A DNA stretch of 32,522 nt from a virus. The position numbers and the translations under genes are program-made. The stretch is taken from positions 1 through 32,522 of IMG/VR virus record IMGVR_UViG_3300027151_000026, one strand, 5' to 3'. The notes under the pieces are model-generated. The model was given only the letters and a program-made list of their open reading frames with translations. It was not told where the DNA came from and searched no databases. Shown here one piece after another: positions 1 to 32,522 of the stretch. Position 1 is the stretch's first letter. Each line of letters starts with the position of its first letter.

Positions 1-2
1 CC

Positions 3-2075
3 CCCACTCCAGCCGCGCCGCCGATGGGCTATAGCCCCACGGGTGGCATTACGGGCACCCCGACGATTGACAAAACGACGGACACGGCGACCTACACCAA
101 CGTGGAAGTGCCGGTGGCGAACGCCCCGCGCTACACGCCTGGGCAGGTGCCGCCTCCGACCGCGCCAAACGGCTCGACGTTTGTGGCGAACACGGGCACG
201 ACATGGACGAAGCGCGGTGGGGTGTGGGTGGTTGAAGGGCAGAACGTGCGGGGCTATGCCGCCCTGACGCCCCCAGAACTTCTCGCGCAGTCTCAGGCGA
301 ATCTTCCTGAGGGAGCGAGCGCGGGCACGTTCACGATGGGCGGGCAGCAGGAAGGGCTGGATCAGTTCCTGCGCCAGTACGGGACACCTGCCACGGCAGC
401 CGAGTATGCCGCTCTCGCCTCCCAGACGGGCATCACGGTGGACGCGCTCAAGAGCTACATCGCGTCGGCCAAGGGCAACCTGCGCTTTGACACGAAGCAG
501 GACGTGGAGACGCGGGCCGAGGAACAGGCGTGGAAGGCGCAGAACAACGTTGGCAACCTGCCGTACAATTACACCTATGTTCCGGCCAGTCAGGGTGGCC
601 CTGGCATCCGCAAGCTCTCCTACGAGGAAGTGACGGCGCGTGGGTATCAGCCGTTTGGTGGGCGGGCGCTGTACAACAATCCGGCGAACGATGTCGCACT
701 GGCGCGTGGGCAGGGCTATGCCAACCTGCTAGATGCGTTTGAGATCGGGCGCACCGAGAAGATTGGCACTCCGACTGGACAGGGCGCACAGGACGTGCCG
801 CGTGGCACCATTCCGGTCTTGAAGCCCGCGCCGACCACGCCGACCGGCACGACCGGAACGCCGCAGACGGGTGGCGGAACGCCCGCAACGCTGAGTGGGA
901 TTGGCCTTGGTGGTCCCAATGAGGGATACCGTCCAGCCCCGACCATCCCATTGAGTGGCGGAACGCCAGCGACGGCTGGCGGTGGGATAGGTGGGGCAGC
1001 GGCTGGCGCATTGCCTGGCACTCCGAACATCCCGCAGTTCTACACCGCGCCGACCGCGCCGCAGGGCGCACTCCCAGCTTACGGGGCGCTGACGGATACG
1101 GCAAAGGATCTCCGCGCCAAGCTGATGGCGCAGCTCGACCTGCTCGCGGGACCGTCGCAGATTCAGGGCCAGTCCTACGAGGCGCTCCGGAAGGCGAAGG
1201 CCGACGAGCTCGCCGCGCAGTACGGGGCCGAGCGGTCCAAGCTAGAAGAAGAACTCGCCCGACGTGGCCTCAGTTCCTCGACGATTGGCGGCGGGCGCTA
1301 CGGCGATCTCGCGGGGCAGCAAGCGCGAGCGGTGGCGAGCTTCGAGGCCGAGCTGTTGCAGCAACAGGCGGAAGCGGATGCCCGTCGCCAGCAGATGATG
1401 TTGACGGGCATGAGCGATCTCACGAAGATCGAGACGGACATCGCGCTCCGTGCCGCGCAGTTGCAGCAGGAAGCCTCGCTCCGTGGCCGTGAACTGGATC
1501 TCCAGAGTGCGCGAGACATGGCGACGGCGGAATATCAGCGCGGGCAGTTGGGCTTGGGCTACGCCGAAATGGGCAGTCGGGAAACGATTGCAGCGAACCA
1601 GTTGGCGGAGCAGAAGCGCAGCAGTCAGGTCATTGAGGAGATTCGCCGTGGCGAGATGACACTGAGTCAGGGGACGCAGTTGACGCAGATCATCCGTGGG
1701 ATGTATGCGGGCGAAATCCCGATGGAAGCGTGGGAGTCGTTGCTGCGGGCGATTGGGCTGGATCCGACGAAGTACGCTGCACTCAAGCCCAAGGAAGCGG
1801 CTCCAGCGAATACACCGCCCAATACGCCACCGGAAGGTCCGACAGGGCCGACGGGTCCAACTGGCCCGACAGGTCCGACCCAAACGGGTAATACGGGCAA
1901 TCGTCCTGGTGAGGGGACCAGTGGTGACACCACGCCTATCACGATCTCCACGATCCCGAACGACTTGAGCGGCTATCCCAACGGGCAGCGGTTCAACTAC
2001 TTCGGGGTGATGCTCACGCTCCAGAACGGTGTCCTGCGCGACGATTCAGGCCGTATCTACCGCACCGGCGAATAA
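3..2075 (+). CDS. Virion-associated coiled-coil protein, 5' end truncated by the window
   Basis: The frame is open from the first bases, and the first ATG (24) has no ribosome binding site, so the true start lies upstream. Counting from that ATG, residues 1-350 are rich in Gly, Pro and Thr. Residues about 353-545 form a long Gln/Glu/Arg/Ala-rich helical region that looks like coiled coil. Residues about 605-619 hold five collagen-like G-P-T triplets, followed by a compact C-terminal segment. Its place directly before two other large proteins and the lysis genes suggests an internal virion or tail-associated structural protein. No catalytic motif is visible. The family is not recognised, so the structural role is inferred from position and composition only. 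Confidence 0.75.
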   Translation, partial: PTPAAPPMGYSPTGGITGTPTIDKTTDTATYTNVEVPVANAPRYTPGQVPPPTAPNGSTFVANTGTTWTKRGGVWVVEGQNVRGYAALTPPELLAQSQANLPEGASAGTFTMGGQQEGLDQFLRQYGTPATAAEYAALASQTGITVDALKSYIASAKGNLRFDTKQDVETRAEEQAWKAQNNVGNLPYNYTYVPASQGGPGIRKLSYEEVTARGYQPFGGRALYNNPANDVALARGQGYANLLDAFEIGRTEKIGTPTGQGAQDVPRGTIPVLKPAPTTPTGTTGTPQTGGGTPATLSGIGLGGPNEGYRPAPTIPLSGGTPATAGGGIGGAAAGALPGTPNIPQFYTAPTAPQGALPAYGALTDTAKDLRAKLMAQLDLLAGPSQIQGQSYEALRKAKADELAAQYGAERSKLEEELARRGLSSSTIGGGRYGDLAGQQARAVASFEAELLQQQAEADARRQQMMLTGMSDLTKIETDIALRAAQLQQEASLRGRELDLQSARDMATAEYQRGQLGLGYAEMGSRETIAANQLAEQKRSSQVIEEIRRGEMTLSQGTQLTQIIRGMYAGEIPMEAWESLLRAIGLDPTKYAALKPKEAAPANTPPNTPPEGPTGPTGPTGPTGPTQTGNTGNRPGEGTSGDTTPITISTIPNDLSGYPNGQRFNYFGVMLTLQNGVLRDDSGRIYRTGE

Positions 2076-2087
2076 CCAGAGGATCTG

Positions 2088-3059
2088 ATGGCATTTCTCG
2101 ACTATCTCTTGGGTGGCGTATCGGGCGGGTTTGAGGGCTACGAGCGCAAAAAGGCACGGGAACTTCAGGCGCAAAAAGACGAGGAGGAGCGCCAGGTACG
2201 CCTTGCCTCGCTGTTCTCGCAGGGGTTCGAGCCGGTGGCCGATGTGCAGCGCAAACAGCAAGCAGCCATTGGCGCGGTAGAGTCAATGGCAAGGTCTGGA
2301 CTTAGCGGGATGTTTGGTGGTCCGATTTCATCAGCGCCAACAACGGCAGGTCTAGAGGCTCTTGGGAAAGGCTATGCCACGGCAAGACCAGATCGGACCA
2401 TAGATTATGGCGGACAGCAGTTGGCGCTGCGGGAAACCGCAGCCGAGCGGCAGGATCGTCAAGAGAAGGCGCAGTATATGCAGAGTCGCCGTGATGCAGA
2501 GTCTGCGGCAGAAGCGGCACGGAAGGCGAAGGACACCGAACAAGCGAAGCGGGACGAGCGCATATCGAAGATGATTGAAGCTGCGAGGAAAGGTGGTCGT
2601 AATTCGCAAGCCGCGATCTTTCTTGCGGCAGAGGACAAGGACGCCTTCAACGCACTTTTCCCTGCGCCGAAGGATACTGGCTTGTCTGAGCTCCAGCGCC
2701 TAAACCGTGCTAACGAGATAGACAAGGCCGTAGCATGGTACAACGCGGGCGAGCGAGATCCGCAAAAGCGTGCAGATATTGGCGCTACGTATCGGCGGTT
2801 GCGGGCAGCAAACCCGAACAGACCGGCACCCGAATTGTTGTTGATGACATACAATGCGTTTAAGGACAGAGAAGCGTCAGATTACAAGCGAGCGCAAACG
2901 GGCAAGCTGGAGGCGTCTGGTGGCGACCAGTTGGCTGGATTGCTTGCTCCGGCAACTGCAAGCAATCCTGCACTAGAAGAAGAGCGCCGTGCGTACGATG
3001 AATCAGTAGCAAAGTACGGGATAGATCTTGTTCGTAGCCGCTTCGGCCCGAGGCCGTAA
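2088..3059 (+). CDS. Hypothetical virion protein with long charged helices
   Basis: This 323-residue protein starts 12 bases after the previous stop, behind an AGAGGA ribosome binding site. The N-terminus is hydrophobic and Gly-rich (about residues 1-17). It is followed by a Lys/Glu/Arg/Gln-rich helix at about 18-45 and a second long charged helix at about 105-165, both coiled-coil-like. It sits between two large probable virion proteins in the late operon, and its stop is two bases before the next start. Short-tailed phages often carry such helical proteins as ejected internal virion proteins, which is the likeliest role here. No enzyme motif is seen and no homologue is recognised. Confidence 0.75.
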   Translation: MAFLDYLLGGVSGGFEGYERKKARELQAQKDEEERQVRLASLFSQGFEPVADVQRKQQAAIGAVESMARSGLSGMFGGPISSAPTTAGLEALGKGYATARPDRTIDYGGQQLALRETAAERQDRQEKAQYMQSRRDAESAAEAARKAKDTEQAKRDERISKMIEAARKGGRNSQAAIFLAAEDKDAFNALFPAPKDTGLSELQRLNRANEIDKAVAWYNAGERDPQKRADIGATYRRLRAANPNRPAPELLLMTYNAFKDREASDYKRAQTGKLEASGGDQLAGLLAPATASNPALEEERRAYDESVAKYGIDLVRSRFGPRP

Positions 3060-3061
3060 TC

Positions 3062-6000
3062 ATGCAAGACGATCCGCTTAAGCGGCTAGAGCGGCTGCGC
3101 TCGCAGCGCATGCCGCAGTCTAGCACTGGGCAAAGAGATCCACTGGAACGCCTCGGACAACTTCGCTCTGCGCGTCTAGGGAAGCCAGCGGAAGAAGACG
3201 TCGGCTTCTTCGAGGGGCTGGGTGCTGCTGCGCTAGGCGTTCCCGCCGCGATCAATACCACGATTGCGTCCACGCTTGGTAAGCTCAGTCGCGTCCCGAC
3301 GATGGGGAAAGAGAACCCCGTGTCTGGCTTCTTCACGGACGTCGAGACGGGCGGGCGCGAGCTGTTCCGCCCCGCTGACCAGCGCCTCCGCCCTACATAC
3401 GAGTTGAGTGAATCCGTCGGACGTGTCCCGCTAGAGATTAGCAAGTACATGATGACGGGTGGTCCTGCGACACAGGCGGTACTGGCGTCTGGAGAAGCCA
3501 TCGGCTCGACGCCAGAAGAGTCGGAAGCGGCGCTACTGGGCGGCTTTGCTGGACGCCTGGGCATGACACGAACGCAGCAAGCTTTAGAGGCAGCGTCGAA
3601 GACATCGGCAGGGCGCGCGCTCACCTCAGCGGCTATGTCCGTTGTGCCCGACGCGCTCCTCAGTGGCGGCTCGCGTGGGCTCGGGAAGCTCCGCGCGGGC
3701 AAGGCCGCAGCACAGGCTCCGACGCCGACCGCTGCCGCCGTTCCCACGCCGACGCCAAGCGCCGTGGCCCCGCCGACTGCCGCTGCGCCACGTGCGGCAG
3801 CGCCGCTCGTTGAGCCCACGCCGACTACTATGCCGAAGGCGAATATGCGCGCGCAGCCGCTGATGCAGCCGTCGGAAGTCGAAGGCGTGGTGAACTTCAA
3901 GACGTTCAGCGAAGATCCGGTCGTGCAGGATCGCATGAAAGCGGCGGCAAGCAAGTTCGTGTCGGAGGTCGAGACCCCGCTGCGCGTCACGCAATCCGAC
4001 AAGGCGCAGGGACGGTTCCCTGGCAAAAAGGTGGGCGATCTCGTGAACAGCGAGTCGCTGGACGAGGTGCGCGAGAAGGTGGCCGCAGACTTGGCGCTCA
4101 ATCCAGCAGAGCTGGTGGAGCGCACCAAGAACGGCGAGCGCCTCGACCGCTTCGACCTGCTCCGTGTCCGCACGGCGATCAACGATGTACTGGCAGAAGA
4201 AGACGCGCTGTTCAAGCAACTGGATTCCAAGTCGCTGACGGACGACGAGATAGCAAAGGTTAACTTCCGCCTGTCGCAGCTTGACCGGGAGCGCAATGCG
4301 CTGATGGAGACCTTTACGACGCAGCGCACGGGGACGGCCCGTGACCTGAACGCGCTCAAGGCGACAGCACTGCGGACGGCTGACCCGATTGCGTGGATAG
4401 CGCGCGCGCAAAAGCTGGCGCAGCGTCCGCTATCGGATGCGGAGCGCACGGCGATCCGTGAAGCGGCTGATATGAAGGATCTAGAGGCGCTGAACACTAT
4501 CGCCAGCGACCTGCAAAAGTTTACGTGGCGCGATCAGTTCCGTTCGCTGTTTACGAATGGCCTCCTTACCGCCCCAAGGACGTACGCCACCAACATCTTG
4601 GGCAATACGGCGATGGCGGGGCTTGAAACGGCGAAGGAGTTTCCTGCCACGTTCTTTGACCGCGTGCTGTCTGCGTGGACGGGCGTAGAAACCAAGTCGC
4701 TGAGTTCGCTCAACCCGATAACGATGGCAAAGGTTAGCGCCGATGGGGCGAAGAAGGGCGGGACTGACGCAATCCGTGTTGCAAAGGGAGAGCGACCGGC
4801 TGACGCCCCGCTTGAACTGTCGCGCGAAGTCAAGTTCGACTACAAGAACGTGCCGCCAATCGTCAACAATTTCTTGAACTGGTACACGCGGGTGGTGTCA
4901 CGCAGCCTGAGCGCACCCGACCAGTTCTTCCGTGGGATGGCAACCGTCCGCTCGCTTGACGAACAGGCCCGCGCGATGGCGAAGGCCGAGAAGCTAACGG
5001 GCGACGCGTTCACCCAGCGCGTTAACGAACTCCGCGCGCGCCCGACAGATGAGATGGCGATGCGCTCGGTGGCAGACGCTGAAATTGCCACGTTCCAAGA
5101 GAACAGTACGCTGGCAAAGGCCGCAGAAGGGGCGCGTGACTTCCTCAACAAAACGCCTGGGGGGGTTCTCGGAGACATTCTCATTCCCTTCCGACGCACG
5201 CCAGCCAATATCGCCAAGCGGATTTACGAGTACAGCCCTATCGGAGCGGTCTCGCCGAAGAACGTCAAGCGCGCTGCTGACATCCTACTTCGACGCGACG
5301 CGACGGAACAGCGCGAGTTCGTAAACGCCCTCGGGCGTGCCTCGGTCGGGTCTGGTGTTATTGGCCTAGGCTACATTCTCGCCAGTGAAGGGCGTATGAC
5401 CGGCTTCTTCCCGACCACGCAGCGCGAGCGGGATGCGTGGGACCAGCAGGGCAAGCTGGAGGGTGCGATCAAGATCAACGAAAACTCGCCGTGGGTGCAG
5501 GTGTCCAAGTATTCCCCGTTCGGGAATCTGCTGCAAGTCGGCGCGCAGATGTACAATATCGACCAAGACCTTGAGGTAACCCCGAAGGGGGCGAAGTGGA
5601 TCATCGCGAATGTTACGGCCCCGCTCAAGTCGGCAGTCGAACTGCCGATGGTCGCCAATATCAACGACCTGATCGACGTTGGCCGCACGTTTGGTACCGC
5701 TGAGAGCGGCGAGGCGGCGATGAAGATTGCGGGCCGTACTGCAACGGGCCTCCTGCCGTTTGCCGGTCTAGCGCGCGCCGTCACGGGCGGCATTGACCCT
5801 TACGTGCGGGAAACCAAAGCGCCGACGGTGCCTGGGGGTATCAAGGCGCAGGTGATGAACGTCATCCCTGGGATGTCACAGAAGCTGCCGCCGCGCGTGG
5901 ACCCGCTCGGGCGGGTTCAGGAGCGCCCGTACGGGCTCATCGGTTCGATCTTCTCCCCGTCGCAGATCCGCGAGGACGTGACCAAGACGGACCCTGTGGT

Positions 6001-6397
6001 GGGCGAGCTGGCGCGCACGGGCGCGGTCGTTGGGCGGCTTGAGCGTGGCAAGCAGGAGACGCCAGACCAGTACGCGATGCGCGAGCAGATCGTCGGCAAC
6101 GCCATCCGCACCGCGCTGGCAAACGTCATCGCCCGTGACCCGAATTACAGGACGCTGGGGAACGTGGATCCGGCGCGCGCGCGGATGCTGATGGAAGCGT
6201 ACAACCAGACGCGCAGCCCTGACGAGCAGATCGACGTGAGCCGCCTCTCGGACGAGCGGATCGTGTCGCGTCTGCAAGGTAACTACCTGGAGCGTCAGGC
6301 CGAGAACGTCAAGAACCTGATCTCCCGTGTGTCGAGACGTGGGCAGCAGCGACTGCCGAGCAACATAGAATCTGCGATGAAGGCGGTGATCCGATGA
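3062..6397 (+). CDS. Large probable internal virion (DNA-ejection) protein
   Basis: At 1111 residues this is the longest gene in the window. The N-terminus carries two related charged repeats (DPLKRLERLRSQR near residue 4 and DPLERLGQLRSAR near 22). An Ala/Pro/Thr-rich linker covers about 220-260, then long helices to about 480. A segment near 495-525 (LLTAPRTYATNILGNTA) is of a kind common in large phage proteins. Later come Gly-rich, partly hydrophobic stretches and a basic C-terminus. The position between coiled-coil virion proteins and the lysis cassette fits an ejected internal protein of a short-tailed phage. No lytic transglycosylase or peptidase signature could be recognised by eye. 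A polyvalent accessory protein is the alternative. Confidence 0.8.
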   Translation: MQDDPLKRLERLRSQRMPQSSTGQRDPLERLGQLRSARLGKPAEEDVGFFEGLGAAALGVPAAINTTIASTLGKLSRVPTMGKENPVSGFFTDVETGGRELFRPADQRLRPTYELSESVGRVPLEISKYMMTGGPATQAVLASGEAIGSTPEESEAALLGGFAGRLGMTRTQQALEAASKTSAGRALTSAAMSVVPDALLSGGSRGLGKLRAGKAAAQAPTPTAAAVPTPTPSAVAPPTAAAPRAAAPLVEPTPTTMPKANMRAQPLMQPSEVEGVVNFKTFSEDPVVQDRMKAAASKFVSEVETPLRVTQSDKAQGRFPGKKVGDLVNSESLDEVREKVAADLALNPAELVERTKNGERLDRFDLLRVRTAINDVLAEEDALFKQLDSKSLTDDEIAKVNFRLSQLDRERNALMETFTTQRTGTARDLNALKATALRTADPIAWIARAQKLAQRPLSDAERTAIREAADMKDLEALNTIASDLQKFTWRDQFRSLFTNGLLTAPRTYATNILGNTAMAGLETAKEFPATFFDRVLSAWTGVETKSLSSLNPITMAKVSADGAKKGGTDAIRVAKGERPADAPLELSREVKFDYKNVPPIVNNFLNWYTRVVSRSLSAPDQFFRGMATVRSLDEQARAMAKAEKLTGDAFTQRVNELRARPTDEMAMRSVADAEIATFQENSTLAKAAEGARDFLNKTPGGVLGDILIPFRRTPANIAKRIYEYSPIGAVSPKNVKRAADILLRRDATEQREFVNALGRASVGSGVIGLGYILASEGRMTGFFPTTQRERDAWDQQGKLEGAIKINENSPWVQVSKYSPFGNLLQVGAQMYNIDQDLEVTPKGAKWIIANVTAPLKSAVELPMVANINDLIDVGRTFGTAESGEAAMKIAGRTATGLLPFAGLARAVTGGIDPYVRETKAPTVPGGIKAQVMNVIPGMSQKLPPRVDPLGRVQERPYGLIGSIFSPSQIREDVTKTDPVVGELARTGAVVGRLERGKQETPDQYAMREQIVGNAIRTALANVIARDPNYRTLGNVDPARARMLMEAYNQTRSPDEQIDVSRLSDERIVSRLQGNYLERQAENVKNLISRVSRRGQQRLPSNIESAMKAVIR

Positions 6398-6684
6398 CGA
6401 CTGATGCGGGGTGGGCCAGCGGGGTTGGGGTCGTGAGCGCCATTGGTGCGGTTTTGCTCCAGAACAACTCCACAACCGGCACAAGTATGGCGATGATGGT
6501 GCCGGTCGTGTCTGCCGTTATAGGAGGCGTCATGTCGTACGCCGTCCTGCGAACCACCGTGTCGAAGATGGAGCGCGACGTACGGGATATTCGCAAGGAT
6601 ATGGGCGAGATGTATGCGCTGTTGCGCGATGCGCTAACAAAAATCGCGCACGTGGAAGGGCGGCTCGACCGCCATTCCGATTAA
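6394..6684 (+). CDS. Small membrane protein with coiled coil, holin or lysis accessory
   Basis: This 96-residue protein overlaps the previous stop by the ATGA arrangement. Two hydrophobic stretches (about residues 9-23 and 33-53) are followed by a charged amphipathic helix (about 54-95) rich in Lys, Arg, Asp and Glu. Membrane segments next to a cytoplasmic coiled coil resemble small phage lysis proteins of the XhlA/holin-accessory type. Being first in a three-gene cassette with a holin-like protein and an amidase supports a lysis role. Holin, pinholin partner and spanin-like protein cannot be told apart from sequence. There is no lipobox or typical signal peptide. Confidence 0.75.
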   Translation: MTTDAGWASGVGVVSAIGAVLLQNNSTTGTSMAMMVPVVSAVIGGVMSYAVLRTTVSKMERDVRDIRKDMGEMYALLRDALTKIAHVEGRLDRHSD

Positions 6685-6704
6685 CCATGCACCGGAGATA
6701 AGCT

Positions 6705-7007
6705 ATGCCGAGTTTTCTCACGAACGCGCTGCTTCCCATCGTCGTCGGCCCGCTGACGTTTGTGGTGATGCAGGGGCTCAAGTCGCTATCCGCTACCGTG
6801 GATGCGCTGCCGCCCGTCGCCAAGCGTTTCGCTGTGATGGTCATTGCCATTGCCCTGACGGCGCTTGGCGCAGTCTCTGGCGTGGACTTCCAGTGCAACG
6901 CCGAGGGGGTCAACTGCCTGAGCACGCTCGATAAGGACGCGGTGAAGGCGGTCATTGGCACGGCCCTGGCCTACGCCATGCACTACGCCAAGCAGAAGAA
7001 GGGCTGA
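6705..7007 (+). CDS. Putative holin
   Basis: The 100-residue protein has a GGAG ribosome binding site eight bases before its ATG. It shows hydrophobic segments at about residues 9-25 and 44-62 and a weaker, partly amphipathic third at about 80-95. It ends in a basic KQKKG tail, typical of a cytoplasmic holin C-terminus. It lies one base before the amidase start. Holins oligomerise in the inner membrane and release or activate the endolysin at a set time. The call rests on size, membrane topology and position; holins share little sequence, so no family is claimed. Confidence 0.75.
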   Translation: MPSFLTNALLPIVVGPLTFVVMQGLKSLSATVDALPPVAKRFAVMVIAIALTALGAVSGVDFQCNAEGVNCLSTLDKDAVKAVIGTALAYAMHYAKQKKG

Positions 7008-7008
7008 C

Positions 7009-7527
7009 ATGTCTGCCTTCGTCCCGCCGCGTTCGTGGCAGTCTCGTCCGAGCCCAAACCACAACGCGCGCCCTGCTACGGCGAAGATCAGCGGGATCGT
7101 CCTCCATGCCGACGCCTCCAGTTCGGTGGCGTCGAGCATGGATTGGATACGCCGCTCAGAGTCTCAAGTGTCATACCACGTGCTTATTGGACGGAGGGGC
7201 GACGTTTACCTGATCGTCCCGCCCGAGCAGCGCGCGTGGCACGCAGGGCGGTCTGTGTGGGACGGCGTATCCGACTGCAATGACTACACCATCGGCGTGT
7301 GCCTGAGTAACCGCAACGACGGCGAAGAGCCGTACGCAGGGGCACAGCGCATCGCCGCTATCGAGGTGTGCGCGGAGCTTTGCCGACACTTTGCGATCCC
7401 AGCCTCGCGCATCACCACGCACGCACTCATCGCCACACCGGCTGGGCGAAAGACCGACCCCCGTGGCCTTGAGCTTCCCCCATTCCGCGCAGCGGTTGCC
7501 ACCGCGCTCCGCACAAAGACACCGTAA
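7009..7527 (+). CDS. N-acetylmuramoyl-L-alanine amidase (endolysin, Amidase_2 / T7 lysozyme type)
   Basis: The protein has 172 residues, the usual length of single-domain T7-type amidase endolysins. The ATG at 7009, one base after the holin stop, was preferred to an in-frame ATG inside the holin gene. Family features are in order: H33 in IVLHADAS (zinc ligand), SYHVLIGRRGDVY at 54-66, the RAWHAG segment at 74-79, and H137 with GRKTDP at 145-150, giving K147 and D149. The usual third ligand, Cys in T7, appears to be Asp149. It should cut the amide between N-acetylmuramate and L-alanine in peptidoglycan. There is no signal peptide, so it depends on the holin. It ends the late operon and is followed by hairpins. 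Confidence 0.95.
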   Translation: MSAFVPPRSWQSRPSPNHNARPATAKISGIVLHADASSSVASSMDWIRRSESQVSYHVLIGRRGDVYLIVPPEQRAWHAGRSVWDGVSDCNDYTIGVCLSNRNDGEEPYAGAQRIAAIEVCAELCRHFAIPASRITTHALIATPAGRKTDPRGLELPPFRAAVATALRTKTP

Positions 7528-7540
7528 CTGTTGACACAAT

Positions 7541-7557
7541 GGGCACTTAGCGTGCCC
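7541..7557 (+). other. Small hairpin after the lysis genes
   Basis: A perfect 6-bp inverted repeat, GGGCAC/GTGCCC, encloses a five-base loop 13 bases after the amidase stop. No T-run follows. It may be the first half of a double terminator with the stronger hairpin at 7574, or an RNA-stabilising end. The TTGACA just before it has no matching -10 box. Confidence 0.45.
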
Positions 7558-7573
7558 CTAGTTTCCCTAACAC

Positions 7574-7610
7574 AGCGCGTCGTTCCCTCGTGGAAACGGC
7601 GCGCTTGTTT
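7574..7610 (+). terminator. Rho-independent terminator of the late operon
   Basis: The left arm at 7574-7586 pairs with 7592-7605. The stem has about 13 pairs, with one G-T pair and one bulged base, around a five-base loop, and is followed by TGTTTC. It lies 46 bases after the amidase stop and just upstream of a promoter, where a terminator separating late from early transcription is expected. The T-run is interrupted, so efficiency is uncertain. Confidence 0.6.
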
Positions 7611-7629
7611 CATGCTACCAACAGCCCCC

Positions 7630-7658
7630 TTGCGTAAATCGTCAACCACACGTACACT
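7630..7658 (+). promoter_or_regulatory. Sigma70-like promoter of the early/replication operon
   Basis: TTGCGT (7630-7635) is separated by exactly 17 bases from TACACT (7653-7658), matching 3/6 and 4/6 positions of the sigma70 consensus. Transcription would begin near 7665, about 47 bases before the first gene of the operon. It sits between the late terminator and the operator-like palindromes. This is the only good promoter seen ahead of the dense 7712-16180 gene block. Confidence 0.55.
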
Positions 7659-7680
7659 TGGCCTGTGCGTCAACAACAGG

Positions 7681-7701
7681 GTTGTCGCACAACACTTTGT
7701 G
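7681..7701 (+). promoter_or_regulatory. Overlapping operator-like palindromes in the early leader
   Basis: GTTGTcgcACAAC (7681-7693) and CACAAcactTTGTG (7688-7701) are two perfect 5-bp dyads that share bases. They lie just downstream of the predicted start point and 10 bases before the first ATG. Two related elements, GTCAACCACA at 7641 and GTCAACAACA at 7669, lie nearby. They could bind a repressor, perhaps one of the phage's own HTH proteins, or form alternative leader RNA hairpins. Confidence 0.4.
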
Positions 7702-7711
7702 TGGGGGTTGT

Positions 7712-8179
7712 ATGGCGATTCACAAGCTGGCACTGGGTCCGATCACGATGAACATCGTGGCGGTAGAGGAAACGGAAGGGAACTTCGGCCCGCAGGTGCA
7801 GTTCACGGGCGACGACGGCACGACGGTGTACGTGTCCCTCTCTTCTGCCACGTCGCAGTTGGACCGCAACAAGCTCAACTTCGAGACTGTGGTGGGGCAG
7901 CGTATGCACTTCGAGCAGATCAAGAAGGACGGCAAGACGTTCACGAATATCAACCGCGTCCCCGCTGGCGCTGGCGCTCCTGCTGCCACTCCCGCTGCGG
8001 CCCCAGCGCGCACCGCGGTACCTGCGCCTTCGATGTCCGAACTGGCGGCAATCTACGGTCAGTGCGTGGATGCGGCGATGGCGACCATCGGCGTCAGGCT
8101 GGAAACGGCGGGCGTGCCGTTTGACGGCGCGGTGATCCAGTCGGCGGCGGCTACGCTGTTTATCAAGGCCACGCGGTAA
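7712..8179 (+). CDS. Early protein, possible OB-fold single-stranded DNA-binding protein
   Basis: The 155-residue protein starts at the ATG at 7712, behind a GGGGG ribosome binding site; an in-frame upstream ATG at 7658 would start inside the promoter. Residues 1-90 alternate short strand-like segments, with aromatic and Lys residues in FEQIKKDGKTFTNINRV, reminiscent of an OB fold. An Ala/Pro linker covers about 90-110, and a helical C-terminal segment follows. As first gene of a replication operon it could be a single-stranded DNA-binding protein, but it lacks the acidic tail of bacterial SSB and the assignment is weak. The stop overlaps the next ATG by one base (TAATG). Confidence 0.6.
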   Translation: MAIHKLALGPITMNIVAVEETEGNFGPQVQFTGDDGTTVYVSLSSATSQLDRNKLNFETVVGQRMHFEQIKKDGKTFTNINRVPAGAGAPAATPAAAPARTAVPAPSMSELAAIYGQCVDAAMATIGVRLETAGVPFDGAVIQSAAATLFIKATR

Positions 8180-8418
8180 TGGATACCACGCGGATCGAAC
8201 TCGGCCTGAGCAGCAGGGAGGCTGTCATACTCTCCCTGCTGTCTGAACTCGGGATTGCAACGCTCACGCAGGACTTCAAGCTCGGCGCGTCGGTACTGGA
8301 GACGATCTCCAAGCTGGACGGCGCGGAGGATGTGGCGGGCACGGTGATGAAGAAGCTGGACGAGATGATGGACGTGGCGGCGCTACAGATCACCCCAGCC
8401 GACGGGACGGTATCATGA
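8179..8418 (+). CDS. Small hypothetical early protein
   Basis: This 79-residue, mostly helical protein starts in a TAATG overlap with the previous stop and ends in an ATGA overlap with the next gene. Such chaining supports translation of all three. Residues 6-35 (LGLSSREAVILSLLSELGIATLTQDF) suggest two short helices, followed by an acidic helical half. No motif, membrane segment or family is recognised. Confidence 0.65.
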   Translation: MDTTRIELGLSSREAVILSLLSELGIATLTQDFKLGASVLETISKLDGAEDVAGTVMKKLDEMMDVAALQITPADGTVS

Positions 8419-8600
8419 CCCTCGAACTCAACGAACTGGAACGGGCAGCACTGCTGGCGCTCGTCGGGCTGTCGGTGTCGGTTATGCAGAACGACGAAGA
8501 GAACGGGCGCGAGTTTATCAAGGCGCTCTCGCAGGAAGGCATGGAGGGTGTCTGTAAGGAGCTGATCGAAAGGCTCAACAAGGGGATTGTCAGTGCCTAA
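8415..8600 (+). CDS. Small hypothetical helical early protein
   Basis: The 61-residue product is predicted to be helical and acidic, with LNELERAALLALVGLSVSVM at its start. It loosely resembles the preceding 79-residue protein (both carry an L-E/S-R-A-x-L-x-L-L pattern), so the two may be distant duplicates. Its ATG overlaps the previous stop, and its 3' end overlaps the start of the nuclease gene. Function unknown. Confidence 0.6.
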   Translation: MTLELNELERAALLALVGLSVSVMQNDEENGREFIKALSQEGMEGVCKELIERLNKGIVSA

Positions 8601-9441
8601 GATCACCAACGTCCACGGGTTGCCGCAGTCTATTGTCGATGCGGTGACCAACGATCCGTACAAAGGTGGCGGGGACATCTCCGCCACCAAGCTGATCGAC
8701 GCGCCGCAGATTGTGGCACTCTCGAAGCAGTACGCCTCGCACATCACGGTCGATGTGTCGGAGCGTTTGTGGTCGCTCTTGGGTCAGGCGGTACACACGA
8801 TCCTTGAGCGGGCGGGGTTGCGCGCGGAAGGCATGGTGGCAGAAGAGCGCCTCTATGCCAAGGTCAACGGCTGGACACTTTCGGGCCAGTTTGACGTGAT
8901 GGCGCTCGACACGGGGACACTGATGGACTACAAGGTGACCACCGTGTACAAGGCCAAGGGCAACGATGCGTGGACGCGCCAGTTGAACATCCTGCGGTGG
9001 CTGGCGCACCAGAACGGGCACGACATCAAGGCGCTCCAGATCATCGCCATCTTCCGCGACTGGCGGAAGACGGAAGCCGAGCGGAACGCGGACTACCCGA
9101 AGGCGGCGATTCAGGCCATCGACATCCCCGTATGGGACTTGGCGGAAACGGAAGCCTACATCCTCGAACGCGTGCGGGGGCACCAGACCGCGCAGCAGGG
9201 CACGGTGGTTCCGTGCACGGACGAGGAGCGGTGGTACAGCGGGGACCGCTACGCAATCATCAAGCCTGATGGCAAGCGCGCGCTGCGCGTACTGCACGAG
9301 GAGCCGTCCCCAAACGACGTCCCAGAGGGCTACGTGGTGGAGAAGCGCATCGGGGAGTACAAGCGGTGCGTGCACTACTGCGACGTCGCCCCATTCTGCG
9401 AACAGTGGGAGCACACGAACCATGTCACAGCCGATGCCTAA
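8593..9441 (+). CDS. PD-(D/E)XK nuclease of the RecB/Cas4 type
   Basis: I chose the GTG at 8593 because AGGGG lies seven bases before it; an in-frame TTG at 8587 is too close. This gives 282 residues. GQAVHTILE (about 64-72) resembles the family's first helical motif. E84/E85, D101 in SGQFD, and D112 with K114 in MDYK form the expected nuclease core. Four cysteines (C208, C259, C263, C269) recall the iron-sulfur cluster of Cas4, AddB and related phage exonucleases. It probably trims DNA ends during replication or recombination, with the nearby helicase and RusA-like enzyme. The family call is strong; the iron-sulfur cluster is inferred. Confidence 0.85.
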   Translation: MPKITNVHGLPQSIVDAVTNDPYKGGGDISATKLIDAPQIVALSKQYASHITVDVSERLWSLLGQAVHTILERAGLRAEGMVAEERLYAKVNGWTLSGQFDVMALDTGTLMDYKVTTVYKAKGNDAWTRQLNILRWLAHQNGHDIKALQIIAIFRDWRKTEAERNADYPKAAIQAIDIPVWDLAETEAYILERVRGHQTAQQGTVVPCTDEERWYSGDRYAIIKPDGKRALRVLHEEPSPNDVPEGYVVEKRIGEYKRCVHYCDVAPFCEQWEHTNHVTADA

Positions 9442-9661
9442 TTCAACACTAGTCCACGAGGACACGCACGCAGGAAACCGCCCGCACGAGATTCGGCGGG
9501 CGAAGGTACGGGCCCTTTACCGCAGCGGCTTGTCCTTGCGGGCGGTCGCCGAGCAGGTCGGGGTCACGTTCCAAGCCGTCCACCGGATGCTGGAGCGCAT
9601 GGGGGAGCCGATGCGTCAACGGGGTGGCTCAATGGGGAGCCACAGTCGGCACCGGAAATAA
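9422..9661 (+). CDS. Small helix-turn-helix DNA-binding protein
   Basis: The 79-residue protein overlaps the nuclease gene by 20 bases; GGGAG lies 10 bases before the ATG at 9422, and an in-frame ATG at 9434 is a weaker choice. Residues about 26-58 (RAKVRALYRSGLSLRAVAEQ, then VGVTFQAVHRML) fit a resolvase or Hin-like helix-turn-helix, with a basic C-terminus. There is no catalytic domain, so it is probably a regulator or DNA-organising protein. It is a candidate for binding the palindromes at 7681 or the repeats in the next gene. Confidence 0.7.
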   Translation: MSQPMPNSTLVHEDTHAGNRPHEIRRAKVRALYRSGLSLRAVAEQVGVTFQAVHRMLERMGEPMRQRGGSMGSHSRHRK

Positions 9662-9685
9662 CGCCAACAGGGGGAGAGGGGGAGG

Positions 9686-10414
9686 ATGCCGGTGTTGTCG
9701 ATTGTCCCCGCCGCAGCGGTCGCTGATTCGGCGGTGACGGATACGCAACTGCGGGTGCTGTGCGCGATTGGGACGTTTACCAACCGCCTCGGCGGGAACG
9801 TGTGGGCCAGCGTCGGGACGCTGGCGAAGGCGTGCAACCTGTCGATTCGCACAGTCCAGCGTGCGGTCCCTGCGCTGATTGAGGCGGGGTATTTGCGGCG
9901 AACGGAACGGATGGGACGCACGCCCGTGTACGAAGTGGTGCTTGAGCAGGGGGTGTCAGGGGAGTCGGAGGGGGGTGTCACAGCAGTCACCCCACCCCCG
10001 TCAGCGCAGTCACCCAAACGAGAAGAAGAACGATCTACTAAACGATCTAAGAAGTCGGATCTGGCTGCGCTGTTTGAGGCGGAGCAGTTTCGGCTGGCGA
10101 TGGCGGAAATTTGGACACACTACCCTCCGCGCCCCGAACCCCACCGGTACGTCCCAGCGCGTCAGGCCGTGGCGGAGGCGGTACAGGCAGGGGTACCTGT
10201 CGCCACCCTGGTCAGCGCCGTAAAGCAGTACGCCCAGCACATCCTGCGTAGCCAGACCGACAGCCGGTACGTCCGTGGGATAGCGTCCTTTTTCCGCGAT
10301 GGCGTCTGGGAGCAATACGCGCAGGTCACCGTACACGGGCGGACGCGCGAAGAGTGGGCGCGTTCAGGCCAAGACGTTTCCGAGTTTGACCGCCTCGCTC
10401 TGGGAGCAGCATGA
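9686..10414 (+). CDS. Replication initiator-like protein with winged helix-turn-helix
   Basis: The 242-residue protein follows a very purine-rich ribosome binding site. Residues about 18-86 form a winged helix-turn-helix (GNVWASVGTLAKACNLSIRT, then VQRAVPALIEAGYLRR), typical of phage replication initiators and HTH_36 proteins. A low-complexity Gly/Ser/Pro, then Lys/Arg linker (about 88-124) is followed by a helical C-terminal domain (about 127-242). The gene stands two genes before a primase-helicase, as lambda O stands before P. The linker DNA holds paired direct repeats (separate entry), as in the lambda O gene. Its expected role is to bind and open the origin and help load the helicase. 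No homologue can be named with certainty. Confidence 0.7.
   Translation: MPVLSIVPAAAVADSAVTDTQLRVLCAIGTFTNRLGGNVWASVGTLAKACNLSIRTVQRAVPALIEAGYLRRTERMGRTPVYEVVLEQGVSGESEGGVTAVTPPPSAQSPKREEERSTKRSKKSDLAALFEAEQFRLAMAEIWTHYPPRPEPHRYVPARQAVAEAVQAGVPVATLVSAVKQYAQHILRSQTDSRYVRGIASFFRDGVWEQYAQVTVHGRTREEWARSGQDVSEFDRLALGAA
9949..10049 (+). repeat. Iteron-like direct repeats inside the initiator gene, candidate origin
   Basis: Three pairs of direct repeats are packed into 101 bases: GGGGGTGTCA at 9949 and 9971, GCAGTCACCC at 9983 and 10006, and AACGATCTA at 10029 and 10041. Pair spacings are 22, 23 and 12 bases, close to one or two helical turns. The first two types share GGGTG in opposite orientation. 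The last pair lies in a locally A-rich stretch. The cluster encodes only the low-complexity linker. Together this resembles a replication origin nested in its initiator gene. Confidence 0.45.
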
Positions 10415-10626
10415 AGCACTTTACTGACCGCGTGTTTTACCTCAATAGCACCGACGAACTTGTGCACATCCGCTTTCTCACATCAGGAAACTGGGTCATG
10501 TATCTCTTGAGCGAACAAGGTGGATGGGAATGGGAGGTTGCGCTTATCCTCCCCACGTACGAAGATGTGTTCTCGCGTATCCGCCGATACGACCCAGATC
10601 TTTTGCTGCAAGAGGAATGGGCGTGA
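10411..10626 (+). CDS. Small hypothetical protein
   Basis: The 71-residue acidic product is rich in aromatic residues (MKHFTDRVFYLNSTDELVHI at its start) and looks like a small alpha/beta domain. It overlaps its neighbours by ATGA on the left and TGATG on the right, so it is co-translated with the initiator gene and the next gene. No motif or family is recognised. Confidence 0.65.
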   Translation: MKHFTDRVFYLNSTDELVHIRFLTSGNWVMYLLSEQGGWEWEVALILPTYEDVFSRIRRYDPDLLLQEEWA

Positions 10627-11201
10627 TGGCGCACAACATCCCCCTCCCGCGCCACCGCTACGTGTGGGTCATGGCCCACTACGTGCGCCCAAACGCGCAT
10701 GATCTGACGTCGTATGAGCTGATCCCTGCGGTCTGGTGGGGCGTCAGCGTCCAACCGAACCGCGTGCTGGGGTGTCATGTCGTGCTGGAGAACGGCGCGA
10801 TGGTCGTGGACCTTCCGCTCCATGCGCTGCGCTGGCACACGGAGAAAGACCCGACCGACACGCTGCTGCCGTTGTCTGCCAAGTATTTCACGTGGGACTG
10901 TTATGGCTGGGACGCGGAGATCGTACAGCCGCCGTACCTCGACGAGATGCGGGTGCAGTTGCTGGACGAGGACCACAAGCTGACCATCGACTACGGCTAT
11001 CTGTGGTTCGCCGTGGACCACATGAAGGACGGCTTTGGCATGGAGCCCGCGCAGCACAAGCATCTCTGGGTGGTCGCCAATACCTGTGGGCGGTTCTCGT
11101 GGGTGCCGCAAGACCAACTCCTCATCCACGATAAGTCGTTTACGGATGTCGATGGTGTTCCGAAGATCAAGCGACAAGACCGCGCATGGAGCATGGAATG
11201 A
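10626..11201 (+). CDS. Hypothetical early protein
   Basis: I placed the start at 10626, where TGATG couples it to the previous gene; a longer in-frame version from 10524 would overlap that gene by a hundred bases. The 191-residue product is rich in Trp, Tyr and His (VWWGVSVQPNRVLGCHVVLE near residue 36) and looks like a soluble beta-rich protein. It is followed directly by the primase-helicase through an ATGA overlap. No catalytic pattern is visible. Confidence 0.65.
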   Translation: MAHNIPLPRHRYVWVMAHYVRPNAHDLTSYELIPAVWWGVSVQPNRVLGCHVVLENGAMVVDLPLHALRWHTEKDPTDTLLPLSAKYFTWDCYGWDAEIVQPPYLDEMRVQLLDEDHKLTIDYGYLWFAVDHMKDGFGMEPAQHKHLWVVANTCGRFSWVPQDQLLIHDKSFTDVDGVPKIKRQDRAWSME

Positions 11202-12931
11202 ACACGTTGGACGCACACGGCATTATCAAATCCCACCTGTTGCGGGGGCGGTATGCGGCGAAGAAATCAGGCAAGAGCATTGCGTTTCGCTGTCCTCGAC
11301 ACAACGACTCCACCGCCTCCGCGTGGCTCGGAGATCACGCGTGGGGGTGCAGTGCCTGTGGATTTTCCGAAGGGCTGGCAACGCTGGCCGAGGTTTTGGG
11401 CGTGGAGATCCCTGTCCAGACCGGCAACACAGGGCTCACCCTCGTCGAGTACGCCGAGCGGAAAGGGCTCGCCCTTGACGTCCTCACCCGAGCAGGAGTA
11501 ACGCAGCGGGACGGGAAGTACGGGGAGCCGCTGGTGGCGATCCCCTACCGCGACGCGGAGGGGCAGACCATCCGCACCAAGTGCCGCACGCGGAAGGGGA
11601 CATTCTGGATGGCGGACGGCACCGGCACGCCGCTCTACGGGCAGGACGTACTGGCCGCTACGACGGGCCCCGTCCTGATCGTCGAGGGCGAGTCGGACTG
11701 CCACGCGGGATGGCAGCGCGGGCTGTGCGTGGTGGGCGTTCCAGGGGCGTCGCTCTGGAAGTCAGAGTATGCCCTGCTGTTCTCGGGGCGGGACGTCACT
11801 GTATGGCAGGAGCCTGACGAGGGCGGGGCCACGCTGGTCGCCAACGTCGCGCGATCCCTCCCGTCGGCCCGCGTCCTCAAGGACGTGACGTACCGTGGGC
11901 AGCGCATCAAGGACCTGTGTGACCTGCATCAAGCCGTGCAAGCCCACGGGGAGCCGTGGGAGTCCGCGTGGGCGCATATCGTCAATACAGCCGTGCCCAT
12001 CGGGACGGAGCCGCCCACGGTGGCCTTCGACAGCCTGAGCGGGATGACGCTGGAGCACCTGCTGGAAGAAAAGCTGGCCCCCATTGATGCGGTCCCGACC
12101 ATGCTCTCGGGCTGGAATACGCTGTGCCGTGGAGGTGGGGGTGGCGTTGGGCTGGCGCGCGGGTGGTTCATCACCATCGGGGCGAACACTGGAACCGGTA
12201 AGTCGTTGGTAGCCATCAACTTAGCAGCACAGGCGATCTTGCATGGCGAGGCCGTGACCTTTATCTCGCTGGAGATGGGACGCAGCGAGCTGGCGACGCG
12301 CCTTCTCTCGGTGGTCAGCGGGGAGTCGGTCAGTGTACTGGAGCAGGGTGAATCATTCTCGCAGGACGCGTTTATACGGGCATCGGTGACACTCGACAAT
12401 ATCCGTACACAAACAGGCGGACACGTGATGGTGAACCGACGCCCGATGTCACGGCTTTCGGACGTGGAGGCGGCGATCAAGTACCACGTGGATGTGCACG
12501 GGTCGCGGTACTTCCTCATCGACTACATGCAGTTGGCGTACACGAGCCATAGCCACAGCATCAACGAGCGGATTGAGCAGGTCGCGCACCGGCTCCGTGA
12601 GTTGGCGCAGCAGTACCAGATCGTGATGGTAGCCCTCTCGCAGTTCAACCGGCAGACCTCTGCCAACCGCAGCGAGCGGCCCGTCGCGCAAGGACTGATG
12701 GGCGGTAGTGCGATTGAGAACGACTCACACCAAGTGCTGTTGTTCGACCACTCGCGCTTCGAGCGGCACGGCGGGATGGCAGACACGTGGTTGATCGTGG
12801 ACAAGAATCGACACGGCAGCGTGGCCGATCTTCCGGTGCGCTGGGACTACCGGACCCTGCGGCTGGAGACTCGGGTGTCACCGCCAGAGAAGGATGGATG
12901 GACCGCACGCATCGGGAGGAACGCACAGTGA
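11198..12931 (+). CDS. Bifunctional DNA primase-helicase (TOPRIM plus DnaB-like, T7 gp4 architecture)
   Basis: The 577-residue protein starts at 11198, overlapping the previous stop. A zinc-binding primase domain has C32, H35, C51 and C54. A TOPRIM segment follows, with the glutamate motif VEGESD near 163-168 and an acidic EPDEGG near 205-210. The DnaB-like RecA domain carries Walker A GANTGTGKS (328-336), SLEM (357-360), Walker B LIDYMQL (440-446), SQFNR (481-485) and KNRHG (536-540). It should unwind DNA 5' to 3' as a hexamer and lay down primers. With no phage polymerase visible, it probably serves the host replicase after loading at the phage origin. Length and domain order match T7 gp4-like proteins. 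Confidence 0.93.
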   Translation: MNTLDAHGIIKSHLLRGRYAAKKSGKSIAFRCPRHNDSTASAWLGDHAWGCSACGFSEGLATLAEVLGVEIPVQTGNTGLTLVEYAERKGLALDVLTRAGVTQRDGKYGEPLVAIPYRDAEGQTIRTKCRTRKGTFWMADGTGTPLYGQDVLAATTGPVLIVEGESDCHAGWQRGLCVVGVPGASLWKSEYALLFSGRDVTVWQEPDEGGATLVANVARSLPSARVLKDVTYRGQRIKDLCDLHQAVQAHGEPWESAWAHIVNTAVPIGTEPPTVAFDSLSGMTLEHLLEEKLAPIDAVPTMLSGWNTLCRGGGGGVGLARGWFITIGANTGTGKSLVAINLAAQAILHGEAVTFISLEMGRSELATRLLSVVSGESVSVLEQGESFSQDAFIRASVTLDNIRTQTGGHVMVNRRPMSRLSDVEAAIKYHVDVHGSRYFLIDYMQLAYTSHSHSINERIEQVAHRLRELAQQYQIVMVALSQFNRQTSANRSERPVAQGLMGGSAIENDSHQVLLFDHSRFERHGGMADTWLIVDKNRHGSVADLPVRWDYRTLRLETRVSPPEKDGWTARIGRNAQ

Positions 12932-13923
12932 GTGGCTTGACGTACGTGGAGTTGTTTGCAGGAGCAGGAGGGCTCAGTATGGGGCTCGACGCGGCGGGGT
13001 TCGAGCCTATCGCACACGCCGAGATCGAGCCCAACGCGAGGGCCGTACTGCGGAGGCAGTGGCCGACCGTGCCCCTGCATGGGGATGTCGCGCAGATCGA
13101 CGGGACGCAGTTCCGTGGCGTGACACTGATAAGCGGCGGGTCGCCGTGTCAGGACTTGAGTGTGGCGGGACGGCGGGCGGGGTTGGACGGCGCACGCTCT
13201 GGGTTGTTTCATGAACAGGTCCGCATCTGGAAAGAAAGCGAGGCCCCGTACCTTATCTGGGAGAACGTCCTTGGAGCCCTCAGTTCTAACAACGGCCACG
13301 ATTTCGCCGCCGTCCTATCAGCCTTCGTGGGAGCCGACGTTGCTGTTCCCCAGGACGGATGGCGCAAGTCAGGTGTGGCAGCAGGATCTACCGGAGTGGC
13401 CGCGTGGCGCGTGTTGGACCTGCAACACTTCGGCCCCCCACAGCGCCGCCGTCGTGTCTTTGTCGTCGCTGCTCGAGCCGGTGGGGTCGATCCCGCCGAA
13501 GTATTGGCTCTCTCAGAAGGCGTGTGCGGGCATCCTTCGCCGCGCCAGCAAGCGCGGGAAATCGCTGCCTCCAGCGTTAGAGGCGGCGTTGAAGGCGTTG
13601 TAGAGCCGGTTTTCCCAACACTTACAATGGGCGCACATACCGCAGGGCCTGGTGGCAACGGACAGGACGCGCTGCAAATCCAGCAGACGCTCTCGGCTGT
13701 CGGCGTAGGACTCCCTCGCCGCATCACGCCGCTTGAGTGCGAGCGGTTGATGTCGTGGCCGGATCACTGGACGCGGTACGGCGCACACGAGGACGGGACG
13801 CCCTTCCTCCTCTCGGACGCGGCACGATACCGCCTGTGCGGCAACGGCGTGGGCAGTGTCTGCGTTGCGTGGTTCGCCGCGCGGCTCGCGAGGATGGTCG
13901 AGGCAGCGTCATGCCCGCCCTGA
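12928..13923 (+). CDS. C5 cytosine-specific DNA methyltransferase
   Basis: The GTG at 12928 overlaps the helicase stop (GTGA) and has GGAGG upstream, giving 331 residues; in-frame ATG starts further upstream would overlap the helicase gene. Conserved motifs are in order: I (FAGAGGLSMG, 10-19), IV (GGSPCQDLS, catalytic C74), VI (ENV, 112-114), VIII (QRRRRVFVVAA) and X (GNGVGSVCVAW near the end). The target-recognition region between VIII and X is short. No restriction gene is nearby, so it is probably an orphan enzyme protecting phage DNA from host restriction or altering expression. The target sequence cannot be read from the protein. Confidence 0.93.
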   Translation: MSGLTYVELFAGAGGLSMGLDAAGFEPIAHAEIEPNARAVLRRQWPTVPLHGDVAQIDGTQFRGVTLISGGSPCQDLSVAGRRAGLDGARSGLFHEQVRIWKESEAPYLIWENVLGALSSNNGHDFAAVLSAFVGADVAVPQDGWRKSGVAAGSTGVAAWRVLDLQHFGPPQRRRRVFVVAARAGGVDPAEVLALSEGVCGHPSPRQQAREIAASSVRGGVEGVVEPVFPTLTMGAHTAGPGGNGQDALQIQQTLSAVGVGLPRRITPLECERLMSWPDHWTRYGAHEDGTPFLLSDAARYRLCGNGVGSVCVAWFAARLARMVEAASCPP

Positions 13924-14450
13924 CGTTTACCGTCCCGTGGGAGGCGCTGTGTAGTGACAACCGGAAGTACGTGCGCGGCTACATCCTGAGCAAGCGGTAT
14001 CGCCAGTCGAAGCACGTGATCGGCGAGCTGGCACGGCTTGCGGCAGAGCAAGCAGGGTGGACTGAAACACGACAGCGCATCGGCATTGTCATCGTTGTCC
14101 GCGCACCGGATCGCCGACACCGTGATCTCAATTTCAGCAAGAGCCTGAAAGACGGAATCACCGCGAGCGGCGGGGTGTGGATCGACGACAAGCAGGTGCG
14201 CGACGAACACTGGATCTTCGACGACCTCAACGTGTCGCCCCTTATTGCAGGCGCGACCATCACCATTCGATTACTGGAGCCACTACGTGATGTATCTCAA
14301 AAACCGCATCCCAGGCTATCTCATCGTCACCAAGGATCTCGACCCGCCCGTTCAGGCGTACGCGCACGAGACTTGGGTGTTCCCCATCAAGACCAGACAC
14401 ACCGAAGAGCCGACGATCATCCGGTACGAAAACGAAGAACTCGCTCGTGA
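13911..14450 (+). CDS. rusA: RusA-like Holliday junction resolvase, with anomalous C-terminal extension
   Basis: The ATG at 13911 overlaps the methyltransferase end by 13 bases. Residues 1-125 fit RusA: an N-terminal strand (ALTFTVPWEALCSDNRKY), then APDRRHRDLNFSKSLKDGIT and GVWIDDKQVRDEHW, which supply the conserved aspartates and lysine. The family usually ends near residue 120-140, and here ITIRLLEPL near 125 looks like the natural end. The frame stays open to 14450, adding about 55 Arg/His/Pro-rich residues that overlap the next gene out of frame. A TGA at 14288-14290, one frame away, would give the TGATG coupling seen elsewhere in this operon. One missing base could therefore explain the extension. 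Confidence 0.8.
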   Translation: MPALTFTVPWEALCSDNRKYVRGYILSKRYRQSKHVIGELARLAAEQAGWTETRQRIGIVIVVRAPDRRHRDLNFSKSLKDGITASGGVWIDDKQVRDEHWIFDDLNVSPLIAGATITIRLLEPLRDVSQKPHPRLSHRHQGSRPARSGVRARDLGVPHQDQTHRRADDHPVRKRRTRS

Positions 14451-14502
14451 AGGACACATCCAAACAATGGTCCGCTTCATCAAAACCCCAGAGGACGCAT
14501 GA
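14290..14502 (+). CDS. Small hypothetical protein overlapping the 3' end of the RusA-like gene
   Basis: The 70-residue product (MYLKNRIPGYLIVTKDLDPP at the start) has normal protein composition with strand-like segments, unlike the Arg-rich frame it overlaps. A GGAG lies 10 bases before the ATG; a GTG at 14287 is an equally placed alternative start. The end couples to the next gene by ATGA. This frame is more likely the real coding frame between 14290 and 14450. Function unknown. Confidence 0.65.
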   Translation: MYLKNRIPGYLIVTKDLDPPVQAYAHETWVFPIKTRHTEEPTIIRYENEELAREGHIQTMVRFIKTPEDA

Positions 14503-14669
14503 ATCTCATGAAGGCCGTCGTCGATCACGCCCCTGTGCTGCTTGAAGAGATCGACACCCGTATCACGGCGCTGATCCAAGAACTCCGTACGCTGCAAACA
14601 CAGCGCGTGCAGCTCGTCATGCAGCTTACGCTCGTTTCCATTGAGACCGCACCAGAAGACACCCCATGA
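14499..14669 (+). CDS. Very small coiled-coil protein
   Basis: This 56-residue open frame starts by ATGA overlap with the previous gene and ends by ATGA overlap with the next. Residues about 10-45 (VLLEEIDTRITALIQELRTL, then QTQRVQLV) form an uninterrupted heptad-like helix, suggesting a dimerising peptide. Double coupling and the absence of any other gene in this interval support it. No function can be assigned. Confidence 0.65.
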   Translation: MNLMKAVVDHAPVLLEEIDTRITALIQELRTLQTQRVQLVMQLTLVSIETAPEDTP

Positions 14670-15007
14670 GCCAGACACCAGACCCGACCGACGCGAAAGC
14701 GGACGGCAACTTCGGCAGCGCCGGCTCCCACCGCACCGGCTACGCGAGCGACAAGCTGGCGAACGCCGAACACTGGGCACGGAAGGGCGGCACGTTGAAC
14801 GCAGGAGAGGGACTGATCCTCTGCGCCGAGATCGACCGGCTGCGGGCCATTCTCGCCGCGCTGCGGGAGCCGAGTGAGAAGGTTGTACGCCGCATGACAC
14901 AACGGACAATCGAAGGACTGCACCATGTCGATCTTGACATTGTGCTTGATGCGATCCGTGTGGCGTTGCCAGCCGCCGTTGAAGATGCCGAGCAGGAGGA
15001 CGCATGA
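14666..15007 (+). CDS. Hypothetical early protein
   Basis: The 113-residue acidic protein has a polar N-terminus (residues 1-30) and a helical rest, with AEIDRLRAILAALREPSEKV near the middle. It is coupled by ATGA overlaps on both sides. No conserved domain, zinc site or membrane segment is visible. Confidence 0.65.
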   Translation: MSQTPDPTDAKADGNFGSAGSHRTGYASDKLANAEHWARKGGTLNAGEGLILCAEIDRLRAILAALREPSEKVVRRMTQRTIEGLHHVDLDIVLDAIRVALPAAVEDAEQEDA

Positions 15008-15174
15008 CGCAGCCGAATCCAGGCAGTGACGCCGCTGTCGCCCTCGGCTGCACCTGCCCCGTCCTCGACAATGGGCGGGGGAGAGGCGCGTATCAGGTGG
15101 ATGGCGTGTGGCAGTTCTGGATCACGCCAGACTGCTCGCTGCACGGCAAGACGGAGGACACGCCCAATGGCTGA
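15004..15174 (+). CDS. Small cysteine-containing conserved phage peptide
   Basis: This 56-residue frame begins in an ATGA overlap and ends eight bases into the next gene. The pattern PGSDAAVALGCTCPVLDNGR, followed by FWITPDCSLH, resembles a small protein seen in many tailed phages. C16, C18 and C44 with H47 could hold a zinc ion. The function of that family is unknown to me; recognition is by pattern memory only. Confidence 0.7.
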   Translation: MTQPNPGSDAAVALGCTCPVLDNGRGRGAYQVDGVWQFWITPDCSLHGKTEDTPNG

Positions 15175-15538
15175 GCGGTATGAGGGAGAAGCAGACGCAC
15201 TGCGACAGCGGATCATCGAGCTAGTCGCAGAGCGCGAGGTGTGGCAGACCCGCATCGGCCAACTGGAGCGCATCGTGAAGGAAACGACCGCCGCCAAAGA
15301 GCTGATCGCGGAACTTCGGCGGCGCACTGAATCCGCCGAGCAGCGCGTGCAGGTGCACAAAGACTTTCTGACATCGGACGAGGCGGCAACGTATATGCGC
15401 GTCAGCAAGCAGACGCTGGCAAAGCTCCGGTGCGAGCGGAAGTCACCGCCGTATCGCAAGGTCGGCGGGCGCGTCCTGTACGAGCGCACTGAGCTGGAGA
15501 AGTGGATGGATATGCCACGCCGAGGGAACTACACATGA
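15167..15538 (+). CDS. Excisionase/MerR-like DNA-binding protein with N-terminal coiled coil
   Basis: The start at 15167 overlaps the previous gene by eight bases and gives 123 residues. Residues about 5-65 are a heptad-rich coiled coil. Residues 67-117 (FLTSDEAATYMRVSKQTLAK, then a Pro/Tyr turn and GGRVLYERTELEKWM) match the HTH_17 / excisionase winged-helix pattern, in which the wing holds the Arg-Val-Leu-Tyr strand. It probably dimerises through the coiled coil and binds DNA as a regulator. No integrase is visible, so a role in excision is unsupported. Confidence 0.8.
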   Translation: MAERYEGEADALRQRIIELVAEREVWQTRIGQLERIVKETTAAKELIAELRRRTESAEQRVQVHKDFLTSDEAATYMRVSKQTLAKLRCERKSPPYRKVGGRVLYERTELEKWMDMPRRGNYT

Positions 15539-15858
15539 GCACCGGACTGCCGCGCTATCTTCGTGTGCTTCGTGACCGTCTGCGGACAGCGACCAACGCG
15601 CTCGACACGTTCGAGCGGCTGGAGGTCGCTGCCGCCTGGGGCGCGCCAGCGAGTGACGCAAAGCGCCAGTCGGCGATGCGGACCATTGAGCAGTGCGTGA
15701 TCGACGCAGCAGACGCCATCGGGTGCCAGCCATCCGAGAAGTGGATGTTCTCAGAGATCATCCGCCGGTTGCGGGAAGAAAACCAGCGACTGAGCGAGGC
15801 GAACGCCACGCTCGCCGCGCAACATCTTACCGAGGTAAAGGGTAGCGATGGGCATTAA
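15535..15858 (+). CDS. Hypothetical helical early protein
   Basis: The 107-residue protein starts by ATGA overlap with the preceding DNA-binding gene; an in-frame upstream ATG at 15502 would overlap more and was rejected. It is helical throughout, with a C-terminal coiled-coil-like stretch (REENQRLSEANATLAAQHL). The next gene begins 10 bases before its stop. No motif is recognised. Confidence 0.65.
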   Translation: MSTGLPRYLRVLRDRLRTATNALDTFERLEVAAAWGAPASDAKRQSAMRTIEQCVIDAADAIGCQPSEKWMFSEIIRRLREENQRLSEANATLAAQHLTEVKGSDGH

Positions 15859-16180
15859 CAATTACGGAGAAGAGAACAAGCGGCTCGTCCTTGGCGCAAT
15901 CAAGGCGCACAAGACGATTACCACGGCAGAGATCGCCAAGGTGCTGGGTAAACCCAATAGATCAGTCCATTACATCTGCCGTGCGCTGGAAGAGCAAGGG
16001 TACGTGCACGCGCAGAAGCTGAACAATGCTCATGGGCATCGGCTGGTCTGGTCTATAGTTCCGATGGAGGAGGGTCAGACACCGCCAAAGCGCCTAAAGC
16101 GCAATACACCGGAAGACCCTGATTACTGGGTACCACAGCCGTGGGTGCACCCGATCCGCAAGCGTATCCTAGAGGGGTAA
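15848..16180 (+). CDS. Winged helix-turn-helix DNA-binding protein
   Basis: This 110-residue protein is the last gene of the early operon, with AAGGG six bases before its ATG. Residues about 8-70 form a winged helix: AEIAKVLGKPNRSVHYICRA is the helix-turn-helix, and GYVHAQKLNNAHGHRLVWSI makes the wing. The C-terminus is Pro-rich and basic. It is probably a transcription regulator, possibly of the early-to-late switch or of the neighbouring minus-strand operon, whose terminator and repeats follow. The target is unknown. Confidence 0.78.
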   Translation: MGINNYGEENKRLVLGAIKAHKTITTAEIAKVLGKPNRSVHYICRALEEQGYVHAQKLNNAHGHRLVWSIVPMEEGQTPPKRLKRNTPEDPDYWVPQPWVHPIRKRILEG

Positions 16181-16201
16181 TCTCCCCACCCCATAACGCA
16201 C

Positions 16202-16239
16202 CACACCCCGCTCGTCTCACGCAGAGGCGGCGGGGTGTG
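16202..16239 (+). terminator. Strong hairpin ending the early operon
   Basis: CACACCCCGC (16202-16211) and GCGGGGTGTG (16230-16239) are a perfect 10-bp inverted repeat around an 18-base loop, starting 21 bases after the last early stop. No T-run follows on either strand, so it may be a weak intrinsic terminator or an RNA 3'-end stabiliser. Its position between convergent operons favours a transcription-end role. Confidence 0.5.
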
Positions 16240-16417
16240 ATGGCAAGAGGGAGTCATCAGCCGGGGGTCTGATGGCGGCAGAGGGTTGTCCCTCGCCACG
16301 CCAACACAATGCGCGACCATCGCGCGTTTTGCAAGCCCTAGTTTTGCTCTGCGGCATAGTAGTTCTGCCCTCACTCTCTCTCCACGCGCGCCACGCGCGC
16401 GCCCCGAACGCAAAAAC

Positions 16418-16456
16418 CCTGAGAGGTAACCCCGAGGGGTAAGCCTGAGAGGTAAG
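16418..16456. repeat. Three tandem 13-bp repeats
   Basis: CCTGAGAGGTAAC, CCCGAGGGGTAAG and CCTGAGAGGTAAG follow one another without gaps. The middle copy contains the near-palindrome ACCCCGAGGGGT. Tandem 13-mers just before the octamer array may be protein-binding sites or replication slippage products. Confidence 0.75.
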
Positions 16457-16480
16457 CTCGTGCGTGTGCGCGCGTGCGCG

Positions 16481-16592
16481 CACACGTGCACACGTGCACA
16501 CGCGCACACGCGCACACGTGCACACGCGCACACGCGCACACGTGCACACGTGCACACGCGCACACGTGCACACGTGCACACGTGCACACGTG
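16481..16592. repeat. Tandem octamer array, 14 copies of CACACG(T/C)G
   Basis: Fourteen consecutive, gap-free copies of CACACGYG fill 16481-16592. The variable base reads T T C C T C C T T C T T T T. Related CA/CG repeats extend on both sides (about 16459-16640). The tract is strictly alternating purine-pyrimidine, a sequence able to adopt left-handed Z-DNA, and every T copy creates the palindrome CACGTG. It is not a CRISPR array, because there are no spacers. Confidence 0.9.
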
Positions 16593-16657
16593 TGCGCGTG
16601 CACACACACACGCACACACACACGCACACGCGCGCACGAGGCGCCAGGCGACGCCAC

Positions 16658-16910
16658 AGGGGCTCGAGCCCCTCGAGCTCGAGGGCGACGCCGTGGGGTG
16701 CGCGTGCTGGCGCTCTGCGGGGCCCCAGTAGCCTCGTAGAGGGGCGATCTCGCGTTGTGTGGGGAATCGGTGCCCCCGAACGGCGTTCGGGGCTCTGCGG
16801 GGCGTTTAGGGGCTCGAGCACCACGGGGCCCTCGAGCTCGAGCCCTACGGGGCCCTCGAGCTCGCGTGCGGCCCTCGAGGGCTCGAGGGCAGGGTTGCCC
16901 CGCTCGAGCG
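16658..16910. repeat. CTCGAG/GAGCTC palindrome cluster, left flank
   Basis: The hexamer CTCGAG recurs many times, including a perfect 16-bp palindrome AGGGGCTCGAGCCCCT (16658-16673) and the compound palindrome CTCGAGCTCGAG (16672-16683). CTCGAGCTCGAGGGCG at 16672-16687 recurs in the right flank in inverted (19417-19432) and direct (19482-19497) orientation. Confidence 0.85.
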
Positions 16911-16936
16911 GCGTTCGGGGCTCTGCGGGGCGTTTA
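16781..16936. repeat. Pair of identical 28-bp direct repeats
   Basis: The 28 bases at 16781-16808 are repeated exactly at 16909-16936, 128 bases apart; both start CGGCGTTCGGGG and end GGGGCGTTTA. A partial third copy, GCTCTGCGGGG, lies at 16712-16722. Such repeats between low-complexity tracts suggest duplication or slippage, or paired binding sites just beyond the minus-strand terminator. Confidence 0.85.
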
Positions 16937-16956
16937 CGGCCCCGCACGCCCCCAAC

Positions 16957-16990
16957 GCAAAACGCCCCCGCGCGTGAGCACGGGGGCGTT
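16957..16990 (-). terminator. Rho-independent terminator of the minus-strand operon
   Basis: Read on the minus strand, AACGCCCCCG (16990-16981) and CGGGGGCGTT (16970-16961) form a perfect 10-bp G+C-rich stem with a 10-base loop, followed by TTGCG so that the 3' side reads GTTTTGCG. It lies 20 bases beyond the amidotransferase stop, the classic position. It marks the cassette as a self-contained transcription unit. Confidence 0.75.
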
Positions 16991-17009
16991 GGGTTGCGGG
17001 GCGTGTGCG

Positions 17010-17939
17010 TTAGTCGGTGAGCAATGGTACGAGCTCGAACACCCACGAGGCGACCGATGCGGCGTCGGTGCGTACGTGAAACGCGGCGTCCTCTGCCGTC
17101 ACGGTGTAGTGCTCGCAGAGTAGCTCTGCTGCGGCGTTGGGATAGTCGCGGACCCACTCGAGCGCCCCCGCTTCGCCGTTGCGCTCCGCGAGCTCGACGA
17201 GCTCGACACGCACACATTCGCGCATGAGCTCGTCGGCGTCTTCGCCGTCGCTCGTGAGTAGCGCGGGCGTGTCGTCGTGCAACGGCGTCACCGTCACACA
17301 CGCGGGGCCATGCACCGTCGCGGGGCTCTCCCACTCAACGTCGTGCAGGTAGTTCGAGTAGCTGCGCGCGGTACGCGCCGCGCGTAGATGCGCGGGCGGA
17401 TTCCATGCGTAGGTGTTCGAGTACCAGCACCCATGATACTCAACGCCAGCCGCGCGGTTCACGACGGCAACGCGCCCATCGGCGTGTGCGAACACAAACT
17501 TGTTGCTCGTGCCGATCATCCCCTCGAGCACGCGTTGCACGTCGCTCGAGAACAACGCATCGGCATTGTCGCGCGCCATCGGCGCGAGCACGTGCTGCGC
17601 CATATGCCACGTATCGGACATCCCGCGCGTCGGTGTGCCGATCTCGAGCACGCCGTTGTGGACGAACGCCACATCTGGCGTAAGTGTGAACGGGTGGGCG
17701 TTCTCGAGATTCACGCTACCGTGCGTTGCCATGCGCCAATGCAGCACGCACGCACGCCCCGCGGCGTGCGCGTAGTAGAGCGCGAGCATCTCGTTGACGT
17801 CGCCCACGGTTCGCCACGTGTGTAGCACACCACCGACGGCGCGCATAATGCCGAACCCGTCATCATTGCGTGAGAAAATTTCCACGAGGCGCGCACGTGG
17901 GAGTGTGTGTCCTGCTGGTTGAACGATGATAAGGCACAT
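17010..17939 (-). CDS. Class II glutamine amidotransferase (Ntn hydrolase)
   Basis: I chose the ATG at 17939, not the longer frame from 17957, because it puts the catalytic cysteine at position 2 (Met-Cys-Leu-Ile), as this family needs after Met removal; GGAG lies eight bases upstream. The 309-residue protein has NDDGFG (25-30), HWRMATHG (67-74), NAHPF (80-84) and HNG (94-96), the glutamine-binding and oxyanion motifs. The C-terminal hundred-odd residues are acidic and unassigned. It should hydrolyse glutamine to glutamate and ammonia. No synthase domain is fused, so its partner is probably the amidoligase two bases upstream, forming an ammonia-donor and ligase pair in the cytoplasm. Confidence 0.88.
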   Translation of the reverse strand: MCLIIVQPAGHTLPRARLVEIFSRNDDGFGIMRAVGGVLHTWRTVGDVNEMLALYYAHAAGRACVLHWRMATHGSVNLENAHPFTLTPDVAFVHNGVLEIGTPTRGMSDTWHMAQHVLAPMARDNADALFSSDVQRVLEGMIGTSNKFVFAHADGRVAVVNRAAGVEYHGCWYSNTYAWNPPAHLRAARTARSYSNYLHDVEWESPATVHGPACVTVTPLHDDTPALLTSDGEDADELMRECVRVELVELAERNGEAGALEWVRDYPNAAAELLCEHYTVTAEDAAFHVRTDAASVASWVFELVPLLTD

Positions 17940-17941
17940 GG

Positions 17942-19168
17942 TTAGATCTCCGCCCAACGGGTTGCAGTGTCGGTGACACGCGGCGCGCGGATTGCGCGCT
18001 TCGTGATAGCTTCAATGGCGCTACGCAACGGCTCGTAGCGCGGCGCGGCGCGCTCTGTCACGCGGCGCGCAAAGCATCGGCGCAGATGCTTTGTGTCGGC
18101 GGCGTTCGCGACGTCGTAAACGTGCTCGAGGAAAGCACGCGTACTTAGATCGCCATTCGACGCCGTGCGCGCGAACTCGAGCACGGCGTTGGAAAACTCA
18201 ACGCACGCGAGCACCGTTTCCGCGCGTAACGTGCCACGGAATAGGCGAAACTCAACGGTGCGTGAGTTCGTGAGATTGAGCATCTCGTACCGGTCGTACG
18301 ACTGCGCCGCATTGCGTAGCGCTTTCTTCGCGATGCGGCAGTACGAGTTGCCATAGCGCCGCGCGATGGCGCGTACAAGCGTTTCGTTCTCCGGTGCGTT
18401 GAGAAACACAACGGCGCGCGCGAGTTGCAGTGTGGTGAGGCCACGGCGCGACACGTGGACGTGCAGTCCGCACGTGCGCGTGTCGTGCGAACGCAACGCG
18501 CGCGCCGCCGTTTGCGACAACACACGCGACCACAGTTCCTCATGCGCATCGAGGCCCATCGGTTGCGTGATGAGCTCGAATCCCCACGTGAGGCTGCCGT
18601 CGTGCTCTGCCCATACGCGGCGCGTGTCGCCGTTCGCCACGTCGAGCAACGCACGCGCCGTGTCGTGGCGCTGTTCATCGCTCGCGTCGGCGTCGGCCAT
18701 CTCAACTTCGAGTTCAACGCCGAAATGCCGATCACCGTGTGCACGCGTCCACGCCGACGGCAGCGGTACCGTTTGCGCGCGGCGTTCGCCGTTGTGGTAT
18801 CCACCAATCACGCGCGTTTGCGCTTCACGTTCGGCGCGCTCTTCGCGCTCGAGTTCGCATTCTCTGCACACGCCGTCTGTTCCCCATGCGCCGTCGGTGT
18901 ACAGCCTATCACAATCCGCACACGAGAACGTGTGGGCGTCGGCGCACGATTCGCACAAGTGCACGATGTTTCCCCATTCATCGAACGCGCGCGTTGAGTC
19001 ACTACGCAACGTGTACGCGTCACAATACGAGCACTCGAACGCGCAAAACGCGTGCACAACGCGATCGCCAACTAGCACGGTGTCGTCATCGTCGCGCACA
19101 ACGGCGCAGCACTCTGCGCAGCACGTCGGCGTTTCGTGCGCGGTTTCGGTTTCGTTGGGCGTCGGCAT
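17942..19168 (-). CDS. GS-like amidoligase (Amidoligase_2 type) with N-terminal zinc ribbons
   Basis: The 408-residue protein begins in a TGATG overlap with the small membrane gene. Residues 16-104 hold clustered CxxC-type pairs (C16/17, C20/21, C42, C46/C49, C72/C75, C83/C86, C101/C104), suggesting two or more zinc ribbons. The ligase domain has FGVELEVEM (149-157; glutamates that bind metal-ATP), AEHDGSL (187-193), GFELITQPM (196-204), CGLHVHVSRRG (233-243) and RTVEFRLFRGTL (303-314), the signature order of glutamine-synthetase-like COOH-NH2 ligases. It should activate a carboxylate with ATP and join it to an amine or ammonia. The substrate is unknown; the zinc ribbons hint at a protein or nucleic-acid target. 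Confidence 0.88.
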   Translation of the reverse strand: MPTPNETETAHETPTCCAECCAVVRDDDDTVLVGDRVVHAFCAFECSYCDAYTLRSDSTRAFDEWGNIVHLCESCADAHTFSCADCDRLYTDGAWGTDGVCRECELEREERAEREAQTRVIGGYHNGERRAQTVPLPSAWTRAHGDRHFGVELEVEMADADASDEQRHDTARALLDVANGDTRRVWAEHDGSLTWGFELITQPMGLDAHEELWSRVLSQTAARALRSHDTRTCGLHVHVSRRGLTTLQLARAVVFLNAPENETLVRAIARRYGNSYCRIAKKALRNAAQSYDRYEMLNLTNSRTVEFRLFRGTLRAETVLACVEFSNAVLEFARTASNGDLSTRAFLEHVYDVANAADTKHLRRCFARRVTERAAPRYEPLRSAIEAITKRAIRAPRVTDTATRWAEI

Positions 19169-19320
19169 CAGTCATCCCCCCGCAAGTCGTGCAGCGCCAC
19201 GAGGAGCGCGCCGATTACGAGCGCCACGGCACCCGCACCGACAAGCGTGAGCGAACGCGTGCCCAGTCCCGCAATGATCGACATGAGCCCTGCGCCGGTT
19301 ACCAAAATCGCCATCGTCAT
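19168..19320 (-). CDS. Two-helix small membrane protein, first gene of the minus-strand operon
   Basis: This 50-residue frame starts at 19320 with AGGGA five bases upstream, 59 bases after the predicted -10 box, and ends in a TGATG overlap with the amidoligase. Two hydrophobic segments (about residues 4-20 and 24-44) flank a short polar turn, and the C-terminus is charged (HDLRGDD). It may anchor the ligase pair to the membrane or act as a holin-like or immunity peptide. A longer in-frame version reaching beyond 19900 translates repeat DNA and is not credible. Confidence 0.7.
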   Translation of the reverse strand: MTMAILVTGAGLMSIIAGLGTRSLTLVGAGAVALVIGALLVALHDLRGDD

Positions 19321-19378
19321 CTTTTCCCTCTTGCGTTGAGTTGTCCTGCCGTGCGCGGCCCCCGCCGCGCACCACCCC

Positions 19379-19407
19379 AACGTACGGCCCGTGCTCTCGA
19401 GAGTCAA
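19379..19407 (-). promoter_or_regulatory. Sigma70-like promoter of the amidoligase operon
   Basis: On the minus strand TTGACT (19407-19402) lies exactly 17 bases from TACGTT (19384-19379); matches to consensus are 5/6 and 3/6. Transcription would start near 19372, about 52 bases before the first ATG. The -35 box is adjacent to the CTCGAG cluster, so binding there could control it. This gives the cassette expression independent of the phage operons. Confidence 0.6.
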
Positions 19408-19497
19408 CAATAGCGCCGCCCTCGAGCTCGAGCCCCTCGAGCTCTCGAGGGCGTGAGCTCGAGCCCCTCGAGGGAACCCCGCTCGAGCTCGAGGGCG
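19397..19497. repeat. CTCGAG palindrome cluster and inverted repeat, right flank
   Basis: CGCCCTCGAGCTCGAG (19417-19432) and its exact reverse complement (19482-19497) form a 16-bp inverted repeat with a 49-base loop that itself contains more CTCGAG and GAGCTC sites. The same 16-mer occurs once in the left flank (16672-16687). The cluster abuts the minus-strand promoter. Further copies occur near 19581 and 19629. Confidence 0.85.
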
Positions 19498-19770
19498 GTT
19501 CCAAAAGCCGGAATACCGGGGTGTTTCCTTAGGGTGTTTTCTCGTGCGCGTGCGCGCGCGAGGCGCTGCGCGGCGCGGGGCTCGAGGGGATCGAGGGGAT
19601 CGGCACGTGGCGCGCGGAATGACACGAGCTCGAGCGGGGCGTTGGGAAGGGGAAAAATCGCAACCAAGCGCCCCGCGCACGCGCGCGAGTCTATAGCCTA
19701 CGCGCGCGACACACGCGCACACGCGAGATCGCTCAGGGCGTTCTCTCGCGCGCGCCACGTGCACGTGGGG

Positions 19771-19822
19771 GCGCGTGGGCACGTGCACATACGCACGCGC
19801 ACACGTGCACGTGCCCACGTGC
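19771..19822. repeat. Large CACGTG-based inverted repeat
   Basis: The 18 bases at 19771-19788 pair with 19805-19822 with a single G-T mismatch; the core TGGGCACGTGCAC/GTGCACGTGCCCA is perfect over 13 bp, around a 16-base loop. It is built from the same CACGTG units as the octamer array in the left flank, mirrored across the cassette. It could extrude as a cruciform or bind a dimeric protein. Confidence 0.85.
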
Positions 19823-19849
19823 GCCTGGGCGCACGTGCACGCGCGCGAG

Positions 19850-19861
19850 GGGGTATACCCC
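19850..19861. promoter_or_regulatory. 12-bp perfect palindrome, operator candidate
   Basis: GGGGTATACCCC is a perfect dyad with a TATA centre in otherwise G+C-rich DNA, 136 bases before the HNH gene. It may be an operator or part of a promoter for the packaging operon, but no partner -35 element is clear. Confidence 0.35.
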
Positions 19862-19912
19862 GAGCGGCAACACGCGCGGTATTGCACCACCCTCACACGG
19901 TCAGAAGGGGCA

Positions 19913-19927
19913 TGGTACATGTCAACG
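19913..19927 (+). repeat. 15-bp repeat TGGTACATGTCAACG, copy 1
   Basis: An identical copy covers the start codon of the small terminase gene (20283-20297). A variant, GGTTCATGTCAACGCG, lies at 20934-20949 before the tRNA. In copies 1 and 2 a purine-rich ribosome binding site precedes the motif and the ATG inside it starts Met-Ser-Thr. Copy 1's ATG (19919) opens an in-frame 26-residue extension of the HNH gene. Confidence 0.8.
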
Positions 19928-19996
19928 GAGGCGATGTGCCGTGGGGGCATTATGTTAGCGCGGAGTGGGCGTGCGGGCGACGACAACGGAGGAGCG

Positions 19997-20272
19997 ATGC
20001 CATCAAGCGCAGGGTACGAGCGGGACTACGCGCGGGAGTATGCGGGGCAGAAAGCGCGCGGAGAGAGCGGCACAGGGGCGCAGAGCGGGAACGCGAAGCG
20101 GAAGCGGCTGCGGAGAGCGGTGTTGAAGCGGAAGGCGGTGAAGAAGGGGCAGGACGTGGATCATGTGCGCCCGTTGTCCAAGGGCGGCGGGAACGGCGTG
20201 GACAATGCGCGCGTCGTGTCCAAGGGGACGAACCGGAGCTTTCCGCGCAAGGCGGATGGCTCGATGCGCTAA
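19997..20272 (+). CDS. Small HNH-type protein next to terminase
   Basis: The ATG at 19997 has an excellent GGAGGAG site and gives 91 residues; the in-frame ATG at 19919 inside the 15-bp repeat is an alternative. A Lys/Arg-rich helix (about 34-50) leads into QDVDHVRPLSKGGGNGVDNA (52-71) and RVVSKGTNRSF, the compact HNH pattern (D55-H56, N70, N79) of phage proteins encoded beside terminases. Such proteins help terminases cut concatemeric DNA at cos-type ends in several phages. It has no CxxC zinc pairs. It is probably part of the packaging machinery, not a homing enzyme. Confidence 0.82.
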   Translation: MPSSAGYERDYAREYAGQKARGESGTGAQSGNAKRKRLRRAVLKRKAVKKGQDVDHVRPLSKGGGNGVDNARVVSKGTNRSFPRKADGSMR

Positions 20273-20288
20273 TCACAGGGAGTGGTAC

Positions 20289-20795
20289 ATGTCAACGCGG
20301 AAACACGCGGAGAGTGAAGGGAGGAAGGCGGAGATTGTGGCGGAGGTGCTGGGGCGGATGGCGGACGGGCAGACGGTGAAGGAGGCGGTTGGCGCGATGA
20401 AGCTGGACGTGTCGGATGGCACGGTGCGCCGGTGGATGACGGAGCGCGAGGAGTGGGCGGGAGAGTATCAGCGCGCCAAGAAGCTCATGGCGAGCGCGAT
20501 GGCGGAGGAGGCGCTTCGGGTGGCGCGGGAGAGTACGAATTACTCCAGCGCCGCAGATCGGGTGCTGATCGAAACGCTGAAATGGGCAGCGGGGAAGGCG
20601 AATCCGGCAGAATACGGGGATCGCCAGACCGTGGAGCACCAAGGCGCGCAGACGCTCCAGGTGAAGATCGTGGAGGACGACGTGCCGGTGAAGAACGTCC
20701 GAGCGATGACCGAAAGCGCCAAGGAGGTGGTCAGCGGGGCGATTATGCAGATCGCCGTCCAAACCCCGCTCCGGATTGCCGCTGGCGAGGATTAA
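20289..20795 (+). CDS. terS: Terminase small subunit
   Basis: The start is the ATG in the second 15-bp repeat, with AGGGAG six bases upstream, giving 168 residues. An N-terminal helix-turn-helix spans about 13-48 (EVLGRMADGQTVKEAVGAMK, then DGTVRRWM). A helical oligomerisation region follows with ATNYSS-like and ADRVLIETLKWAAGKANPAEYGD segments, the pattern of Sf6-type small terminases. The C-terminal third is acidic, then helical. It should recognise the packaging site and bring DNA to the large subunit encoded downstream. Four genes and a tRNA separate the two subunits, an unusual gap. Confidence 0.8.
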   Translation: MSTRKHAESEGRKAEIVAEVLGRMADGQTVKEAVGAMKLDVSDGTVRRWMTEREEWAGEYQRAKKLMASAMAEEALRVARESTNYSSAADRVLIETLKWAAGKANPAEYGDRQTVEHQGAQTLQVKIVEDDVPVKNVRAMTESAKEVVSGAIMQIAVQTPLRIAAGED

Positions 20796-20974
20796 GCGAA
20801 GATGAGGGAAAGATTAAGATTTGGTTAAGTTTGCATGAAGGGGGATTGACAGCCAGCGCCAAACCCCAGAGGTTGGGGGGAGATGTGAGAGGGGGGATGA
20901 ACGCAAAGCGTACGCACAGCGAATACGCGAAACGGTTCATGTCAACGCGTTCACAAGAGAACGAGAGATCTCGG

Positions 20975-21046
20975 TGCGGGGTGGAGCAGTGGAAGCTCGG
21001 CGGACTCATACTCCGCAGGTCGAAGGTTCGATTCCTTCCCCCGCTA
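20975..21046 (+). tRNA. tRNA-Met (CAT anticodon), initiator-like
   Basis: A full cloverleaf can be folded. The acceptor stem is 20975-20981 with 21039-21045, D stem GAGC/GCTC (20984-20987, 20995-20998), anticodon stem GCGGA/TCCGC with loop CTCATAC and anticodon CAT at 21007-21009, five-base variable region AGGTC, T stem GAAGG/CCTTC with loop TTCGATT, and discriminator A at 21046. The 3' CCA is not encoded. Position 1:72 is a T-T mismatch and D-stem pair 11:24 is A-T, both initiator tRNA hallmarks. The anticodon stem has only two of the three consecutive G-C pairs expected. Six of seven acceptor pairs form normally. Confidence 0.88.
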
Positions 21047-21047
21047 T

Positions 21048-21230
21048 ATGACACACCCTGCGCGTCCCCCCTCACGAACCCTGCACCGCTGCGCGTTGTG
21101 CGGGGAGTGGGGGCGTCCTGCCGCTGGCGACCCGTGCGGGAAGTGTGGCGAGGTGTATATTCCGGTGCCGAATACCGGCCCACCCCAGCCTTTGCAATCG
21201 GAGTCGCGTGCCAAACCCGTGGACGCCTGA
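21048..21230 (+). CDS. Zinc-ribbon peptide
   Basis: The 60-residue frame starts one base after the tRNA discriminator, with no clear ribosome binding site. RCALCGEWGRPAAGDPCGKC has C15-x2-C18 and C30-x2-C33, a standard zinc-ribbon spacing. The rest is Pro-rich and low in structure. The metallophosphoesterase start overlaps its last 23 bases. The zinc ribbon supports coding; function is unknown. Confidence 0.55.
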   Translation: MTHPARPPSRTLHRCALCGEWGRPAAGDPCGKCGEVYIPVPNTGPPQPLQSESRAKPVDA

Positions 21231-22296
21231 AGACGAACAGACGCTCCGCGACCTGACGAATGCGCGGTTGACTATTGCGCAGATCGCGCAGCAGATGCAG
21301 CGGTCGTATGCGTCCGTGCATAACAAACAACAGGTCTTAGGGGTCGGGGTCGTCCGCAACCTGAAGCACAAGGCGGACGGCTTGGATCGGGCACTCTTTG
21401 ATCCCGCCGCCAAAATTGGGCAGGACCAGATTCCCGAGTGGTTGGACCAGCTCCGCCCCGTCGCCCTCCCCGCCCCAGACAAACCCAAGCGTACCGCCAC
21501 CAGCAACCCGTACACGATTGTGGCGGGCGACTTCCATTTTCCGGCCCAAAGTCACGCCAGTGTGGCGATTTTGCTGGAAGTCATCAGCCAGGTCCGCCCC
21601 CAGCGCCTGATCCTGAACGGCGACACGGTAGATTTGCTGGCCGTCAGCCGGTATCCTAAGGATCAGCGCCATACCTGGGATTTGCGCCAAGAAGTGACCG
21701 AGTTCCACAAGTTCCTGCACTTGGCGCACAGTCTCGGCGCGGCGTGGGGCATGGAATTGGTCGAAACCGAGGCCAACCATAGCGGGAACGGGACCGCCTC
21801 GCGCTGGCATCGCTACCTCAGTGACCGTGTGCCAGTGCTGTACGGGCACCCCAAGGCCGAACAGCTTTTGCAGTACCAGACGTGGTTCTACCCCGAATGG
21901 TGCCCGATTCGCTTGGCTGACCACGTGATGATCGCCGATGAGCTGCTGGTCCTGCACGGTGACCTCGTTCGCAAGCACGCCGCCTATAGCGCCCGAGGCC
22001 ACGCGGAAAAGTGGCACTCCAGCGTCATGCACAGTCACACACATCGCATGGGCAGCAGCCTGGAGCGGATTCCAGCAGTAGGAAACCGGCCAGAACAGGT
22101 GCGCCGCGCCTACGAAATCGGCTGTATGTGCGACCTGAACCCCAGTTACGTCAGCGCCCCCAACTGGACCAACGGCTTTGCCATCATCGCGCACAGCGAG
22201 GAACACGGGGGCTATGGGGTCGAATTAGTGAACGTGGTCAAAGACCGCGCCGTGGTGACCACGGTGGGCCAGACTATCATCGCGCAGCCCGTCTAA
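21208..22296 (+). CDS. Metallophosphoesterase (calcineurin-like) with N-terminal HTH/Myb-like domain
   Basis: I prefer the GTG at 21208 (GGAG four bases upstream) to the ATG at 21145, whose extra 21 residues lie inside the zinc-ribbon gene. The protein has 362 residues. Residues 4-46 (NPWTPEDEQTLRDLTNARLT, then IAQIAQQMQRSYASVHNKQQ) resemble a SANT/Myb or HTH DNA-binding module. The phosphoesterase core has GDFH (D108, H110), NGDTVD (D139), EANHSG (N190, H191), LHGD (H250) and HSHTH (H275, H277), the two-metal ligand set. It should hydrolyse phosphodiesters or phosphomonoesters. Fusion with a DNA-binding domain and a place beside terminase suggest action on DNA, but this is inference. Confidence 0.88.
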   Translation: MPNPWTPEDEQTLRDLTNARLTIAQIAQQMQRSYASVHNKQQVLGVGVVRNLKHKADGLDRALFDPAAKIGQDQIPEWLDQLRPVALPAPDKPKRTATSNPYTIVAGDFHFPAQSHASVAILLEVISQVRPQRLILNGDTVDLLAVSRYPKDQRHTWDLRQEVTEFHKFLHLAHSLGAAWGMELVETEANHSGNGTASRWHRYLSDRVPVLYGHPKAEQLLQYQTWFYPEWCPIRLADHVMIADELLVLHGDLVRKHAAYSARGHAEKWHSSVMHSHTHRMGSSLERIPAVGNRPEQVRRAYEIGCMCDLNPSYVSAPNWTNGFAIIAHSEEHGGYGVELVNVVKDRAVVTTVGQTIIAQPV

Positions 22297-22297
22297 C

Positions 22298-22618
22298 ATG
22301 TCACCCTCAAAAAAATCCGTTAGCTTTCCGGCGCTTCCCAAGACCCTCATGGCCCCCGCAGGGGAGGTGACGGTCGTGCTGTCCCCCAAGATCAAGCACC
22401 CCGACGGGGACGAGTGCTGGGGCATCTGGGATGACTCGACGCGCACCATCACGCTCGACAAAACCGCCATGAAGCGGCACCAGTGGCGCGTCCTGTTCCA
22501 CGAGTTGACCCATGTGGCGCTGGATGACGCAGGACTGTCCAACGGGATGAACGATGAACTGGTCGAGGCCGTCTGTGACGCCATTGCCAGCGCGCGGATG
22601 CGGGAGCGGTTCGGCTGA
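22298..22618 (+). CDS. Small HExxH metalloprotease-like protein
   Basis: The 106-residue protein starts one base after the phosphoesterase stop and ends in a TGATG overlap with the large terminase. FHELTHVALDDAGL (67-80) contains the zinc-peptidase motif H68-E69-x-x-H72, and E87 or E90 in the next helix could be the third ligand. It resembles small IrrE/ImmA-like or minimal gluzincin domains found in phages. Coupling to terminase suggests a packaging or head-assembly role; a regulatory protease is an alternative. The substrate is unknown. Confidence 0.72.
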   Translation: MSPSKKSVSFPALPKTLMAPAGEVTVVLSPKIKHPDGDECWGIWDDSTRTITLDKTAMKRHQWRVLFHELTHVALDDAGLSNGMNDELVEAVCDAIASARMRERFG

Positions 22619-23967
22619 TGGCGAGCCCTAAAGGGAAGCACAAAGGGGGCACGGAGGCGGTCGTACGCCTCCACCGGCGTCATCCAGGTCAAGCCGCCAT
22701 CGCCAGCCACCCCGCCCGCTTCCGCGTGGTCATGTGCGGTCGCCGGTGGGGAAAATCAGCCTGTGGCATCCGCGAAGTTTGTGACGTGGCCCTCGCGGGC
22801 GAGCCCGCCGCGTGGTTTGCGCCCAGCTACAAGATCGCGCTCGAAGCGTGGCGCGAGCTGGTGGACCGCCTCGCCCCCGTCACAGCACGTGTTTCCGAGC
22901 AAGACAAGCGCCTGGAGCTGGTTACAGGCGGAATTGTCGAGGTCTGGACGCTGGATACGCCCGATCCGGCCCGTGGCCGTAAATACAAGCTTGCGGTGAT
23001 CGACGAGGCGGGCATCGTGCGCGATTTGCTGGAGGTCTGGCAAGCCGCCATCCGCCCGACGCTGGTGGATTTGGGCGGGCGCGCGCTGATTTTGGGGACG
23101 CCCAAGGGGCGGCGACACGGATTTGTCACGCTATTCAACCGAGGGCTGACCGATGACCCCGATTGGCAGAGCTTCCGGGCCTCGACGCTGGAAAACCCCT
23201 ATATACCGGCAGAAGAGGTGGAAATCGCTCGCCGCGAACTGCCGCCAGAGGTCTTCGCGCAGGAGTTCGAGGGCGTTCCGACAGATGATGGCGCAAACCC
23301 CTTCGGTCTCGACGCCATCCGACGCGCCGTTAAGCCCGAAAACGAGCGAGACCGCCTCCCCGCCGTCGTATACGGCGTCGATTTGGCCCGAAGTCTTGAC
23401 TTCACCGTGGTGGTCGGGATGGATGCCTACCGAAGGGTGGTAATGCTGGAGCGGTGGCAAGCCCCGTGGGCGGTCACCAAGCAGAAGGTGCGGGACATCG
23501 TAGGGCAGACCCCCACCGTGGCCGACGCGACCGGCGTAGGCGACGCGATTGTGAGCGATTTGCAGCTTATGGGGGTCGATGTCACGCCCCACGTCTTTAC
23601 CCAGCCGTCCAAGCTGCGCCTCATGCAGCGGCTGGTCGCCGCGTTTCAGGGGGACGAGCTGACGCTGCCCGACACCGAGGCCGCTAAGTGGCTGGTCGCG
23701 GAACTGGAGGCGTTCGAGTTCACCTACACGGCGACCGGCGTGAAATACGAAGCGCCGCCAGGGGAGCACGACGACGGCGTGATGGCGCTCGGACTGGCGC
23801 TGTACGGATGGGACCGCGTGCAAGGTGTTCCGCCCGCAGAGTTTACGCCATTCCCATTGCGCGAACATGGAAGAGACAGTAACGTGGAAAATGGCGAGTC
23901 GGGCCCGCCGCGCTCTTTGGCGGCAATAGGAAACTTTACGTCACAACTCCCGTCGGACGGGTGGTGA
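22618..23967 (+). CDS. terL: Terminase large subunit
   Basis: The 449-residue protein has a typical size and both domains. The ATPase has Walker A CGRRWGKS (40-47), Walker B with catalytic glutamate LAVIDEAG (125-132) and the coupling motif GTPKG (160-164). The RNase H-like nuclease has D255 in YGVDLA, D303 in VADATG, and D385/D386 in GEHDDGVMA. It drives DNA into the prohead through the portal and cuts the concatemer. It is coupled by TGATG to the HExxH gene, and the portal lies six genes downstream. All key residues are present. Confidence 0.96.
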   Translation: MASPKGKHKGGTEAVVRLHRRHPGQAAIASHPARFRVVMCGRRWGKSACGIREVCDVALAGEPAAWFAPSYKIALEAWRELVDRLAPVTARVSEQDKRLELVTGGIVEVWTLDTPDPARGRKYKLAVIDEAGIVRDLLEVWQAAIRPTLVDLGGRALILGTPKGRRHGFVTLFNRGLTDDPDWQSFRASTLENPYIPAEEVEIARRELPPEVFAQEFEGVPTDDGANPFGLDAIRRAVKPENERDRLPAVVYGVDLARSLDFTVVVGMDAYRRVVMLERWQAPWAVTKQKVRDIVGQTPTVADATGVGDAIVSDLQLMGVDVTPHVFTQPSKLRLMQRLVAAFQGDELTLPDTEAAKWLVAELEAFEFTYTATGVKYEAPPGEHDDGVMALGLALYGWDRVQGVPPAEFTPFPLREHGRDSNVENGESGPPRSLAAIGNFTSQLPSDGW

Positions 23968-23976
23968 GGAAGCCAT

Positions 23977-24360
23977 ATGCCAAAGAGTGGGATGGAGGCG
24001 GTCGCCTCAAAGCAGCAGGACATGCAGAGCCAGCTTAAAGAGAAGCTCAAGCGGAAGCCCGTCATGCAGCGCAAGGGCAAGGGCCCTGGCGTGGCTGTGA
24101 TGATCGCCATTGGAAAGCCGAAGGGTCCAATGGGCGAGAAGATGGGCGAGGAGAAGTCCATGCGCGAGGAACTGGACGCCTCGAAGGGTGAGGGTATGTC
24201 GAAGGCCGACAAGATCGCTGCCCTCGAAGAAAAGATCGGCTATCTCAAGGCCGAACTCGCGCTGCTCAAGGACGAAGAGGACGACTCGGGAATGGAGTCG
24301 GAAGACTCGGAAGACGAGTCAGAAGACGAGTCGGACGACGAAGACGAGTACGACGACTGA
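23977..24360 (+). CDS. Hypothetical protein with strongly acidic C-terminus
   Basis: The 127-residue protein has an AGGAA site before its ATG. Residues 1-50 are basic (Lys/Arg/Gln-rich), 70-100 form a Leu-heptad helix (IAALEEKIGYLKAELALLKD), and the last 27 residues are almost only Asp, Glu and Ser in a repetitive pattern. Such bipolar proteins may be scaffold, decoration or packaging factors that mimic or bind nucleic acid. Its stop overlaps the next start by one base. The family is not recognised. Confidence 0.7.
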   Translation: MPKSGMEAVASKQQDMQSQLKEKLKRKPVMQRKGKGPGVAVMIAIGKPKGPMGEKMGEEKSMREELDASKGEGMSKADKIAALEEKIGYLKAELALLKDEEDDSGMESEDSEDESEDESDDEDEYDD

Positions 24361-24632
24361 TGCCAAAGTCTCCCGCGTGGCAGCGAGCCGAAGGAAAGAA
24401 TCCGGAGGGTGGCCTGAACGAAAAGGGCCGCGCTTCGCTTCGCGCTGAGGGGCGGGACATCAAGCGTCCGGTGAAGAAAGCCGAAGCCGCTCGGTCTGAA
24501 ACATCGGCCAAGCGGCGTGTGGCGTTTTGCCGACGCATGAAGGGCATGAAGCAAAAGCTGACCAGCGCCAAGACGGCCAACGATCCGAACTCACGGATCA
24601 ACAAGTCGTTGCGAGCGTGGGATTGCAACTAG
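24360..24632 (+). CDS. DUF6321-like small phage protein
   Basis: The 90-residue basic protein follows a recognisable pattern: SPAWQRAEGKNPEGGLNEKG at residues 4-23, RVAFCRRMKGMKQKLT at about 53-68, and a final RINKSLRAWDC at about 79-89. This pattern recurs in many marine and freshwater tailed phages near head genes. Its function is not established. It is very Lys/Arg-rich, so it may bind DNA or the capsid interior. Start and previous stop overlap. Confidence 0.78.
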   Translation: MPKSPAWQRAEGKNPEGGLNEKGRASLRAEGRDIKRPVKKAEAARSETSAKRRVAFCRRMKGMKQKLTSAKTANDPNSRINKSLRAWDCN

Positions 24633-24663
24633 GCGATTGACCATTTAGCACACGGAGCATCCG

Positions 24664-25002
24664 ATGTCTGTTGGCACCCAGATGAAAAACAGCGTAACCG
24701 TCGCCGCCCAGAACGATGCCGCCACGTTGGTCGGCTTTCCGTCGAGCGGGAATGTGTCAGTCCAGATCGCGGGCGCGTTGAGCGCGACGATCACGTTTGA
24801 GGCCACTTGCGACAACACCAACTGGGTGGCGTTGCATATGCAGCCGGTGGGCGCGGCACCAGCGACGACCACGGCAGTGACGACCGCCACGGCAGCGGGG
24901 ATTTGGAACGCCAGCACGCAAGCGTACTCGGGGGTGCGGGCGCGATGCAGCGCCTACACGTCGGGATCGCCGGTTATCACGCTCAAGTACAACGGCGTCT
25001 AA
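24664..25002 (+). CDS. Beta-sandwich virion-associated protein
   Basis: The 112-residue product is nearly all beta strand, with SVQIAGALSATITFEATCDN and TNWVAL followed by GVRARCSAYTSGSPVITLKY. This resembles small beta-sandwich proteins common among phage structural genes. GGAG lies seven bases upstream. Its place between terminase and portal suggests a decoration or adhesion protein on the virion. No receptor-binding specificity can be inferred. Confidence 0.7.
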   Translation: MSVGTQMKNSVTVAAQNDAATLVGFPSSGNVSVQIAGALSATITFEATCDNTNWVALHMQPVGAAPATTTAVTTATAAGIWNASTQAYSGVRARCSAYTSGSPVITLKYNGV

Positions 25003-25003
25003 C

Positions 25004-25282
25004 GTGCCCTTGCTTGCTCACGCGATTTGGGCCGTCGTTGTCCTCGCGGCAGTGTTTCGTGTGTGTCAGGTCGCACTCGCGTTTGCGCCGCCTCGCAGTG
25101 TAAGCGGAGCAACCGCGTATGCGGAGATCGACGTACCAGAAGACCTTGTAGCCTACGCGATGCAAGAACGCGAGGCATGGGCGCAGGAAGAAGTGCTCCG
25201 TGCCGTGCGTGAGCGATTCGAGGAATTGCGGGACTGGAACCGCGTGAGATCTGCTGTGGGTATTGGGAGGATAGACGGATGA
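25004..25282 (+). CDS. Small membrane-anchored hypothetical protein
   Basis: The 92-residue protein starts with GTG one base after the previous stop. One hydrophobic helix at about residues 5-27 is followed by an acidic amphipathic helix (about 43-80) rich in Glu and Arg. This single-span topology could be a lysis accessory or a membrane protein expressed with virion genes. It overlaps the HNH start by ATGA, which shows the following endonuclease was fitted exactly to its end. Confidence 0.6.
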   Translation: MPLLAHAIWAVVVLAAVFRVCQVALAFAPPRSVSGATAYAEIDVPEDLVAYAMQEREAWAQEEVLRAVRERFEELRDWNRVRSAVGIGRIDG

Positions 25283-25707
25283 CATTGCATCGCACGTTAA
25301 AAGAACGAGTGTTGCACAAGTCTATCCCAGTGCCAGAATCTGGGTGTTGGATTTGGCTTGGCGCAAAACAAACCAATGGTTATGCCCATTTGGGGTATAT
25401 GGGGAAGACATATCTTGTTCATAGAGTTTCGTATGAACAATTTGTTGATGCTATCCCTGATAAGTTAGTTCTTGACCATTTGTGCAAAAACAGGGATTGC
25501 GTAAACCCAGATCATTTGCGCCCTATTACACAGCGCGAAAACATGCTTGACATTAATAGCATGTCGGTTTCTGCTATATGCTCTAGAAAACTTGTGTGCC
25601 CAAAGTGCGGCAGTGAGTATACAAAAGTAAAAGTTGGGCGAGAGTGCGTTCCTTGTAGAAACAAAAGGAATAGAGCATATCGGCTAAACAAAAGGACTAC
25701 ACCATGA
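25279..25707 (+). CDS. HNH homing-type endonuclease
   Basis: The 142-residue protein shows the HNH_3 pattern: SGCWIWLGAKQTNGYAHLGY near 21-40, LVHRVSYE with H48, LDHLCKNRDCVNPDHL at 65-80 (H67, N76, H79), and a C-terminal zinc finger with C107, C110, C123 and C126. Homing and free-standing HNH enzymes of this type nick DNA at insertion sites. The gene is clearly richer in A and T than its neighbours and uses codons such as TAT, GAT and TTG more often, indicating recent arrival. ATGA overlaps at both ends show precise insertion between the membrane-protein and portal genes. Confidence 0.92.
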   Translation: MTLHRTLKERVLHKSIPVPESGCWIWLGAKQTNGYAHLGYMGKTYLVHRVSYEQFVDAIPDKLVLDHLCKNRDCVNPDHLRPITQRENMLDINSMSVSAICSRKLVCPKCGSEYTKVKVGRECVPCRNKRNRAYRLNKRTTP

Positions 25708-27932
25708 CGCTGCCGCTGACGCCTGAGTTGGAAGAAGGGATGAACCTTGAGCAGATGATGGCTGATCTGCTGAGTGTGGATGTACCGCGTGATCCCAATG
25801 CGGAAGTGGCCCCCAACCCGCCAGAGGACACGGGCGCAACGCCAGACGAAGATCTCGCCGCGTTGCAGAAGGCGATGTACGGCGCAGACTTTCCCGCCGC
25901 GATCCCTGAGTTGGCGGACTCCATGCAAGCGTGGGCCTCGTGGTGCCACAACTTGTGGACCAGCCGCCGCGAGTCGGTGCAGATGCACCTGCACCTCGTG
26001 GAGCGCAACCGCTTGTTCCGTGCCGGCCAGCAGTGGATCTCGGCGTCGGGCTTGGGACCGTGGCGTGAACCGGCCCGTCCGCGTGATGCAGCGCGTGTCG
26101 TGTACAACATGATCGACAAGGCGCTCGACCAGCGCCTCCAGATCATGATGGATCAGAAGCCGGGCTTTGCCGTCACGCCTTCAACGCAAGACCCTGACGA
26201 CAAGCGCAAGGCCACCGCGCAGCAGCTCGCGCTGGAGTACCAGTACGAGCAGCAGCAGATGCAGCGCATCGGACGCGAAGCCGCGTTCTGGGCGCAGACG
26301 GACGGTTTGAGCTTTTGGCACATGTTCTGGGACCCCGACCGTGGCCCGTGGGATGAGCGGTTGGGCGAGCGGCCTGGACAGCGCAAGCCGCTGGGCGACA
26401 TCGGGTGTCAGACGCTCCGTGTGGAGCAGGTGCGCGTGTCGCCCAACGCGACGGCCACGCAAGCGCCGTACTGGGTCATCATTCGGGAAGTAATCTCGCG
26501 CTCGGAAGCCAGCTTCCGCTACGGGGTGACGGGCTTGGACGCATCGGACACGATGCAGTCCCCTGGCAACGCACCGACGTATTCGGGCGCGGAGGGTATC
26601 GGGTCGTGGGTGCTAACGCAAACGACCATAGGCGAAGGCCAGCGCCTACGCAACGAAGATGTGACCGAGCGCCTCACGGTGTACGTTGCACCCCATCCCG
26701 ATGCCCTCCCCGAAGGCTTGCAGATGGTCGTGGTCGGCAACAACGTGGTCTTCGGGCCGTCCCCGTTGCTGTGGGGCGTGATCCCCGTCGTGGCGGTGCG
26801 TGACGGCTCCAGCGACCCGTCGTACTACCCGCGCCCGATCATGGAGCAGTGGCTCGACCACCAGATGCGCGTCAATGCGCTGCTGTCCAAGTGGGTCGAG
26901 AATATCCGCGTGAACGCCGGTGGCCGGTTCCTGACGCGCCCCAACGCGATCTCCACGGAGACGTTTATGGGCGGCGTCACGAGCATGATCGAAGTGCGTG
27001 GCGCAGGACCGATGAGCGATACCATCCAGCCGGTACAGGGCTTTAGCGTCGGCAACGATGTGAAGGAAGCCTTGGCGCTGGAAAAGACGGCGTTCGAGGA
27101 TGCGTCGGGCTGGAACGCGGTCAGTCGTGGACAGGTCACGGGCGAGTCGGGCCGTGCCATTATCGCCAGCCGTGAGCAGTTGGAGCGCGTGTTCTCGCCG
27201 CCCATCACGGCGCTGTCGTATGCCTACACCGACTGGTGCAAGGTGACGATGGCGGCGATGGCATGGGGCTACTCCCTGCCGCGCTCGCTTGGCGCGATTG
27301 GCAAGAACCGCCCTGATCTGGCGCGAGCGGTCAGCGCGTCGGACTTCGATGGCGAGTCGGATGTGCGCGTGGAACCGGCGACCCTCATGCCGATGCCGAT
27401 GGCGTTCCGCCTCTACCTGCTGGACAACTGGCTCCAGACGGGCGTGATCGACCTCAAGGAATACCGTCGTCGCCAGATGTTTGCGATGGCGAAGGACATC
27501 GGGACGCCAGACGAAGATCAGGAAGCGCGGGCCAAGCGCGTGGCCGACGCGATCCGGTCGGGCGAGCCGGTCCCCGATATGCGGTGGCAGGACAACGAAG
27601 CGATCCACCAAGACGTGCTGGAGCGCGAGATCCTGTTGCAAGATGACTTGTCGCCCGAGATCATCGCCGCTGGACAAGAGCGGTGGATGGCTCTGGCAAA
27701 TCAAGCCACGCAGAAGCAGGGCGGGATGCCACCGCAGGGTGGCGCTCCAGCCCCAGCTCCTGCCGGTGTGGGGCCAGCCGCAAGTGTGCCCGCCATCTCT
27801 CCTGGACAGATGCCGCTGGCATCTGGGAACCCCCCAATCGGCGTCGTTGGGATGCTCCAACAGCAGTTGACGGGAACCCCAGAGGCAGAACAGGCCGCGC
27901 AAGCCGCCGATGCCCTGTCCGCCCAACCCTAA
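25704..27932 (+). CDS. Portal protein
   Basis: The 742-residue size is close to the 725-residue P22 portal. The N-terminal 40 residues are acidic. VERNRLFRAGQQWISASGLG near 98-117 and ARVVYNMIDKALDQRLQIMM near 130-150 are typical of portals of short-tailed phages, followed by a long mixed wing/stem region and a C-terminal Pro/Ala/Gln-rich tail (about 665-742). It forms the dodecameric ring at one capsid vertex through which terminase pumps DNA. It is followed by scaffold and capsid genes. The start overlaps the HNH stop. Family call by pattern and order. Confidence 0.88.
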   Translation: MTLPLTPELEEGMNLEQMMADLLSVDVPRDPNAEVAPNPPEDTGATPDEDLAALQKAMYGADFPAAIPELADSMQAWASWCHNLWTSRRESVQMHLHLVERNRLFRAGQQWISASGLGPWREPARPRDAARVVYNMIDKALDQRLQIMMDQKPGFAVTPSTQDPDDKRKATAQQLALEYQYEQQQMQRIGREAAFWAQTDGLSFWHMFWDPDRGPWDERLGERPGQRKPLGDIGCQTLRVEQVRVSPNATATQAPYWVIIREVISRSEASFRYGVTGLDASDTMQSPGNAPTYSGAEGIGSWVLTQTTIGEGQRLRNEDVTERLTVYVAPHPDALPEGLQMVVVGNNVVFGPSPLLWGVIPVVAVRDGSSDPSYYPRPIMEQWLDHQMRVNALLSKWVENIRVNAGGRFLTRPNAISTETFMGGVTSMIEVRGAGPMSDTIQPVQGFSVGNDVKEALALEKTAFEDASGWNAVSRGQVTGESGRAIIASREQLERVFSPPITALSYAYTDWCKVTMAAMAWGYSLPRSLGAIGKNRPDLARAVSASDFDGESDVRVEPATLMPMPMAFRLYLLDNWLQTGVIDLKEYRRRQMFAMAKDIGTPDEDQEARAKRVADAIRSGEPVPDMRWQDNEAIHQDVLEREILLQDDLSPEIIAAGQERWMALANQATQKQGGMPPQGGAPAPAPAGVGPAASVPAISPGQMPLASGNPPIGVVGMLQQQLTGTPEAEQAAQAADALSAQP

Positions 27933-27941
27933 GAGGATCTT

Positions 27942-29018
27942 GTGGATATTTCCGAAGCGATTGCCAGTGCGGTGGACTCTGCGCTGCCCCCTCAGACTCC
28001 CGACGCCGACGAGACGGAGCAGTCCGTTGCGCCGGTCGCCGAAGCCGAGGCGGCACCAGACATCGACCCCACGCCAGACGCGGACGAGGCAGCAGACAGC
28101 GACGAGTCCCCCGTTGCTGAAACGGTAGAACTCCCCGAAGGCTATGTCGCGGTGCCCGTCGTCACGGACGGGTTGGCGACCGAGTTCACGCTCAAGGACG
28201 CCGAAGGGGAAGTCGAGATCCCCGACTTGGTGGTGGAGTACAAAGCGAACGGCAAGGTGCGCCAAGATCGCTTGGATCAGGTGGTTAAGCTCGCGCAGTG
28301 GGGCGTGTACAACGCCGAGCGTGAGCAGCAGATCAAGCAAGTCGAGCAGCAAGCGCAAGCTACACAGCAGGAGTTGCAGGAATACGTTGCCGTGCTCGAA
28401 GAACGCGAAAAGCAAATTGAGCGCCTTCTCACGGACGAAAACTTCCTGCATGCCGTACGCGAAGCGTACGAAGTAGAAAACTCGCCTGAGCGTCGAGCCG
28501 AGCGAGCGATGCAGGAAACAGAAAACTTGCGTATCCAATATCAAATGGCCGATATTGAGCGCAGTGGGAAGCAGTTCTACGAAAGCGAAGTGTCGCCAGC
28601 CATCGACATGATTGTCACTGCACTGCCGACGGTCTCTGCCGACGAACTGCTAGAACGGTTTACTTACGCGATGCAAGCGCACGTCGAGAAGGCACCCAAC
28701 GGGCAAGCCTACATTCCGGCGTCACGTTACGATGCGGTGCGGAAGTACATCGTGGATGACTTGGCATCATGGGCGCAATTCCAGCATAGCCGTCGTGCCC
28801 AGCCCGTTGCTCCGTCGCCCGTACAAGCGTCGGCAAGCAAGGAACTGGAACGAGCGCGTGTGGACGCACAGAAGGCCAAGCGGGTGGTTGGTCAAGCCAC
28901 CAAGCCTGTGGGACGTGCCGGTGGGACAAGCACGGAAAAGCCACGGGCGTCACGAATTGCTTCGGTAGATGATGCGGTGTCCAGTGCGCTGGACGAAGTG
29001 TTGTCTGCCATCCGGTAA
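27942..29018 (+). CDS. Scaffolding protein
   Basis: The 358-residue protein starts at GTG 27942 behind AGAGGA. The first 65 residues are strongly acidic and Pro/Ala-rich. A short folded part follows, then a long Gln/Glu-rich coiled coil (about 120-165), more helices, and a basic C-terminus (about 285-340) such as scaffolds use to bind capsid protein. Its position between portal and capsid genes is the standard one. It should form the internal prohead core and leave before DNA entry. No protease motif is seen. Confidence 0.82.
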   Translation: MDISEAIASAVDSALPPQTPDADETEQSVAPVAEAEAAPDIDPTPDADEAADSDESPVAETVELPEGYVAVPVVTDGLATEFTLKDAEGEVEIPDLVVEYKANGKVRQDRLDQVVKLAQWGVYNAEREQQIKQVEQQAQATQQELQEYVAVLEEREKQIERLLTDENFLHAVREAYEVENSPERRAERAMQETENLRIQYQMADIERSGKQFYESEVSPAIDMIVTALPTVSADELLERFTYAMQAHVEKAPNGQAYIPASRYDAVRKYIVDDLASWAQFQHSRRAQPVAPSPVQASASKELERARVDAQKAKRVVGQATKPVGRAGGTSTEKPRASRIASVDDAVSSALDEVLSAIR

Positions 29019-29046
29019 CTCACTCTCGTAACAAGGAAATATCGTC

Positions 29047-30357
29047 ATGCCGAATCCTACGGTTATTTCGGATGCGGAACTGACTGGCCTACTGAAGAAC
29101 GTCTACAGCCAGTTCCGTGAGAAGGTGCAGAACCTCGTGACCCCGCTGCTCGCGCAGCTTGAGAAGGGTCGTGCGGGTGGCCCGCGCAACATGCGTTGGG
29201 GCGGTAACAACGTGTTCTTTGACGTGGTGGTTGGCCGTCCGGCTGGTGCCACGTTCTCGTCCGCTGGCTACTTCCCGCCCGACACGACGGCGCAGGAAGT
29301 GCAGGGTAACGTGGGTGTGGTCCGTGCGTACACGACCCGTCAGATCGACGGCCTCGCGTTCGTCGGCACCCAGAGCAAGGACGCGGCCTTTACGACCATC
29401 GCCAAGAAGACGATGGAAGAAATCAAGGACGCTTCCTCGCTTCTCATGCAGCAAGCCCTGCACAACAAGCAGGATGGCATTGTAGCCCTCGTGAGCAGCG
29501 TGTCCAGCACAACGTCCATCGTCGTGTCGTCGCCCTACGGCGTGGCCTCGGCGGGTCAGGGGTCGCTGCTCCTCTCGGTCGGTGACTACATCGCCGTCCT
29601 CGACACCTCGTCCTCGGACGCGGTGCTGGGTCGTGCCGCCATCACGGCGATCAGCAACAGCGGCGACAACGCCACGCTGACGCTGGGCACCGCGATCAGC
29701 AGCATGGCCGCGACGGACAAGATCGTAAAGGCGACCGCGAACGACACCTCGTTCAACAGCGCCATGAACGGTCTGATCAACATCACCAACCGTGGCGGGT
29801 CGTATGCCTCGCTGCACAATGTGTCGGCCAGCACCTACAGCATTTGGGATGCGACCCGACTGGTGGCGGGGACGGATACGCCGGACGCGAACACGCCGAC
29901 CGAATCGGACATCTGGGATCTCATTCAGAAGATCTCGGGTCGCTCCGGCAAGGACGCGATGACCCGTCCGAAGGACTTCCTGCTCATGACCACGCCTGGC
30001 CTCGCCAAGAAGCTCATGGAGAGCATGGTCGGTCAGCGTCGGTTCACGGCGGGCGAGTTCAGCACGACGATCAAGGGCGGCTACAAGGCCATTGAAGTCT
30101 GCGGCATCCCGTGCGTGACCGACTACTACGTCCCCGCTGGCACCATCTATCTCCTCCACATCCCGTCGCTGGCGTGGGTGGACGCGAAGGATTGGGGCTT
30201 CGTCGAGTTCGAGGGTGCGGGTCCGTGGCGCTGGATTCAGGGCCGCGATGCGTTCGAGACGACCTACGGCTGGTACGGCAACCTTGCCTGTCTTGCCCGT
30301 AACGCTCACGGCAGCATCACGGGCTACACCGACACGGCGCGTTACAGCCATGTCTAA
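29047..30357 (+). CDS. Major capsid protein
   Basis: The 436-residue protein follows the scaffold gene with an AAGGAA site. It begins with a helical arm (SDAELTGLLKNVYSQFREKV) and then mixed alpha/beta sequence with a Gly/Ser/Thr-rich middle (about 150-250), a likely surface insertion. Aromatic C-terminal strands (GPWRWIQGRDAFETTYGWYG) fit HK97-fold capsids of scaffold-using phages. High use of favoured codons and a strong hairpin just after the stop fit high expression. No prohead protease is seen; the acidic scaffold argues for scaffold-driven assembly. Confidence 0.88.
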   Translation: MPNPTVISDAELTGLLKNVYSQFREKVQNLVTPLLAQLEKGRAGGPRNMRWGGNNVFFDVVVGRPAGATFSSAGYFPPDTTAQEVQGNVGVVRAYTTRQIDGLAFVGTQSKDAAFTTIAKKTMEEIKDASSLLMQQALHNKQDGIVALVSSVSSTTSIVVSSPYGVASAGQGSLLLSVGDYIAVLDTSSSDAVLGRAAITAISNSGDNATLTLGTAISSMAATDKIVKATANDTSFNSAMNGLINITNRGGSYASLHNVSASTYSIWDATRLVAGTDTPDANTPTESDIWDLIQKISGRSGKDAMTRPKDFLLMTTPGLAKKLMESMVGQRRFTAGEFSTTIKGGYKAIEVCGIPCVTDYYVPAGTIYLLHIPSLAWVDAKDWGFVEFEGAGPWRWIQGRDAFETTYGWYGNLACLARNAHGSITGYTDTARYSHV

Positions 30358-30360
30358 GTA

Positions 30361-30402
30361 ATGGATCGGGGGGCGGCTCACTCTGGGTCGCTCCCCATCC
30401 AT
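30361..30402 (+). terminator. Long hairpin after the capsid gene
   Basis: ATGGAT (30361) to ATCCAT (30402) closes a stem of about 18 pairs with one bulged C, three G-T pairs and a five-base loop, starting three bases after the capsid stop. No T-run follows. It is probably a partial terminator, RNA-processing site or stabiliser that keeps capsid mRNA more abundant than downstream messages. Confidence 0.6.
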
Positions 30403-30427
30403 GCCCTTGATCCCCTCGGAGACTCTG

Positions 30428-30859
30428 ATGCCGTATAACTATTTTGCTCCACGACCGGGACGCCTTGGGGTGCTGCCGGTCCCGTTCCAGAGCGGTCGGT
30501 TGAACACCGGCACGTTGGCGGCGGGAACGCAGACGCACAACATTGGCGGCTTTGCCCCGACCTGCTACATCAACCGTGCAACCCTTTGCGCGGAAACCTT
30601 CCCCACGGCGGCGACGAGCTGCGTGGTGACGCTGTTCAAGATGACGGGGGCGACGGCGCTGGCGCTGACCAGCGGCTTGGACATCAACACCAAGACGGCG
30701 GATACCCCGCTCCAGTTCACGGTGTTGTCCACGCTGACCGACGCACAGCGGACGCTCAACCCCGGCGATAGCCTTCGGGTGTCTATCGTGACGGTCGGGT
30801 CGGTCACGACCCAGCCGGACGATGTGACGGTGAACGTCGAACTCCTCATCGAGAACTAA
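30428..30859 (+). CDS. Probable capsid decoration or stabilising protein
   Basis: I use the ATG at 30428 (GGAG six bases upstream); the in-frame ATG at 30401 lies inside the hairpin stem. The 143-residue product is beta-rich with many Thr, Ala and Val and few charges (PTCYINRATLCAETFPTAAT near the middle). Position directly after the capsid gene suggests a decoration or head-stabilising protein. No motif decides this. Confidence 0.65.
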   Translation: MPYNYFAPRPGRLGVLPVPFQSGRLNTGTLAAGTQTHNIGGFAPTCYINRATLCAETFPTAATSCVVTLFKMTGATALALTSGLDINTKTADTPLQFTVLSTLTDAQRTLNPGDSLRVSIVTVGSVTTQPDDVTVNVELLIEN

Positions 30860-31297
30860 GTGACATCTCCGGTCGTTCTCTTGAACGCCCTTGGCTCTCC
30901 TGAGCCGTCGCCCACGATTGAGCGGCGGCTTCGGGAGATCCATTCGGGCCTCCATCTCCGATTCGTCCAAGGCGCATGGGGTGTGTGCCTGACATGGACG
31001 GACGACGATACGCGGCGGCAGTGGATTCAGAACGAGTCTTACAGCCCCGCCCAAGCGTATGACATCATTGGCTACCTGCCGATGGACTGTCCCCCTGACT
31101 CTGCGCCGGGGTATTTGTCTAAGATGTTCCGCGAGTTTCCTCGCACTGATGTGAACCGGATGCTTGATGCGCTTGATGCGTTCAACGAGCAGCCAGCACA
31201 GGCCGCAGTAGAGGCGGCGATTGCCGAAGTGTTGGATGGCGCGGACCCGTCTGGCACCGCCAAGCGTGGTCGTGGTCGCCCCCGTAAGAACTCCTAA
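30860..31297 (+). CDS. Head-region hypothetical protein with AT-hook-like tail
   Basis: The GTG at 30860 follows the previous stop without gap, giving 145 residues. The N-terminal half (ERRLREIHSGLHLRFVQGAW near 21-40, then YDIIGYLPMDC) resembles a small protein often found after capsid genes. The C-terminus ends GRGRPRKNS, an AT-hook-like DNA minor-groove motif. It may contact packaged DNA inside the head or neck. Function not established. Confidence 0.65.
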   Translation: MTSPVVLLNALGSPEPSPTIERRLREIHSGLHLRFVQGAWGVCLTWTDDDTRRQWIQNESYSPAQAYDIIGYLPMDCPPDSAPGYLSKMFREFPRTDVNRMLDALDAFNEQPAQAAVEAAIAEVLDGADPSGTAKRGRGRPRKNS

Positions 31298-31306
31298 GAG
31301 ACGGTC

Positions 31307-31993
31307 ATGCCATCAGTTACCCTCCAGCAGCTTGTCACGGACACACGCGAGTACATGGACGCGGTGGGATCTACGCGCTGGTCGGATAACACGATCAAGA
31401 CGGTACTCAACAACGTGTTTGACAACGAGTGGTCGAACATCCTGAACGCTGCGCCGTACTACACCTTCGGGTTGCGGCAGGTGACAACGGATGTAAACGG
31501 CCAGTTTGCGTTTACCGACCTCAATGCAGGGTCGGGCGACACGCAGCAGAACTTCTATCGCGTCATGTCGGTCAGCGACGGCAACGTGCTGTACGATCAG
31601 ACGCGCTTCCAAGATGTGCCGCTGGCGACGACGACGAACTATCTGCCGACCTACCCGCGCCTGTACTACATCATCGGGCAGGGAGTCCAGATCCTTCCGG
31701 TCGCCTCTGGCACGGGGCTGTACGTCGGGGTGAACTACAAGCCGACCGCGCTGCTGGATCTTGCCAGCGATACGTCGGTCGTGGATTACCCCGACAACTG
31801 CCACCTCATTCTTGTCTGGAACGCGGCGGCGCAGTTGCTTCTCAAGGGCGGCACGGAAGCGGCGGCAGCGGCGAACCTCAAGGCGCTAGCCGATGACGAC
31901 CGCAAGACGCTGCTGGACGACATCCGCCGCTACACGATCAACCCGACGCGCATGGCCTACCCCGACCAGAAGTATGACTGGAGCGGCGGCTAA
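31307..31993 (+). CDS. Head-to-tail adaptor-like protein
   Basis: The 228-residue protein has a helical N-terminus (LQQLVTDTREYMDAVGSTRW), a beta-rich middle with RVMSVSDGNVLYDQTRFQDV, and helices at the C-terminus that include LILVWNAAAQLLLKGGTEAA. This layout resembles T7 gp11 / P22 gp4-like adaptors that dock under the portal. Its place between capsid-associated genes and a nozzle-like gene supports it. Assignment is by order and architecture. Confidence 0.7.
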   Translation: MPSVTLQQLVTDTREYMDAVGSTRWSDNTIKTVLNNVFDNEWSNILNAAPYYTFGLRQVTTDVNGQFAFTDLNAGSGDTQQNFYRVMSVSDGNVLYDQTRFQDVPLATTTNYLPTYPRLYYIIGQGVQILPVASGTGLYVGVNYKPTALLDLASDTSVVDYPDNCHLILVWNAAAQLLLKGGTEAAAAANLKALADDDRKTLLDDIRRYTINPTRMAYPDQKYDWSGG

Positions 31994-32522
31994 TGGCCCC
32001 GGGGCGCGAGAAGGTCGTTGACCAGCAACCCAAGTTTGACGGGGGGCTGAACAATGTGTCCGATGACGCCGCGCTACTCCCGAACCAGTTGCGTCGGGCC
32101 GACAATGCGCGGCTGACAGACTACGGGGCGATCACGAAGCGCGGGGGCACCAAGCGGACCTCGACGAGTCCCCTCGCCAGTGCTGCCGTGCTGAACGGCT
32201 ACACATGGCGCAAGGACGGCGGAACACAGCAGTTGATGGCGGTCTGCAACGGGACGCTCTACACCTCCACGTTCAGCGCCACCTACCCGTGGACATGGAC
32301 GGGGCAAGCCAACAGCTTGTCCACGACGGTCCCGCCCTCGTTTGCCCAGTTCCAGAACGGTAGCGCCGATGTGGTCTATATCGCAGACGGCGGCTTGCTC
32401 AACGTCTGGACGGGCAGTGCGCTCAACACGGACCTCGCTGGCACGATTGCGGTGGAAACCATCGTCGTGCATAACGAGCGGCTATGGGGGTGTGGCAACA
32501 GCAGCTTCCCCGATTCGATCGT
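31993..32522 (+). CDS. Tail nozzle-like / head-completion protein, 3' end outside the window
   Basis: The ATG at 31993 overlaps the previous TAA. The frame is open to the window end (176 codons). FDGGLNNVSDDAALLPNQLR and RADNARLTDYGAITKRGGTK (about 13-53) match the N-terminus typical of tail nozzle or stabilisation proteins of short-tailed phages (T7 gp12 / P22 gp10 class), followed by short beta repeats, as in a propeller, with Trp/Tyr/Gly turns. It would complete the tail tube below the adaptor. Truncation prevents a length check. Confidence 0.75.
   Translation, partial: MAPGREKVVDQQPKFDGGLNNVSDDAALLPNQLRRADNARLTDYGAITKRGGTKRTSTSPLASAAVLNGYTWRKDGGTQQLMAVCNGTLYTSTFSATYPWTWTGQANSLSTTVPPSFAQFQNGSADVVYIADGGLLNVWTGSALNTDLAGTIAVETIVVHNERLWGCGNSSFPDSI

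Follow-up and report, generated by a model that had tools for sequence, protein, structure and literature searches.

A conserved pair of amidoligase and class II glutamine amidotransferase genes in phages and Firmicutes mobile elements as a candidate carboxylate-amidating enzyme

Results

Organization of the cassette and its surroundings

The window analysed here is the whole stretch of a 32.5 kb phage record (32,522 nucleotides), and the minus strand at positions 17010-19320 carries three genes in the order peptide, ligase and glutamine amidotransferase (GATase), as compiled in Table 1. A previous interpretation based on the letters of the DNA (hereafter, the sequence-only reading) had described a minus-strand block of three open reading frames (ORFs), in which the stop codon of the peptide gene and the ATG of the ligase gene overlap as TGATG, and the ligase and GATase genes are separated by a gap of two bases. 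The block, the overlap and the gap were all confirmed, and the motifs listed for both enzymes were all found: MCLIIV (which contains Cys2), NDDGFG and HNG in the GATase, and FGVELEVEM, EHDGSL and HVH in the ligase. The GC content by codon position of the three cassette ORFs is similar to that of the phage genes.

Table 1. Coordinates of the cassette genes and of the candidate transcription signals in the window.
Feature	Position	Strand	Description
GATase gene	17010-17939	minus	class II (Ntn) glutamine amidotransferase, 309 aa
Ligase gene	17942-19168	minus	Amidoligase_2 (glutamine-synthetase-like), 408 aa
Two-helix hydrophobic peptide gene	19168-19320	minus	50 aa from first ATG; MTMAILVTGAGLMSIIAGLG..
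Probable intrinsic terminator	16958-16990	minus	GC-rich hairpin then TTTT, past the GATase stop
Possible promoter, weak	19379-19407	minus	TTGACT-17 nt-TACGTT, position conserved with L003

The cassette had also been described as facing against all other genes. This holds for all the non-cassette ORFs with a convincing match to a phage family among those scanned (the minus-strand ORFs elsewhere were scanned in part), every one of which is on the plus strand. The plus-strand matches on the two sides of the cassette are to the terminase small and large subunits, the portal, the major head protein, an internal virion protein, an endolysin, a helicase and a cytosine methylase. As for the transcription signals proposed for the cassette, its own terminator is probable in view of a strong hairpin located 3’ of the GATase gene (-33.6 kcal/mol, z -4.4), although a generic terminator scan of the window gave results at chance level. 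A promoter of its own is plausible, although a weak candidate: the upstream element TTGAC[TA]-17 nt-[TC]A[CT]GTT is common to the window and the syntenic phage L003, whereas a sigma-70 promoter scan found none. L003, whose cassette and terminase regions are approximately 70% identical to those of the window at the DNA level, keeps the gene order, the overlap and the opposite orientation of the cassette.

CTCGAG-based repeats crowd both spacers that flank the cassette (window positions 16660-16910 and 19396-19635), and CTCGAG is present at 30 sites in the window versus 11.5 expected. An imperfect inverted repeat of 30 nt (16662-16691 / 19413-19442) brackets the cassette, and the adjoining region 16460-16650 is an alternating purine-pyrimidine tract with a period of 8 (CGTGCACA/CGCGCACA), in which the long ORFs that run through both strands are probably spurious. 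Elsewhere, a predicted tRNA-Pro (30163-30235) falls within the ORF of the major head protein (29047-30357) and is probably a false call, and a tRNA-Met (20975-21046) is similar to bacterial and phage tRNA-Met genes.

Conserved residues and predicted structure of the ligase

The ligase matches the family Amidoligase_2 (PF12224) at 1.9e-9, with 38.2 bits versus a Pfam cut-off of 22, and PHROG 2443, annotated as “amidoligase enzyme”, at 3.3e-15. Twelve residues are near-invariant among approximately 80 non-redundant homologues: E152, E154, D190, S192, E198, G234, H236, R271, R293, N298, E306 and R308. We take the ExE pair E152/E154, H236 and the ExR pair E306/R308 to be the residue-by-residue equivalents of the catalytic positions of glutamine synthetase (GS). 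The AF2 model, obtained with an alignment of homologous loci, has a mean pLDDT of 90, and its GS-like catalytic domain begins at approximately residue 145. In a Foldseek search, this model matched glutamine synthetases, YbdK, the pupylation enzymes PafA/Dop and plant GCL, with modest TM-scores of about 0.3.

Ahead of the catalytic domain, the ligase possesses an N-terminal paired-CxxC module, whose cysteines C46, C49, C72 and C75 are conserved among 69-78 of 83 homologues; two or more CxxC pairs precede the catalytic domain in most homologues in which this region can be delimited. The ligase of a Firmicutes relative has a weak LIM match, and a PDB profile search with the ligase returned weak zinc-finger matches, the best being to the McsA activator (E = 0.007). 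To judge from these sequence features, the module probably binds zinc. The CxxC pairs are absent from the ligases of phiEco32 (gp84) and LUZ24 (gp18), which in the tree are very distant from the ligase family of the window.

Conserved residues and predicted structure of the glutamine amidotransferase

The GATase matches GATase_4 at 9.7e-6, with 25.1 bits versus a Pfam cut-off of 23, and PHROG 16683 at 1.4e-28, while its match to GATase_6 is under the cut-off of that family. Among approximately 80 non-redundant sequences, the residues C2, H67, R69, T72, G74, N95, G96 and D109 are near-invariant, with aligned counts of 79/79 for C2, 81/81 for R69, 79/80 for N95, and 80/80 for both G96 and D109. 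The AF2 model, with a mean pLDDT of 87 and likewise based on an alignment of homologous loci, consists of a glutaminase domain (residues 1-190), a disordered linker (approximately 192-231) and a C-terminal helical domain (235-308). The glutaminase domain of GlmS is the top structural match and the top PDB profile match, and EgtC is also among the best Foldseek matches of the model. As modelled, the fold and the glutamine pocket would not distinguish the protein from an EgtC-like gamma-glutamyl hydrolase. Two GATases of the family (L045:4960-6618 and L050:5293-7041; 552 and 582 aa) contain long repeats rich in Gln, Glu, Pro and Ala near their C-terminus.

The family assignments of the sequence-only reading, an amidoligase and a class II GATase, were borne out by the profile searches that it had proposed, in which both proteins match their families (Amidoligase_2 and GATase_4, each above its cut-off), as well as by the conserved catalytic residues and modelled GS-type fold of the ligase and by the GlmS-type fold, Cys2 and glutamine-binding residues that the GATase keeps. 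Across the homologues, the catalytic residues were not lost but nearly invariant.

The ligase and the GATase as a unit

A viral search seeded with the ligase identified at least 595 stretches with relatives, and the pairing was counted in the best 80 of them, which are the closer part of the family; in 80 of these 80 loci, the GATase gene is located directly downstream on the same strand. The intergenic gap has a median of 21 bp and lies within -20 to 60 bp in 67 of 81 non-redundant pairs, a set that includes loci found via the GATase and so gives no independent measure of how often the two genes pair. In two named phage records (L011 and L013), a distant ligase has no GATase found nearby, and no ligase-GATase fusion was found among the loci examined. 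The distance matrices of the two proteins are correlated (r = 0.82, reached by 0 of 1000 permutations), and in 25 loci with a terminase, the correlation between ligase and GATase is 0.88, compared to 0.74 and 0.76 for each of them with the terminase. As far as it can be read from sequence comparison, such pairing, together with the match between the trees, is what would be expected if the proteins were subunits of a single enzyme or catalysed two obligate steps. The module formed by both genes is real, well conserved and common.

Besides the GATase, every other gene family is limited to roughly one third of the viral loci or fewer once antisense reading frames are excluded. A third conserved phage partner was rejected, none being found beyond the neighbours terminase (26/83) and DUF932 (14/83); the DUF932 protein is encoded approximately 1 kb upstream of the ligase in those 14 viral loci (L073:6016-7113 and 13 similar ones).

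The sequence-only reading had considered the membrane peptide to be part of a self-contained three-gene system. Our survey of genomes indicates that this is not general: a clear homologue of the peptide is present in L003 alone, and a small hydrophobic ORF is found upstream of the ligase in 13 of 83 loci (16%), versus a background of 9% at random positions. The peptide was rejected as a general third component, and we regard it as an addition specific to this lineage.

Relatives in Firmicutes mobile elements

Scanning bacterial genomes identified 260 stretches with relatives, of which the best 80 were used for the following counts. Among these best 80 of 260, the GATase is present in 78, a DUF960 gene is located approximately 0.3 kb upstream in 50, and a serine recombinase, a tyrosine integrase or a relaxase is found in the flank of 62. 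The hosts are mostly Ruminococcus flavefaciens and other Oscillospiraceae, with several copies in some genomes. In the tree, the Firmicutes sequences form a clade of their own, apart from the phage clade to which the window belongs (support 0.91 and 0.97); we describe it as a sister clade from mobile elements that adds DUF960. The triad of DUF960, CxxC-module amidoligase and GATase can be seen in loci L119-L198 (for example, L131:7671-10077, L175 and L186). Among the results listed in a literature search on DUF960 or amidoligase, no paper contained both terms, and a search of plasmids gave only four hits, all distant.

In phages, integrases were found in 8 of 34 records tested, and many phages with no detected integrase carry the pair as well. 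The mobile-element setting agrees more with a role in the host cell than with one in virion assembly.

Discussion

Proposed mechanism

Our preferred interpretation, which we consider likely, is that the ligase and the GATase are the two subunits of an enzyme, carried as cargo, that amidates a carboxylate at the expense of ATP and glutamine. The GATase, with Cys2 as the nucleophile of its Ntn fold, would hydrolyse glutamine and release ammonia, while the GS-like ligase would use ATP to activate the carboxylate as an acyl phosphate, which the ammonia would then attack to yield a carboxamide. The paired-CxxC module of the ligase would probably recruit a large substrate, whether a protein, a peptide or a wall precursor. 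As cargo of phages and integrative elements, the pair would modify the host, or an element competing with the carrier, while the carrier resides in the cell or infects it. In the phage lineage of the window, the co-translated two-helix peptide may perhaps tether the enzyme to the membrane. The families, the conservation of the active sites, the folds, the gene coupling and the co-inheritance were computed; beyond them, we infer the ammonia transfer, the acyl-phosphate chemistry, the binding of zinc, the class of substrate and the role. A glutamine-fed pair that forms amides, as advanced in the sequence-only reading, is well supported by the families, the intact active sites, the folds and the matching distance matrices. 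What weighs against a two-subunit amidating enzyme is the lack of fusions among the loci examined, a GATase fold and pocket that would suit an EgtC-like hydrolase as well, and the modest TM-scores of the ligase. In the literature searched, we found neither an assay of a close relative nor a substrate of the module.

Alternative explanations and possible substrates

The chief chemical rival to an amidating enzyme is a make-and-break pair like EgtA/EgtC of ergothioneine synthesis, in which the ligase would form a gamma-glutamyl or another amide with an amine, and the Ntn hydrolase would cleave a gamma-glutamyl amide. The GATase model has EgtC structures among its best matches, and the GS-like ligases include gamma-glutamylcysteine ligases, YbdK and plant GCL being matches of the ligase model; however, it is the GlmS glutaminase domain that ranks first for the GATase in both structural and PDB profile searches, and the near-obligate pairing is no less consistent with a two-subunit enzyme. 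We regard such a pair as unlikely. Still less probable is that these are auxiliary metabolic genes that help the host to metabolise nitrogen or amino acids, since glutamine gets consumed, the pair has no recurrent metabolic neighbours, and a probable zinc module would be unusual in a small-molecule enzyme.

Two kinds of substrate are compatible with an amidating enzyme, and we consider them about equally likely, each as a tentative proposal. The pair might amidate the carboxylates of peptidoglycan stem peptides, leading to a change in the wall and a block of superinfection; phiEco32 and LUZ24 have the same ligase-then-GATase core, the hypothesis is in print for the larger phiEco32/RIO-1 cassettes (PMC10580990, PMC5498523), and the cargo-like placement and the membrane peptide of the window point in the same direction. 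Nevertheless, the ligases of phiEco32 and LUZ24 are very distant and lack the CxxC module, and GGCT is missing in 45 and PF14395 in all of 47 records of the family, which are often fragmentary, so that absence is not proof. Alternatively, a protein of the host or of a competitor might be modified by side-chain or C-terminal amidation or by ligating a small amine to it, which could serve, for instance, to block a defence protein. A protein substrate is suggested because of the CxxC/LIM-like module, of a kind often protein-binding in other families, and the resemblance to PafA/Dop, which are among the fold matches of the ligase; the carriage of the pair as cargo on phages and integrative elements, with several copies in some genomes, also agrees with it. 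On the other hand, there is no substrate candidate, PADLOC-DB gave no match, and a zinc finger might just as well bind nucleic acid.

A further form of this idea, which we put forward as speculative and rather doubtful, is that the CxxC-module ligase and the GATase constitute a distinct and widespread protein-amidation system of phages and of integrative elements of gut Firmicutes, in the latter with DUF960, that inactivates or marks a protein of the host or of a competitor. If true, it would be a machine with which mobile elements modify proteins post-translationally, with no relation to cell-wall synthesis.

Comparison with known systems

As a known defence system, the cassette was rejected, there being no match in PADLOC-DB, and the glutamine amidotransferase of a C. 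difficile island, which is annotated as belonging to the DJ-1/PfpI family, was rejected as a relative. Two-protein amidation is also carried out by MurT/GatD, although the folds are unrelated to those of the cassette, MurT being Mur-ligase-like and GatD a class I-type amidotransferase. In Staphylococcus aureus, this pair amidates a glutamate carboxylate in peptidoglycan (PMC3267633).

In RIO-1-like podoviruses, the seven-gene peptidoglycan modification cassette includes, as does the window, a ligase resembling Amidoligase_2 with a class II GATase next in order, and the gene sets of phiEco32, LUZ24 and UFV-P2 share this core. These larger cassettes also possess a second COOH-NH2 ligase, an ATP-grasp protein and GGCT, and the ligases of phiEco32 and LUZ24 lack the CxxC module that the ligase of the window has. 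Peptidoglycan as their substrate is a hypothesis, and so is superinfection exclusion, which is repeated in two papers (PMC10580990, PMC5498523) with Iyer et al. as the source cited. For GGCT (PF06094), absent from 45 of 47 records of the family of the window, and for the second ligase PF14395 (COOH-NH2_lig), found in 0 of 47, the control phages phiEco32 and LUZ24 were both positive; family records are often fragments, in which single absences mean little and the pattern across the 47 is more telling. Neither gene was found in the window record itself (32.5 kb, and possibly incomplete), nor was any ATP-grasp match found among the window ORFs scanned, which are a part of all ORFs. The window therefore belongs to a ligase and GATase family that has the core in common with the published cassette but, going by the pattern of GGCT and PF14395, does not share these accessory genes.

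Among annotated phage records, the nearest homologues are the amidoligase and a hypothetical protein of the Manatee Spring podovirus MW202733 (39% and 44% identity), which are in the same order as in the window and adjoin an integrase, with no homologous membrane peptide found. A pair of ligase (PF12224) and GATase has been reported in the Methylophilales (OM43) phages MEP401/402 and in more than 30 metagenomic viral genomes (PMC10580990), and the term “undescribed system” used in the sequence-only reading is consequently too strong. The MEP401/402 genes coincide with those of the window in both families, their order and their adjacency, and tblastn identifies them as direct homologues; they differ in sequence (24-29% identity), in a ligase of approximately 550 aa with a different N-terminal region, and in being on the plus strand beside replication genes, with no membrane peptide found. 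What is new relative to these systems is the near-obligate pairing, the delimitation of a core of two genes whose ligase carries the CxxC module and, on Firmicutes elements, the triad with DUF960; a published multi-gene cassette is thereby reduced to a two-gene core whose predicted active site is intact and which is directly testable.
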